Assembly (NCBI GenBank): GCA_028283605.1
Contig: JAPWKH010000026.1
Span: 62,001-126,000, forward strand
Reading direction: 5' to 3'
Length of the DNA: 64,000 nt
Origin: Arachidicoccus sp.
GTDB lineage: Bacteria > Bacteroidota > Bacteroidia > Chitinophagales > Chitinophagaceae
Part shown: positions 1 through 64,000 of the stretch, one piece after another
How positions within the stretch are numbered: the stretch's first letter is position 1
How the letters are laid out: the number at the start of each line of letters is the position of its first letter
Notes under the pieces: generated by a model
Seen by the model: only the letters and a program-made list of their open reading frames with translations
Database searches by the model: none
Told to the model about the DNA's origin: nothing
Translations under genes and position numbers: made by a program

Positions 1-100
1 GTTAAAAAATATTTTTGTGGATTAAGTTGTGAGTAGGTAAAAGGGGAAAATAATGAATATATAGTCTATCATTCTATAGAAAAAATACATCTCCTATGAG

Positions 101-561
101 TGTTCAATTCGGTCGTGAATATGTTCAATTCACTTTACTTCTCATTTTCGGTCTTGAATAGCATATTGAACTTTGCCTAAACAAAAAATAAAAACTATGT
201 ACAGAAAAATTTTATTCGCAGCAATGATATTGATTAGTACCGTATCATTCGCTCAATCACAAAATGACATAATCATCGGAAAATGGAAAGATGACGCAGG
301 TGACAGAACTATCGAATTTGTAAAAACAGATGCAGGTTACAATGCAATCATCCGCACAGCCGAAGATGCGTCTTTGGTCGGGAAAATACAAATCTCACAT
401 CTGCAAAAGAAAGATGCAACACATTATATTAACGGCACTTTGTACATAATTACAAAAAACAAAATGGCAAAATGTTCTGTGGAAGCGGACAGCAATAACG
501 AACTAGTAATTACAGGGAAAATGGGAATGTTTTCCAAATCGCAAAAATGGACAAGGGTAGA
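101..561. repeat. Long direct repeat copy 1 (about 461 bp, near-identical to 1570-2030)
   Basis: 'tgttcaattcggtcgtgaatatgttcaattcactttacttctcattttcggtcttgaa...' through the coding sequence recurs at 1570 with a constant offset of 1469 and only a handful of substitutions. Confidence 0.95.
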
Positions 562-568
562 TGATTAA
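197..568 (+). CDS. Small secreted protein, DUF2147/lipocalin-like (copy 1)
   Basis: ORF with signal peptide (MYRKILFAAMILISTVSFAQ) and 'IIGKWKDDAGDRTIEF...' start; near-identical paralog at 1666-2034. Confidence 0.6.
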   Translation: MYRKILFAAMILISTVSFAQSQNDIIIGKWKDDAGDRTIEFVKTDAGYNAIIRTAEDASLVGKIQISHLQKKDATHYINGTLYIITKNKMAKCSVEADSNNELVITGKMGMFSKSQKWTRVDD

Positions 569-616
569 TATTCATTCCTATTAATCATGTTATAAAAAAC
601 GTTTAAAAAATGCAAG

Positions 617-1384
617 ATGAAAAATATAACAAAGCTATTCATACCAATGTTACTTTCATTCACATATGTAAGTAATATCAATGCTCAGGTTAGTGTGAGA
701 GTTTCTATTCGTATTGCACCACCTGTTATCCCTGTTTATCAGCAGCCGGTATGCCCTACAGAAGGATATTTATGGATTCCCGGTTATTGGGGTTATGGGA
801 CTTATGGTTATTATTGGATTCCCGGTTATTGGACGACCCCTCCGAAAATTGGTTATCTGTGGACGCCCGGCTATTGGACTTTTGTAGAGGGATTTTATAA
901 ATGGACGCCCGGTTATTGGGGTGTTCATGTAGGATATTACGGTGGTATAAATTATGGATTTGGTTATTATGGAACAGGATTTGTCGGAGGCATTTGGAAA
1001 GGAAGTGTATTTTGTTATAACACGGCTGTAGTTCATGTAAATACTGTCGTAGTACATAATACATATATCAATAAAACAGTTGTTGTACATACACCGGCGA
1101 CTTGTTACAGTTATAACGGAATAGGCGGCGTAACGAGGCAAGCCACTCATACAGAAACAATATATTCAAACGAAGCGCATATCCATGCGACTTCTGTACA
1201 AACGCATTATGTTTCTGTTGCGGGTTCCAACAAAACCCAATATTATTCGAACAATCATGGTGTTCCGCCAACTACGGTTGTAACAAATGACAATACAGAA
1301 TATAAAAGTTACAATAAAACGTCTGTTCGAAAAATAAATAATGGTGTACATGTAGAAAGAACGCGCGTGCGTGTCCGAAAATAA
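617..1384 (+). CDS. Secreted YXWGXW/WXXGXW-repeat protein
   Basis: Signal peptide; repeated GYLWIPGYW / GYYWIPGYW / GYLWTPGYW / FYKWTPGYW units. Confidence 0.7.
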   Translation: MKNITKLFIPMLLSFTYVSNINAQVSVRVSIRIAPPVIPVYQQPVCPTEGYLWIPGYWGYGTYGYYWIPGYWTTPPKIGYLWTPGYWTFVEGFYKWTPGYWGVHVGYYGGINYGFGYYGTGFVGGIWKGSVFCYNTAVVHVNTVVVHNTYINKTVVVHTPATCYSYNGIGGVTRQATHTETIYSNEAHIHATSVQTHYVSVAGSNKTQYYSNNHGVPPTTVVTNDNTEYKSYNKTSVRKINNGVHVERTRVRVRK

Positions 1385-1569
1385 TTAATAATAAACGTTG
1401 ATAAAAGCCTTCGGGTATCGGAGGTTATTTGGTATATAATATCAAAAAAGTGATACTATATAATCGCATACGCATAAAAATTATGTTAGAATCTTCTATT
1501 GGCTTCTCTACAACAAATCATTTTTATAATAGTTAAAATATTTATTCTAAAAAAAAATTATTTAACAAT

Positions 1570-2030
1570 TGTTCAATTCGGTCGTGAATATGTTCAATTC
1601 ACTTTACTTCTCATTTTCGGTCTTGAAAAGCATATTGAACTTTGCCTAAACAAAAAATAAAGACTATGTACAGAAAAATTTTATTCGCAGCAATGATATT
1701 GATTAGTACCGTATCATTCGCTCAATCGCAAAATGACATAATCATCGGAAAATGGAAAGATGACGCAGGTGACAGAACTATCGAATTTGTAAAAACAGAT
1801 GCAGGTTACAATGCAATCATCCGCACAGCCGAAGATGCATCTTTGGTCGGAAAAATACAAATCTCACATCTGCAAAAGAAAGATGCAACACATTATATTA
1901 ACGGCACTTTGTACATAATTACAAAAAACAAAACGGCAAAATGTTCTGTGGAAGCGGACAGCAATAACGAACTAGTAATTACAGGGAAAATGGGAATGTT
2001 TTCCAAATCGCAAAAATGGACAAGAGTAGA
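1570..2030. repeat. Long direct repeat copy 2
   Basis: See 101-561; includes about 95 bp of upstream non-coding sequence plus the coding region. Confidence 0.95.
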
Positions 2031-2034
2031 TTAA
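1666..2034 (+). CDS. Small secreted protein, DUF2147/lipocalin-like (copy 2)
   Basis: Near-identical to copy 1 (one interior amino-acid change, KNKMAK to KNKTAK, and a slightly different C-terminus). Confidence 0.6.
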   Translation: MYRKILFAAMILISTVSFAQSQNDIIIGKWKDDAGDRTIEFVKTDAGYNAIIRTAEDASLVGKIQISHLQKKDATHYINGTLYIITKNKTAKCSVEADSNNELVITGKMGMFSKSQKWTRVD

Positions 2035-2076
2035 AGATTCAGACAGTTAAAATTTCATTTTCATAAGCAATCTGTA

Positions 2077-3396
2077 ATGAAAAAATTTATCTTAATTGTT
2101 TTGTTGCTTCAGATATTTGTGTCGTTGCACGCGCAAGTACAAATCAATTCGCTGAAAGATTTATTGTCCTATGCCGACAGTCATTCCATCTCGATTAAAA
2201 CATCCCTGATACAGCAAAACATTTCAAAATCCGAAGCAAGGGCTTCAAAGTCTTATCTGTATCCGAATGTAAATGCAAGCGGGGGATTTAACGACAATCT
2301 CACGATTCAAAAAACGCTGGTACCCGAACAATTATTCGATGCATCCGCACCTGCAGATTCTTATAAAGCATTCCAATTTGGAAGGCAATACAATTATTTG
2401 GCAGGTGTTCAGGCGCAATGGAACATTCTCGACTTTCAAAAAATGTTCGCCTCGAAAACAGCACACCTTCAAAACAAATCTGATTTAGCCCAAACACAGG
2501 TTACAAGATACAACACATACAATCAACTGGCTTCGGATTATTACAGTATTGTGATGTCACAATATGCGCTTGATATTTATCGCAAAGATTTAATCACGAC
2601 ACAGACAATGCTTGCAAGTTCAAACCTGCAATTCCAAAAAGGAATCATCAGTGAAAGTGACAATAACGAAGTTGCAATCCAGAATTTGAAGAATCAAAAA
2701 AATGTAAATGCTGCGGAACAAAATCTTGCTCAAGCATACAGTCAACTGCAAATTGATTTGAATACAACCGAACCTGTTCATGTCGAAAACAAAGATGTGA
2801 GACAAAATAATTCTTCCAATATTTTGGATACATCTTTATGGATTACGCATCCCGATATAACGTTACAGGAAGCACAGGTTGCCTTGGCACAATCTGCATT
2901 AAAAGAAAACAAAGCGTTGCTCTACCCTTCGCTCAGCATAAATTATCAATACAATTACAATTGGGTCATGAGCAAACCTGTTGATTTTTCATCTGCAAAC
3001 AAACTTCCTCAACAATTTGTAGGATTGAAACTAAACATTCCCATTTTCAGCGGTTTTTCCAACAAAGAAAAAATTAAACAATCGCAAATGGTATTGCAAC
3101 AGCAACAATTCAAACTGCAGGATACAAAAATATCAGAAGCCAAGCAGGACGAAATAATGATCATACAATATAACCAATCAAAAGACGAATTGGAAAAAAA
3201 CAAATCGATTCTCACATTGCAGGAAAGAAACGATTTCCACACAGCCAATCAATACAAAGCAGGGCTTTTAAGTCTTTACAACCGTATGGACAGGTACAAG
3301 GATTTATTGTCGGCACAAAACGATTTTCTTCAAAGCCTTTCCGATTACACATTGGCACAATATAAAATCTACATAAGAAATTTAAATTATAAATAA
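2077..3396 (+). CDS. TolC family outer membrane efflux protein
   Basis: Signal peptide, coiled-coil TolC-like pattern, first gene of an exporter operon. Confidence 0.85.
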   Translation: MKKFILIVLLLQIFVSLHAQVQINSLKDLLSYADSHSISIKTSLIQQNISKSEARASKSYLYPNVNASGGFNDNLTIQKTLVPEQLFDASAPADSYKAFQFGRQYNYLAGVQAQWNILDFQKMFASKTAHLQNKSDLAQTQVTRYNTYNQLASDYYSIVMSQYALDIYRKDLITTQTMLASSNLQFQKGIISESDNNEVAIQNLKNQKNVNAAEQNLAQAYSQLQIDLNTTEPVHVENKDVRQNNSSNILDTSLWITHPDITLQEAQVALAQSALKENKALLYPSLSINYQYNYNWVMSKPVDFSSANKLPQQFVGLKLNIPIFSGFSNKEKIKQSQMVLQQQQFKLQDTKISEAKQDEIMIIQYNQSKDELEKNKSILTLQERNDFHTANQYKAGLLSLYNRMDRYKDLLSAQNDFLQSLSDYTLAQYKIYIRNLNYK

Positions 3397-3397
3397 A

Positions 3398-4516
3398 ATG
3401 AATAACCGTTTTTTATCCTTCGGAAAAACGAATGTGTTATGGATTGTATCATTTTTTGTTGTGTTTATACATTTAGCATCCTGCAAAAAATACGATACCA
3501 CATCGCCTGTAAGAAAGAATATTGTGGAAGCCGTTTTTGCAAACGGTTATCTAAAGCGAGAAGACGAATACGACATATCCGCCAATGCAGCGGGCACTTT
3601 GTACGGATTTAATTTAAAAGAAGGAGACAGCATTCACTATAAGCAAATTGTTGGTTATATTAACAATGAAGCGCAAAAGAACCAAGTAATTCAGGCTCAA
3701 TTGGCATATGCAAATGCAGTTACGGATGCCGCCGAAAACTCTGATCAATTGATACAGTTGCAACAACAAGTTGTGCAGGCTCAAGCGCAACTGGCGCACG
3801 ACAAATTAAACTATTCGCGTTACAAAGATTTGATGGCAACCAATTCTGTATCGAAATCCGATTACAATAATGTTGAACTTCAATACACCAACTCTCTTCA
3901 CAATCTTGAAATTGCAGAAAAGAAATACGCACAAACAAAAACCGATTTATCGTATAGTGCAAATTCAGGCAATGCAGCCTTAAAGCAGCAACAATCGTTG
4001 CTTAACGACTATAATGTACAGGCAGATAGCGCGGGAATCGTGATTGAAACCTATAAGAAAAATGGAGAGATATTAAAAAACGGAGACAATATTGCTTTGA
4101 TAGGCAGTGGCACTTATAAAATAATTTTATGGGTTTCCGAAGATGATATCATAAAGGTAAGCTTAGGGCAAAAAATAGCTGTCCATCTCAACACACACTC
4201 CGACAGTGCTTTTACCGCGACCGTTACAAAAATATATCCCGGGTTTAACGACGACCAGCAATCATATACTGTGGAAGCACATTTTGACGAATTGCCAAAA
4301 AACTTATATTCCGGAACACAATTACAGGCAGACATTTCCGTAGGATACAAAAAAAATGCGTTGGTAATACCTGCAAATTATTTGCAAAAAGACGGAACCA
4401 TACAATTGAAAAACGGCTCTTCAAAAAAAATAGTTACAGGGTATAAAGATGACCAATGGGTAGAAATTCTTTCAGGTATTTCGGAAAACGATGTTATCAA
4501 AACACCAAAAAATTAA
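3398..4516 (+). CDS. HlyD-family periplasmic adaptor subunit (lipoprotein)
   Basis: Lipobox-like HLASC, barrel-sandwich and coiled-coil pattern; lies between TolC and FtsX-like genes. Confidence 0.85.
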   Translation: MNNRFLSFGKTNVLWIVSFFVVFIHLASCKKYDTTSPVRKNIVEAVFANGYLKREDEYDISANAAGTLYGFNLKEGDSIHYKQIVGYINNEAQKNQVIQAQLAYANAVTDAAENSDQLIQLQQQVVQAQAQLAHDKLNYSRYKDLMATNSVSKSDYNNVELQYTNSLHNLEIAEKKYAQTKTDLSYSANSGNAALKQQQSLLNDYNVQADSAGIVIETYKKNGEILKNGDNIALIGSGTYKIILWVSEDDIIKVSLGQKIAVHLNTHSDSAFTATVTKIYPGFNDDQQSYTVEAHFDELPKNLYSGTQLQADISVGYKKNALVIPANYLQKDGTIQLKNGSSKKIVTGYKDDQWVEILSGISENDVIKTPKN

Positions 4517-4522
4517 TGTTGT

Positions 4523-5764
4523 ATGAATACCGATTATAAAATAGCATGGGTTCATCTTACTTCAAGAATTCGGCAGTTGTTGGTTGCTACGCTCAGTGTT
4601 ACGTTCGGGATATCCATGTATATTTTCATGAACAGTTTTATGTCCGGCGTCAACGATACGCAAACCGAGATTACATTCACCTCTATGGCACATATTCGTA
4701 TTTATAACGATTTGCCTACAGGAACACCGATTCCGATAATGAAAGAACCTATGGAGAAAAATACGATATTGATGGTTGACAATGCGCGACATATTCTTTA
4801 TACCGAAGGAATGAAAAACACTGATCCCATTGTAACGGCAGTCAGCAAAATTTCCGATGTTCAGGCCGTAACCGTACAGATGAATGAAAACGTATTCCTT
4901 CAAAACGGCGTAAGCAAAGTAAGCGCATCGCTTTCGGGAATTGATGTGCCTAATGAAAATAAGGTTTTCAATACTTCGCATTATATGGTAAGTGGAGACT
5001 TGAAAGAACTTGACAAAAGAACGGATGCAATCGTATTGGGAACGGGACTTGCGAGCAGCTTGGGCTTGAGCAATGGAGATAATGTTACCTTAACTACTTC
5101 AGACGGCGTCACAAAAAATTACAAAATCGTCGGATTGTTTGAAACGGGATCAAAAGGAACCGACCAAACAAAAGCCATGATTTCTATTTACGCGGCGCGA
5201 CAACTTTATTCCAAAAATAAAAGCTATGCAACCGATATTCAAATTAACATTAATGACTATAACGAAGCTCGTGCAGTTGCGGTAGAGATGAAAGGTATTA
5301 CTTCTTACAAAATTGAAGCATGGCAGGAAGGGAACAGCCAGTTAGATTCTGCGAATGTACTTCGCAACATAACCGCAATGGCAGTTTCACTCACAATTTT
5401 AATTGTCGCCGGCTTTGGTATTTACAATATCATGAACATGACGGTTAATGAAAAAATTAAAGAAATCGCTATTTTAAAAGCAATGGGATATAATGGGAAA
5501 GATATTGTAAAAATATTTCTTACACAATCGGTCGTCATCGGTTTTATCGGCGGAATTATAGGCTTGATTTTGGGTTTTACCATTTCAAAAATAGTAAGTA
5601 AAATTCCTTTTAAAATCGCAACGTTAGATACGTTACCTATCAACTTCAACCCGAAAGATTATATTCTCGCTTTTGTATTCGGCATTTTCATCACTTTTTG
5701 GGCGGGATATCTTCCTGCGTACAAAGCCTCAAAAGTAGATCCCGTGGACATTATAAGGGGATAA
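4523..5764 (+). CDS. ABC transporter permease (FtsX/MacB-type)
   Basis: N-terminal TM, periplasmic domain, C-terminal 'NIMNMTVNEKIKEIAILKAMGYNGKDI' FtsX motif. Confidence 0.88.
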   Translation: MNTDYKIAWVHLTSRIRQLLVATLSVTFGISMYIFMNSFMSGVNDTQTEITFTSMAHIRIYNDLPTGTPIPIMKEPMEKNTILMVDNARHILYTEGMKNTDPIVTAVSKISDVQAVTVQMNENVFLQNGVSKVSASLSGIDVPNENKVFNTSHYMVSGDLKELDKRTDAIVLGTGLASSLGLSNGDNVTLTTSDGVTKNYKIVGLFETGSKGTDQTKAMISIYAARQLYSKNKSYATDIQININDYNEARAVAVEMKGITSYKIEAWQEGNSQLDSANVLRNITAMAVSLTILIVAGFGIYNIMNMTVNEKIKEIAILKAMGYNGKDIVKIFLTQSVVIGFIGGIIGLILGFTISKIVSKIPFKIATLDTLPINFNPKDYILAFVFGIFITFWAGYLPAYKASKVDPVDIIRG

Positions 5765-5799
5765 TGTTTTTAAATTCATTATATTTTTAACCATACACC

Positions 5800-6483
5800 A
5801 TGAATGCTTTAAAAGCAACGAATGTCGTAAAATATTTTCGCACACCTGAACCGTTTAAAGTTCTAAAAAACGTTTCCTTCGAAGTGGACAAAGGAGAATT
5901 TGTCTCCATCGTAGGGAAATCAGGTTCGGGAAAATCAACTTTGCTATATCTGTTATCCACAATGGATACGGATTATGAAGGCTCAATCAATATCAACGGA
6001 ACGCTTGTGACAGGCAAAAAGCAAAACGAGCTGGCGGCTTTCCGCAATGAACATATAGGTTTTGTTTTTCAATTTCATTATCTGCTACCTGAATTTACTT
6101 TGTTGGATAATGTAATGCTGCCCGCGTTGAAGTTGAACAGTAAATCAAAAGAAGAAATCCAAAACAGATCAATGGAGCTCCTCGATATGCTTGGGCTGAA
6201 AGGCTACGAGCATAAAAGAGCTTCGAATCTTTCCGGCGGTCAACAACAACGCGTTGCCATTGCACGCGCCTTAATTAACGATCCGGCAATTATTATGGGC
6301 GATGAACCTACAGGAAATCTGGATTCCCAAAATACCAAAATAGTATTTGATATTTTTAAAGACTTGGCAAGGGAAAAAGGGCAAACAATCATAACCGTTA
6401 CACACGACGAAGAATTTGCCGCCAACAGCGATAGAATTATCGAATTGCGCGATGGCGAAATCATTGGCACACAAGAAAATTAA
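5800..6483 (+). CDS. ABC transporter ATP-binding protein (LolD/MacB-like)
   Basis: Walker A GKSGSGKST, signature LSGGQQQR, Walker B IIMGDEPTGNLD. Confidence 0.93.
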   Translation: MNALKATNVVKYFRTPEPFKVLKNVSFEVDKGEFVSIVGKSGSGKSTLLYLLSTMDTDYEGSININGTLVTGKKQNELAAFRNEHIGFVFQFHYLLPEFTLLDNVMLPALKLNSKSKEEIQNRSMELLDMLGLKGYEHKRASNLSGGQQQRVAIARALINDPAIIMGDEPTGNLDSQNTKIVFDIFKDLAREKGQTIITVTHDEEFAANSDRIIELRDGEIIGTQEN

Positions 6484-6519
6484 TACAACACTTTTTATTC
6501 GACAAAGATTCATTTCACA

Positions 6520-7404
6520 ATGCGTAAACAAATTTTTTATACTATTTTATTTGTAGTTTTTATTGCTGCAAGAAGTTTCGGACAGTTTCAAACTCCCTCG
6601 TTTTTCGGGATTAATTATTCTCCCTCAAAAATTAAAAACGATTCAATAAATGGCACATCCAATGATGTGAATGCGTATCTTAATTTTCCTGTTTATCGTA
6701 ATGATAAACAATTTATAGGAGCACGAATAAATTATGAAAGCATTCATACAAACGAAGTAAACAGTTACTTTGACCGTCATTTCACTGGAACTGATTTGAA
6801 TGTTTTTTGGCAAAGCAAATTGAATGAAAAGCACAAACTATATGTTTTTGCAAAAGGGGGAATTTATTCCGATTATAAAGATATTTCAGGCAAAGACATT
6901 CGCTTTCTTATAGGTTCTGGTTATATCACAAAAAACTCCGACAGACTTTCAACGGGTTTCGGACTGATTTATGGAAGACAGTTCTTCGGCAATCAAATCA
7001 ATCCGTACATCGCCATTGATTACGACATAACGCCGAAGTTGAACCTGAGTGGAATTCTGCCTGTTCGTCCTGTATTGACTTATAAAATATCCAACCGCTT
7101 TTCATGGGTAAATGAGATAGACGGAAACGTTCAAACTTTCAGATTATCGCAAACCGATTACGATAATTCTTTTGTACAAATCATCGGATGGAAATATGTA
7201 AGCTCGGCGCAATTTCTTGCAGGCAAGCATCACATGTTTACGGCAGGCATCGGATATCTCGCACAAACACAAGGATATTATAATGATGAAGATGTGAATA
7301 ACTGGAAAATATTTACCTTCAATATATCGCAAAAAAACAAGCCGATAGAGTTGTTAAAAATGCATGGCGTAACTTTTTCCATAGGATATGATTTTGTATT
7401 GTGA
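6520..7404 (+). CDS. Outer-membrane beta-barrel hypothetical protein (DUF6268-like)
   Basis: Signal peptide and alternating aromatic/beta pattern; in operon with exporter. Confidence 0.5.
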   Translation: MRKQIFYTILFVVFIAARSFGQFQTPSFFGINYSPSKIKNDSINGTSNDVNAYLNFPVYRNDKQFIGARINYESIHTNEVNSYFDRHFTGTDLNVFWQSKLNEKHKLYVFAKGGIYSDYKDISGKDIRFLIGSGYITKNSDRLSTGFGLIYGRQFFGNQINPYIAIDYDITPKLNLSGILPVRPVLTYKISNRFSWVNEIDGNVQTFRLSQTDYDNSFVQIIGWKYVSSAQFLAGKHHMFTAGIGYLAQTQGYYNDEDVNNWKIFTFNISQKNKPIELLKMHGVTFSIGYDFVL

Positions 7405-8381
7405 TAGAAATGAAATCGAAAATTAATTACATATTACCGATTGCCGTAGCGGCTATTTTTCCAGGGCTTAATTTTTTCAGCAATACGGAACTTTCTTTCG
7501 GATTAACGGAATTACTTAAAAGGTGGCTGTTTGCATCGCTTTCATTATACTTTCTTTGGTATGTTTTACTATATGCAAAAAAGAAAATTAACACACATGT
7601 ATGGCTTTACATCGTATTGATTGTAATATTGTATATTGGTCTTATATACTGTATTTTCGATAATCCTTTTTCGATTTATGGAAGACATTTAAAATGGCAG
7701 GTTTTATTAAAACTTTTTTCCGCATCCATACTTATATTGATTATTCAGTATTCGTTGGAAGCCAATGCGAGCATTAATCGATTGCAATTGGAAAGAAATC
7801 GATTGGTTCTAGAAAAATACAAAGTACAATTACAGGAATTGCGCAATAAGGCTGATCCGCATTTTCTTTTCAATACACTGAATACGCTTCGATCGATGAT
7901 ACGGAAAAATCATCCCGATTCAGAAAAATTTGTAATGAACCTTTCCGCATTTTATCGGCAGACTTTAAAATCAAATTCTTCTTCGACAATCTTTTTGGAA
8001 GAAGAGTGTGAAGTGTTCAATTCATATATATATCTTATGCAAACACGCAGCGAAGGCGCTATTTATGTAAAGACGGACATTGCGGAAAAATGGTTGCATT
8101 ATAAAATTCCGACTTTATGTTTGCAGATTGTCGTTGAGAATTGCATAAAACATAACAGGATATCTTCTGCCGAGCCTTTGTTTATTTCCATCTTATCGAA
8201 GGAAGATGGTTATATAGCTATTCAAAATAATCTTTTGCCCAAAATTTCTGTTGCAGAAAAATCAGGTTACGGTCTGAAGAATATAGAAAGCTCTTACGAA
8301 TTGCTGAACATAGAAAATGGTTTGTCGGTATGCAAAACGGAAGATTCATTTGAAGTAAAATTGAAATTGATAGCGCCATGA
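7401..8381 (+). CDS. LytS-type sensor histidine kinase
   Basis: N-terminal TM helices then 'NKADPHFLFNTLNTLRSMI' His_kinase motif; GTG start overlaps the previous gene, or ATG at 7410. Confidence 0.88.
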   Translation: MIEMKSKINYILPIAVAAIFPGLNFFSNTELSFGLTELLKRWLFASLSLYFLWYVLLYAKKKINTHVWLYIVLIVILYIGLIYCIFDNPFSIYGRHLKWQVLLKLFSASILILIIQYSLEANASINRLQLERNRLVLEKYKVQLQELRNKADPHFLFNTLNTLRSMIRKNHPDSEKFVMNLSAFYRQTLKSNSSSTIFLEEECEVFNSYIYLMQTRSEGAIYVKTDIAEKWLHYKIPTLCLQIVVENCIKHNRISSAEPLFISILSKEDGYIAIQNNLLPKISVAEKSGYGLKNIESSYELLNIENGLSVCKTEDSFEVKLKLIAP

Positions 8382-9139
8382 ATGTTTTGATTGTCGAGGA
8401 TGAGGCACATACTTCCGATCTTTTGAAAGAAATAATTGAAGAACGGGAAGAATTTGGCGTTGTCAATACACTGGATTCTGTATCGGACGCCGTAAAATAT
8501 TTATCAAAGTTTCAACAACAAATCGATTTGATTTTTCTCGACATTCAACTCTCGGACGGAATAAGTTTTGACATTTTCAAAAATGTAGATATACATATTC
8601 CTATTGTGTTTTGCACAGCTTATGACCAATATACTTTACAGGCAATCAAGAATAACGGAATTGATTATATACTAAAACCCTTCGATGAGAAAGAAGTGCA
8701 CAAGGCGCTTGAAAAATACCGTCGGCTTGCAGAGGTTTTGGGTAAAAAAAGTAATTTGCCTGTAACTTTTCAAGCACCTGAACCGACTAGTTATCAGGAA
8801 AGTTTTCTGGTACAGTTGAAAGAAAAAACGCTTGTGATCGAAACATCGCAAACAGCTGTTTTTTGTGTTGAGCACGAAACGGTTTATTTGTACACAGCAA
8901 AAAATGAAAGATTTCCGTTGTTTAAAAATATGGATTATATTGAAACATCATTGCCTCCTAACAAATTTTTCCGCATCAGCAGACAAATGATTATAAACAG
9001 AGAAAATATTATCTCTATGGAGCCCTTCTTTAACAGAAAAGTGATTTTAAATTTGAAGATTTCTCCAAAAGAAAAACCGATTGTAAGCCGCCTTAAAGTA
9101 TCCTTATTTAAAGAATGGCTGGAGCGAAGCGGCAATTGA
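8378..9139 (+). CDS. LytTR-family response regulator
   Basis: Receiver domain (MNVLIVEDE...LIFLDIQL...CTAYDQY...KPF) plus LytTR C-terminus (FFRISRQMIINRENI). Confidence 0.92.
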   Translation: MNVLIVEDEAHTSDLLKEIIEEREEFGVVNTLDSVSDAVKYLSKFQQQIDLIFLDIQLSDGISFDIFKNVDIHIPIVFCTAYDQYTLQAIKNNGIDYILKPFDEKEVHKALEKYRRLAEVLGKKSNLPVTFQAPEPTSYQESFLVQLKEKTLVIETSQTAVFCVEHETVYLYTAKNERFPLFKNMDYIETSLPPNKFFRISRQMIINRENIISMEPFFNRKVILNLKISPKEKPIVSRLKVSLFKEWLERSGN

Positions 9140-9224
9140 AAATAAAGGTTTTAATTGCTGACTTTGAACCAATATAAAATTAATTATATTCTTAAGAAAT
9201 TACTTAATTAATCCAAGTTGTCAT

Positions 9225-9473
9225 TTAGCTTGTAAGTTTATTAAAGGTGTAAGCGAAAATAAACATCCATATTTTCAATAAGAATCCTTTAAAAGTTACG
9301 GCGTGAATTTTTCTGAGAAAGAGATTTTTGATTTCACTGAATGTTGTTTCAATTCTTTTTCTGCTGTATTCTTTCAAAAAACGTTGCCATGGCTCATCCT
9401 TTCTTTTGCTGTTGGATTTTCTGCTGATTTTCAAATGCACTCTCCTTCGGCTTCCAGCATTTATGTATTGCAC
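9225..9473 (-). pseudogene. IS982-like transposase C-terminal fragment
   Basis: 'KEYSRKRIETTFSEIKNLFLRKIHAVTFKGFLLKIWMFIFAYTFNKL' resembles the C-terminus of IS982-type transposases; no N-terminal part. Confidence 0.6.
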
Positions 9474-9479
9474 TGAAAG

Positions 9480-9982
9480 AAGATGCTAAACATATTATTA
9501 AAAAATGGGGACAACCTTGTTTATCAAAAGATATGACACTTCTAAAACAGCGAGTCACTATTCAATCGGTCACTCATCTGATAAATAATCATGTCAAGGA
9601 AAATTGCTAAAAAATTAAATAGTCAAAAGCCGATAACTACCTATTATGCCCGCCACAGTTTTGCTACAATATAGTTAAATCATAATAATTTGTCATATTA
9701 TTTGTATTTTTGTATTATGTCGTATTCAAGATAGGGGGGTGAGAGGGGGTGGGAAAAGGGGGGGGGGGGGGTGTGGGGGGGGGGGGGATGGGTGGGGGGG
9801 GGGATACTTAAAAACAGCGGCGTTTCAACCGAATTTATCAGTGAAGCTCTGGGGCATAGTTCTTTATCAACAACAAAAAATTATCTAGCAGGCTTTGAAC
9901 AAGATGCAATAAAAACAACAACGGATGTACTTATTTCCTTTAAGAACATGTATTCATATTCAGATAATGTTTTAGATATATA
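9480..9982 (+). pseudogene. Degraded and interrupted tyrosine recombinase/integrase
   Basis: Fragments 'LSKDMTLLKQRVTIQSVTHLINNHVKE', 'KIAKKLNSQKPITTYYARHSFATI' (9600-9670) and 'LKNSGVSTEFISEALGHSSLSTTKNYLAGFEQDAIKTT' (9808 on) together make an integrase C-terminus. Confidence 0.8.
9735..9804. repeat. Low-complexity poly-G tract (about 70 bp)
   Basis: ggggggtgagagggggtgggaaaagggg...gtgtgggg...gatgggtggggggggggat read directly. Confidence 0.95.
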
Positions 9983-10175
9983 AGTTCTTATCTTTAATGA
10001 ACTTTTTCAATTCTCAAGATGTTTACTGAAAGTCATAAATAATCAGATTAAAACATGATTGGATTAAGTGCATTAAAAATTTCTCAAACATTTCATTGCT
10101 ACAAAATGGGTAAGATTATAAAGATACATACTGAAAAAACACTATTCTCGGATATTGCTTCTTTATCAATTTACG

Positions 10176-11372
10176 TCATTTAAAATACCCTTTCGTTTGT
10201 AAAAGAGCCATTGCTTCAACGGTTGTTGCTCCACTAATTGCAGATCTTAAGTCACCCCAAACTTCTGAATCATCAGGAATTTTCCACCATTCATAACTGA
10301 ATTTTATATCAGGAGATTTTTGCGTTCCTTCTTCCCACAAATATTCTGCATTATTCTTTAAGAAAGCAACATACCGGTCTCTATGCTCCTGATTTAAATC
10401 AGGATGCTGTATCAATATAGTAAAGTAGCGAATAAATATTCCTTTGAAAAGATTAACATCATTACCCGCACCGTTACCGTTTTGCTCTCCGTAATCCTTC
10501 AATACACCATACGTTTTATTGATATTATGTGATATTGCATAATCCGTAACTCTGATTGCGTCATTAAAATAAGTTGTGTCTTTTGTAATATTATACAGTT
10601 CAATAGCAGCTCCCATATAGGTGCCAACATCATAAGAATAATCGCTATTGGTATTATCAATATTTTCAAAAACTCTGCCTGAGGAGAGAATGGTTTGATT
10701 ATACTTCATCCAGTTATAAATTCTTTCAGCCCATTCAAGATTATTAAGCCCACCATTCATTTCATCCGGATACATTTGATATCTTCTTGCCGCAATTATA
10801 GCTGCGGGACCATTAGCGGGAATGCCTTTAGCATCGCCAAGACTATCGGATTCTTTGCGCCACTTGATTCCTCCTCCATCATAATCCGACCAACCTTGTG
10901 TAATCCACGTCCACAAAGCTTTTGATGATGCTGCGTATCGTTGATCGCCTGTTGCTTCCAAAGCTCGCATGTGTGCGAGACAATGCCAACCCATATCATC
11001 GTAATAATCGTTTTCCCAATCATCACTATACCAGTTCTTTTTGCGAACTCCTTCGTACCAATCGTATATCGCCTGCTTAAAAGTATCAGATTTAGTCCTT
11101 AAATAGGCATCTACCAATACATCCAGACCATGTGCTTCTGGCCAATAATCATTCCATTGTATTACTCCATCATAAGTATTGTTGAATACATGATAAGTTG
11201 TATTCCAGTATCTGGCAACAAATGAATTAGTACTACTATCAACAGCAGTCGTCCAATCTGCCGTGTAAAAATCAGGAGCGGAACTTTCATCGCTGGTATA
11301 ACTGTAATTATATTTTTCGCACGACATCAATATTGACAAAATGAGCGTATATAAAATAGCTGTTTTTTTCAT
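10176..11372 (-). CDS. Glycoside hydrolase family 76 (alpha-1,6-mannanase-like) lipoprotein
   Basis: GH76 signature 'DWENDYYDDMGWHCLAHMRALEATGDQRY' with DD pair; PUL context. Confidence 0.82.
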   Translation of the reverse strand: MKKTAILYTLILSILMSCEKYNYSYTSDESSAPDFYTADWTTAVDSSTNSFVARYWNTTYHVFNNTYDGVIQWNDYWPEAHGLDVLVDAYLRTKSDTFKQAIYDWYEGVRKKNWYSDDWENDYYDDMGWHCLAHMRALEATGDQRYAASSKALWTWITQGWSDYDGGGIKWRKESDSLGDAKGIPANGPAAIIAARRYQMYPDEMNGGLNNLEWAERIYNWMKYNQTILSSGRVFENIDNTNSDYSYDVGTYMGAAIELYNITKDTTYFNDAIRVTDYAISHNINKTYGVLKDYGEQNGNGAGNDVNLFKGIFIRYFTILIQHPDLNQEHRDRYVAFLKNNAEYLWEEGTQKSPDIKFSYEWWKIPDDSEVWGDLRSAISGATTVEAMALLQTKGYFK

Positions 11373-11505
11373 CGTTCAATTTTTATTGTCTGCTAAAATT
11401 GGCAGACGATTTTCAATAACCAATACTTATTATACAACTTTTATAAATCAGATGGTTTTCCTTTTATAAGAAGTATATTTCATATGATTTATTTACACAA
11501 CTTGC

Positions 11506-12639
11506 CTAATTAGCCTTTACAGTATGTGTGTATGTAGTGCCACCTTTTAATGAGATCGTAATAGTGGTACTCACTCCATTCAATGCATGATCGAATTTCC
11601 ATTTATTGTCCCATTGAGAAACACTTGATAATAATTTTACATAATAATAGGAATCTGGTGAACTAGATGTAGGCGGACTATCGGTATCATTAGCTGCACC
11701 TAATTGTTCTGTTCCGTCAGATGTCTCCATTTGAAATTTATATCGCTCTTCTAAACCGTAACTTACAGTTGGTAGATTAATTACGGTTTTACCAGACCAA
11801 ACGCCCAAGCCTTGATAAGTCATGTCTAAAATAACCGCGTTACTATTGCAGAAGAATAATCCCATAGAATTAATTTTTGTGATAGTAACCCCTGTATTGT
11901 TGAAGTCTAAAGTAATCCTGTAAATTCCGGCATCTGTTACATTAGTAGTCTCGCCATTATCTGCTTCTGCTAATTTTCCGGAAGCATTGATATAATATGA
12001 AACCGGAGTTCCTGAAGTTCTGTCCACGAAATTGTATCCGGACCCGGCATTCAGTTTAGTGTATATTTCAAACTTTCCACTAGCTGTTGTCTGCATTAAG
12101 ATAGCTTTGGAAATATCATCACCGTTTTCAGATGCTGCGCCCGTCAGATACACATTGCTTGGAATTACTGCAAAACCTTCCAAACGGGTAACAATCAGTT
12201 TGTTTTTTTGCGAACAAACCGCAGAATTAAGCCCGCGCCACGAAACTACAGACCAATAAATAGTACCAGTATCTCCTGCCGCGATTCCTGCCGCAGCGCA
12301 AGCGCTATTAATATCCGAATGCGAAATATTGGCATACAGATCTTTTCCTACATCATCGGATGCTACCCTATAAATAGGCGTTGTAGTATCGGATTCTTTA
12401 TAGAAAACGACTTCATAAGATACTACTTGATCATCTTGTGCATGTGCAGAAGACCATTGGAACAATGTTACAGCACCCGCCGTTGAGCTTAAAGTAAGTT
12501 GCACATTGTTCAAAGGAGCATATAGTTGGTCTACCGCGCTCACTTTGGCATCTTTATACACCATATCACTTTTCTGGCATCCTGTAATTAATACAAGGAG
12601 AAAAAATATAATAAGAATTAATTGATTATTTTTTTTCAT
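11506..12639 (-). CDS. SusE/SusF-like outer membrane lipoprotein
   Basis: Lipobox LITGC; SusE-type N-terminal and SusF-like C-terminal domains; downstream of SusD. Confidence 0.75.
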   Translation of the reverse strand: MKKNNQLILIIFFLLVLITGCQKSDMVYKDAKVSAVDQLYAPLNNVQLTLSSTAGAVTLFQWSSAHAQDDQVVSYEVVFYKESDTTTPIYRVASDDVGKDLYANISHSDINSACAAAGIAAGDTGTIYWSVVSWRGLNSAVCSQKNKLIVTRLEGFAVIPSNVYLTGAASENGDDISKAILMQTTASGKFEIYTKLNAGSGYNFVDRTSGTPVSYYINASGKLAEADNGETTNVTDAGIYRITLDFNNTGVTITKINSMGLFFCNSNAVILDMTYQGLGVWSGKTVINLPTVSYGLEERYKFQMETSDGTEQLGAANDTDSPPTSSSPDSYYYVKLLSSVSQWDNKWKFDHALNGVSTTITISLKGGTTYTHTVKAN

Positions 12640-12685
12640 ATTATTTTATTAGATATTATTATTAAATTTTGTGCAGTGCGAGAAA

Positions 12686-14344
12686 TTAATATCCCGGGTT
12701 ATTAGGTTTTAAATTCTTGTTGAGATCCATTTGATCTAATGGAACAGACCACAAATAGTCCCGGGTATCGCTAAATTGATATTGAGCAGCTCGAACATAT
12801 CCGTCATCAGTACTGGATGAAGTTCCTGCAAATTTAAAGCCGTGCATATATGTGTTCAACACGTCTTGACCGATTTTCCATCTTTTAATATCATACCATC
12901 GCAGACCCTCGAAAGCCAATTCCACGCGGCGTTCATTTCTTATAATATCTCTTAATTCAGTCTGAGATTTTGTTGACGGATAATCTAGTGCAGCTTGCGC
13001 GGTAAATCCTGCTCTTTCCCGTATAGGCTTTATCGTCGCATCCCAATCCTGTTCGGATATATTTCCTAATTCGTTACACGCTTCTGCGTACATAAGTAAT
13101 ATGTCCGCATAACGAAACATAATTATATTCAATCCTGATGCCATATTAGAGGTCATAGTCCAGTCATAATATTTATGTACATAATAACCTGTTTTTGTTG
13201 CTACCGCTACTGTACCTGCATAGGAATCCTTTGTGCCTGTATTGGGTTTGGTTCTGATAATATCTGTTGTACCATCTTGATTTAACCATCCATAGTTATC
13301 ATACACGATAGAGGCTGTAAGACGCGGGTCTCTGTTTACATACGGATTATTTTCATCATAAGACGGATCAGCACCCGTCCCCTTAACAGGCAATCCGTTC
13401 ATCGTCATGTAACAATCTACTAATTCTTGGGTTGGATTGTCAGCCGATATTTGCGCATATTTTGAAATTGGCGCCATTGAACTCATGTTTGTCCACGTCT
13501 TTAAATTCGGCACATAGGTCATGTCTAGTATAACTTCGCTGTTGTATTCGTTTTCTGGGGTAAAAAGCATGAAGTAACTTAAATTCGAATTCGCAGAATA
13601 TGTAAATAAACTGTAGTGGCCATATTGAGATTGATTGTTTATTAAATGTCCAGTTAGCTCTTTTACTTTCTGATAATTGTTTTCGTACAAATAGGCCCTT
13701 GCCTGAAACGCAACGGCAGCGCCTAAAGTAATGCGACCCCTTTCTGATGTCGCTAAATTGTCTGAAGTCGGAAGGTATCCATCGTTAATTATAGTATCCA
13801 ATTCTGAATGAATAAAATTAAGAACAGAATCCTTGGATGTTCTTGATATTGTATAAGAATCACCTAAACTTATTTGGCTGGTAAAAAAAGGAACATCACC
13901 ATAATAATTAACTAAGCGGAAATAGATAAAGGCTCTGATAAAACGAATTTCATCAATCATTCTGTTTTTGATATCCGCAGACATGCCAGGTACTCTATTG
14001 ACATTCTCTAAAAATACCAGGCAGGTTTTTATTCCGCCATAATCACCTGACCATTCATTTTTAAATAGATTCAATGCCGAAGTGGCTTCTCCTTTTCTGA
14101 TGGTTAGTTCATCACTTGTACCATAAGTATGTACCAAGTTATCGCTTAAAAACTCATCCTGCCACATTAAACCGGCAGAGTACATTTGATTATATGCCAT
14201 GTTCAAAACTAACTGTGCATTACTTTCTGTTGTCCAATAATTGGCATCAGTATATTTATTCAAAGGGCTTACTGTTAATTTCTGGCAAGCAAGAATCTGG
14301 AATAATACAGGTATGATAATTAAATATATAAATGGCTTTTTCAT
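12686..14344 (-). CDS. SusD/RagB family nutrient-binding lipoprotein
   Basis: 'IRNERRVELAFEGLRWYDIKRWKIG' SusD motif, 'NPGY' C-terminus. Confidence 0.93.
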   Translation of the reverse strand: MKKPFIYLIIIPVLFQILACQKLTVSPLNKYTDANYWTTESNAQLVLNMAYNQMYSAGLMWQDEFLSDNLVHTYGTSDELTIRKGEATSALNLFKNEWSGDYGGIKTCLVFLENVNRVPGMSADIKNRMIDEIRFIRAFIYFRLVNYYGDVPFFTSQISLGDSYTISRTSKDSVLNFIHSELDTIINDGYLPTSDNLATSERGRITLGAAVAFQARAYLYENNYQKVKELTGHLINNQSQYGHYSLFTYSANSNLSYFMLFTPENEYNSEVILDMTYVPNLKTWTNMSSMAPISKYAQISADNPTQELVDCYMTMNGLPVKGTGADPSYDENNPYVNRDPRLTASIVYDNYGWLNQDGTTDIIRTKPNTGTKDSYAGTVAVATKTGYYVHKYYDWTMTSNMASGLNIIMFRYADILLMYAEACNELGNISEQDWDATIKPIRERAGFTAQAALDYPSTKSQTELRDIIRNERRVELAFEGLRWYDIKRWKIGQDVLNTYMHGFKFAGTSSSTDDGYVRAAQYQFSDTRDYLWSVPLDQMDLNKNLKPNNPGY

Positions 14345-14448
14345 CTGTTTATTTTTAGTATTTTTTAGTTATCAGATGGAATTTTGCCAAAATGAATATC
14401 GACCTTGGGATGTTCGAAATTCTTATGGCTCAATTCATGTTTTTATTT

Positions 14449-17400
14449 TTATAAATCAATATTTATTCCGCCGCCATAAAACTTAAGTGTCGGATAGTTT
14501 CTACCACTATTCGGGCTGGTTTCGCTTGCGGTTCCTCCAAATTCAGTCGATTCTGGATCTATAAAGGAATTTGGCGAAAACGTGAAAGGATTCTGGATAT
14601 TTACATATGCCCGCACACCTTTTAGTCCCCACTTTGTTAATAGTTTGGACGGAAGACTATAGCCAATTTGAATGTTTTTGACTCTTATGTATTTAGCATT
14701 AAATATGTATATATCCGAAGCGCCGCGTCCCCAGTTATTTGAATAAGAAGAGGCGCTGCTTGTAGTTAATCTCGGAAATTTTGCATCGGTATTCGTAGGA
14801 GTCCATGTATCTAACTCATGTTGAAAAATAACCGGATACCATCCTCCATTGCTAAACGGCGTTACAATATCACCACGTAAAGACTGCAATCTTTTCGCTA
14901 CGCCCTGTATAAGGATTGCTAAATCAAACCCTTTGTAACTTAAATTATAAGTAAATCCAAAATTGTAATGCGGGAATCCATCTCCCAGATAAGTACGGTC
15001 ATTATCGTCAATTACCCAGTCTTTGTTGAGGTCTTTATATTTAACATCGCCCGGTTGAGGAGATAATCCCGTAGGAACGGCTGAAGAAGCAACCTCTGCA
15101 TAAGATTGGAAAAGACCATCGGTTTTCAATCCATAGTATCCACCTAAAGGAAGCCCGTTTTGCCTTATGAAGCCCACCCCATCTGTAGTTGTTATTGAAG
15201 GATTTCCTAAGTTAAGCGCTTTATTCTGAGTGTTTCCGATATTAAACGATATGCCATGTACAACAGCACCGGTTTTAAAGTTATAATGCAGTGTTATTTC
15301 CCATCCACGATTTTCCATAGAACCAATATTTACGTCGCCTAAAGTAGTACCATATACACTTGGAGTTACAGGTGCCAAGAGTATACCACTTGTTTTGTTG
15401 AGAAAATAGTCAAGATTAACTGTAAAAGCATTATTGAGAAAACTTAGATCGGCTCCAATATTCCTTGAAATAACCTTTTCCCACTTTAAATTGGGATCTC
15501 CATCTTTAAATCCTGTTCCTGAAGCTATGGTATTATTAAATCCGGCTTCGTTACTATAGACCGTATACGTTGTAAAATATTGATAATCTCCTATTTCTTG
15601 ATTCCCCAATACTCCCCATGATCCACGCAGCTTGATATCTCCCACTTTCTCTTTATATGATTTCATAAATGGTTCTTCGGATAATGTCCAGCCTAAAGAA
15701 ACTGATGGGAAAGTTGCCCATTGGTCCGTCTTAGAAAATCGGGTGGAAGCATCTCTGCGGATCGTAAATTCAGCAGAATACTTATTATCATAATTATAGT
15801 CGACACGGCCAAACATAGATTGAATTACACGTTTGACAGTGTTATCAATTTCCGTCTGGCTTTGGTCGAATACAGTAGTACCTGATATGGGAATGCCAAG
15901 AGTCGAATCAGTATATTTCTGTATTACTTTCATACCTTTTGTATTGTAAACTTCCTGAGATATACCTGCCATTGCAGAAATTGAATGTTTTCCAAAGCTT
16001 TTATTGTAGTCTAACAAAAACTGAGAATTGATAAGTGTATTTTTATTAGAATAATTTTCTGTGTTCCGGTCTGTGTTTTCCAATGTTCCTACTGCATCTT
16101 CTGCGCTGCTATATAAAGTGTATTCCATATCTCTTACGAAGTTCCAGCCGGAGTTCAAGTCATAGCCGAATACGGCTCTTGCTTTCAAATCATTGGTAAT
16201 TTTATAATCCAAAGATGTACCAATACTTACCCAATCATTCGAAGGTTTATTATAACCTGACAATTCAAGCGCTGCAGCAGCATTTGTGCCTACCGAACTG
16301 ATTAAGTATCTTCCATCGGATGTGCGAGGCTGATTGTAGTAATAATTTGGCGTACGGCTTGCATCTGCTATTTTAAATCCTGCATTAGCCTGATCCCCTT
16401 TAGAATCACTATGAACATATCCTAAGATTACGTTTAATTTCAGGCGTTTATATTCTGTAGTATAATTTGTGCGTAGATTATATCTTTTAGTACCATATCC
16501 GGGTCCTATAAAATTGCTTTGTTGGCTAAAATAACCGGCAGAGACATTATATGTGCTATTGGCAGAGCCTCCGGATACGCTACCATCATATTGTTGTTGC
16601 AAAGCATTTTTAAAGATATAATCCATTATCCAGGGAGCATCTTTATGATCTTTCAGGTCTTGTATTTGCTGAGGTGTATAAGCCGGATTATCACCACCAT
16701 TTACTAATGCAATATTTAATTCAGTAGCATTTTGCCAACCTTTTAAAGGTCTGTACAAAATATCCGGAGTCTGAGCACCTGACGCTGCTCCCAAACGAAA
16801 TTTCGGTTCTGAATTTTTAGCTCCTTGCCTCGTTGTAATCATTATTACCCCACTAGCTGCCCGGGAACCATAGATAGCGGCGGTTCCGGCATCTTTTAAA
16901 ATAGATATTTTATCAACGTCGTTTGGATTTAATCTATTCATATTATCAACATCCGAGATCATCCCGTCAATAACAACTAAAGGCGCTGAGCTGGTAAGTG
17001 TATTTATACCTCGGATATTAATATTCATACTATTGTTATTAGGATCCATACTCTTCTGCTGGATAAGAAGACCGGGTGCAGCTCCCTGTAAGGCTTGTGT
17101 AAGATTTCCGACAGGACGATTTTCAATATTTTTCGAAGTGACTTGATCAACTGCTCCGATAAGTTGTTTCTTGGTAGTCGTTCCATAACCGATGATAACC
17201 ACATCACCTAAATCCACACTTTTGGGATGTAATGATATATTTACAATTTCTTCTTCTCCTATAGTTACCTCTTTTGATTCATAACCGACAAACTGAAATT
17301 GCAAAATATCGCCTTTATTGGCTTCAATTTGATATTTGCCTTCTGCTGTAGAGATCGTTCCTTTTTTCGTTCCTTTAATTATTATGGATACGCCACCTAA

Positions 17401-17841
17401 AGCTTTTCCGGATGAATCGATAACTGTACCGTGAATAGTTTTTTGTTGCAGGTACAGGTTTCCTGATAATGTTTCTTGTTGTTGAGCTGCTTTTTGCTCC
17501 ATTTTAGGAACAATCAATACGGTCTTATCCTCTATTTTATAAGTCAGCGGTTGATCTTTAAGACATATATCAAGTACCTGACCTATATCGGCATTTTTTA
17601 TATTTACTGTTATGGGCATTGTCTTATCTAATGTGCCTGCAGTATAAAAAAATACATACCCACTTTGTTTTCTAATGTCCTTGAACACTTGTTTCAAAGG
17701 CGTATTCTTAAAAGAACAATTGATATTTTGCGAGAGAACATTTCCGCTTACTTGTAGCTCAAAAAGGAAGAGCAAGAAAAAGACGAATTTCATAGATAGG
17801 ACGATTTGCCTTCGCCGAGAAGGCGATAAGTTTTTTTGCAT
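14449..17841 (-). CDS. SusC/RagA TonB-linked outer membrane protein with STN domain
   Basis: STN, carboxypeptidase-like and plug domains ('GYGTTTKKQLIGAVDQV', 'ILKDAGTAAIYGSRAASGVIMITT'). Confidence 0.95.
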   Translation of the reverse strand: MQKNLSPSRRRQIVLSMKFVFFLLFLFELQVSGNVLSQNINCSFKNTPLKQVFKDIRKQSGYVFFYTAGTLDKTMPITVNIKNADIGQVLDICLKDQPLTYKIEDKTVLIVPKMEQKAAQQQETLSGNLYLQQKTIHGTVIDSSGKALGGVSIIIKGTKKGTISTAEGKYQIEANKGDILQFQFVGYESKEVTIGEEEIVNISLHPKSVDLGDVVIIGYGTTTKKQLIGAVDQVTSKNIENRPVGNLTQALQGAAPGLLIQQKSMDPNNNSMNINIRGINTLTSSAPLVVIDGMISDVDNMNRLNPNDVDKISILKDAGTAAIYGSRAASGVIMITTRQGAKNSEPKFRLGAASGAQTPDILYRPLKGWQNATELNIALVNGGDNPAYTPQQIQDLKDHKDAPWIMDYIFKNALQQQYDGSVSGGSANSTYNVSAGYFSQQSNFIGPGYGTKRYNLRTNYTTEYKRLKLNVILGYVHSDSKGDQANAGFKIADASRTPNYYYNQPRTSDGRYLISSVGTNAAAALELSGYNKPSNDWVSIGTSLDYKITNDLKARAVFGYDLNSGWNFVRDMEYTLYSSAEDAVGTLENTDRNTENYSNKNTLINSQFLLDYNKSFGKHSISAMAGISQEVYNTKGMKVIQKYTDSTLGIPISGTTVFDQSQTEIDNTVKRVIQSMFGRVDYNYDNKYSAEFTIRRDASTRFSKTDQWATFPSVSLGWTLSEEPFMKSYKEKVGDIKLRGSWGVLGNQEIGDYQYFTTYTVYSNEAGFNNTIASGTGFKDGDPNLKWEKVISRNIGADLSFLNNAFTVNLDYFLNKTSGILLAPVTPSVYGTTLGDVNIGSMENRGWEITLHYNFKTGAVVHGISFNIGNTQNKALNLGNPSITTTDGVGFIRQNGLPLGGYYGLKTDGLFQSYAEVASSAVPTGLSPQPGDVKYKDLNKDWVIDDNDRTYLGDGFPHYNFGFTYNLSYKGFDLAILIQGVAKRLQSLRGDIVTPFSNGGWYPVIFQHELDTWTPTNTDAKFPRLTTSSASSYSNNWGRGASDIYIFNAKYIRVKNIQIGYSLPSKLLTKWGLKGVRAYVNIQNPFTFSPNSFIDPESTEFGGTASETSPNSGRNYPTLKFYGGGINIDL

Positions 17842-17951
17842 ACTTTTGCAATGTTTGGATTCAATAATAAAATATACGTTTCTCTTAAAAGAGAAATACT
17901 TTAATTCAAACTATTCCGGGTCCCGATCTTCAGTTGCGACCCGGTTTTATT

Positions 17952-19091
17952 TTAAGAACGAATGGTTAAAACACCTTCATCCAAAGTGTAATGAATACCC
18001 GTAGCTGCGATTAATTCCAATACTTGCGACAGCTTCAAACTTCTTTGTATTTCTCCTTCGAATTTTTGATTCGGTATCATAGCCTGTTCATATTCAACAC
18101 GCACATTGTACCAGCGTGACAATTGCCGCATAACGGTTTTTATATCAGTTCCGTCAAATTGAAAAAAACCTGAAACCCATGCAACAGCTATATCCGGATC
18201 TATGTTTTTAATGCTGCCATTTTCATATTGCTGTCCTGGCTTCAACACATGTCCTCGTATTTGTACGCTGCCTTCCAAAAGTGTTGTTTTTACGGAAGGT
18301 TCATCATTATACGCATTCACATTAAAATGCGTTCCCAAATCTTGTATTTCATTACCTCTCGCCTCAACAATAAACGGACGGTAGCTATCATGCGCCACTT
18401 CAAAATAAGCTTCTCCCGTAATTTCAACTTTACGTTTATTTCCTACAAATATTGTTGGAAAACGGATAGAAGAACCCGCATTTAGCCAAACCGTTGTGCC
18501 ATCGTTCAATATTAATTTTTGTTCTTGGCCATAAGCTGTCGCTAATGTTGCATAAGTTTTTTCTCCGCCATCTAATATGTTTAGATCTTTCCCTAATTTT
18601 CTAATTCCTGTAGTGAGCAAACCGTTATGCGCAGTATCAAGTATATAACGTTTTCCGTTTGATAATGTAAGTACGGCGCCGAAATGTCCGGGCATGGCAT
18701 CTTTGATTATTCTGTTACCAACCGCATTAAGCGCAGAATTGTTTTTTTTATTCAAAAGAAATAAACAACACGAGATGACCAGCAGCAAAATCAAAGCTGC
18801 AACAGAAGCATATTTAAATAAATACTGTTTGTACTTGACATTTGTAAATGAAAAATATCTTGCAGACTTTTGAGTATTTTCCGGTAAAATATTCTTTAAT
18901 ATTCTTTGAGCAATATCATTTGGTAATTCAACATGGAAATTTTCGGGTAAATTATATTCTTCTGCAAATCGACGAAGCAATTTAATGGAACCGACCATCG
19001 TTACAAATCGGTAAAATTCTTCCCGATCAGTATCGGAAATAGTTTTATCTATATATTTTTTAAACAGTATTTTAAATGCCCTTTCGTCCAT
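17952..19091 (-). CDS. FecR family anti-sigma factor
   Basis: 'DGTTVWLNAGSSIRFPTIFVGNKRKVEITGEAYFEVAHDSYRPF' FecR motif and DUF4974-like C-terminus. Confidence 0.93.
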   Translation of the reverse strand: MDERAFKILFKKYIDKTISDTDREEFYRFVTMVGSIKLLRRFAEEYNLPENFHVELPNDIAQRILKNILPENTQKSARYFSFTNVKYKQYLFKYASVAALILLLVISCCLFLLNKKNNSALNAVGNRIIKDAMPGHFGAVLTLSNGKRYILDTAHNGLLTTGIRKLGKDLNILDGGEKTYATLATAYGQEQKLILNDGTTVWLNAGSSIRFPTIFVGNKRKVEITGEAYFEVAHDSYRPFIVEARGNEIQDLGTHFNVNAYNDEPSVKTTLLEGSVQIRGHVLKPGQQYENGSIKNIDPDIAVAWVSGFFQFDGTDIKTVMRQLSRWYNVRVEYEQAMIPNQKFEGEIQRSLKLSQVLELIAATGIHYTLDEGVLTIRS

Positions 19092-19159
19092 ACTAATATT
19101 TGTTCGTCAGAATATATAGACTTCAATATGAGCGGACATTATTAGTTTTTTCAAAAAAA

Positions 19160-19753
19160 CTATAAAACAGAAATAAATATGCAGAGTAAAAGTGTTTCGT
19201 ATTGATGTTTGTGTAAAAAAGACCTAACTGTACGCAGCGCTATGGTTAAATGAACGCTGACTGTTGCTGGAGATAATCCTAAAGTACGGGAAATTGTATG
19301 CCTGTCTTCTCCCTGCAATCGGGAAAGCTCAAATATTCTTCTTTGCTGTGGGGTTAATCTATTTAATGCATCACAGAGCAAAATCTGTAGTTCTTTCTGT
19401 TGAATATTATGTTCAGTATCAGTTCCGCATATTTGCTTTAATGATTGTAAAAATGCTCTTTTATTTATGTTTTCTGTAGCTATTTGTTTTAATACCGTTA
19501 AAGAGCGGTGTCGTGCAACAGTGGTAATCCATGCATCGAAATTTTCAATTTCCGTCAATTTTTTTCTAAATTTCCAAATTCTCGTAAATACATCTTGTAC
19601 TATTTCTTCAGAATAAGCCTTATTTTGTGTCAACAACATAGCAATAGAATAAATGCGGTCTTTATAAGTATTAAAAAGTACTTCAAAAGCTCGTTCATTA
19701 TCATTGGCAATATTTGTTAACAAACATCCGTTTTTTAAAAAATATGCTGCCAT
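19160..19753 (-). CDS. ECF RNA polymerase sigma factor (FecI-like)
   Basis: 'YSEEIVQDVFTRIWKFR' region 2 and 'LTPQQRRIFELSRLQG...' region 4. Confidence 0.92.
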   Translation of the reverse strand: MAAYFLKNGCLLTNIANDNERAFEVLFNTYKDRIYSIAMLLTQNKAYSEEIVQDVFTRIWKFRKKLTEIENFDAWITTVARHRSLTVLKQIATENINKRAFLQSLKQICGTDTEHNIQQKELQILLCDALNRLTPQQRRIFELSRLQGEDRHTISRTLGLSPATVSVHLTIALRTVRSFLHKHQYETLLLCIFISVL

Positions 19754-20240
19754 ATCCCATAAATATTTTTATCATTGATAATTCTACAAAGGTTAAGTAA
19801 ATTTAAATAGTTAACAAATAATTTGAAAGGCATTCTTTTTTTTCAATTGTAACAGATGTGAGACTAATTAAAGTTGTAAGCGTAATGCTTGTCTTAACTG
19901 ATGTATACTAATTATTTTGTTGGACGTAATCCTTTACAGATATTTTTAATATCTGTTTTTCCATTAATAACAACTATTCTCGCTTCTTATTCACGGGATC
20001 AATTTGCTCTGGTGAACGTAGATCAATTTAAAATGGGGGGCTTCCCGAATAACTTATAATATCAGGGTTCAACATCTTTGGAATTTCCACTGATATATAG
20101 CGGAAAGGAGCAGCACAGTACATGATGGATAAAACGAACATTAGTTTACATTTGTTTAATCTTATAAGTTTTAGATAACTAACTTTTCTGCTAAAACTCA
20201 ATAGTATCGATTCAAAAATATTGAAAAGAAATTTGAAAAT

Positions 20241-20807
20241 ATGTCTAATACTTTGAATACATATTCAGATGAGGAATTATATCGTTTGATGCAGTCCGGA
20301 AACGAGAATGCTTTTGTAGAGATATACAAGAGGTATTGGGACAAATTATATTATATAGCAGTTAAAAAAATAAACCAGTTTCAGGACGGAGAAAATCTGG
20401 TTCAAGAAGTTTTTATGGACCTGTGGAACAGAAGAAAATCATGCAACATACAAATACTCAGTGCCTATTTATGTGCAGCAATAAAATATCGCATCATCAA
20501 TTATATGGCCAAGCAAGACAGGAATATTGCATATCAATCCTACCTTTTAGTCAATGAACATGAAACAGATAAAGCAACAGAAGAATGGCTGAACTTTGAC
20601 GAACTCCAAAATTGGCTTCAGCAAACGGTTGCTGCTCTTCCGGAGAAGTGCCGGCTTGTATATCAATTAAGGGAGGAAGGATATACACGAAAAGAAATTG
20701 CATATAAAATGCACATCTCCGAAAAAACGGTTGAGAACCATATTACCCGCGCCCTTAAAATTATTAAAGCAGGCCTCTCACATTTTGTCTGTTTGATTTT
20801 TTTTTAA
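20241..20807 (+). CDS. ECF RNA polymerase sigma factor (FecI-like)
   Basis: 'GENLVQEVFMDLWNRR', 'LPEKCRLVYQLREEGYTRKEIAYKMHISEKTVENHITRAL'. Confidence 0.93.
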   Translation: MSNTLNTYSDEELYRLMQSGNENAFVEIYKRYWDKLYYIAVKKINQFQDGENLVQEVFMDLWNRRKSCNIQILSAYLCAAIKYRIINYMAKQDRNIAYQSYLLVNEHETDKATEEWLNFDELQNWLQQTVAALPEKCRLVYQLREEGYTRKEIAYKMHISEKTVENHITRALKIIKAGLSHFVCLIFF

Positions 20808-20821
20808 AAAAAATCAAACAT
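20791..20821. repeat. 31-nt AT-rich palindrome
   Basis: tgtttgattttttttt-aaaaaaaatcaaaca; overlaps the 3' end of the ECF sigma gene. Confidence 0.8.
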
Positions 20822-20874
20822 TAGTTAGGGGGAATTTGCTTTTCAATTGACATATTAGGAAAGCGAAATTCTCA

Positions 20875-22032
20875 ATGTCATCAGAAAACTATGGAAAATA
20901 TCAGGAATATGCCCGCAAGAAATTGGAAGGCAACCTTCCGAAAAAGGATTCAGATGAGTTAATGAAATGGCTTGACGAAGATGACGAACAACCTATTGAA
21001 ATTCCCGCTAAAATTGCTAAAGACAGAGAATTGCATGAAAAACGTATTTATAAAAAAATAAAACAACATATATCGGGGTCAAATAAAAATAAAGGTTTAT
21101 GGGAATGGTCCTCCATGGCGGCGGCAGCCATGATTCTGATTGGATTTTTTATATATCATAAAAATAGCAATAATAAATCCTTATTGGCAACTTCACATAA
21201 AGACGAAGCCACATATGTGCCGTTTTATTACCAGGATCTAATAAGGCTATACTATATCTTTCAACCGGAAAACAAATTAATCTGGACAGTGCAGGAAAAG
21301 GAGATATAGCACAGGATGGAAGCGCCAATATTAAAAAGGCTTCTAACGGAATGATTGTATATAAAACATTGGCTAATAAAAAAATAAATTCTTCGTCAAA
21401 TACATTGACAACAACTGTAGGCGGGCGATTCCAAATAACATTGTCAGATGGAACCAAAGTAATGGCTAAACGCTGCATCAAGCCTCACCTACCCTACAGA
21501 CTTTTCAGGAAAAACAAGAATAGTAACTATGACCGGAGAGGCATATTTTGAAGTATCTCATAATCCACAGAAACCTTTTCATGTAATGGTAAACGGAATG
21601 GATATCCGTGTACTGGGCACTCACTTCAACATTAATAGCTATATGGACGAGGGAAATGTACAGGCAACATTACTGGAAGGCTCGATTTGTGCAACCAAAG
21701 CACAACAGTGTGTTTTCATTAAACCAGGCGAGCAAATAAGAATGAATGAAATCGGCAAATTAACTGTAGAAAAAAATATAAATACAGATAAGGTAACAGC
21801 ATGGAAAAACGGAAAGTTTGATTTTGGGGAAAGTTCCGATATCCACGTTGTAATGAATCAATTGGCAAGATGGTATGATTTCAATGTAGATTATCAAAAA
21901 GACTTCCAAGCCCACGTTGGTGGAAGAATATCAAGCAATGTGGATGGGATGGATATATTGAAAATGCTGGAGAAAACAGGAAGCGTTCACTTTATTGTTA
22001 AGAATAAAAAAATTAGTGTTATGTCACCATAA
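20875..22032 (+). pseudogene. FecR family anti-sigma factor with two compensating frameshifts
   Basis: Frame 1 (MSSENYGKYQ...), then another frame ('GSNKAILYLSTGKQINLDSAGKGDIAQDG...'), then back to frame 1 ('GEAYFEVSHNPQKPFHV'). Confidence 0.85.
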
Positions 22033-22040
22033 AAATAAAA

Positions 22041-22093
22041 GCTTAAATAAAAACGCTCCGGAGGTAGGAAACCGGAGCGAAAAGTGTTTAAGC
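22041..22093 (+). promoter_or_regulatory. Leader hairpin between fecR and susC
   Basis: gcttaaa-CGCTCCGG-aggtaggaaa-CCGGAGCG-aaaagtg-tttaagc bipartite inverted repeat. Confidence 0.65.
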
Positions 22094-22225
22094 AACTACA
22101 AAACCGATCGAAAATTAGTTCATATTAATTACTTAAATTATTCCAAAGTTATGCATTTATCTACCATATGGAAGTTTCTTGATATTAAAAAACAAAGAAA
22201 AAAAATTACTTTTTGGACGTTTGTA

Positions 22226-25200
22226 ATGAAAGAAATTAAAAAAAGATTTTATTATACTGATTGCGATAATAAAACAATTGTTTATGTTTTAAAATCTGCT
22301 TTTAAAAATAGAATTAATATGAGAATAAAGCTAACGCTGGTTCTGTCAATTATTCTCATAACGCAAGCTTTCGCAGAAATAAACGCACAGATTACGCTTG
22401 CAGTAAAACATGAAACACTTACCAAATTATTTAAACAAATAGGATCTCAAAGCGGATATGATATTTTGTTTAATCCGGATTTATTGGAGAAAAAAGGGAG
22501 AATAACAATTACTCTTAAAAATGCAGACATACATACAGCTATGAAAGAATGTCTAAACAATAAACAACTAAAATATGAAATTGATAATCACACAATCATT
22601 ATAAGTAAAAAAGAGAATGGATTAAATCAGTCCGAACAGAAATTTAATATTACACAAACACAAAATATTTCTGTTACGGGAATGGTGACTGACGCGACCG
22701 GAAATCCATTGACCGGAGCTTCTATAAAAATTGCAGGTAAAAATAAAGGGACATTTTCTGATAAAAATGGGAAATTTGTAATAGAAACCTCTCCTGATGA
22801 TTCTCTTATAATAGCGTACACCGGATATCAATCGCAAACCGTACCAATAAAGAATCGCACGAATATTGAAATTATATTAGTTGCCCATGAAGCGAGTTTA
22901 AACGACATTGTAGTTGTTGGTTACGGCACTCAAAAAAAAAGCACTATAACGGGTTCAATTTCCATCGTTAAGTCGGAGGATATAACTGTTGCACCTGTGG
23001 CCAGTACCATCAATTCTTTGGCGGGTAAACTGCCGGGACTAATATCTCAGCAAACAAGCGGGCAACCCGGTGCTGACCAGGCCTCGATCAGCATACGCGG
23101 ATATGGACAGGCAATTTGGATCGTAGACGGCGTAGAATCCGATTTCAATAATATTGACCCTAACGAGATTGAATCAATCAGTATACTTAAAGATGGTGCT
23201 GCTTCTATATATGGTGCCCGCGCCGGAAATGGGGTCATTTTAGTAACGACCAAACGTGGCAAAATGGGCAAACCTGATATTAACTTCAATTCTTCGTATA
23301 CGATACAGAATAATACATATATGGCAGAGCCTGTAAATTCTGCGGAGTATGCAGAGTTAGAAAACGAATTATACACCAATCAAGGAAAGCAAGCCCCGTA
23401 TACACAAGATGAAATTGATAAATACAGAGAGGGTAACGATACTGCGTATCCGAATACAAACTGGAAGAAAGTGGCAACCAAACCTTTTGCATCACAAACC
23501 AATCAAAACCTATCAGTACGTGGCGGATCTGAGAATATTAAATATTTTGGGTTTTTTAGTTATTTAGATCAGAATCCAATGTGGCGGAAAAACGGAGGAG
23601 GGTATAAAAGATATAATCTGCAGTCTAATGTGGATGCAAACATAACTAAAGATCTTTCTATTCAACTGGATATTTCTGATGTAAGTGAACTCAAATCCCA
23701 ACCTGCAAGAGGCGAAGGCGCGGGAATAAACACCTTATGGCAAGATTTATGGAATTCATTGCCGATATATCCTGCAACCTTGCCTGATCCAAACTATTAT
23801 TCATATGCGAACGGTCAGGGAGTTGGCAGCATTGCTCTTATTTCAAATGAAAACATTGCCGGTTATGACAGGGTCAACATCCAGAAGCTAAAAGGCACAT
23901 TTGTTGCCAATTACAAAATAAGTTCTATTGATGGTTTGAGTGTAAAAGCTTTTATTAATTATTCTAAAAATTCTTCAACGGATAAAAATTTTACCAAGCC
24001 TTATAAGTTTTATACTTATGACTATGCTACTAAGCAATACACACTTCAGGGAGCATTGGGTACACAAGCACAGTTGGCTTATAATATTAATACATCCGAA
24101 AATATTGATCGTCAATTTTCGTTAAACTATGACCATACTTTTGGGCAATATCATCATCTTACTGCATTAGCACTTTACGAGGCAATCGATTATAACACAA
24201 CTTATTTGACTGCAGGGCGAACTAATTTTTTAACTGACGAAATCGAGGAATTATTTGCAGGAGCAACACAAACAGCAACGGCAAACAGCTCAGCAACTCA
24301 AATGGGGAGGGCAAGCTATGTAGGACGAATAAATTATTCTTATAAGGAAAAATACCTTGTAGAAACCATCTTTCGGGCGGATGCATCTGCCGACTTTCCT
24401 TCAGATCATCGATGGGGGTATTTTCCAAGTGTATTGGCCGGATGGCGTATTGAAAAGGAAAATTTTATGAAAAATGCAAGTTTTGTTGACCAATTAAAGT
24501 TGCGAGCAAGTTACGGAAGTTCGGGAATAGATAATGTTGGTAATTTTCAGTACTTAACAGGCTATGGTTTTGGTGGTTATTGGCTTTTTGGAACAAATAC
24601 ATCATTAGGTATAGCCTCTACAGGACTTGCCAACCCTAATTTAACTTGGGAAAAAGTGAACATTTATAATCTTGGTACAGATTTTTCGTTTTTCAAAAAC
24701 AAGCTGTTTGGCACTATCGAAGCGTTTTATAGAACCCTTTCGGGTATCCCGGCTACACAGATAACTACATTGCCAAGTACATTTGGCGCTACGCTTCCGC
24801 AAGTAAACCTTAATAGTCAAAATAACAGGGGCTTCGAATTAAGTTTGGGTACGAGTGGTAATTTTAGGAAACTAAGTTATTCTATAACTGGTAATATTTC
24901 CTGGTCCCGCGCAAAATGGGGGCATTATGAAGAGCCTGTTTATACAGACCCTGATCAGAAAAGAATCTATCAATTATCCGGACAGTGGACTGATAATGTG
25001 TTTGGATACAAATCCGATGGATTATTTACAAATCAGCAGGAAATAGATGCTTTAAAGTTTGAATATCCAGGAGGCAACACTCAGCTACGTCCAGGAGATA
25101 TAAAATATATAGATGTCAATAATGATGGAACGCTTGACTGGAAAGACCAAATTAAAATTGGTAAGGGCACTATTCCTGAATGGATGACCGGTGCATCAGT

Positions 25201-25642
25201 AAATCTGGGATATAAAAATTTTGATTTGCAATTTTTACTTCAGGGATCATTTGGATACTATACAAATGTGAATCTGCAACAGGGGGGTATGAACTTTTCA
25301 CAGGTAATCTACGATGAAAGGTGGACACCCCAGAATAATAAAGCCTCAGCCAGCGTACCTCTTTTAGGTGGGGCCTCTTCAAACAATCTTTTTTCAGATT
25401 TTTATTATAGAAAGGCAGGTTATCTAAGGTTAAAAAATTTTGCATTAGGGTATAATATTCCACGAAGCATTTTATCAAAGGCAGGTATAAAAAATTTGCG
25501 ATTTTATCTTGCCGGAACCAACTTATTAACAATAAATCCTTTGGCAAAATATGATATAGACCCTGAAGAACCATCTGGTGAAGCTGGTTATTATTATCCT
25601 CAACAAAGGACTATATCAATAGGATTAAATCTATCATTCTAA
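22226..25642 (+). CDS. SusC/RagA TonB-linked outer membrane protein with STN domain
   Basis: Plug motifs 'VVGYGTQKKSTITGSIS', 'ILKDGAASIYGARAGNGVILVTT'; open frame extends to 21995, start chosen at an internal ATG. Confidence 0.93.
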   Translation: MKEIKKRFYYTDCDNKTIVYVLKSAFKNRINMRIKLTLVLSIILITQAFAEINAQITLAVKHETLTKLFKQIGSQSGYDILFNPDLLEKKGRITITLKNADIHTAMKECLNNKQLKYEIDNHTIIISKKENGLNQSEQKFNITQTQNISVTGMVTDATGNPLTGASIKIAGKNKGTFSDKNGKFVIETSPDDSLIIAYTGYQSQTVPIKNRTNIEIILVAHEASLNDIVVVGYGTQKKSTITGSISIVKSEDITVAPVASTINSLAGKLPGLISQQTSGQPGADQASISIRGYGQAIWIVDGVESDFNNIDPNEIESISILKDGAASIYGARAGNGVILVTTKRGKMGKPDINFNSSYTIQNNTYMAEPVNSAEYAELENELYTNQGKQAPYTQDEIDKYREGNDTAYPNTNWKKVATKPFASQTNQNLSVRGGSENIKYFGFFSYLDQNPMWRKNGGGYKRYNLQSNVDANITKDLSIQLDISDVSELKSQPARGEGAGINTLWQDLWNSLPIYPATLPDPNYYSYANGQGVGSIALISNENIAGYDRVNIQKLKGTFVANYKISSIDGLSVKAFINYSKNSSTDKNFTKPYKFYTYDYATKQYTLQGALGTQAQLAYNINTSENIDRQFSLNYDHTFGQYHHLTALALYEAIDYNTTYLTAGRTNFLTDEIEELFAGATQTATANSSATQMGRASYVGRINYSYKEKYLVETIFRADASADFPSDHRWGYFPSVLAGWRIEKENFMKNASFVDQLKLRASYGSSGIDNVGNFQYLTGYGFGGYWLFGTNTSLGIASTGLANPNLTWEKVNIYNLGTDFSFFKNKLFGTIEAFYRTLSGIPATQITTLPSTFGATLPQVNLNSQNNRGFELSLGTSGNFRKLSYSITGNISWSRAKWGHYEEPVYTDPDQKRIYQLSGQWTDNVFGYKSDGLFTNQQEIDALKFEYPGGNTQLRPGDIKYIDVNNDGTLDWKDQIKIGKGTIPEWMTGASVNLGYKNFDLQFLLQGSFGYYTNVNLQQGGMNFSQVIYDERWTPQNNKASASVPLLGGASSNNLFSDFYYRKAGYLRLKNFALGYNIPRSILSKAGIKNLRFYLAGTNLLTINPLAKYDIDPEEPSGEAGYYYPQQRTISIGLNLSF

Positions 25643-25652
25643 TCTAAAAGTC

Positions 25653-27446
25653 ATGAAAAAATACACATTGCTATTTATAATTTTAGGAATAGGAATTTTT
25701 CTTGCATGCAATAAAGAAGTCTTAAACAAAAAACCTCTAAATATAATATCGGATAACGATGTCTGGAAAGATCCAGCATTGGTAAATGCCTATCTTACAC
25801 AAATATACTATGACATGCCTTGGCTTGGTAATGACTGTAGCGGGAATGGCCTAGGTGGAGATGCTGCTTGGAATTTTTCTGATATTAATGATGTTTCGGA
25901 TGAATCCTTCCCACAGTGGAGAGACTGGAATCCAAGTAGCGCATTCAAATATAAATATGGGAACTTAAATATAAATGGAGGATTATTGGATTGGTGGGGA
26001 TATGGAACCATCAGGGAAATAAATCAATTCATACAAAATATTCCGAATTCGGCTCTTAATGATAATGTAAAAAAATCGATGCTTGCTGAAGGAAGGTTTT
26101 TAAGAGCATTCTGTTATTTTGCTTTGGTTAAACGTTATGGTGGAGTTCCGTTAATTACAAGCGTGCAAAGCGAATCTGACCCACAAGATTCCTTATATCC
26201 TGCAAGAGCTACCGAACAAAGTGTTTATGATTTTATCATTTCTGAGGCAGATGGATGTTCAGTTGATTTACCGGAAACGGTAAATGCAGACAGCCTTGGG
26301 CATCCCTCTAAATATGCTGCTCTTGCTTTAGAAAGCCGTGCGGCGTTATATGCAGGAAGCATAGCCCAATTTGGAACGGTTCAATTGAATGGCGTGGTAG
26401 GAATACCGGCTAACCTTGCTAATGACTATTACCAGAAATCCTATAATGCTTCGCAAGCTATTATAAAGAGTGCCAAATATGCACTCTATAACTTAGATGC
26501 GGACAAAACAACTAACTTCAGAAATATTTTTCTGGTTAAAAATAATAGTGAAGTTATTTTCTGCAAAAAGCACGATGCCAATAATGAAATGTCCGGCGGA
26601 AACGGCTGGTGTGTAGATTTTTTTAATTGCCCAAGACCACAGGGATGGGGACGCGGTCTATATGATCAGGCTTATTTAGAGTTAGCCGAAGCTTTTGAAC
26701 ATATTGATGGCTCGTCCGGCAAACTGGATAGGACTGCAGTACAGCAAAACCTGATGACGATTGATCAGCTTTGGGGAAACAGAGATCCGCGTTTTTATGC
26801 AACTTTTTATACACAAGGGAGTGAATGGAAAGGCAGCACGCTTGACTTTCATGCAGGAATCCGGTTGCCAGATGGAACTATTCAAACATCCGGTGCTTAC
26901 AATGGTACTGCTGCGACCGGCGATCAGGATTTTCAAGGGACAGGTTTTGGTATATTAAAATATCTTAATGAAAGCCATGATAACATGGCGGGAACTAATT
27001 CAGGTTGGGCGACTTCAGCTCAAGACTGGCTCATTTTTAGGTATGCAGAAATTTTATTAAACGATGCCGAGGCTGCTTTTGAGACGGGAAATACCGCGCA
27101 GGCACTAATTGATATTAACCAAATCAGGAGTAGGGCTGGAATTGCCCCATTGACTGCTATAACACGTGATACAATACGTCACGAGCGTAGGGTGGAATTG
27201 GCTTTTGAAGGACAGCGCTACTGGGATGTCAGAAGATGGCGTACTGCGGTTACCGATTTGTCCGTGCGATGGTCAGGTATCAGGTATATTCTTGATGCCT
27301 CTACGGGAAAATATCAAATCCAGATTATAAATAATGTAGATGGCACCTCTAATATTCCACAATTTAAACAGGAAAATTATTACCTGCCTATTACAATTGC
27401 AAGAACTGCAAATAATAAAAACTTAGTCGAAAATCCCGGGTATTAA
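25653..27446 (+). CDS. SusD/RagB family nutrient-binding lipoprotein
   Basis: 'IRHERRVELAFEGQRYWDVRRWR', C-terminal 'NLVENPGY'. Confidence 0.93.
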   Translation: MKKYTLLFIILGIGIFLACNKEVLNKKPLNIISDNDVWKDPALVNAYLTQIYYDMPWLGNDCSGNGLGGDAAWNFSDINDVSDESFPQWRDWNPSSAFKYKYGNLNINGGLLDWWGYGTIREINQFIQNIPNSALNDNVKKSMLAEGRFLRAFCYFALVKRYGGVPLITSVQSESDPQDSLYPARATEQSVYDFIISEADGCSVDLPETVNADSLGHPSKYAALALESRAALYAGSIAQFGTVQLNGVVGIPANLANDYYQKSYNASQAIIKSAKYALYNLDADKTTNFRNIFLVKNNSEVIFCKKHDANNEMSGGNGWCVDFFNCPRPQGWGRGLYDQAYLELAEAFEHIDGSSGKLDRTAVQQNLMTIDQLWGNRDPRFYATFYTQGSEWKGSTLDFHAGIRLPDGTIQTSGAYNGTAATGDQDFQGTGFGILKYLNESHDNMAGTNSGWATSAQDWLIFRYAEILLNDAEAAFETGNTAQALIDINQIRSRAGIAPLTAITRDTIRHERRVELAFEGQRYWDVRRWRTAVTDLSVRWSGIRYILDASTGKYQIQIINNVDGTSNIPQFKQENYYLPITIARTANNKNLVENPGY

Positions 27447-27488
27447 ATCAATTAATTAAACGAATAATAAACAATTAAATAAGAGTTC

Positions 27489-28682
27489 ATGAAAATATAT
27501 AAAATTAAGACCTTTAATAAATTATTACTGACGCCGATTTTGCTAATTTCTCTTTTATGTAATGCACAGACGACAGAGAATCGTAAATACGATGTTGCAG
27601 CTTATGTATGGCCTTCTTTTCAGCCGGACGACAGAGCGAAGATTTTTTGGCCTGAAGGAATCGGTGAATGGCAATCCGTTATGCATGATCAAGTTAAAGG
27701 AGAGCATTCTCCACGTAAACCGCTATGGGGATATATTAACGAAGCTGATCCCTATGTTTCTGAAATGGAAATCAACGCGGCAGCAGATCATGGCGTTAAT
27801 GTATTTATTTTTGACTGGTATTGGTTTGACGGAATGCCATTTTTAGAAGGTCAACTGGATAATGGCTACCTAAAAGCAAGAAACAATAGCCGCGTAAAGT
27901 TTTATTTAATGTGGGCAAATCATGATGTCAATCTTACCTGGGATAAGCGAAATGCCGGGGAAAAGAATGATGCACTTATTTGGCAAGGAGCTGTTGATAG
28001 GGTACAATTTGAAAAAATATGCCGCAGCGTTATTGATAAATATTTTTCACAACCTTCTTACTATAAAATTGACGGAAAACCTTGCTTTATGGTTTATGAC
28101 TTAGACGTACTGATCAGAGGATTGGGGAGTGTCACAAAAACCAAAGAAGCATTAGACTGGTTCAGGGAAGAAACTAAAAAAGCAGGTTTAAAAGGATTAT
28201 ATCTTCAGCTTGCTATCCGGCATAGCGGCAGTAATATTACCGGACTAAACAGTGATAATATCGGAACGCAAGAGGATATCGTTAAACAATTAGGATTTGA
28301 CGGCGTAACACATTATCAATTTGCACATTTTACCAATATCGACAGAGATTACAATGATATAATGGAAAGCGTAAAAAATGAATGGGATACCGTCGGAAAA
28401 AAATATCAGATTCCTTACTATCCCCATGTATCCATCGGTTGGGATAATAATCCGAGATTTAAAATGTTTCGTCCGGGAATAGTTAAGAACAATACACCGG
28501 AAAATTTTGAAAAAGCTTTAATAGCAGCAAAGCATTATGCAGATTTACATCCGAATCAGGCTCCTTTGATTACCATTAATAGTTGGAATGAATGGACGGA
28601 AAGCAGCTATCTTGAACCGGATGATAAATATGGTTACGGCTATCTTGATGCTGTAAAAAAAATATTTGGAAGTGGAAATTAA
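27489..28682 (+). CDS. Glycoside hydrolase 99-like / WbsX-like domain protein
   Basis: 'YDVAAYVWPSFQPDDR...EW...PLWGYINEADPYVSEMEINAAADHGVNVFIFDWYW' typical of the GH99-like (WbsX) family. Confidence 0.78.
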   Translation: MKIYKIKTFNKLLLTPILLISLLCNAQTTENRKYDVAAYVWPSFQPDDRAKIFWPEGIGEWQSVMHDQVKGEHSPRKPLWGYINEADPYVSEMEINAAADHGVNVFIFDWYWFDGMPFLEGQLDNGYLKARNNSRVKFYLMWANHDVNLTWDKRNAGEKNDALIWQGAVDRVQFEKICRSVIDKYFSQPSYYKIDGKPCFMVYDLDVLIRGLGSVTKTKEALDWFREETKKAGLKGLYLQLAIRHSGSNITGLNSDNIGTQEDIVKQLGFDGVTHYQFAHFTNIDRDYNDIMESVKNEWDTVGKKYQIPYYPHVSIGWDNNPRFKMFRPGIVKNNTPENFEKALIAAKHYADLHPNQAPLITINSWNEWTESSYLEPDDKYGYGYLDAVKKIFGSGN

Positions 28683-28709
28683 ATTCTAATAATATACCAA
28701 TAGAAGAAG

Positions 28710-28935
28710 ATGATAAAGATATTTTATTTTTCAAATTTTATTTTTTTTATTTGTAACTGACTGGACAAACTCATACAAAAATATCATATTGCTCCATATG
28801 TTTGGCCTGCATATCTGCCAGCCCATAGATTTTAAAGAGATAGGTTTTCTATAATGAGAAACTTAAATTTCCTGGGGACGATCAGCCGCATATTCCTTTG
28901 TGTGGTTATGTCAGGTTTTGCAATGTTCTAAAGAA
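28710..28935 (+). pseudogene. Decayed GH99/WbsX-like paralog remnant
   Basis: 'KYHIAPYVWPAYLPAHRF' then, after a frame change, 'FYNEKLKFPGDDQPHIPLCGYVRF', co-linear with the N-terminus of the intact gene upstream. Confidence 0.6.
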
Positions 28936-29276
28936 AAACTAATAGGAGAACTTAACAGAGTTAAAGAGTTCCCCGCTCGCATTATTTGGGAAGCGTACAA
29001 TTCATAATAACCCAACCAGAAGTTAAGCCTGTTCGTTTTCTTCCCGTCAATAGATACCTCACTAATATAATTTTTGTTGGAAAGAAGTTTTGTAGGCCAG
29101 TGGGATTTTTCTCCCGAAAGGTCTCATTTTTCAAAACAAACATTTTGATACTGTATAAAGGTAAGATTTTGATTGTTAAAATTTGTTCGCAGTTAACATG
29201 TATCAAATTATGTATCAAATTTTTTTTCAAACAAAAAAGCAGCTATGAATTTGAGTCATAACTGCTTGATTTTGAG

Positions 29277-29362
29277 TGCCCCAGGCGGGACTTGAACCCG
29301 CACGACCGTTGCTGATCACAGGATTTTAAGTCCTGCGTGTCTACCAATTCCACCACCAGGGC
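29277..29362 (-). tRNA. tRNA-Leu (UAA)
   Basis: Reverse complement gccctggtggtggaattggtagacacgcaggaCTTAAAAtcctg...ggttcaagtcccgcctggggca folds as a class II tRNA. Confidence 0.95.
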
Positions 29363-29371
29363 AAAATTTAG

Positions 29372-29402
29372 AAAAAAAATCCCGCAATAATTCGCGGGAT
29401 TT
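29372..29402 (-). terminator. Rho-independent terminator between tRNA-Gly and tRNA-Leu
   Basis: Minus strand ATCCCGC-gaattatt-GCGGGAT followed by TTTTTTTT. Confidence 0.65.
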
Positions 29403-29405
29403 CTG

Positions 29406-29478
<73 letters not shown>

Positions 29479-29560
29479 AATATTTGTAAAGAACTGTTTT
29501 CCCGTAAAAGGAGTGCAAAAATAAAAAGTTATTTCACACATCCAAATTTTTTAACCAATA

Positions 29561-29785
29561 TTATTTATACTCGGGTGTATATAATGTGCTTGATTGTATT
29601 TCTACATCGGGCTTGCCCGTATACCTGTGTGTCCATAAAACATAGAATGTAGTAAATAACAATATCAAGGTTCCAAATAACTGTAGATAAAATAAAAATC
29701 TGGATGAAGATACTTTGTTGTATGCAAAATCGGTATTCTTTAATTTTTCCAACTCTACATTATAATTTGAATCTGTATAAGACAT
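29561..29785 (-). CDS. Small membrane protein, unknown function
   Basis: 74-aa ORF with one TM helix. Confidence 0.5.
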   Translation of the reverse strand: MSYTDSNYNVELEKLKNTDFAYNKVSSSRFLFYLQLFGTLILLFTTFYVLWTHRYTGKPDVEIQSSTLYTPEYK

Positions 29786-29850
29786 AACTAACGTGTTTTA
29801 TATTTGCAAATGTAAGTATTGAAGACTAATTATGAAAGTATTTTTTACCC

Positions 29851-30864
29851 TTATAGATCGGAAAAATATTTTTTTCTTTTAAGAAAATAATCAATAATAA
29901 TTGCTCTCTTATATACGCCTTTTAGTTTAGTAATTGCAGTTATATGCAAAACATTTTTAGACCTATTTGTTAAGCGCCATTTATAAAAAGCGAAATGCGC
30001 AAGTAAAATTCCCTTTACCGTAACAAAATCACCGCTGAAAAAAGATTTAAAGGCAAATACTCCGTCCAATATCAGCCTTAATGGAATTTTCCAAAGTTTT
30101 TCGCTAAATGGCAGATTGCGCGATAGCATAATAAGATTATTCCGAAAGTTTAAAAATGTTTTTCTGAAATGACCTTTCGGCAATGTGCCGCCACCTACGT
30201 GATAAACCACGCTTTCTGCACAACAAGCAATTTTATAGCCGGCTCTTTGAGCACGCCAGCATAAATCTATCTCTTCCTGATGGGCAAATAAAAAACCGTA
30301 AAATCCGTCAAGCTCATTAAATACTTTTGCCTTTGCAAATAAAGCTGCCCCGCTTGCCCAAAATATTTCCGTTGATGTTTTATATTGATTATTATCTTTT
30401 TCTATTGTATCAAAAATTCTACCGCGCGCAAAAGGATAACCGAGAAAATCCATGAAACCACCAGCCGCACCGGCATACTCAAATATTTCTTTATTGTTGT
30501 ACGAAAGAATTTTAGGCTGCGCAAAAGCGACGGATTTATCTTTCTGCATTAAATCAATCACAGGTTCTATCCAGTTCGGCGTTACTTCAACATCCGAATT
30601 CAGCAACACAAAATAATCGGCATTTACTTGCTTTAAAGCCTGATTATATCCTTCGGCAAAACCGAAATTTTTTTCTAAAGAAATTATTCGTACCGAAGGA
30701 AAATTTTGTTGAAGATAAGTAACCGAATCGTCTGTTGAAGCATTATCCGCAACAATTGTTTCAGAGTTGGAATATGCCGATGCCAATACAAAAGGAAGAA
30801 ATTTTTTCAGATAATTTCTTCCGTTATAATTTAAAATTACTACTGCAACTGAGGATTTGCTCAT
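29851..30864 (-). CDS. Glycosyltransferase family 2
   Basis: 'VVILNYNGRNYLKKFLPFVLAS...DNASTDDSV...VLLNSDVEVTPNWIEP'. Confidence 0.93.
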   Translation of the reverse strand: MSKSSVAVVILNYNGRNYLKKFLPFVLASAYSNSETIVADNASTDDSVTYLQQNFPSVRIISLEKNFGFAEGYNQALKQVNADYFVLLNSDVEVTPNWIEPVIDLMQKDKSVAFAQPKILSYNNKEIFEYAGAAGGFMDFLGYPFARGRIFDTIEKDNNQYKTSTEIFWASGAALFAKAKVFNELDGFYGFLFAHQEEIDLCWRAQRAGYKIACCAESVVYHVGGGTLPKGHFRKTFLNFRNNLIMLSRNLPFSEKLWKIPLRLILDGVFAFKSFFSGDFVTVKGILLAHFAFYKWRLTNRSKNVLHITAITKLKGVYKRAIIIDYFLKRKKYFSDL

Positions 30865-30998
30865 ATTGCGAAACTATGTATTTAAGCGAAAATCTCTTTC
30901 ATAAAATTATCATGAACATTTTTAATTCATTGTAATTATCTTAGAATCGAAAACAAACATTTGTGAAGCATTCTTATTTTTATTAAAAATAGATTGTT

Positions 30999-31591
30999 AT
31001 GCAAAACGAAATCATCAAACAAGATATTAGCGGAAACCCTGCGCCACTCGGACTTCTCGGCTTTGGAATGACAACCGTACTTTTAAATGTACATAATACA
31101 GGTTTTTACCATTGAGCAGCATGATACTTGCCATGGGTATTTTTTACGGCGGCATTGCACAAGTAATTGCCGGTATTATGGAATGGAGAAAAGGCAACAC
31201 GTTTGCTTCCACCGCATTTATTTCTTATGGATTTTTCTGGCTTACACTCGTAGCATTGTTAGTAATTCCTAAAATCGGTTGGTGGGATAAAACAGACGGA
31301 AACGCAAATACAATGGGCGCTTTCCTGTTTATGTGGGGATTGTTTCCATTGATTATCTTTATCGGAACTTTTAAACTTAACCATGCGCTGCAATTTGTAT
31401 TTGGTTCGCTTTTTGTTCTGTTCTTCTTATTAAGTTACGGAGAATTTTCAGCCAAAGAATCTGTTGCGACGATTGCAGGTTATGAAGGAATCATTTGCGG
31501 CTTATCTGCAATATACACAGGATTGGCGCAAGTATTAAATGAAGTTTATGGAAAAGTAATATTGCCTTTGGGAATAATGAAGAAAGATTAG
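30999..31591 (+). pseudogene. Acetate uptake transporter, GPR1/FUN34/YaaH (SatP) family, frameshifted
   Basis: '[24 protein letters not shown]' (frame 0) continues as '[31 protein letters not shown]...' (frame 2); one-base deletion around the T-run 31103-31107. Confidence 0.88.
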
Positions 31592-31660
31592 TGGAGAATG
31601 TTTTTTAAAATTAATGTAACAAGAAGTTGAGCACTCTCGTTTTAATAAAAATATTCGACC

Positions 31661-32374
31661 ATGAGAAAAAAAATCTTGCAAACCGGATTAGTTGCGATTA
31701 CATTTTTGCCTTTTATTGCTTGTAGAAAGCAAAGTACTATCAAAAATAATGAGGTTGATTGTATAGAATATACACCTGAACTTGATACCATACGAAGAGC
31801 TATGTGCACCACTGATTTATGTAATCAATACTTAGCTGTTTGGAAAGATTTATTTATGAAACAAAATAATATAGATGAAAATTTTTTCGAAAAACATATT
31901 ACATTGCACGGAAGCGGTATCGATGATTGGAATGACGGCGAGTCATTTGGTATTTACTATAAGTTTAGCATAGGTTGGGCATCAGCAACTATTTATGACC
32001 AATTTATTATTAAAATTGCTTCGGGCAATGGATTTTATCCTGCATTGAATTTACCGCGCGGTCAGTATCTGACTGAAGCGCAAATTGATACAGTTATACA
32101 ACACAAAGTTTTTTCTGCTAAATTAGATACAATAGCCAATTCCGATATATTGCTGTATGACTCAACGAAAGAAGCTTTAGATACACTTATTAAAAAAACA
32201 GGCGTTAATAAATTATGTAACGCAACGCTTTCAGTAGGAGAAAAAGGTCATTTAATACTTTCGGCGAACGCTCAATATGCCAATAAAGAAAACTATTGCA
32301 TTTTTGCATGGATAGATTTACAAAACGGAACTACAAACGCTACAAATGGAGCTTGTTATCTTACTACACAATAA
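31661..32374 (+). CDS. Hypothetical lipoprotein
   Basis: Signal peptide and lipobox FIAC; no recognised domain. Confidence 0.5.
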   Translation: MRKKILQTGLVAITFLPFIACRKQSTIKNNEVDCIEYTPELDTIRRAMCTTDLCNQYLAVWKDLFMKQNNIDENFFEKHITLHGSGIDDWNDGESFGIYYKFSIGWASATIYDQFIIKIASGNGFYPALNLPRGQYLTEAQIDTVIQHKVFSAKLDTIANSDILLYDSTKEALDTLIKKTGVNKLCNATLSVGEKGHLILSANAQYANKENYCIFAWIDLQNGTTNATNGACYLTTQ

Positions 32375-32464
32375 CAAATTATTACGCTGAAAAAATAATC
32401 AACCCAAAATCAAGAATCATAAATCATACATCCTGTCTATCTTTGCATTCCAAAAATGCAATAG

Positions 32465-34411
32465 ATGTTAGTAGGATTAAACAATGTAACTTTTGAATTT
32501 GGTGCGCGTACTATCGTTGCGGATGCAACGTGGCATATACAACCCGGCGACAGAATCGGTTTAATCGGTTATAACGGTACAGGAAAATCAACTTTATTAA
32601 AAGTAATAGTTGGAGAATATTTGCCAAGCAGCGGAACCGTTGAGCGCAGCCGCGATACTACCATAGGTTATCTCCATCAGGATTTATTGAGCTTTGATAC
32701 CAACGAATCTATTCTCGAAGTAGCAATGGGCGCTTTTGAACGCGTACGTTTTTTGGAAAAAGAAATTGAACGTTTGGGCAATGAATTAGAACATTCGTCC
32801 GATGAAATTCTCTTGGAAAAATATACCGATTATTTACATGAAATGGATGTATTGGACGGCTATAATATCCAATACAAAACTGAGGAAGTGCTGCATGGTT
32901 TAGGCTTCAGCAATGAACAATTAAACCGCCCTTATAAAACATTCAGCGGTGGTTGGCGTATGCGTGTGTTGCTTGCAAAGATGATTCTACAACAGCCGGA
33001 TGTTCTGCTACTTGACGAACCAACAAACCACTTAGATTTGCCCTCTATTGAATGGCTGGAAAAATATTTGTCCAATTATAAAGGAAGTGTGGTCATAGTT
33101 TCGCACGATAAATTTTTCCTTAATAGAATGGTCAATAAAATTGTAGAGCTTTATCAGCAAGAGTTGCATATTTATCCCGGCAATTACGAATATTACGAAA
33201 CGGAAAAAGCAATTCGTATAGAAATGCAGCAAAAGGCTTATGAAAATCAACAAGATTATATTCGGCAGAATGAGCGATTGGTAGAGCGTTTCCGTGCCAA
33301 GGCCAGCAAAGCGGCAATGGCGCAAAGCATTATGAAAAAACTGGATAAACTTGACCGGATTGAAAACACTGAACTTGAACGCCCTAATCTCAGAATTAAT
33401 TTTCAGATAGATAAACAACCAGGAAAAATTATCGCTTCCTTAAAAAATATTTCTAAATCATTCGGCGAAAATATTATCGTAAAAAATGCTTCCGCAGAAA
33501 TTGATCGCGGCGATAAAATCGCTTTGATCGGCGCGAACGGAAAAGGAAAATCTACTTTATTAAGAATTATCGCAGAAGCCGAAAACTTTGATGGAGAGCG
33601 CATTTGGGGACACAATGTGGCAGAGAGTTTTTATGCCCAGCATCAATTGGAAAGCCTAAATTTGAACCATACAATTCTCGAAGAAATGCAACTGTGCGGC
33701 AGCGGAAAAACCGATTTGGAATTGCGCAGTTTGCTCGGAGGTTTCATGTTTGGCGGAGATGATATTGATAAGAAAATAAAAATACTGAGCGGCGGCGAAA
33801 AAGCACGCGTAGCGTTGGCAAAAGTAATTGCAAGCAAATCTAATTTCTTAATGCTTGATGAACCTACAAACCATTTGGATATGCATTCGGTTGATTTGCT
33901 CGCACAAGCATTAAACAAATATGAAGGAAGTTTGATTTTTGTAAGCCACGACCGGTATTTTATTTCAAAAGCTGCTAATAAAATTTGGGAAATAATCGAC
34001 TATGAAATAAAAGAATTCAAAGGCTCGTATGCCGAATATATTGAGTGGAAAGAATTAATGGCCAAGCGCGAAAAAGAATTATCTCAACAGAAAAATAAAA
34101 CTGTAACAGAAAATATTACAGTTAAAAAAACGGAAGAAAAAAAATACGTCCCGATAAATAATCTTGAGCGCGATCAGAAAAAAGAATTACAAAAATTGCA
34201 AAAGCAATTAGAAAAAACAGAAGAACAGATCAATCAATTAAACAAAGAAAAAACAGAACTTGAAACGCAAATGTCCTTGCCAGATAGTTACGCCATTCCG
34301 CATAAATTTAAAGAGCTGGAAGATAAACATAAGCAACTTTCAGCTAGATTATCGGGCATAGAAAAAGAATACGAAATGCTGTTCGAGAAAATTGTAGAGA
34401 TGGAAAATTAA
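32465..34411 (+). CDS. ABC-F family ATPase
   Basis: Two ABC domains (GYNGTGKST, GANGKGKST), no TM, linker region, 'LLLDEPTNHLD' twice, coiled-coil C-terminus. Confidence 0.95.
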   Translation: MLVGLNNVTFEFGARTIVADATWHIQPGDRIGLIGYNGTGKSTLLKVIVGEYLPSSGTVERSRDTTIGYLHQDLLSFDTNESILEVAMGAFERVRFLEKEIERLGNELEHSSDEILLEKYTDYLHEMDVLDGYNIQYKTEEVLHGLGFSNEQLNRPYKTFSGGWRMRVLLAKMILQQPDVLLLDEPTNHLDLPSIEWLEKYLSNYKGSVVIVSHDKFFLNRMVNKIVELYQQELHIYPGNYEYYETEKAIRIEMQQKAYENQQDYIRQNERLVERFRAKASKAAMAQSIMKKLDKLDRIENTELERPNLRINFQIDKQPGKIIASLKNISKSFGENIIVKNASAEIDRGDKIALIGANGKGKSTLLRIIAEAENFDGERIWGHNVAESFYAQHQLESLNLNHTILEEMQLCGSGKTDLELRSLLGGFMFGGDDIDKKIKILSGGEKARVALAKVIASKSNFLMLDEPTNHLDMHSVDLLAQALNKYEGSLIFVSHDRYFISKAANKIWEIIDYEIKEFKGSYAEYIEWKELMAKREKELSQQKNKTVTENITVKKTEEKKYVPINNLERDQKKELQKLQKQLEKTEEQINQLNKEKTELETQMSLPDSYAIPHKFKELEDKHKQLSARLSGIEKEYEMLFEKIVEMEN

Positions 34412-34548
34412 ATATATTCTTCATTCTTTGGTTAGGCAATCGTGAATACCTGCCGGAAAGAAGCTTATGAATCCAAGCAATTTTTATTCATTAATTTTGC
34501 ATTTGCGGTCTTTAATAAGAGCGAATTATTTTAATTCAATAAATACGA

Positions 34549-35826
34549 ATGGATTTACAAAGCGTAAAAAATCGTTTTAATATTATCGGCAACGCGCCTG
34601 CATTGAACCATGCTTTGAACGTTGCCATGCAAGTGTCCAATACCGATTTGAGTGTATTGATTGTCGGCGAAAGCGGCGTTGGTAAAGAAGCATTCTCACA
34701 AATCATCCATACTTTATCTGCCAGAAAACATAACCAGTTTATTGCCGTAAACTGTGGCGCTATTCCCGAAGGAACAATAGACAGCGAATTATTCGGACAT
34801 GAGAAAGGATCATTTACCGGCGCAGTAGATAGCCGCAAAGGATATTTCGAAACCGTAAATGGCGGTACAATTTTTCTGGATGAAATTGGTGAAATGCCTT
34901 TGGGCACACAAGCCCGATTATTACGTGTATTAGAAGCCGGAGAATATATTCGTGTAGGTTCGTCCAAAGTGCAGAAGACAGATGTGCGCGTAATTGCTGC
35001 GACCAACAGAGATCTTTATGAATTTACACAATCCGGAAGATTCAGAGAAGATTTATATTATCGTTTAAGCACGGTTCCCATAAGAGTTCCATCGTTGCGC
35101 GACAGAAAAGAAGACATTCCGCTTTTGTTCAGGAAATTTGTAACGGATATTTCTGAGAAATACAGAAAACCACCCATTGTTTTAAATGATGCTGCAAGGC
35201 AATTGTTGGTCAATTACCGCTGGCCGGGGAATGTTCGCGAATTAAAAAATATTGCTGAACAAATGTCTATACTCAGCACTTCCGTGAATATAGATGTTGC
35301 GGATTTGCAGAGATTTTTACCGGAATATAATGAAAGCCGTTTACCTGTTTTATCCAATCAGAAATACACCGGCGGCGATTTTGCCAATGAAAGAGAAATT
35401 TTATACAAGCTTTTTTTTGATATGAAAAAAGATGTAACAGAATTAAAAAAGATGTTTGTGGAATTGCTGCAAAATCCTTCTGTTGCTGCATCGATGAATG
35501 ATTATACAAAAGAAAAATTGCTGAATAATATCAACAGCGGCACTGTTTCTCAAGAGTCGGTTAAAACGCTTCAGCCGTACTTTAATAATTTACCGCAATC
35601 CACATCTACGGAGCCACAGCCTATTATTTTAGCGCCAAATCAGGATACTAATATTCAACCACACGAAGAAGTGGAAGAAACATTGAATATTATGGATAAA
35701 GAAAAAGAACTTATCATTAAAGCATTGAAAAAACATCGCGGCAAAAGAAAAGATGCTGCGCTGGATTTAGGCATCAGCGAAAGAACATTATACCGTAAGT
35801 TAAAGGAATATGATATCGAAGGATAG
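34549..35826 (+). CDS. Sigma-54-dependent transcriptional activator (Fis-type HTH, no receiver domain)
   Basis: GESGVGKEAF, GSFTGA loop, 'GGTIFLDEIGEMPL', C-terminal Fis HTH 'RGKRKDAALDLGISERTLYRKLKEY'. Confidence 0.95.
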   Translation: MDLQSVKNRFNIIGNAPALNHALNVAMQVSNTDLSVLIVGESGVGKEAFSQIIHTLSARKHNQFIAVNCGAIPEGTIDSELFGHEKGSFTGAVDSRKGYFETVNGGTIFLDEIGEMPLGTQARLLRVLEAGEYIRVGSSKVQKTDVRVIAATNRDLYEFTQSGRFREDLYYRLSTVPIRVPSLRDRKEDIPLLFRKFVTDISEKYRKPPIVLNDAARQLLVNYRWPGNVRELKNIAEQMSILSTSVNIDVADLQRFLPEYNESRLPVLSNQKYTGGDFANEREILYKLFFDMKKDVTELKKMFVELLQNPSVAASMNDYTKEKLLNNINSGTVSQESVKTLQPYFNNLPQSTSTEPQPIILAPNQDTNIQPHEEVEETLNIMDKEKELIIKALKKHRGKRKDAALDLGISERTLYRKLKEYDIEG

Positions 35827-36127
35827 GATAAAAATGTGAAGAACAACAAAAAAAGATCCGGAATGCAAATTAGCCGGATTTTTTATGATCAAAACTTAAC
35901 TTTCCTATTTTGGCTGCCGCCATAATTTAGCTTCATTCGCATTGAATTTTAATACAAGTATTCTTAGGCAGAGATTAAAAAATGTACAGGTAGGATATTG
36001 AATTATTGAATAATAATCTTGTATTATACTTTCTCTAAAATAAATAGTTATAAAAACGAAAGTAAAAATAATTTGGTTCTTGCAAATCGAAAGAATATGT
36101 ATGATATTTGTTCAATAAATATTAGGC

Positions 36128-37549
36128 ATGCAAAAAATATTTTTGTTATTTATTTGTATATTTTTATCGATAACCACATTTTCTCAAACTATAAATACCA
36201 AAAAACTCGACAGCTTATTCGACATTCTCGATTCCAATCATCTTGCAATGGGAAGCGTGGCAATTGCGAAAGACGGAAAGATTGTTTATCAACGGCAAAT
36301 CGGTTATTCATATATTGACGATAATAAAAAGATTGCTGCAAATGCAGATACAAAATACCGCATCGGTTCGATAACTAAAATGTTTACGGCAGTTATTATT
36401 TTTCGGCTGATTGAAGAAGGAAAATTATCGTTAGATACAAAGCTCGCAAAGTTTTATCCGCAAATTCCGAATGCGGATAAGATTACGATTGAAATGCTGT
36501 TGAGGCATAGGAGTGGATTGTATAATTATGTTGATGATTTTGTTTCGACAGACACAGTCGATAAAAAGAATTATAATTATGATGACTATTTGTTGATGAA
36601 TAATTTGGGTTGGTTAACCAATCCTTTGAGCAAAGATTCTATTTTAAATATTATTAAGAATGGCGAAGTTCATTTTCAGCCAAATACTAAAGTTCAATAT
36701 TGCAATTCGGGCTATTGGTTATTAGGCCGTATTATAGAAAATATTACTCATGAATCTTTTACAAAAAATGTAAAGAAAAGGATTGTAGGAAAAATCAATT
36801 TGAAAAACACTTATGTTGGTAAACAGTATGATAAGAATAAGAGTAAAAAGCAGGCCGAATCATATTTTTACTGTGGCGAATGGAATAAAATAGATGACAT
36901 TTATTTACCGAACGCTTCGGCGGCTGGCGCAATACTATCTACACCAACTGACTTAGTAAAGTTTATACAATCTTTGTTCGCTTCTAAGTTGATAAGCAAA
37001 GAATCGCTTTCGAAAATGACATCATTTATTGACATGACTGATTCTTCAATTATGAATCATTTTGGAATGGGAATTATGACTATTCCCTTTGGAGAAGATG
37101 TTGGATTAGGACATGCAGGAGATACTTATGGTGAACATTCAATGCTTGTGTATTTTCAAAAATATAATTTGATAATTGCTTACACTATTAATGGCAATAG
37201 CAACTTTTTAGCAAGCAATGATATAGCTGATTATCTATTTTGCGTATCCCGAAATATTCCGTTTGATTTTCCTAATACGTCAAGAGAATATATCAAGCAA
37301 TCTGAAGAATTGAATCAATATCTTGGAGTTTATTCATCTAAACAACTGCCATTAAAATTTACATTTACCAAACTATGTGAAAAATTATTTTTACAGGCAA
37401 CAGGTCAGCATGAATTAGAAACAAAATCGATTGCAAAAAATAAATTTACCATTGACGATATTCATGCTTCAATGGAATTCTTTCCCGAAAAAGGAGAATT
37501 GGTATATACACAAAATGGTAAAACGTATTTATTTACCAAAGACCAATAA
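36128..37549 (+). CDS. Serine hydrolase, class C beta-lactamase-like
   Basis: 'YRIGSITKMFTAVIIFRLIEEGKL' SxxK and 'YCNSGYWLLGRIIE' YxN motif. Confidence 0.88.
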   Translation: MQKIFLLFICIFLSITTFSQTINTKKLDSLFDILDSNHLAMGSVAIAKDGKIVYQRQIGYSYIDDNKKIAANADTKYRIGSITKMFTAVIIFRLIEEGKLSLDTKLAKFYPQIPNADKITIEMLLRHRSGLYNYVDDFVSTDTVDKKNYNYDDYLLMNNLGWLTNPLSKDSILNIIKNGEVHFQPNTKVQYCNSGYWLLGRIIENITHESFTKNVKKRIVGKINLKNTYVGKQYDKNKSKKQAESYFYCGEWNKIDDIYLPNASAAGAILSTPTDLVKFIQSLFASKLISKESLSKMTSFIDMTDSSIMNHFGMGIMTIPFGEDVGLGHAGDTYGEHSMLVYFQKYNLIIAYTINGNSNFLASNDIADYLFCVSRNIPFDFPNTSREYIKQSEELNQYLGVYSSKQLPLKFTFTKLCEKLFLQATGQHELETKSIAKNKFTIDDIHASMEFFPEKGELVYTQNGKTYLFTKDQ

Positions 37550-37590
37550 CTTTACAATCATAAATCATAAATCAAAATTCATAAATAACA

Positions 37591-38325
37591 ATGCAATTGC
37601 ACATTTCAAAAGACATTAACGAACTCAGTAAAAATTTTGCAGATTGGTTAGTAGATTACGCAAAAGAAACTCTGCAAAAGCAAGATATATTTACTATTGC
37701 GCTTTCCGGCGGCAGCACGCCAAAGCTGCTCCACAAGCTGCTTGCAAGCGATGCGTATAAAAATAAAATTGATTGGGGCAAATGGCATTTCTTCATGGGC
37801 GACGAACGTTTTGTTCCGGTAACAGACGATAGGAGCAATGCCAAAATGTGCTACGAAACGTTGCTCAATCATGTGCCTGTGAAAGAAGAGCAGATTCATT
37901 TTTATCAAACAGAAAACATTACGCCGCAAGAAAGTTCCATAGAATATGAAAAAATATTACGCCAATATTTCGATGGGAAAAAGACAGGATTAGACGTTAT
38001 CATTCTCGGTATGGGCGATAATGCACATACACTTTCTTTATTCCCGCATGAAGCAATCATATTTGAAGAAAAGAAATGGGTGGATAGCTTTTGGCTTGAT
38101 GAGCAAAATATGTATCGCATTACCATGACGCACCCTGTTGCAAACCATGCAGCGCAAGTATGTTTCCTTGCAGCAGGCGAAAATAAACAAGAAGCATTGA
38201 AAGAAGTATTGGAAGGCGAATACAATCCGAATGAATATCCTTCGCAAATCATTAAACCCAATCCCGGCGAATTGCATTGGTTTGTAGATGAAGCGGCAAC
38301 TGAGCTACTGAAAAATTCTTATTAA
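37591..38325 (+). CDS. pgl: 6-phosphogluconolactonase
   Basis: 'ALSGGSTPKLLHKLLAS...WHFFMGDERFVP...ILGMGDNAHTLSLFP'. Confidence 0.9.
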   Translation: MQLHISKDINELSKNFADWLVDYAKETLQKQDIFTIALSGGSTPKLLHKLLASDAYKNKIDWGKWHFFMGDERFVPVTDDRSNAKMCYETLLNHVPVKEEQIHFYQTENITPQESSIEYEKILRQYFDGKKTGLDVIILGMGDNAHTLSLFPHEAIIFEEKKWVDSFWLDEQNMYRITMTHPVANHAAQVCFLAAGENKQEALKEVLEGEYNPNEYPSQIIKPNPGELHWFVDEAATELLKNSY

Positions 38326-38445
38326 TATAATCAAGTCTCTTTGGAGACAATTTATGCAGATAAAATAAAATTTTCTTATACAAAACTGCCGTTCGTTCCT
38401 TACCTTTGCATAGTCATTCCTTTTTACGAATAACTATAATGTGAT

Positions 38446-39108
38446 ATGAGTTTCAAGCAAGTCTTCATCTCTCCTGTAGGGAGGAAAATAACTATGGGTC
38501 TTACCGGAATATTTTTAATTTTATTTTTAATTGTGCATGTCGGATTGAATTTATGTGTTTTCGGCGGAGAAGACATGTTCAATTCTGCAGCGCATTTTAT
38601 GGGTGGTTTCTGGGTGCCGCGCGTTTTGGAAATCGGCTTGTTTGCAATGCTAATTATACACATCGTACAAGGAACAATACTGGAAATGGATAATCGCTCC
38701 AAACGCGGTATCGGTTACCAGGTAAGTTACGGAAACCGCGGAAGCAAATGGAACAGCCGTAGCATGTGGTTTTTGGGCATTTTAATACTATTGTTTCTGA
38801 TTTTGCATTTATCAGATTTTTGGTTTCCCAACCGCTCACATCAGCATTTTGTTTTAGGAGAAGAAATTAATCTGTTTGAAAAAATGCAGGATACCTTCAG
38901 TCATCTTTGGGTAGTAATCGTTTATATTATCGGATGCATTGCGTTGGCATATCATTTATTACATGGTTTCCAAAGCGCATTCCGTTCTTTGGGTGTTTAT
39001 AATAAAACATGGCTGGCATTATTAAATTGTATCGGTATAGGATTTTCTATTATTGTGCCGTTGCTGTTTATATCCATGCCTGTGAGTTTTTATTTTGGAT
39101 GGGTTTAA
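38446..39108 (+). CDS. sdhC: Succinate dehydrogenase cytochrome b subunit
   Basis: Multi-TM protein preceding SdhA/SdhB; pattern typical of the b558-type subunit. Confidence 0.88.
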   Translation: MSFKQVFISPVGRKITMGLTGIFLILFLIVHVGLNLCVFGGEDMFNSAAHFMGGFWVPRVLEIGLFAMLIIHIVQGTILEMDNRSKRGIGYQVSYGNRGSKWNSRSMWFLGILILLFLILHLSDFWFPNRSHQHFVLGEEINLFEKMQDTFSHLWVVIVYIIGCIALAYHLLHGFQSAFRSLGVYNKTWLALLNCIGIGFSIIVPLLFISMPVSFYFGWV

Positions 39109-39115
39109 TCAAAGT

Positions 39116-39574
39116 AATTTGAAAATTTGAAAATGTGTTAATTTGAAAATGATTTTTCATTAATTAACTATCAAATTTTTAGATTATGAGAAACGATAAA
39201 GAAAATGTGATTATTGAGAAAACTATTAATTTTTCTCTTTCAATCATTCAATATTGTGAAGTTCTTGAACAAGACAGAAAATATGTAATTGCAAAACAGC
39301 TTTTACGTACCGCAACTTCCATCGGCGCGAATGTTTTTGAAGCACAAAATGCAGAAACTTTATTCACAAAATGAAAATTGCGTCGAAAGAAACAAGCGAA
39401 ACATTCTATTGGTTGATTTTGTGCGAAAGAAGCGAGTCATACAAATTTGAGAAGCAACTTAAAAATAATTTAGAGGAAATCTAAGAATTCTTTCTAAAAT
39501 CATTGCTTCATCAAAAACGGGAATTAAAAATTTTCTCTGGTTTCTTGGCTTTGCATTTTCAAATCTTCAAATTG
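39116..39574. mobile_element. Inverted-repeat-flanked four-helix-bundle element 1 (decayed)
   Basis: Left end aatttgaaaatttgaaaatg (39116-39135); right end cattttcaaatcttcaaattg (39554-39574) is its near-perfect reverse complement. Confidence 0.65.
39186..39540 (+). pseudogene. Four-helix-bundle protein (23S rRNA IVS-like family), frameshifted
   Basis: 'MRNDKENVIIEKTINFSLSIIQYCEVLEQDRKYVIAKQLLRTATSIGANVFEAQNAE' then 'FIHKMKIASKETSETFYWLILCERSESYKFEKQLKNNLEEI' in another frame; homologous to 41606-41959. Confidence 0.85.
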
Positions 39575-39586
39575 ATTTATTGATAT

Positions 39587-41572
39587 ATGTTAGATTCAAA
39601 AATACCTGCAGGAAAACTGGAAGATAAATGGACCGAATACAAAGGTCATTGCAAGCTCGTAAACCCTGCCAACAAGCGCAAAATCGAAGTAATCGTTATT
39701 GGTACAGGACTTGCGGGAGCCAGCGCTGCTGCGGCTTTGGGCGAATTGGGTTACAGCGTAAAAGCATTTTGTTTTCAGGATTCTCCTCGTCGCGCGCACT
39801 CGATTGCAGCGCAGGGAGGTATCAATGCAGCAAAAAATTATCAGAACGACGGCGACTCTGTTTTTCGTCTGTTTTATGATACAATTAAAGGTGGCGACTA
39901 CCGTGCACGCGAAGCAAACGTGCATCGTTTAGCAGAGGTAAGTACTAATATTATTGACCAATGCGTAGCACAAGGTGTGCCTTTCGCACGTGAATACGGT
40001 GGCTTACTGAGTAATCGTTCATTCGGCGGAACGCAGGTACAACGCACGTTCTATGCAGCGGGACAAACAGGGCAACAATTATTGCTCGGCGCATACAGTG
40101 CGTTGGAAAGGCAAGTTGCTTTAGGAACGGTAAAAGTTTATGACCGTCACGAAATGCTCGAAGTTGTAAAGATAGATGGTAAAGCGCGCGGCATCATTGC
40201 CCGTAATTTAATTACAGGAGAATTGGAAAGACATTTCGGCCATGCAGTTTTAATTTGCAGCGGTGGTTATGGAAATGTATTTTATCTTTCTACAAACGCG
40301 ATGGGCAGCAATGTTACAGCCGCATGGAAAGCGCACAAGCAAGGCGCGTATTTTGGCAATCCTTGTTTCACGCAAATTCATCCCACTTGTATCCCCGTTA
40401 CAGGCGATCATCAATCCAAATTGACATTGATGTCTGAATCTTTGAGAAATGACGGACGAATTTGGGTGCCGAAACAAAAAGACGATAACCGGAAAGCGAG
40501 TGAAATACCTGAAGATGAAAGAGATTATTATCTGGAAAGAAGATATCCTGCATTTGGTAATCTTGTACCGCGCGATGTGGCTTCACGCGCAGCGAAAGAG
40601 AGATGCGATGCGGGTTATGGCGTAGGTACTACCAAAAAGGCTGTTTATCTTGATTTTGCAGATGCAATTATGCGCTACGGAAAAATTGAGTGCGGCAAGC
40701 ATGGTATTGAAAATCCTTCAAAAGAAGTTATTCGTCATCACGGGTTGGATGTTGTGAAAGAAAAATATGGTAATCTTTTCGACATGTACGCAAAGATTAC
40801 GGGTGAAGATCCTTATGAAGTGCCGATGCGTATTTATCCCGCCGTACACTACACAATGGGCGGCCTTTGGGTAGACTATGAATTGATGACGAATGTGAAA
40901 GGCTTATATTGCCTGGGTGAAGCCAACTTCAGCGACCACGGCGCAAATCGTTTAGGCGCTTCGGCTTTGATGCAAGGCTTGTCAGATGGATATTTTGTTA
41001 TTCCATATACTTTGGGAAATTATCTGGCCGATGAAATATACAGCAAAGCAATTCCTACAACGCATGAAGCTTTTGCTGAAGCAGAGAAAAAAGTTGCAGA
41101 CAGATTGGAAAATTTAATGAATATTAAAGGGACGGAAACAGTTGAAAGCCTGCACAAACGTTTAGGAAAAATCATGTGGGAAAAATGCGGCATGGCGCGA
41201 AACGAGCAAGGATTGAAAGAAGCAATCGAAGAGATTCGTACATTAAGAAACGAGTTTTGGAATAATGTAAAAATACCGGGTGGCATCAAAGAATTTAATC
41301 CCGAACTGGACAAAGCAGGCCGCGTTGCAGACTTTATCGAGCTTGGCGAATTAATGTGCATAGATGCTTTAAATCGCAAAGAAAGTTGTGGCGGGCATTT
41401 CCGTGAAGAATCCCAAACTCCTGATGGAGAAGCTTTGCGCAATGATGAAGAATTTATGTTTGTTTCCGCATGGGAATATAAAGGACACAACGGGAACAAT
41501 ATAGAATGGGAATTGCACAAAGAAGAATTGAATTATGAAGTAATAAAACCATCGCAGAGGAATTATAAATAA
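39587..41572 (+). CDS. sdhA: Succinate dehydrogenase/fumarate reductase flavoprotein subunit
   Basis: '[19 protein letters not shown]', '[15 protein letters not shown]', '[14 protein letters not shown]'. Confidence 0.97.
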
Positions 41573-42037
41573 TTTGATTATTTGAAAATTTGAAAATGGT
41601 TTTTGATGCGTAGTGATAAGGAAAATTTGATAGTCAAATTAAGTTTTGAATTCGCTAAAGAAATAATTTTTTTCACAGAAAAACTACAAGAAAGCAAAAA
41701 GTTTGTAATTGCAAATCAGCTTATAAAATCGGGAACGTCAATTGGGGCAAATATTCGAGAGGCACAGAATGCAGAAAGCAAGATAGATTTTATACATAAA
41801 TTTAAAATTGCAGCTAAAGAAATTGATGAAACAGAATATTGGTTATTGCTTTGTAAAGATTGTTATGAATTAAAAATGTGCGATGAATTATTAGAAAGAT
41901 TATCTGCTATTAACAGAGTCGTTTCAAAAATAATTTCAACAAGCAAAGAGAAACAATAGATTTTAAAATAAATGTGTTTAATTGATTTGGAAGAAGTATC
42001 GAATCTATCATTTTCAAATTTCCAAATCTTCAAATTG
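41571..42037. mobile_element. Inverted-repeat-flanked four-helix-bundle element 2 (intact gene)
   Basis: Left end aatttgattatttgaaaatttgaaaatg (41571-41598), right end cattttcaaatttccaaatcttcaaattg (42009-42037). Confidence 0.65.
41606..41959 (+). CDS. Four-helix-bundle protein (23S rRNA IVS-like family)
   Basis: 'MRSDKENLIVKLSFEFAKEIIFFTEKLQESKKFVIANQLIKSGTSIGANIREAQNAES...FKIAAKEIDETEYWLLLC'. Confidence 0.9.
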   Translation: MRSDKENLIVKLSFEFAKEIIFFTEKLQESKKFVIANQLIKSGTSIGANIREAQNAESKIDFIHKFKIAAKEIDETEYWLLLCKDCYELKMCDELLERLSAINRVVSKIISTSKEKQ

Positions 42038-42059
42038 AAGAAGCATGCAACACTACACA

Positions 42060-42806
42060 ATGAATCTGACATTAAAAGTTTGGCGTCAGAAAAATGCAAA
42101 TACACCGGGAGATTTTCAAACATATAATGTAGAAAATATATCTTCGGAAATGTCTTTCCTCGAAATGTTTGATGTGTTGAATGAGCGTTTAATCGAAGAA
42201 GGCAAAGAACCTATTGCTTTCGACCACGATTGCCGCGAAGGTATTTGCGGTATGTGCTCAATGGTTATCGATGGAAAACCGCATGGCCCTTGGGCACAAA
42301 ACACAACTTGCCAGTTGCACATGCGCGCCTTCAAAGACGGCGATACCATTGTTGTAGAACCTTGGCGGGCAAAGGCTTTTCCTGTAATTAAAGATCTGGT
42401 TGTAGACAGAACTTCATTCGACAGAATCATTCAGGCGGGCGGTTATATTTCCGTAAATACAGGCAATGCGCAAGATGCAAACAATTTACCCATCGAGAAA
42501 AAAGCAGCAGACGAAGCTTTTGCGGCAGCGGCTTGTATCGGTTGCGGTGCATGTGTTGCAGCCTGTAAAAACAGTTCCGCATTATTATTCACCAGTGCAA
42601 AAGTGGCTCAGTTGTCTTTGCTTCCGCAAGGTGCTCCTGAACGCAAAACCCGCGTTGTCGATATGGTTGCACAAATGGAAAAAGAAGGTTTTGGTGCATG
42701 CACTTCTACAGGCGCGTGCGAAGCAACTTGTCCGAAAGGAATTTCCATTACCAATATTGCAAGACTCAATAAAGAATATTTGTGGGCGACTTTAACGGCG
42801 GAATAA
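42060..42806 (+). CDS. sdhB: Succinate dehydrogenase/fumarate reductase iron-sulfur subunit
   Basis: '[18 protein letters not shown]' and '[15 protein letters not shown]...[16 protein letters not shown]'. Confidence 0.97.
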
Positions 42807-43099
42807 CTATTCTTATAAAGTATAAGTAAAAAATCCTGCACGAAATAATTTTATTGATGAGCGATTGTCATTATAAAAAAGGATTTCAAATTAGCCTATG
42901 CTTCAATTAAAAAGCAATTCTTAATTGACTACAAAAATGAAAGCACATTAGTTATAACGGAATCTATTGATTTTCCAAAAGCAGCATTTTGATCAATAGT
43001 GTTTCTTGGCCAAATGTGAACGAACTTCATTAGCATAAAATTTCTTTAGTTTTATTATTTTATCTTTAATTAAGATGGTTCAATGATAAAATACACCTT

Positions 43100-43921
43100 A
43101 TGAAAAATCTATTTAAAAATATACAATCAATATCATTTTTAGTTGCCATATTAATTTACTCAGGTTGCGCCACCAATGCCATTACCGGACGCAAGCAATT
43201 AAGTCTTGTTTCGGACGGCGAAATGCAATCTATGGCGCTTACACAATACAAAGATTTTTTGAATGGAAATAAAGTTGTTCCTGCAAGCACAGACAATGCT
43301 GCAATGGTAAAACGTGTGGGGCAGCGCATTGCGGCAGCTATCACAAAATATTATGCGTCCAAAGGGCAAAGCGCCGCACTGAATGGATATAATTGGGAAT
43401 TCAATTTGGTGCAGAGCAGCGAAGTTAATGCCTGGTGTATGCCGGGCGGAAAAGTAGTAGTATATACAGGCTTATTGCCGGTAACTAAAGATGAAGCCTC
43501 ATTGGCCATAGTGCTGGGCCACGAGATTACACATGCCGTTGCCGGACATGGAAAAGAAAGATACAGCCAGCAATTACTGGCGCAAGGCATAGAATCTGTT
43601 GGCGGTGCAGCATTAGGTTCAAATCCTAAAGCAGTTTCTATTTTTAACTCTGTGTACGCGCCGAGCGCACAAGTCGGAGTATTGTTGCCTAATTCGAGAA
43701 AGCAGGAACTGGAAGCCGACCATTACGGATTAATCTTTGCGGCAATGGCCGGTTATGACCCGCGAGTGGCAATTCCTTTTTGGCAAAGAATGGCGGCATT
43801 GGGCGCAAACGGACAAAAACCGCCGGCTATGCTGAGCGACCATCCAAGCGATGAACAGCGCATCGCAGCAATCCGGCAATTGATGCCGGAAGCATTAACG
43901 TATTATCAGGGAAATAAATAA
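43100..43921 (+). CDS. M48 family metallopeptidase (lipoprotein)
   Basis: HExxH motif 'LGHEITHAVAGHG', lipobox YSGC. Confidence 0.92.
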   Translation: MKNLFKNIQSISFLVAILIYSGCATNAITGRKQLSLVSDGEMQSMALTQYKDFLNGNKVVPASTDNAAMVKRVGQRIAAAITKYYASKGQSAALNGYNWEFNLVQSSEVNAWCMPGGKVVVYTGLLPVTKDEASLAIVLGHEITHAVAGHGKERYSQQLLAQGIESVGGAALGSNPKAVSIFNSVYAPSAQVGVLLPNSRKQELEADHYGLIFAAMAGYDPRVAIPFWQRMAALGANGQKPPAMLSDHPSDEQRIAAIRQLMPEALTYYQGNK

Positions 43922-44147
43922 CGTAAAGCGGATGGAAGAATTGTTTTAGTGAAACAGAAACTCTATTCATCATTGTTGCGCAGGCGATAATCTCTCTGCA
44001 AAATTTTATTACCAAAACAAATTCAGAATATATATTGTTCTAAAATAAATATGCTGTTCAACTAAAATCTATTCATAAACACTTTTTATTTCCTCACTAC
44101 GCCTTCAATCGATAATTTTGCCATTAATATAATCAACTGAAAAATAT

Positions 44148-45425
44148 ATGGCTGTCAAATATCCGGCTGTCGAATGGTCTTATCACAGTAATGTTTATGA
44201 AGTAAACATTCGTCAATACACGCCGGAAGGTACTTTTAAAGCATTTCAGCAGCATCTTCCGAGGTTAAAGAAAATGGGCGTTGAAATTCTTTGGCTGATG
44301 CCGGTTACGCCTATCAGCCAAATAAAAAAGAAAGGCAGTTTAGGCAGTTATTATGCATGTAGCAGTTACACAGCAATCAATCCCGAATTTGGCGATAAAA
44401 ATGATTTTAAAAATTTGGTAGATGAAGCGCATCGGCTGGGTTTTAAACTGATTATCGATTGGGTTGCAAACCATACCGGCTGGCAACATGAATGGACAGT
44501 GAATAAAGATTGGTATGTGCAGGATTCTACAGGAAATTTTACGGAAGTGCATGGATGGGATGATGTGATTGATCTGAACTATGATAATGAAAGAATGCAA
44601 ACTGCAATGATTGAAGCCATGCGCTATTGGATTGGTGAGTTTGATATTGACGGTTTCCGTTGCGATATGGCACATTTGGTTCGTCTCGATTTTTGGCACA
44701 AAGCAAGAAAATTATGTGAGGAAATCAAGCCTTTGTTCTGGCTTGGCGAATGCGATACAGATGAGTACAGCGAAGTGTTTGATGTTACGTATGCATGGCG
44801 CTGGATGCATGCCACAGAAGCATTTGTACAAGATGGAAGCAAGTGGCAGGATATAAAAAATGTATTGCTGCAATATTATTTGCTACCAAAAGAATCAAGA
44901 AAACTATATTTTACATCCAATCACGATGAAAATAGTTGGAACGGGACTGAGTATGAAAAGTATGGCATGCCATTGGCAAAAAATCTGGCTGTTTTTTCCT
45001 GCATATTTAATCAAATGCCACTGATATACAGCGGGCAGGAATTACCAAATTATAAACGATTGAAATTTTTTGATAAAGATGAAATAGAGTGGGGCAGCGA
45101 TCCTGTTCATACGCAGCTTGAAAGCTTTTACAAAACGCTTCTTTCACTAAGAAAAAATAATAATGCTTACGCGCAAGATGCTGAATTTATTTGGATAGAC
45201 GATAATTCCAATCAGCCATATATCGCTTTCTTTCTCAGAAATAAAGACAGTAAAATCGTTGCTGTTTTCAATCTATCTTTTTCTCAAAGAATAAAAATAA
45301 ATTTTTCGGATAACAATCTTTCAGGAAAATATTACAACCTATTTTCAAATATTTCCCATAATCTTTCAAACGATGAGACTTTTGAAGTGTTGCAAAATGA
45401 TTTTCTTATTTATGTTTCGGAATAA
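44148..45425 (+). CDS. Alpha-amylase family glycoside hydrolase (GH13)
   Basis: 'DWVANHTG', 'IDGFRCDMAHLV', 'FWLGECD', 'FTSNHDENSWNG'. Confidence 0.93.
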   Translation: MAVKYPAVEWSYHSNVYEVNIRQYTPEGTFKAFQQHLPRLKKMGVEILWLMPVTPISQIKKKGSLGSYYACSSYTAINPEFGDKNDFKNLVDEAHRLGFKLIIDWVANHTGWQHEWTVNKDWYVQDSTGNFTEVHGWDDVIDLNYDNERMQTAMIEAMRYWIGEFDIDGFRCDMAHLVRLDFWHKARKLCEEIKPLFWLGECDTDEYSEVFDVTYAWRWMHATEAFVQDGSKWQDIKNVLLQYYLLPKESRKLYFTSNHDENSWNGTEYEKYGMPLAKNLAVFSCIFNQMPLIYSGQELPNYKRLKFFDKDEIEWGSDPVHTQLESFYKTLLSLRKNNNAYAQDAEFIWIDDNSNQPYIAFFLRNKDSKIVAVFNLSFSQRIKINFSDNNLSGKYYNLFSNISHNLSNDETFEVLQNDFLIYVSE

Positions 45426-45428
45426 TAA

Positions 45429-45965
45429 TTATTGATAATAATTTTCGTCCAAATAAAAATACCCGTCATCTTTTTTCCAGTACCAAAATTTGTTCTGGTA
45501 TTTATAATAATATCCTTTCACGCCTTTTTTAGCAAGATTGTTTGGCACCAGCAAAACTCTTGGAGGAATCTGGTTAAAACGATGCGCCAGATTTTTAGCC
45601 TGATCCGGCGTAAATGCTCTTGTTGCCTGATTCAATGAATCTAAATTGTGCGAAACATCCGGCGGTAAAATCAGAGAATCTACTTTAAGCATGCCGTGAC
45701 TATCAATTACCACAACAGGTTCAGCTAAATTGTTAGCAGTTGTTGCAGTGTTCGCATTATTATTAGGATTTGTATAAGTATCATTAATTCCTTGTCCGCT
45801 ATTACCATTAATAATAACTGCTTTCTTTATATATTGTTGCTGGTTAATTCTATCCGGCGCAACCTTAGGATGAACTGGTGTTGCTGTTTGTTGAGGAACA
45901 TTTTTTCTTCCGCAAGAGCCCAATATTAATATAAAACCAAACGAGAGATATGCTAATTTCTTCAT
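45429..45965 (-). CDS. Hypothetical lipoprotein
   Basis: Lipobox ILGSC; no recognised domain. Confidence 0.6.
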   Translation of the reverse strand: MKKLAYLSFGFILILGSCGRKNVPQQTATPVHPKVAPDRINQQQYIKKAVIINGNSGQGINDTYTNPNNNANTATTANNLAEPVVVIDSHGMLKVDSLILPPDVSHNLDSLNQATRAFTPDQAKNLAHRFNQIPPRVLLVPNNLAKKGVKGYYYKYQNKFWYWKKDDGYFYLDENYYQ

Positions 45966-45970
45966 GCGTA

Positions 45971-47335
45971 TTACTTACTGTTGTTTATCAAATCTACCAA
46001 AACATCTGCACTTGTCAATGGAATTGCTTGCTGATTTCCGGTTGTAAGATTTTTTATCGTACAAATATTTTTTTCTATTTCACTGCTTCCTATTATTATC
46101 ACAAAAGGAATATTCTTTTTATCGGCATATTTAAACTGTTTGTCCATTTTTGCCGTTTCGTGATACAGCTCGCAGGAGATATTTGCATCCCGCAATTGCT
46201 GTATTGTTTTATAGGCAGCTTCCGATTCTTTTTCTCCTAAATTAAAAAACAAAACCTGTGTACTGATGTGGATTTCTTTGGGAAATAAATCAAGCTCATC
46301 CATTACATCATAAATTCTGTCCACACCAAAACTGATTCCTACGCCGGCAATATCTTGCACACCGAATAATCCTGTGAGATCATCATATCTTCCGCCGCCT
46401 CCGATGCTGCCCATTTGCACATCTTTTGCTTTTATTTCAAAAATAATTCCGGTATAATAATTTAATCCGCGCGCCAAAGTAAAATCAACGATAATCCCTG
46501 AGGCATGATTCAAAACATATTCGATTTCTTCGATCCCTTTTTTACCCGTTTCGTTGTCGTTGAAAACGTTTTTTATCTGATCAATTTTTTCTTCATTATT
46601 TCCATTGATGTTTAAATATTTTTCGATTGAACTGACTTGATTTTCATTCAGTCCTCTTTGCAATAATTCTTCCTTTACTTTATCTAAACCTATTTTATCA
46701 AGTTTGTCAATAGCGATGGTAATATCAGTCAGCTTATCCGCGCCACCACATATTTCTGCAAGAGCAGCCAATATTTTTCTGTTATTGATTCTTATTTCAA
46801 TTTGTACGCCCAATTGTTTGAATACGGTGGAATATATTTGAGCCAATTCTACTTCATTCATCAAAGACTTGCTGCCGACAACATCGCAATCGCACTGGTA
46901 AAATTCTCTGTAACGGCCGCGCTGCGGACGATCGGCACGCCAAACCGGCTGAATCTGATATCGTTTAAAAGGAAAAGTCAATTGCCCGTGATTCATAGCC
47001 ACATATCGCGCAAACGGAATAGTAAGGTCATAACGCAATGCACGTTCTGTAATATCCTTGCTTGTTTTTCCGCTCAGCACTTGTTCAAAACCTGCTTTAA
47101 TTTTTTCTTCTTTAGAAGGATTATCCAATCCGTTGTTGAGTATTTTAAAAATAAGTTTATCTCCTTCCTCTCCATATTTTCCTAAAAGAGTTTCAATATT
47201 TTCCATAGCCGGTGTTTCCAGCGGTTCAAATCCGTATAGCTCAAAGACATGTTTGATCGTATTAAAAATATATTGCCTTTTTCGAACTACCGCCGCCGAA
47301 AAATCTCTTGTGCCTTGTGGTAAAGATGGTTTCAT
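45971..47335 (-). CDS. hisS: Histidyl-tRNA synthetase
   Basis: 'PQGTRDF', 'RYDLTIPFARYVA', 'GGGRYDDLTGLFG', anticodon-binding C-terminus. Confidence 0.96.
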   Translation of the reverse strand: MKPSLPQGTRDFSAAVVRKRQYIFNTIKHVFELYGFEPLETPAMENIETLLGKYGEEGDKLIFKILNNGLDNPSKEEKIKAGFEQVLSGKTSKDITERALRYDLTIPFARYVAMNHGQLTFPFKRYQIQPVWRADRPQRGRYREFYQCDCDVVGSKSLMNEVELAQIYSTVFKQLGVQIEIRINNRKILAALAEICGGADKLTDITIAIDKLDKIGLDKVKEELLQRGLNENQVSSIEKYLNINGNNEEKIDQIKNVFNDNETGKKGIEEIEYVLNHASGIIVDFTLARGLNYYTGIIFEIKAKDVQMGSIGGGGRYDDLTGLFGVQDIAGVGISFGVDRIYDVMDELDLFPKEIHISTQVLFFNLGEKESEAAYKTIQQLRDANISCELYHETAKMDKQFKYADKKNIPFVIIIGSSEIEKNICTIKNLTTGNQQAIPLTSADVLVDLINNSK

Positions 47336-47383
47336 TTAAATGTTAAGTTGTAAGTGATAAGTTATAAGTTAATTCATAACCCA

Positions 47384-47842
47384 TCATTCATAATTCAAAA
47401 TTATTCTATCGCACGCTTTATTCAGCATTTGATATACTTCTTCAAAAGCTGCATCTGTATTGGCATACCAGGGATCTGGCACCTCTTCATTTTTATCCGG
47501 ATGCCATTCGTTCAATATTAGTTTAACCTTACTTTCGTCAAACAAACTGCCGCTTATTCTGCGCACATCATTGTAATTTTCATTATCCATCACATAAATT
47601 TTATCGAAGCGAACCATATCTTCTTTGACAAACTGCCTCGCGCGCAAATGCGAAATATCTATTCCGTGATTTCTTGCAATTTTTTGAGAGAGCCTGTGTG
47701 GCGCTTCGCCTGTATGCCAGCCGCCGGTGCCCGCACTATCGACCGTCCAGTTTAATTTTTTTTCATCTGCTTTTGATTGTAATATTCCTTCTGCCAAAGG
47801 GCTTCTGCAAATATTACCCAGACAAACCATTAAAATTTTCAT
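47384..47842 (-). CDS. Low molecular weight protein-tyrosine phosphatase
   Basis: 'MVCLGNICRSPLAEGIL' CX5R P-loop, C-terminal 'EVPDPWY'. Confidence 0.95.
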   Translation of the reverse strand: MKILMVCLGNICRSPLAEGILQSKADEKKLNWTVDSAGTGGWHTGEAPHRLSQKIARNHGIDISHLRARQFVKEDMVRFDKIYVMDNENYNDVRRISGSLFDESKVKLILNEWHPDKNEEVPDPWYANTDAAFEEVYQMLNKACDRIILNYE

Positions 47843-47904
47843 GGGCGCAAAAATAAACTATATTCAATGATTCAACTATAAGCAAAATGCCATAATAAAA
47901 AAAT

Positions 47905-47940
47905 TAAATAAAAAACCCTTCTGAATTGAGAAGGGTTTCA
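47905..47940 (-). terminator. Putative intrinsic terminator
   Basis: AAACCCTTCT-gaattg-AGAAGGGTTT downstream of the minus-strand 47967-48176 ORF, A/T-rich flanks. Confidence 0.6.
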
Positions 47941-47966
47941 AATTATTTCGGCAGAAATGTAAAAAA

Positions 47967-48176
47967 TTAAAAATCTTTTTTAGCAACTCCGTCGGCTATA
48001 GCTTTCAAGGCTTTGGTTTCGCTCAATATTGCACTCATCTTATTCCCTTTTCCATCATCTCCTTTTGCAATATATCCGCCACGTGCTGTTTTGGATACTA
48101 CAGCATTGTGCATCGGAACATCTTTTTCTTTAGTCTTTAAACAATAGGCTTTAATAAATTTTGAAGTGTCCATCAT
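47967..48176 (-). CDS. Small conserved-type hypothetical protein
   Basis: 69-aa ORF MMDTSKFIKAYCLKTKEKDVPMHNAVVSKTARGGYIAKGDDGKGNKMSAIL..., followed by a terminator. Confidence 0.6.
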   Translation of the reverse strand: MMDTSKFIKAYCLKTKEKDVPMHNAVVSKTARGGYIAKGDDGKGNKMSAILSETKALKAIADGVAKKDF

Positions 48177-48378
48177 ACATTTTTTTAATTAAAAAATTAC
48201 TGTTCACAACCGAAAGATAATATTTAATCGGAATATGAGCGATAAAAGTAAGATATTTTATAATTAACGTGAATTTAATATCTGAAAATATAGAATTATT
48301 AATGATTCAGGGATAGCAGCTGATTAATGATTTTCTGTAGCAGTTTAAATAGCACAGGCTCTCAAAAAATGAAATATT

Positions 48379-48879
48379 TTATCTCAATTGTGATAGTAAA
48401 ATCAACAGCCATAAAGCCTCGCAGCTCATTTGTTGTCTTAAAATTTTTAACGCCTTTCTCATATGTTGTTCTACTGTATTAATTGAAATTCCTAATAATG
48501 CAGAGACTTCTTTATTGCTCAAATTGCTATCCTTACGCAACAAAAAAACTTTTCTGCATTGTTCCGGCAATTTTTCTATTCCTATTTCATATTGTTTTAG
48601 CAGCTCTTTATGACGAATATAATTTCCAACATTATCATCAGCATAAGCCAAATGGTCATGCAACGATTGAAGTGACAGCAATTCAATATGACTTCTAAAA
48701 TAATTAACGATTTCATTTTTTAGGATTACATGCAAATACCCAAGCGGCTCACCTTCTATATGAATTCCTTTCTCATAAAATTTGAGAAAAGTATTTTGGG
48801 CAATCTCCTCCGCAATTTCTATACTGCCCGTTTTTTGATAAGCCCGTTGTACCATTTTCTTTATATACTTAAGATACAA
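48379..48879 (-). CDS. ECF RNA polymerase sigma factor; homology extends upstream to about 48945
   Basis: 'EIAEEIAQNTFLKFYEKG', 'LPEQCRKVFLLRKDSNLSNKEVSALLGISINTVEQHMRKAL'; upstream in-frame 'SSSDKQLLELWQSGNEQGFTE' lacks an ATG/GTG/TTG start. Confidence 0.85.
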   Translation of the reverse strand: MYLKYIKKMVQRAYQKTGSIEIAEEIAQNTFLKFYEKGIHIEGEPLGYLHVILKNEIVNYFRSHIELLSLQSLHDHLAYADDNVGNYIRHKELLKQYEIGIEKLPEQCRKVFLLRKDSNLSNKEVSALLGISINTVEQHMRKALKILRQQMSCEALWLLILLSQLR

Positions 48880-49097
48880 TTCTGTAAATCCCTGCTCATT
48901 CCCTGATTGCCAAAGCTCTAAAAGTTGCTTATCGCTGCTTGATATGTTCCTGGTATGATTGATAATTTTGGATTTAGAAATACTAAATTATAGCAATTAA
49001 ATAATATAAAATTATTATAAAAAATATTTTTCTTCACTAACGGCAATACATTATTTTTTCGTGTATATAGAGGACAATGTGCTTAACACATCATATT

Positions 49098-50234
49098 ATG
49101 GACAAACAACAATTAAAAATAATATTAGATAAATATATTGAGGGTACTTGTTCAGAAGAAGAACTACAAGTATTTGAACAGTGGTACAAAACCTTAGACG
49201 AATATTCCAAAGAAAATATTCCGGATGAATATTTTGGTAATGAATCAGAATATAGCATAAAGATGCTGCAAGATTTTCTATCATTGAAGGCTAAAAATAA
49301 AATACAGAAAACCAAAAGGATTAATCTATATTTCAAAGTGGCTGTAGCCGCTATCATTATTCTGGGCATTGGAACAGGTATTTTTTGGAAATTATACCGT
49401 GTGAGCAGAAGTAAGCAAACTATTACAGTAGTCCGAAACGATGCTGCTCCGGGCCATGATGGCGCTGTACTAACGCTTGCAGATGGCAGTGAAGTTATGT
49501 TGGACAGCACTGCAAGCGGCGCGGTTGCACAGCAGGCAGGTGTACAGGTTATTAATGCAAAAGGTCAATTAGTATATAACGAAAATAGTACTGCTGCAAC
49601 AACGCAAATTACCTACAACACTTTAACTACACCTAAAGCAAGGCAATACAAGTTAGTGTTGCCCGATGGCACTAAAGTTTGGCTCAATTCTGCCAGCAGC
49701 ATTCATTATCCTGTGGCATTTTCCGGGAAGGAAAGAATAGTGGAGATAACAGGCGAAGCATATTTTGAAGTAATGCACAATGCTGCAATACCTTTTAAAG
49801 TAATAACCGCCGGCAATACTATTGAAGATATAGGTACGGAGTTTGATATAAACGCTTATGAAGACGAATCAAATACCAAAACTACATTACTTCAAGGTGC
49901 TGTTAAAGTAAACGGAACATTATTGCATCCGGGAGAAGAAGCAAGTATCAGTAAACAATCGGGCGCTATAGCTGTAAGCAAAGCTGATACCGATGATGCC
50001 ATTGCATGGGTTAATGGGCAACTGTCGCTTGAGTGCGATAATATCCAAACCCTGCTACGCCGGATAGGTCGTTGGTATAATGTAGATATTAAGTATGATG
50101 GCAGCCTTCCCAACACAGCTTTATTTGGCTCGGTAAGCAGAAATGTATATTTATCTCAGGTATTGAAAGCATTGGCTGCTTACGGCGTTAATGCCCGGCA
50201 GCAAGGCAACACAGTAATTGTTTCTGCAAAATAA
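49098..50234 (+). CDS. FecR family anti-sigma factor
   Basis: 'DGTKVWLNSASSIHYPVAFSGKERIVEITGEAYFEVMHNAAIPF'. Confidence 0.94.
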   Translation: MDKQQLKIILDKYIEGTCSEEELQVFEQWYKTLDEYSKENIPDEYFGNESEYSIKMLQDFLSLKAKNKIQKTKRINLYFKVAVAAIIILGIGTGIFWKLYRVSRSKQTITVVRNDAAPGHDGAVLTLADGSEVMLDSTASGAVAQQAGVQVINAKGQLVYNENSTAATTQITYNTLTTPKARQYKLVLPDGTKVWLNSASSIHYPVAFSGKERIVEITGEAYFEVMHNAAIPFKVITAGNTIEDIGTEFDINAYEDESNTKTTLLQGAVKVNGTLLHPGEEASISKQSGAIAVSKADTDDAIAWVNGQLSLECDNIQTLLRRIGRWYNVDIKYDGSLPNTALFGSVSRNVYLSQVLKALAAYGVNARQQGNTVIVSAK

Positions 50235-50402
50235 CAGGTTTCAACAGAGCAAAGAATGTGAAGCTAGCCAGTTTGTTTGCTTAGTTATACATCCTGCCTT
50301 TGCGAAAAATGTAAAGAATATAAGGCATTATAATTTGTAATTTATAATTCAAACTCCAGTAGCATGAGCCCGTAAATCAAAAACGCAGGCAACAAAATAA
50401 AA

Positions 50403-50431
50403 GCCGGAAACAAATGCGACTTGTTACCGGC
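50403..50431 (+). promoter_or_regulatory. Leader hairpin between fecR and susC
   Basis: GCCGGaAACAA-atgcgac-TTGTTaCCGGC, 11-position stem with one mismatch. Confidence 0.6.
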
Positions 50432-50513
50432 CAAAACAATGGATTGCCCGGAAAACCCGATACCGGTTAAGAAATCAAGTTATTCACGTTTAAAACCCAA
50501 ACTAAGCAAAAGT

Positions 50514-53500
50514 ATGAAACTTATTGTTTCCCGCAACGCTCTTTTACCGAGAGGCAGTTCATTTAATTTATTATGGAAAATTATGCGGCTGACTGTATTC
50601 TTCTTATTCATTACTGTACTCCATGTATGCGCAAAAACTTATTCTCAGCGTATAACCATTCACCAAAGCAATATTTCGGTACATCATGCGCTAGATGAAA
50701 TAAAAAAGCAAACGGGCTATTCATATATAGCCGACAGAGCGCTGCTAAAGAATACGCCGCCTTTAGATCTTAATCTGGATAATGCTTCATTACCCGAAGC
50801 TTTGCAACAATGCCTTCGCGGCTTGCCATACACTTATACGCTAGAGGAAGAAATGATTGTAATAAAACGAAAGCCGCTAACCTTGCTAACTGCTTCTGCA
50901 ACAGATTCCCTGCTAATTCTCCCCGTTAAGATAATACAAGGGCGTGTAACTGACAGCACGGGTACCCCATTGGTAGGTGCGGCCGTCAAGGTACGTGGTA
51001 CCAATAACGGCGCCCTCACGGACAGCAAAGGCAATTTCAACCTGTCCGTGCCAGACGGCAATGCGGTGATCGAGGTCAGCTTTGTCGGCTATGCCACGGC
51101 CAGTATTACTGTGGGAAATGAAAGGTTTTTCACGGTGAGAATGACGGCCATGGACAATTATCTCAACGAAACGATTATGCAGGCTTACGGTACGACTTCT
51201 AGAAGACTCAATACCGGCAATATTGTCAAAGTTGATTCGAAAGATATTGATAGGCAACCTGTCATGAATCCTTTGGCAGCTTTGGATGGTCTGGTGCCCG
51301 GTTTGGTGGTAACACAAACGACCGGATTGTCCGGTGGTGCTTTTAAAGTGCAACTAAGAGGCCGCACGGCCATTGACCAATCCTTAAGCGACGACCAGCC
51401 TTTGTTTGTGGTGGATGGTGTGCCTTTGAGTACCAATAACGGAACGCTAAGTGTGATTGGATCTGCTATCGGAACCCCTGGTTCCAGTGCTAACCAACCG
51501 GGCGGTATCAGCCCATTCAATAGTATCAATCCAAAAGACATAGAAAGCATTGAAGTATTGAAAGATGCCGATGCCACAGCTATCTACGGCTCCCGTGGTG
51601 CCAATGGCGTGGTTTTGATCACGACCAAAAAAGGGAAAGTTGGCAAGACGAAAATTGATTTCAATACCTACGCCGGATTCAGCAGACCTTCCTCACGGGT
51701 GAAAATGATGAATACGCAACAATACATTGCGATGCGCAAGCAGGCTTTCGTCAATGACGGTGTGACGCCTACTAAAAGTACTGCGTATGATTTTTTGGTG
51801 TGGGACACGACGCGTTATACGGATTTTGCTAAGCTATTGGCGGGCAATACGGCACACAGCAATGATGCGGAGCTGACCATATCCGGCGGGACGACCAATA
51901 CGCAATTTTTCGTAGGTGGCGGCTATCACCGGGAAACAACCATTTTCCCCGGCAATTTTGCGGACAACCGCGGCTCGATGCATGTGAATATCAACCATAG
52001 TTCCAATGACCAGCGGTTCAAGATGCAGTTCTCGTCCAGTTATTCCAGTGATGTCAATAAGATTATAGCATATGACATTTCCAGATATACCAGTTATGCC
52101 CCTAATCTAAGACTTTATGATAGTTTGGGAAATATAGCATGGAATGAAGGAGGGTATGTTGTAGCTGCAGCAAGGAATCCGCTTGCTTATTTCTTAAATA
52201 ATACTTACAACGCCAAAACAAATACTTTATTAGGTAACTTATTGTTGAGTTATGAAATCCTGAAAGGACTAATTATCCGTAGCAGCTTCGGATATAATAC
52301 GTATAAAACAGATGAAATACAACTATATCCAATGACGGCCCAAAATCCGGCAAATGCCCCCTATCGGTATTCGACATTTTCCACCAACAATTTTGAGAGC
52401 TGGATCATCGAACCACAGGCGGAATATAAAAAACAGATAGCAAAAGGAAAATTGAATGTGCTGATAGGCGGCACGTGGCAGTCCAATAACCAGAACGGCG
52501 AATATATTAATGCCACAGGTTATGGCAGCGATGCGTTGATGGAATCCTTGAGTGGTGCTTCCAGTATATCCGGTAGCCGTTGGAATACACCCTATAAATA
52601 CAGTGCGTTTTTTGGCCGTGTCAATTATAACTGGGAGGACAAGTACCTTATCAATCTGACGACTCGCAGGGACGGCAGCAGCCGGTTTGCGCCACAAAAC
52701 AGATTTGCCAATTTCGGGGCTATCGGTGCCGGCTGGATTTTCAGCAATGAATCTTTATTTAAGGAAAATGTTTCCTGGTTAAGCTTTGGTAAGTTACGTG
52801 CCAGTTATGGCGTTACGGGCAATGACAAGATCACGGATTACCAGTATCTGGATACTTGGGCTTCATCTTCCAGTCCTTATGGAAGTACTTACGGTTTGAG
52901 ACCGGGTAAATTGTACAATCCGGATTACCATTGGGAGAAGAACAAAAAAGCGGAAGTAGGGTTGGAACTGGGTTTCCTGCAAGACAAGATTTTAGTCACG
53001 ACGAGTTATTACAACAATCGGAGCAGCAACCAATTGGTAAGTTACAATCTTCCCATCACGACAGGGTTTGCCAGTATCGCGATGAATATGCCTGCGCTGG
53101 TAGAAAATTCCGGTTGGGAATTGACGCTCAACACGAGCAATATCAAAACGACGGATTTTAAATGGACGACTTCTGCCAATATCAGCATACCCAGGAATAA
53201 ATTATTGTCCTTTCCAGATCTAGCAACATCCTCTTATTATGCCCAGTATATTATAGGAAAACCATTGAATATCATCAACCGTTACACTTATACCGGGGTA
53301 GATCCTACTACCGGTTTATATACGGTATTGGATAAAAATAAGGACGGTCAATATACTTGGTTGGACTATTCGTATTTTGGTACGACTGACCCTAAGTCCT
53401 TTGGTGGCTTGCAAAATACTTTCAACTATAAAGGTTGGCAACTGGATTTTGCTTTTTCCTTTCGTAAACAAATCGGCCTCAATTATTTAAGTCAAATTGC

Positions 53501-53870
53501 ATCTAATTACGGAACTGTATTTAATAATCTTCCAGCGGATCTTATAGGTAAATTTTGGACTTCTCCGGGAGATCAATCAAAGTTACAGCGGGTAAGTAGA
53601 GCTACATCAGGAAACGCATATCAGGCATTGTCATTATTTCAGGTTTCCAATGGGATATATAGCGATGCTTCATTTGTCCGCCTGCGTAATGCGGCATTAT
53701 CCTATAATATAGCAATGTCCCGATGGCATATTTCCAATGCTCGCATTTACGTACAAGGTCAAAATTTATTTACCATTACCGGTTACAAAATAGGGGATCC
53801 GGAAACACAGAATTGGAAAAGGACACCTCCTTTGAGAACTTTTATTGCGGGAATTCAAATTTTATTTTAA
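50514..53870 (+). CDS. SusC/RagA TonB-linked outer membrane protein with STN domain
   Basis: 'EVLKDADATAIYGSRGANGVVLITTKKGK', STN domain, C-terminal barrel. Confidence 0.95.
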   Translation: MKLIVSRNALLPRGSSFNLLWKIMRLTVFFLFITVLHVCAKTYSQRITIHQSNISVHHALDEIKKQTGYSYIADRALLKNTPPLDLNLDNASLPEALQQCLRGLPYTYTLEEEMIVIKRKPLTLLTASATDSLLILPVKIIQGRVTDSTGTPLVGAAVKVRGTNNGALTDSKGNFNLSVPDGNAVIEVSFVGYATASITVGNERFFTVRMTAMDNYLNETIMQAYGTTSRRLNTGNIVKVDSKDIDRQPVMNPLAALDGLVPGLVVTQTTGLSGGAFKVQLRGRTAIDQSLSDDQPLFVVDGVPLSTNNGTLSVIGSAIGTPGSSANQPGGISPFNSINPKDIESIEVLKDADATAIYGSRGANGVVLITTKKGKVGKTKIDFNTYAGFSRPSSRVKMMNTQQYIAMRKQAFVNDGVTPTKSTAYDFLVWDTTRYTDFAKLLAGNTAHSNDAELTISGGTTNTQFFVGGGYHRETTIFPGNFADNRGSMHVNINHSSNDQRFKMQFSSSYSSDVNKIIAYDISRYTSYAPNLRLYDSLGNIAWNEGGYVVAAARNPLAYFLNNTYNAKTNTLLGNLLLSYEILKGLIIRSSFGYNTYKTDEIQLYPMTAQNPANAPYRYSTFSTNNFESWIIEPQAEYKKQIAKGKLNVLIGGTWQSNNQNGEYINATGYGSDALMESLSGASSISGSRWNTPYKYSAFFGRVNYNWEDKYLINLTTRRDGSSRFAPQNRFANFGAIGAGWIFSNESLFKENVSWLSFGKLRASYGVTGNDKITDYQYLDTWASSSSPYGSTYGLRPGKLYNPDYHWEKNKKAEVGLELGFLQDKILVTTSYYNNRSSNQLVSYNLPITTGFASIAMNMPALVENSGWELTLNTSNIKTTDFKWTTSANISIPRNKLLSFPDLATSSYYAQYIIGKPLNIINRYTYTGVDPTTGLYTVLDKNKDGQYTWLDYSYFGTTDPKSFGGLQNTFNYKGWQLDFAFSFRKQIGLNYLSQIASNYGTVFNNLPADLIGKFWTSPGDQSKLQRVSRATSGNAYQALSLFQVSNGIYSDASFVRLRNAALSYNIAMSRWHISNARIYVQGQNLFTITGYKIGDPETQNWKRTPPLRTFIAGIQILF

Positions 53871-53881
53871 TAAAATAATAA

Positions 53882-55285
53882 ATGAACATGAAAAAAATAT
53901 TTAATTTTAAAAAATTACAACTTGGTCTGATGATCCTTTATACAAGCATCATTGTCTCTTGCAGTAAATTTGTAGAGGTAGCAGATCCCATAGACCAACT
54001 TACAAAGGATTTCGTGTTTTCTGACTCTACTTCTACAGAAGGTACTGTTGTCGGCATATATTCAAATGCGGGATCTTTATATGGATTCCTTGCTAAAAAT
54101 ATAACTTTATATTCTGGTCTTAGTGCAGATGAATTTGTAAACTATACTCCGAATTCAGAGTATGATGTTTATGCCAATAATGAATTAACCTCCCAAAATA
54201 TTTTTTATTGGTATTACCCTTACAATGTTATATACTCTTGTAATACAGTCATACAAAGCCTTAGCAATAGCTCGATTACTGAAACTCAAAAAAATCGTTT
54301 GATAGGGGAATGTAAGTTTATGCGGGCGTTGAATTACTTTTATCTGGTCAATTTATTTGGCGGTGTACCTTTGGCGGTGACGGATGATTATAAGATAAAC
54401 AGATTACTACCAAGGGCAGATACTACTATCATCTATAATCAGATCGTCTCGGATTTACAGGACGCAAAAAGTAAATTAAGTACGACCTATGTTGGTTCGG
54501 ACAAAACAAGAGCCAATAAATGTGCGGCTACGGCCTTATTGGCGAGGGTGTATTTGTACCGAAAGGATTATACCAATGCAGCAAAGGAAGCGTCCGAAAT
54601 AATCAATACGGGTACTTACTCGCTAAGTAACTTAAGCAATGTTTTTCTTTTTAATAGTTCTGAAGCTATTTTTCAGTTTACCGCTCCTACAAATCAGTCG
54701 TCCGTTACTTCAGACGCATCTTCATTTGTTCCCTATTCTTCCACTACATATCCTACTTTTCTTATTCGGGATGGATTGTTAGGAGCTTTTGAATCGGGTG
54801 ACCAAAGAAGGAGCAATTGGATAAAATCAAGTACAATTAGTGGCAAAACCTATTCTTATCCTTATAAGTATAAAATATATAGTGTTACTACAGGATCTTC
54901 CATGCCGGAAGGCACAGTTTTGCTTCGATTAGCAGAGCTGTATTTAATCCGGGCGGAAGCCTTGGCGCAACAAAACGATTTGGTGAATGCCATTAAGGAT
55001 CTGGATGTGATCCGCAACAGGGCGGGATTATCCTTAATCGGAACGACCGCTCCCAGTATTAACAAACAAGCTTTGCTGGACACCATAGACCACGAAAACC
55101 GCATTGAGTTCTTTGCGGAATGTGGCCACCGATGGTTGGACCTGAAACGCCTGGGAAAAGCGGATGCCGTATTAGGAGCATTAAAGCCGGCGACCTGGCA
55201 AACAACGGATCAATTGTATCCAATCGGATCTGATATTCTTTTGGCGGATCCGAACGTGACGCAAAATCCGGGATATACGCAATAA
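53882..55285 (+). CDS. SusD/RagB family nutrient-binding lipoprotein
   Basis: 'LYLIRAEALAQQNDLVNAIKDLDVIRNRAGL', 'DHENRIEFFAECGHRWLDLKRLGKA', C-terminal 'NPGYTQ'. Confidence 0.94.
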   Translation: MNMKKIFNFKKLQLGLMILYTSIIVSCSKFVEVADPIDQLTKDFVFSDSTSTEGTVVGIYSNAGSLYGFLAKNITLYSGLSADEFVNYTPNSEYDVYANNELTSQNIFYWYYPYNVIYSCNTVIQSLSNSSITETQKNRLIGECKFMRALNYFYLVNLFGGVPLAVTDDYKINRLLPRADTTIIYNQIVSDLQDAKSKLSTTYVGSDKTRANKCAATALLARVYLYRKDYTNAAKEASEIINTGTYSLSNLSNVFLFNSSEAIFQFTAPTNQSSVTSDASSFVPYSSTTYPTFLIRDGLLGAFESGDQRRSNWIKSSTISGKTYSYPYKYKIYSVTTGSSMPEGTVLLRLAELYLIRAEALAQQNDLVNAIKDLDVIRNRAGLSLIGTTAPSINKQALLDTIDHENRIEFFAECGHRWLDLKRLGKADAVLGALKPATWQTTDQLYPIGSDILLADPNVTQNPGYTQ

Positions 55286-55294
55286 GGATAACGG

Positions 55295-55474
55295 TTGTCA
55301 TCCCGAGCGGAGTGGTCTCCGGTCGGGAGCGCAAAAAAGCAGCAGACCTCTCGGCTGCGCTCGAGGTGACGCCGAGATTGCTTCCTCGGTCGTACCTCCC
55401 TCATCACAATGACGCCTCATTTTCAATGAGTTGAAAATAGCGACGTCATTGCGAACGAAGTGAATCAATCCCGA
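55295..55474. repeat. Nested REP-like inverted repeats
   Basis: gtcatcccgagcgg...ctcgaggtgac pair, and gattgcttcctcggtcgtacctccctcatcacaatgacg vs cgtcattgcgaacgaagtgaatcaatc pair. Confidence 0.75.
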
Positions 55475-55516
55475 ACTAAAAATCATTTCAATTTTAAATT
55501 ACCTCAAAATCTAATA

Positions 55517-56797
55517 ATGAAAAGAATCATTTTTTTGTTTTTGTTAATTTGCCTCAGTAAGACAAGCACTTATGCCCAGCATAGGTACGTAAAGATCGGC
55601 GAACTCGTCCCATCCGTATCTTTTGAGGTCAGCCACTATCCATTCCCTAAAGCCAGTATCGAAGACTTCCGGGGCAAATATATCCTCCTTGACCTGTGGG
55701 GCGTCCACTGTGGCGGATGCATAGAAATGATGCCCTATGTGCAACGCTTGCAAGCGCAATATAAAAACAAGTTGCAAGTAATAATGGTCACCAAAAATAC
55801 CAAAGCGGAAGTGGTCAAACTGGCGCAGCATTCCGAAAATGTACGCAATGACAGGTTGCCGTCCGTGATGGGCGATTCCGCATTTGCCGGGCTGTTTGAC
55901 TATCGTTGGTTGCCCACTTATGTATGGATAGACCCCAACGGCATAATCCGTTACATCACGGGCGGGGAAGCGGTCACGGATTCCAATGTACATGCATTTG
56001 TATCGGGGGAAAGGTTACTTGTAAAGGAAAAGAAAGATATTTGGATCGATGATAATGATCCCGCATTGGTGGCCTGGTATCCTTATACACAAAAAATTGG
56101 CATTTATTCTTACCTGGCGCCCCGTGCGGAATATAGTAGTGCGGGTGGTAGCGCAAGGGGAACCAATCAGCAGGGAAATATATGGCATATCCGGGATGAT
56201 GGTGCATTCATGAAAGATTTGTACAAAACAGCCTACCAAATGAAATCTATGTGGGCATCTTCCGAAAGGGTTATCTTACACATCAAGGACAGCGCTTTGT
56301 TTGCCCCTAAGGATACGACTGGAAATGACCAACGTTTTGTTTATGAATTGATTTCCAACAATAATGCTCCCACCGCTAAAGTGTACAGACAAATGCAGTC
56401 AGAGCTCGACCTGTTCTGCAATGCCAGGAGTTCGCTGCAAAAAAAGGAACTGACCTGTTATGTGTTGAAAAAATTGCCGGGTTCTGATGTCCATCTTCAT
56501 GCAAAGGATACGACCCAACGACCCAATGGCGATGAGGATTCCAAATTGGGAACCTATAATGCCACTAATGTTCGTTGGATGTGGGTATGGAGCGAAATCA
56601 GCTATGCACTTTATGCCCCGCACCAGTTGCTGGACGAAAGCGGGATCGATCGGCAGATGAAAGTGGATTTCAAGTTCAACCGAAAGCACTGGAACAATAT
56701 CCCGCTACTAAACGAAGAATTAAAACCCTATGGCCTGTATGTCTCCGTCGAAAAGCGCCTGTTGGATTGCATCGTGATCGAAGATGATAAACCGTAG
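55517..56797 (+). CDS. TlpA/thioredoxin-like protein with long uncharacterised C-terminal region
   Basis: 'FRGKYILLDLWGVHCGGCIEMMPYVQRLQAQYKNKLQVIMVTKN' CxxC thioredoxin fold; about 240-aa C-terminal extension. Confidence 0.82.
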   Translation: MKRIIFLFLLICLSKTSTYAQHRYVKIGELVPSVSFEVSHYPFPKASIEDFRGKYILLDLWGVHCGGCIEMMPYVQRLQAQYKNKLQVIMVTKNTKAEVVKLAQHSENVRNDRLPSVMGDSAFAGLFDYRWLPTYVWIDPNGIIRYITGGEAVTDSNVHAFVSGERLLVKEKKDIWIDDNDPALVAWYPYTQKIGIYSYLAPRAEYSSAGGSARGTNQQGNIWHIRDDGAFMKDLYKTAYQMKSMWASSERVILHIKDSALFAPKDTTGNDQRFVYELISNNNAPTAKVYRQMQSELDLFCNARSSLQKKELTCYVLKKLPGSDVHLHAKDTTQRPNGDEDSKLGTYNATNVRWMWVWSEISYALYAPHQLLDESGIDRQMKVDFKFNRKHWNNIPLLNEELKPYGLYVSVEKRLLDCIVIEDDKP

Positions 56798-56999
56798 TTG
56801 CACAAAAATTATATGCCGCAAAATCCTGCAAGCAGAGGCTTTTTGGCAAATAGCGTTTACCGTAGCATTCACCAGGCATACTGTTTTGTTTATGGCGTGT
56901 TCTGCAACGCAAAACACATATATAGTTACATCATATACTTGCTGCATCATCACAATAGCGTGTTCTGTCATTCAAAAAGTGTATGTAATAATTTTATCA

Positions 57000-57390
57000 C
57001 TATAAAACAATCAAAATAAGCCAGGAAATCTATCACATTCCGCAAACGCCTACGGCGTTCTATCATTTTCATGTAAATGCCATAGAGCTTTGCGCCGCCA
57101 GTGCTACAGCATGGAATATTCCGGCTGATACGATGGCGGCGATTGCCGCGCTGCAAACCAATTATGCTACGGCATACAGCACAGCTGCAAACCTCGCCAC
57201 ACGAAGCCCTTCGGCTACCGCCGCAAGAGATGTCTCGCAGGACGCCTTAAGCCAGGCGCTTACAGATCTCCACAATGTCAATAATGCTACACGATCACAC
57301 GAACCAATCGTATTTCAGACTATTCAGAGAGGACAAACTTGCTTCGGTTTTGGTCGTTGTGTAAATAAAAACGGGAAAGTCGGTCCGTAG
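57000..57390 (+). pseudogene. Ala/Thr-rich hypothetical protein fragment
   Basis: In-frame 'SQEIYHIPQTPTAFYHFHVNAIELCAASATAWNIPADTMAAIAALQTNYATAYSTAANLATRSPSATAARDVSQDAL' extends upstream of the listed ATG without a clear start. Confidence 0.4.
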
Positions 57391-57597
57391 AGCAGTTTGT
57401 TTTCAGAAAAAATTCCATAGGCGATTATTTTTCATGCACGATAAAGGGGCTTCATTTCAATGTAGTCCCTTTGTTTTCTGCAACAGATTTTAATAATACA
57501 ACGACATATCTCTGACAGAACTCTTACCTGATTTTACATTTAAATAATTCCTACCTTTGCGCTCATTTTATATAATATATCACGCGGATTACTTTTT

Positions 57598-60500
57598 ATG
57601 GCTAATAAATATAAAGAATTTACATCACTTAGTTTACCTGATATAGAGAAAGAAATATTGGCTCAATGGCAGCAACAGCAGGCTTTTGAAAAGAGCATTT
57701 CTTTACGCGAAGGAGCAGAAACCTTTGTATTTTATGAAGGTCCGCCGAGCGCCAATGGAATGCCCGGCATTCACCATGTAATTTCCCGCACCATTAAAGA
57801 TATGGTATGCCGCTACAAAACCATGAAAGGTTTTAAAGTGCAGCGCAAAGGTGGTTGGGACACGCACGGTTTGCCTGTGGAAATAGGTGTGGAAAAAGAG
57901 TTGGGCATCACAAAAAAAGACATTGGTGTAAAAATATCTGTTGAAGAATACAACCGAAAATGCCGCGAAGCAGTTCTCCGTTACAAAAACAAATGGGACG
58001 AACTCACTACGAAAATGGGTTATTGGGTTGATTTGAAAAATCCGTATATCACGTTTGAAAATAATTATATCGAAACGCTTTGGTGGTTGCTGAAAAAATT
58101 GTACGACAAAGATTTATTGTACGAAAGCATCAATATACAACCCTATTCGCCGGCGGCCGGAACAGGCTTGAGTTCGCACGAATTGAACCAACCCGGAACT
58201 TACAAAGACGTAAAAGATACGAGCGCAACCGTTGTTTTTAACGTTGTAAATAACGAAAAGGCACAATTTCTATTTGATAAAACCAATGGCGAAGACATTG
58301 GACTAATGGCTTGGACGACAACGCCTTGGACACTGCCTTCGAATCTTGGTTTGACGGTCGGTCCGAATATTGATTATGTATTGGTGCAGACTAAAAATCC
58401 TTATACGGAAATAGATCAGAATGTTGTAATCGCAAAAGCATTATTCCACAAATATTTTGAAAATCCGTTGAATCTTTCTCTGGAAGAAGGAGACGCGGAA
58501 ATATTTGAAAACAGCGATGGCAAGAAAAAGCATTTCGGCTGGAAAATATTAAATACTTTTAAAGGCAAAGACCTTGAAGGCATTATGTATCATCAATTGA
58601 TGCCTTACGAAGCCAACCAAACCGATAATCCTAATGCGTTCAAAGTATTGTTAGGTGATTTCGTAACCACCGAAGACGGAACAGGTATTGTTCATACTGC
58701 GCCTGCATTTGGTGCGGATGACTATAAAGTCGGGCAGAAATACGGTATCGGTATTTTGATTATGGTAGACAAAGAAGGCAAGTTCATTGATGGTCTTGGC
58801 GAGTTCAGCGGGCGTTATGTAAAAAATTATAAAGATGATCCAAATTATGAGGATGTAAATGTGGACATCTGCGTAAAGCTGAAAAAAGAAAACAAGGCTT
58901 TCAAAGTTGAAAAATATGAACACAGCTATCCGCATTGCTGGCGTACCGATAAACCGATTTTATATTATCCTTTAGATGCATGGTTCATCAAAACCACCGC
59001 GCTGAAAGATAGAATGGTTGAGTTAAATAAAACGATCAACTGGAAACCCAAATCCACTGGAGAAGGACGTTTCGGCAACTGGCTGGAAAATATGGTAGAT
59101 TGGAATTTGTCACGCTCGCGTTTTTGGGGAACGCCGTTGCCCGTTTGGAGGACTGAAGATAAAAGCGAAGAAATCTGTATCGGAAGTGTGGAAGAGTTGA
59201 AAAAAGAAATTGAAAAAGCAAATGCCGCAGGTTTCGACAACTCAAAATTCACGACACACGAATTTGATTTACATAAGCCTTTTGTGGACGATATTACACT
59301 CGTTTCACCTTCCGGCAAACCGATGAAGCGCGTCTCTGACCTCGTTGATGTTTGGTTTGATAGCGGTGCCATGCCTTTTGCGCAATGGCATTTCCCTTTT
59401 GAGAATAAAGAAATTTTCGCCGATAATTATCCTGCAGATTTTATATGCGAAGGTGTTGACCAAACGCGCGGCTGGTTTTATACTTTGCACGCTATCAGTT
59501 CATTAGTTAAGGAAGATATTGTTGAGGAATTAAAAAATTCAAATCTCCCAACCAACAATGTTGATGGCCGTGCTTACAAAACGGTTGTTTCTAATGGACT
59601 TGTTTTGGACAAATACGGCAATAAAATGTCCAAACGTTTAGGAAATACAATCGATCCTTTTGAAACCATTGATAAATACAGCGCAGACGCAACCTCGCTG
59701 GTATTTAATGACGAATGCTTCGCCTTGGGACAATTTAAAATTCGACCTCGACGGCATCAAAGAAGTGCAGCGCAAATTCTTTGGCACATTATATAATACA
59801 TATCAGTTTTTCGCGTTATATGCCAATGTTGACGGATTTTCATTTTCAGAAACATACATACCTGTAAATGAACGACCGGAAATAGACCGCTGGATTTTAT
59901 CTGCCTTGCATTCATTAATCAAAAATGTAACGGAGAATCTTGATAATTATGAACCGACTTTGGCGTTTCGTTCAGTGGAAGAATTTTTAGATGAATATTT
60001 AAGCAATTGGTACGTTCGTTTAAATCGTCGACGTTTTTGGAAAGGCGAATATGAGCAGGATAAAATCACGGCTTATCAAACGCTCTATGAATGTCTGGAA
60101 ACTTTGGTTAGGTTGATGGCGCCACTTTCGCCATTTTTCAGTGATGCTATTTTCAGAAATCTAAATGCCGTTACCAAAAGATTTGAAGTGGAAAGCGTAC
60201 ATCATTCCGATTTTCCGGTAGCGAACGAATCGTATATAGATTTATCCTTGGAAGAAAGAATGAAGCTTGCACAAGACACTTCTTCTTTAATTCTTTCATT
60301 AAGAAAAAAAGAAAACATCATCGTTCGCCAGCCGTTGCAAAAAGTGTTGATTCCGGTTCTAAATCCCGAAATGCAGGCACAATTTGAGAAAGTAGAAGAT
60401 TTGATTAAATCGGAAACAAATATCAAGGAAGTGGAATATATAACCGATGCGCACGGTATTATTCATAAAAAAATAAAAGCCGATTTTAAATCGTTGGGTA

Positions 60501-60988
60501 AGAGATTGGGCGGAAAAATGAAAAAAGCAGCGGATTTAATCGGTCAGTTTTCACAAGATGACATTTCGGCATTAGAAAAAAACGGCGTATTTAAATTAGA
60601 CATAGATCAGGAAATTATTGAAATAACGCCGGCAGATGTAATAATTACGGCAGAAGATATTCCCGGATGGTCAGTAACTTCAAACGGGAATTTAACCGTT
60701 GCTTTAGATATTACACTGACAGATACATTAAAGAACGAAGGTACCGCGCGAATGTTTGTAAATCGTGTACAAAATATAAGAAAAGAATATAAATTTGATC
60801 TTACCGACCGTATATTTGTAGATATTTTGGATAATGGTACATTTGTCCCCATCTTAGAAAATTTCGGTGATTACATTCGTGCCGAGATTTTGGCAGATAA
60901 ATTGTCTCTTGTTTCCGAATTACTAAATGGTACAGAAATTGAAATAAACGGCATCATATTAAAGGTGCATGTCAAAAAAACAAGTTAG
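57598..60988 (+). CDS. ileS: Isoleucyl-tRNA synthetase, interrupted by one frameshift near 59695
   Basis: 'PPSANGMPGIHHVISRTIKDM' HIGH region, 'NKMSKRLGN' KMSKS; frame 1 to about 59694, then 'RWYLMTNASPWDNLKFDLDGIKEVQRKFFGTLYNTYQFFALYANVDGF' in another frame. Confidence 0.95.
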
Positions 60989-60991
60989 CGT

Positions 60992-61936
60992 ATGGCTACA
61001 AATAAAAAAATTGCCACGAAGAAACCGGCAAAAAAAGCTGTAGTAAAAAAAACAGTAAAACCCGCTGTAAAAAAAGTTGTTGCCAAAAAAGCAGCGCCTG
61101 CTAAAAAAACACCCAAAAAAGCAGCTGTACCTGTAAAAAAAGTAAAGCCCAAAAAAGCTGAAGCAAAAAAAGTGGTTGCTAAAAAAGCAACTACTCAGAA
61201 GAAGACTGCACCGCAAACAAAGAAAGCATCTCCTGCAAAAAAGACCGTTTTAAATACCATAAAAAAAGTTGCAAAACCTGTTTCTAAAACACCTGTAAAA
61301 CAAGTAGCACCACCTGAAAAAAAACAATCACAAATAAAGATTGAACATAAGGTTGTCGTGAAAAGTGTAGAAAAAAAATTAGCAAAGAATATTAAAGAAG
61401 AAATTGTGGCAATCAAAAAACCAGAGAAGAAAAAAGAACAGCCGGTCAAAGAAGTGAAAATTCCTAAAACAACGACAAAAACAAGTAAACCATATAAACC
61501 AGATTATAAGTCCTTAGAAGAGAGGATAAATAATTCAGATAAAGATAATATGCCAATAAACAGATACTCCGATGCAGAGTTAGAAGAGTTCAGAGAGATT
61601 ATAAATAAAAAATTAGCCGATGCAACGCAGGAAGTAACTTATCTGCAAGGCATCATTACCCGCAAGGATGAAATGGGCAGCGACAGCGAAGGCCGGTATA
61701 TGACGATGGAAGATGGCACAGTAAGTATGGAACGCGAGCAAATGAGCCAAATGGTAAGCCGTCAAATTACTTTTATTGACAATCTGAAAAAAGCATTAAT
61801 CCGCATTGAAAATAAAACGTACGGCATTTGCCGTGTTACCGGCAAACTTATAGACAAAGCACGACTGCGTGCTGTGCCGCATGCAACACTAAGCCTTGAG
61901 GCAAAAATGGGGCTTGCGCGGTCTAAAGAACAATAA
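60992..61936 (+). CDS. DksA/TraR-like protein with Lys/Ala-rich histone-H1-like N-terminal tail
   Basis: N-terminal AKK/PAKK/KAVVKK repeats; C-terminal 'ALIRIENKTYGICRVTGKLIDKARLRAVPHATLSLEAKMGL'. Confidence 0.85.
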   Translation: MATNKKIATKKPAKKAVVKKTVKPAVKKVVAKKAAPAKKTPKKAAVPVKKVKPKKAEAKKVVAKKATTQKKTAPQTKKASPAKKTVLNTIKKVAKPVSKTPVKQVAPPEKKQSQIKIEHKVVVKSVEKKLAKNIKEEIVAIKKPEKKKEQPVKEVKIPKTTTKTSKPYKPDYKSLEERINNSDKDNMPINRYSDAELEEFREIINKKLADATQEVTYLQGIITRKDEMGSDSEGRYMTMEDGTVSMEREQMSQMVSRQITFIDNLKKALIRIENKTYGICRVTGKLIDKARLRAVPHATLSLEAKMGLARSKEQ

Positions 61937-61945
61937 ATTAATATT

Positions 61946-61980
61946 AAAAAGCAGTTCAAAAACAGAACTGCTTTTTAATT
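61946..61980 (+). terminator. Intrinsic terminator
   Basis: AAAAAGCAGTTC-aaaaaca-GAACTGCTTTTTaattt. Confidence 0.8.
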
Positions 61981-62010
61981 TGCCTATATTCGATCTTCAA
62001 TTACTGAGCT

Positions 62011-62163
62011 ATGCAAGAACTTATAAACCGCTTAATATCCGAAGCAAAACTTTCTCCTGAGCAAGCAGCGCAATCTGTTCAAATAGTAAAAGATTTCGTT
62101 ATAGAAAAATTCCCGATGCTTGGCAATGCCGTTGATCAGATTTTCGGAGGAAAGCAGAATTAA
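62011..62163 (+). CDS. Small hypothetical protein (50 aa)
   Basis: MQELINRLISEAKLSPEQAAQSVQIVKDFVIEKFPMLGNAVDQIFGGKQN between terminator and surE; below the ORF-track length cutoff. Confidence 0.6.
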   Translation: MQELINRLISEAKLSPEQAAQSVQIVKDFVIEKFPMLGNAVDQIFGGKQN

Positions 62164-62165
62164 TC

Positions 62166-62957
62166 ATGAAACGTTATACCATTCTGGTTACCAACGATGA
62201 TGGAATTTATGCTCCCGGCATCCGGGCATTAGCGGAAGCTATGAAAGGTTTGGGAAAAGTAGTAGTTGTAGCGCCTGATAAACCGCAAAGCGGAATGGGG
62301 CATGCAATTACCATCGCCCATCCTTTAAGGTTGACCAAAGTTGAATTGATGGAGGATGTTGAAAGCTACCAATGTTCCGGAACCCCCGTAGATTGCGTAA
62401 AACTTGCAGTAGACAAAGTACTTCATAAGAAGCCGGATATTTGTGTAAGCGGTATCAATCATGGCGCCAATCATTCCATTAATATCATTTACTCCGGCAC
62501 TATGTCTGCTGCACTGGAAGCAAGTATCGAGAGCATTCCAAGCGTAGGTTTCAGTTTGTTGGATACTTCTGTAGAAGCGGATTTTGAGCCTGCCAAGAAA
62601 TATGCGCGGCTGCTGATAGAGCAGTTATTAGGGGAAAAATTAGATAAACATTTTTGCCTTAATGTAAACATTCCCGCTGTTCCGGATGCTATTATCAAAG
62701 GGATGAAAATTTGTCGTCAGGCATATGCTAAATATGAAGAAGATTTCGAAGAAAGAAAGGACCCTGCAGGCAAAAATTATTATTGGCTTACCGGAGAATT
62801 TGTTAATTTCGACAAGAAAAAAGATACAGATGTTTGGGCATTGGCAAACAATTATGTGAGTATCGTACCGGTTCAATTCGACCTGACCAATTATACGCTC
62901 AAGGATCATTTAGAAAATTCACTCCACCTTGATACCAAAAGCTTTAAAACAAGATAA
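62166..62957 (+). CDS. surE: 5'/3'-nucleotidase SurE
   Basis: 'ILVTNDDGIYAPGIRALAEAM', 'VVAPDKPQSGMGHAIT', 'CSGTPVDCVKLAVDKVL', 'SGINHGANHSINIIYSGTMSAALEA'. Confidence 0.96.
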   Translation: MKRYTILVTNDDGIYAPGIRALAEAMKGLGKVVVVAPDKPQSGMGHAITIAHPLRLTKVELMEDVESYQCSGTPVDCVKLAVDKVLHKKPDICVSGINHGANHSINIIYSGTMSAALEASIESIPSVGFSLLDTSVEADFEPAKKYARLLIEQLLGEKLDKHFCLNVNIPAVPDAIIKGMKICRQAYAKYEEDFEERKDPAGKNYYWLTGEFVNFDKKKDTDVWALANNYVSIVPVQFDLTNYTLKDHLENSLHLDTKSFKTR

Positions 62958-63234
62958 TCTCAAATTCGGTATGCTTATCGGATTGATTGCGCCTATTATT
63001 GGTGCATTATTTTTCTATATAATTAAATTTATAAAGGCGTTTACGCTTGTAGAATTTATACAAATGCTTTTTCAGAATAAAGTTGTATTAACGGCCGTCT
63101 CAAGTATATCTTTACTCATTAATGTTGCCGTCTTTACTTTTTATATCAATAAAAGGTTGGATAAAACTGCTAAAGGAATTTTTCTGCTGACTGTTTTATA
63201 TATTTTATTTGTGCTAATATATAAACTTTTTTAG
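62929..63234 (+). CDS. Small integral membrane protein, unknown function
   Basis: About 100-aa ORF with three predicted TM helices; overlaps the surE 3' end, possibly translationally coupled. Confidence 0.6.
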   Translation: MIPKALKQDNLKFGMLIGLIAPIIGALFFYIIKFIKAFTLVEFIQMLFQNKVVLTAVSSISLLINVAVFTFYINKRLDKTAKGIFLLTVLYILFVLIYKLF

Positions 63235-63462
63235 CTACTAATAATTTCTTTAATTAAATTATATTCTTATCACTGATATTATTTATATCCCCTTATTATC
63301 TTCATGAAAAGATTTATTAAGTAAATATATTTTTCGTTATAATAATATATTAATTCAACTTTAACACTGTTGTTCCATAACAAAAAGTATTTTGCTCACA
63401 AATAAAATAAATTTGTAACCGGTTGTTTACGATTTTGAAAAACTAATTATAATTTTGTTGCC

Positions 63463-64000
63463 ATGGCGAGAATAAAAACTGATAAAGACGTTACTAAAAA
63501 AGAAGTTATCTTAAATACAGCTGCAGGCCTTTTTCGCCAGCGTGGTTACAAAGCATCGAGCATGCGCGATCTGGCAGAAAAAATAGGCATTGAAGCAGCA
63601 AGCTTATATAACCATATTCGTTCCAAATCCGAATTGCTGTATGATATATGTTTCAGCATGGCGGCATTGTATAATGAACATTTAGAGTCGGTAGAAAACT
63701 CTAAAAGTTCCAGCCTTAAAAAAATAGAAGAGATATTGCGCTTTCAGATAAAGCAAATGATTGACAATTCCGACTTCGTGATTGTTGCCGACCGTGAATG
63801 GGTTCACTTGGATGAAGCATACATCACAAGTTACCAAAACATGAAGCATAATTATCGCAAACGTATGAACCATATCATTACTAAAGGTATTCAGGATGGG
63901 GAGATTAAATCTGAGATTAATGTACCTTCTACAATATGGTTGATATTGCATGCTGTAAATGGTATAGAATCATGGCACAGATCTAAAACTAAAATTCCGC
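63463..64000 (+). CDS. TetR/AcrR family transcriptional regulator (truncated by window end)
   Basis: 'EVILNTAAGLFRQRGYKASSMRDLAEKIGIEAASLYNHIRSKSELLYDI'; open to the end of the window. Confidence 0.92.
   Translation, partial: MARIKTDKDVTKKEVILNTAAGLFRQRGYKASSMRDLAEKIGIEAASLYNHIRSKSELLYDICFSMAALYNEHLESVENSKSSSLKKIEEILRFQIKQMIDNSDFVIVADREWVHLDEAYITSYQNMKHNYRKRMNHIITKGIQDGEIKSEINVPSTIWLILHAVNGIESWHRSKTKIP

Follow-up and report, generated by a model that had tools for sequence, protein, structure and literature searches.

In the window, that is, the whole 64,000-nucleotide stretch of Arachidicoccus sp. DNA analysed here, the sdh operon raises a simple question: what are the two inserts of ~460 bases (about 450-480 bp in our best explanation) that flank sdhA, and how could they have come to lie there? 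All the features concerned are on the forward strand. Copy 1 follows sdhC, the upstream host gene for the cytochrome b558 subunit (38446-39108; TIGR02046, E=2e-47), and comprises a 5′ arm at 39111-39135, a decayed four-helix-bundle open reading frame (ORF) at 39186-39553, and a 3′ arm at 39554-39578 that forms an inverted repeat with the first, 88% complementary. Next comes sdhA (39587-41572; NF005749, 1183 bits), the host gene between both elements, and then copy 2, whose arms at 41571-41598 and 42009-42036 (89% complementary) enclose an intact gene for a four-helix-bundle protein of 117 aa (41606-41959; PF05635, E=6.2e-23; TIGR02436, E=2e-26), followed by sdhB for the iron-sulfur subunit, the downstream host gene (42045-42806; NF005746, E=2.7e-130). 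The arms are 25-28 nt long and built on the 8-nt word ATTTGAAA; the stop codon TAA of sdhA is the first triplet of the copy 2 5′ arm, and 8 nt separate the end of its 3′ arm from the sdhB ATG. A first-pass annotation had described a gene of one family in both gaps, inverted ends around each, and an intact copy 2 beside a copy 1 decayed by at least two indels, and all of this stands: PF05635 matches both copies (in copy 1 with E=4.3e-9 on the first frame, 39186-39374, which ends after 62 aa, a second PF05635-family match lying in another frame), and alignment with the counterpart in a congener (G003), itself broken by a different lesion elsewhere, reveals two separate frameshifting deletions in copy 1. 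PF05635 is the only Pfam match of the sdh copy ORF, the NCBIfam matches being to related ‘four helix bundle’ or hypothetical models, and outside sdh a search of the window for local hairpins gave two weak matches only, versus 0-1 in shuffles. We argue that the sdh inserts are probably copies of a small selfish mobile element, akin to the intervening sequences (IVSs) of 23S rRNA and living in mRNA.

What defines the ends of such an element becomes apparent genome-wide. With up to two mismatches allowed, the arm word ATTTGAAAATTTGAAAATG occurs 28 times in the genome versus once for its reversed control; the TTTGAAAA word is also found without any ORF, as are most of the genomic TTTGAAAA arm matches. 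Nine PF05635 matches, two of them from copy 1, are present in this genome, all beside or between host genes and nearly all with inverted flanks, the sequence of which varies from copy to copy and is built of tandem 7-8-nt words (8 nt at sdh, usually 7 nt elsewhere in the family). The TTTGAAAA-type ends highlighted in the first reading are present at the sdh copies but are ruled out as a constant end of the gene family, other copies bearing other words and each protein clade its own. Complementarity of the ends was assessed by reverse-complementing the right flank of each copy and scoring it against the left flank of that copy; pairings with the right flanks of every other copy served as the control, and percentiles of these cross pairs as thresholds; the arms were chosen by best local alignment within flank windows of 180 nt, a choice that blurs arm edges and applies identically to the control. 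Among 122 copies from this genome and its relatives, 100 exceeded the 95th percentile, 74 the 99th and 32 the 99.9th (6, 1.2 and 0.12 expected), as compared with 3/28 above the 95th and 0/28 above the 99th for the control gene sdhA treated in the same manner. Arm self-match was 0.61-0.66 at lags of 7 and 14 versus ~0.25 at most other lags. At some loci of this genome (L021, L022, L033 and L034, on C23, C34 and C24), repeats of the ATTCCCGC...GCGGGAATGACG type adjoin or separate TTTGAAAA arms, an arrangement suggestive of insertion of one repeat family into the other, and at L030 (C18:192669-192754) an ORF-less TTTGAAAA hairpin lies between two tRNA genes of one array.

The moving unit is delimited by two paralogues in the relative G010, L154 and L155, which occupy different gaps, one following a glycosidase-like gene and the other preceding an ABC-transporter-like gene, and share 80% identity across 455 bp, from outer arm edge to outer arm edge, with no homology beyond. 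Because the homology spans exactly this interval, arms and ORF together constitute the unit that moves, and several further pairs, including L163/L146 and L133/L124, likewise show homology from arm to arm. Such units at different sites, with homology that stops at the arm edges, and the variable occupancy of the sdh gap among relatives bear out the mobility proposed earlier; a distribution in which all relatives carry the same ORFs at the same sites, with no copies elsewhere and unconserved repeats, was not seen. Copy number reaches 16 per genome. No target-site duplication is evident at the L154/L155 edges or in the sdh gaps, in comparisons made without a recent empty site with exact flanks, and no transposase with a known catalytic domain is recognisable in the sdh ORF (Pfam, NCBIfam).

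Words and proteins, moreover, change together. Between copies in different gaps, arms are similar in 52% of pairs with a protein identity of at least 0.6 versus 0.4% of pairs below 0.3, figures inflated a little by some pairs that really share a gap (L134/L160 near radC); arm similarity correlates with protein similarity (Mantel r 0.225; null maximum 0.083); and the protein tree contains clades with a common word across different genomes and gaps. This tracking of protein clade by word weighs against an unlikely reading, in which the hairpins are independent, REP-like intergenic palindromes and the four-helix gene merely enters their loops. The predominance of ORF-less TTTGAAAA matches would fit such palindromes, as would a G010 density of ~4 ORF-less word hairpins in every 200 kb versus 14 ORF copies in 5.1 Mb, although the former value is a rough extrapolation from evenly spaced 20-kb stretches, by which ORF-less hairpins may outnumber ORF copies; if they do, arms might spread without the protein of their own copy. 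Copy 2, of a different protein lineage from other sdh copies and yet with the same arms, also agrees with this reading. On the other hand, an ORF-less hairpin in G003 retains the ends of a copy-1-type element and is thus a deletion derivative, and most of the family members sampled in other phyla bear arms of this kind.

Surveyed in 29 relatives, the sdhA-sdhB gap holds arms and gene in G000 (the genome of the window), G013, G015 and G033; in G009 and G034 it contains a gene whose arms are weak or of another kind, and in G003 and G001 only arms; in most of the others it is short, with nothing inside. The G003 hairpin resembles G000 copy 1 over its first 45 nt (98%) and its last 29 nt (93%), which makes it an internal-deletion derivative. 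ORF-less 23S IVSs are known as well. In the protein tree copy 2 branches apart from the copies that G009, G015 and G033 hold between sdhA and sdhB, so that the gap seems to have been re-occupied by another element lineage. One gap in the G010 genus contains gene and arms in two species, ORF-less word hairpins in three, and neither in others. Some details of these gaps deserve mention: before the ABC-transporter-like gene in the G010 genus (L299, L300, L301), the words of the ORF-less hairpins differ among congeners and each pair of arms remains complementary; in the G009 sdhA-sdhB gap (L083) the arms enclose a GC-rich palindrome, CCCCGACTTCGTCGGGG, and in G013 (L081) a short one, CCTGCCTGTCGGCAGACAGG, lies just within the left arm.

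The elements are biased in orientation and site. Between codirectional genes, 97 copies are in sense and 6 in antisense orientation (p=3e-22); nearly every left arm starts at the upstream stop codon, and the right arm usually ends no more than ~27 nt from the downstream ATG. With a sense position in an intercistronic gap, the host operon transcribes the element without breaking a protein. In 41% of cases, versus 20% of shuffles, the 5′ arm leaves none of the three frames open, and stop triplets are slightly enriched (10.3 vs 8.7 per 100 nt); a role of the arms as a stop-codon trap is kept as a minor idea only, since the 3′ arms are enriched too. The ORF evolves under purifying selection (dN/dS 0.03-0.14 in pairs with computable dS), as might be anticipated if the insert were a domesticated, vertically kept cassette for RNA processing or regulation whose mRNA stem tunes the neighbouring cistrons, a reading we deem improbable. 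Occupancy of the argC-argD, sdhA-sdhB and sufB-sufC gaps in several genera each would accord with vertical retention, and folding of the mRNA predicts that the arms pair (z=-1.93). Presence is patchy, however, even within one genus, 71 gaps were observed once only, and the 11/122 copies shorter than 95 aa are probably broken, all of which speaks against a host function.

The same cassette reading, and selection on RNA pairing of the arms in general, would favour G-U over A-C among arm mismatches, yet the G-U-compatible changes numbered 115 versus 132 A-C mismatches (p=0.31), no bias being detected in 60 and then in 146 elements, in a test of limited power whose outcome strand-biased mutation would blur. 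Selection on pairing thus finds no support, and the result suggests that the arms are alike because one reader recognises both, most simply the encoded protein, rather than because a stem is selected. That the protein recognises its own word we infer from the sequence coevolution of the two.

A further point on which the mobile reading has to be qualified is the argC-argD gap, since a four-helix-bundle element occurs there in nine genera (L046, L047, L049, L055, L057, L061, L074, L120, L126). Its arm words there are of at least three kinds, the two arms of any one locus being complementary. This occupancy runs counter to the mobile model, and the distribution must therefore be partly old and vertical, or else such gaps are hotspots; for argC-argD itself, either the gap is a hotspot or an old insertion has had its arms changed in concert.

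As to the protein, AlphaFold2 predicts four helices for copy 2 (pLDDT 93.4), and among PDB entries the model resembles 2rld (TM 0.84-0.93), a solved relative with five chains, and also matches 2gsc. Its likeness to the Avd accessory protein of diversity-generating retroelements (DGRs), put forward in the first-pass annotation, is weaker but upheld, with TM scores of 0.73-0.83 to Avd chains (4dwl/8ub7/8ub8; E 0.13-0.34). This likeness and the sense-orientation bias are what one would cite for a retro-mechanism, with the Avd-like protein and a DGR-type reverse transcriptase acting in trans to copy element RNA into DNA. RVT_1, nevertheless, had no match in this genome or in seven relatives, G034 (16 copies), G032 (14), G031, G033, G029, G026 and G016, and no template or variable repeat was seen; a reverse transcriptase in trans is rejected as lacking from many copy-rich genomes, and a DGR-type mechanism is very unlikely given that most copy-rich relatives and the own genome are without the enzyme. 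An ORF so small, mobile and sporadic might alternatively be an addiction or anti-phage cassette whose gene safeguards either the host or itself by way of toxicity or defence, but the gene is single and has no PADLOC or PHROGs match, by which a defence or phage gene was discarded, and E. coli grew no more slowly with its Coxiella homologue (PMC4990558), so that we give this last reading scarcely any credence.

The inverted-arm design extends well beyond the relatives of Arachidicoccus. An independent scan of GTDB genomes, started from a single protein, yielded 80 further loci, 58 of which exceeded the 95th percentile of cross-paired flanks. Outside Bacteroidota, 14/17 loci exceeded the 95th percentile and 12/17 the 99th, none of the 17 lying within rRNA; the 14 are from Bacillota, Omnitrophota, Chlorobiota, Acidobacteriota, Kiritimatiellota, Desulfobacterota, a gammaproteobacterium and one unplaced bacterium. 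The design surrounds PF05635 genes in bacteria of at least eight phyla. Viral contigs in IMG/VR (L329, L331, L335-L338) also carry PF05635 genes between long word arms, such arms being present at no fewer than 5 of the 8 loci examined, and these contigs are a possible transfer route for the elements. Separately, GxxExxY genes (PF13366) in the genomes of relatives (L186-L215) have locus-specific inverted arms (20/30 above the 95th percentile and 8/30 above the 99th) with words of the CACAGAG/CGCAGAT type and no clear 7-nt period, and may represent a second gene family with a similar inverted-arm design; one such gene occupies the G019 sdhA-sdhB gap (L084).

For the sdh inserts, then, our preferred explanation is an element whose ends would be inverted arrays of a short tandem word and whose one gene would encode a four-helix-bundle protein of the 23S-IVS/S23 family, arms and ORF moving and coevolving together. 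It would sit, sense-oriented, between cistrons of transcribed operons, starting at the stop codon of one and ending shortly ahead of the start codon of the next, and deletion of its ORF would leave short ORF-less hairpins. The unit and its ends, the coevolution of word and protein, the bias in orientation and site, the purifying selection on the ORF, the derivatives and the cross-phylum spread are observed. Beyond these, the protein would recognise its own word at both ends and be needed for spread, host enzymes would carry out strand transfer, and the arms in RNA could pair and be cut (by RNase III in the first-pass annotation), by analogy with rRNA IVSs. More tentatively, at somewhat under an even chance, these elements may constitute an unrecognised, phylum-spanning mobile class in which a single four-helix protein reads inverted ends made of a tandem 7-8-nt word particular to its clade, and the element enters intercistronic gaps without a dedicated transposase or reverse transcriptase, 23S IVSs being its rRNA branch. 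The analysis gives a mobile unit exact ends, shows that end sequence and protein coevolve, supplies a testable hypothesis (that the protein binds its own word) for the very common annotation ‘four helix bundle protein’, which has no function assigned to it, and suggests how an element so tiny may inhabit essential operons without breaking them.

Several known systems share some of these traits. Like MITEs and small insertion sequences, the unit is bounded by terminal inverted repeats (L154/L155) and leaves internal-deletion derivatives, but no transposase was found, no target duplication was seen, and the ends vary by clade. As with REP/BIME sequences and their RAYTs, a gene is framed by hairpin-forming repeats that vary in sequence with its protein, and many intergenic copies lack the gene; unlike them, the arms are tandem 7-8-nt words, most element copies lie inside operons, and the sdh protein is a four-helix bundle, not a tyrosine (Y1) transposase. 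The tandem 7-nt STRR/TAACTGA repeats, intergenic in Cyanobacteria, Beggiatoaceae and some Bacteroidetes, differ in being direct repeats of one word rather than paired inverted arrays, and the term ‘four helix’ is absent from the paper that describes them (PMC4679880). DGR Avd (PDB 4dwl, 8ub7) has a four-helix bundle of common topology, with about 11-12% identity and a reverse transcriptase and template/variable repeats that have no counterpart seen here. A literature search, thin on subscription journals, found no paper linking PF05635 genes outside rRNA with heptamer arms.

The closest parallel is the 23S rRNA IVS, known for more than 25 years, whose S23p ORF is without an agreed origin or function (PMC4990558). 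The helix 45 IVS of Coxiella burnetii measures 428-444 nt and codes for S23p; its inverted-repeat stem is 28 bp long, and GACAGAT heptamers in tandem precede the ORF (PMC4990558). Shared with the elements described here are a PF05635/S23p protein, a size of about 430-480 nt, a sense ORF within an inverted-repeat stem, tandem short repeats in the ends (the 8-nt word at sdh and the 7-nt period of the family versus the Coxiella heptamers) and a sporadic distribution; the differences are a location between protein-coding cistrons rather than in a 23S helix, up to 16 copies per genome, and clade-specific words. The 23S match in the genome of the window is a single uninterrupted stretch, and both inserts described here lie in the sdh operon rather than in such a gene: by location they are not 23S IVSs, by build they are. 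The earlier suggestion of something analogous to IVSs but in an mRNA is thereby reinforced by a common architecture of protein, stem and 7-nt repeats, and also widened, in that 23S IVSs gain a likely wider family of word-armed operon elements across at least eight phyla, of which, judged by this likeness of build, the rRNA IVSs look like the ribosomal branch.
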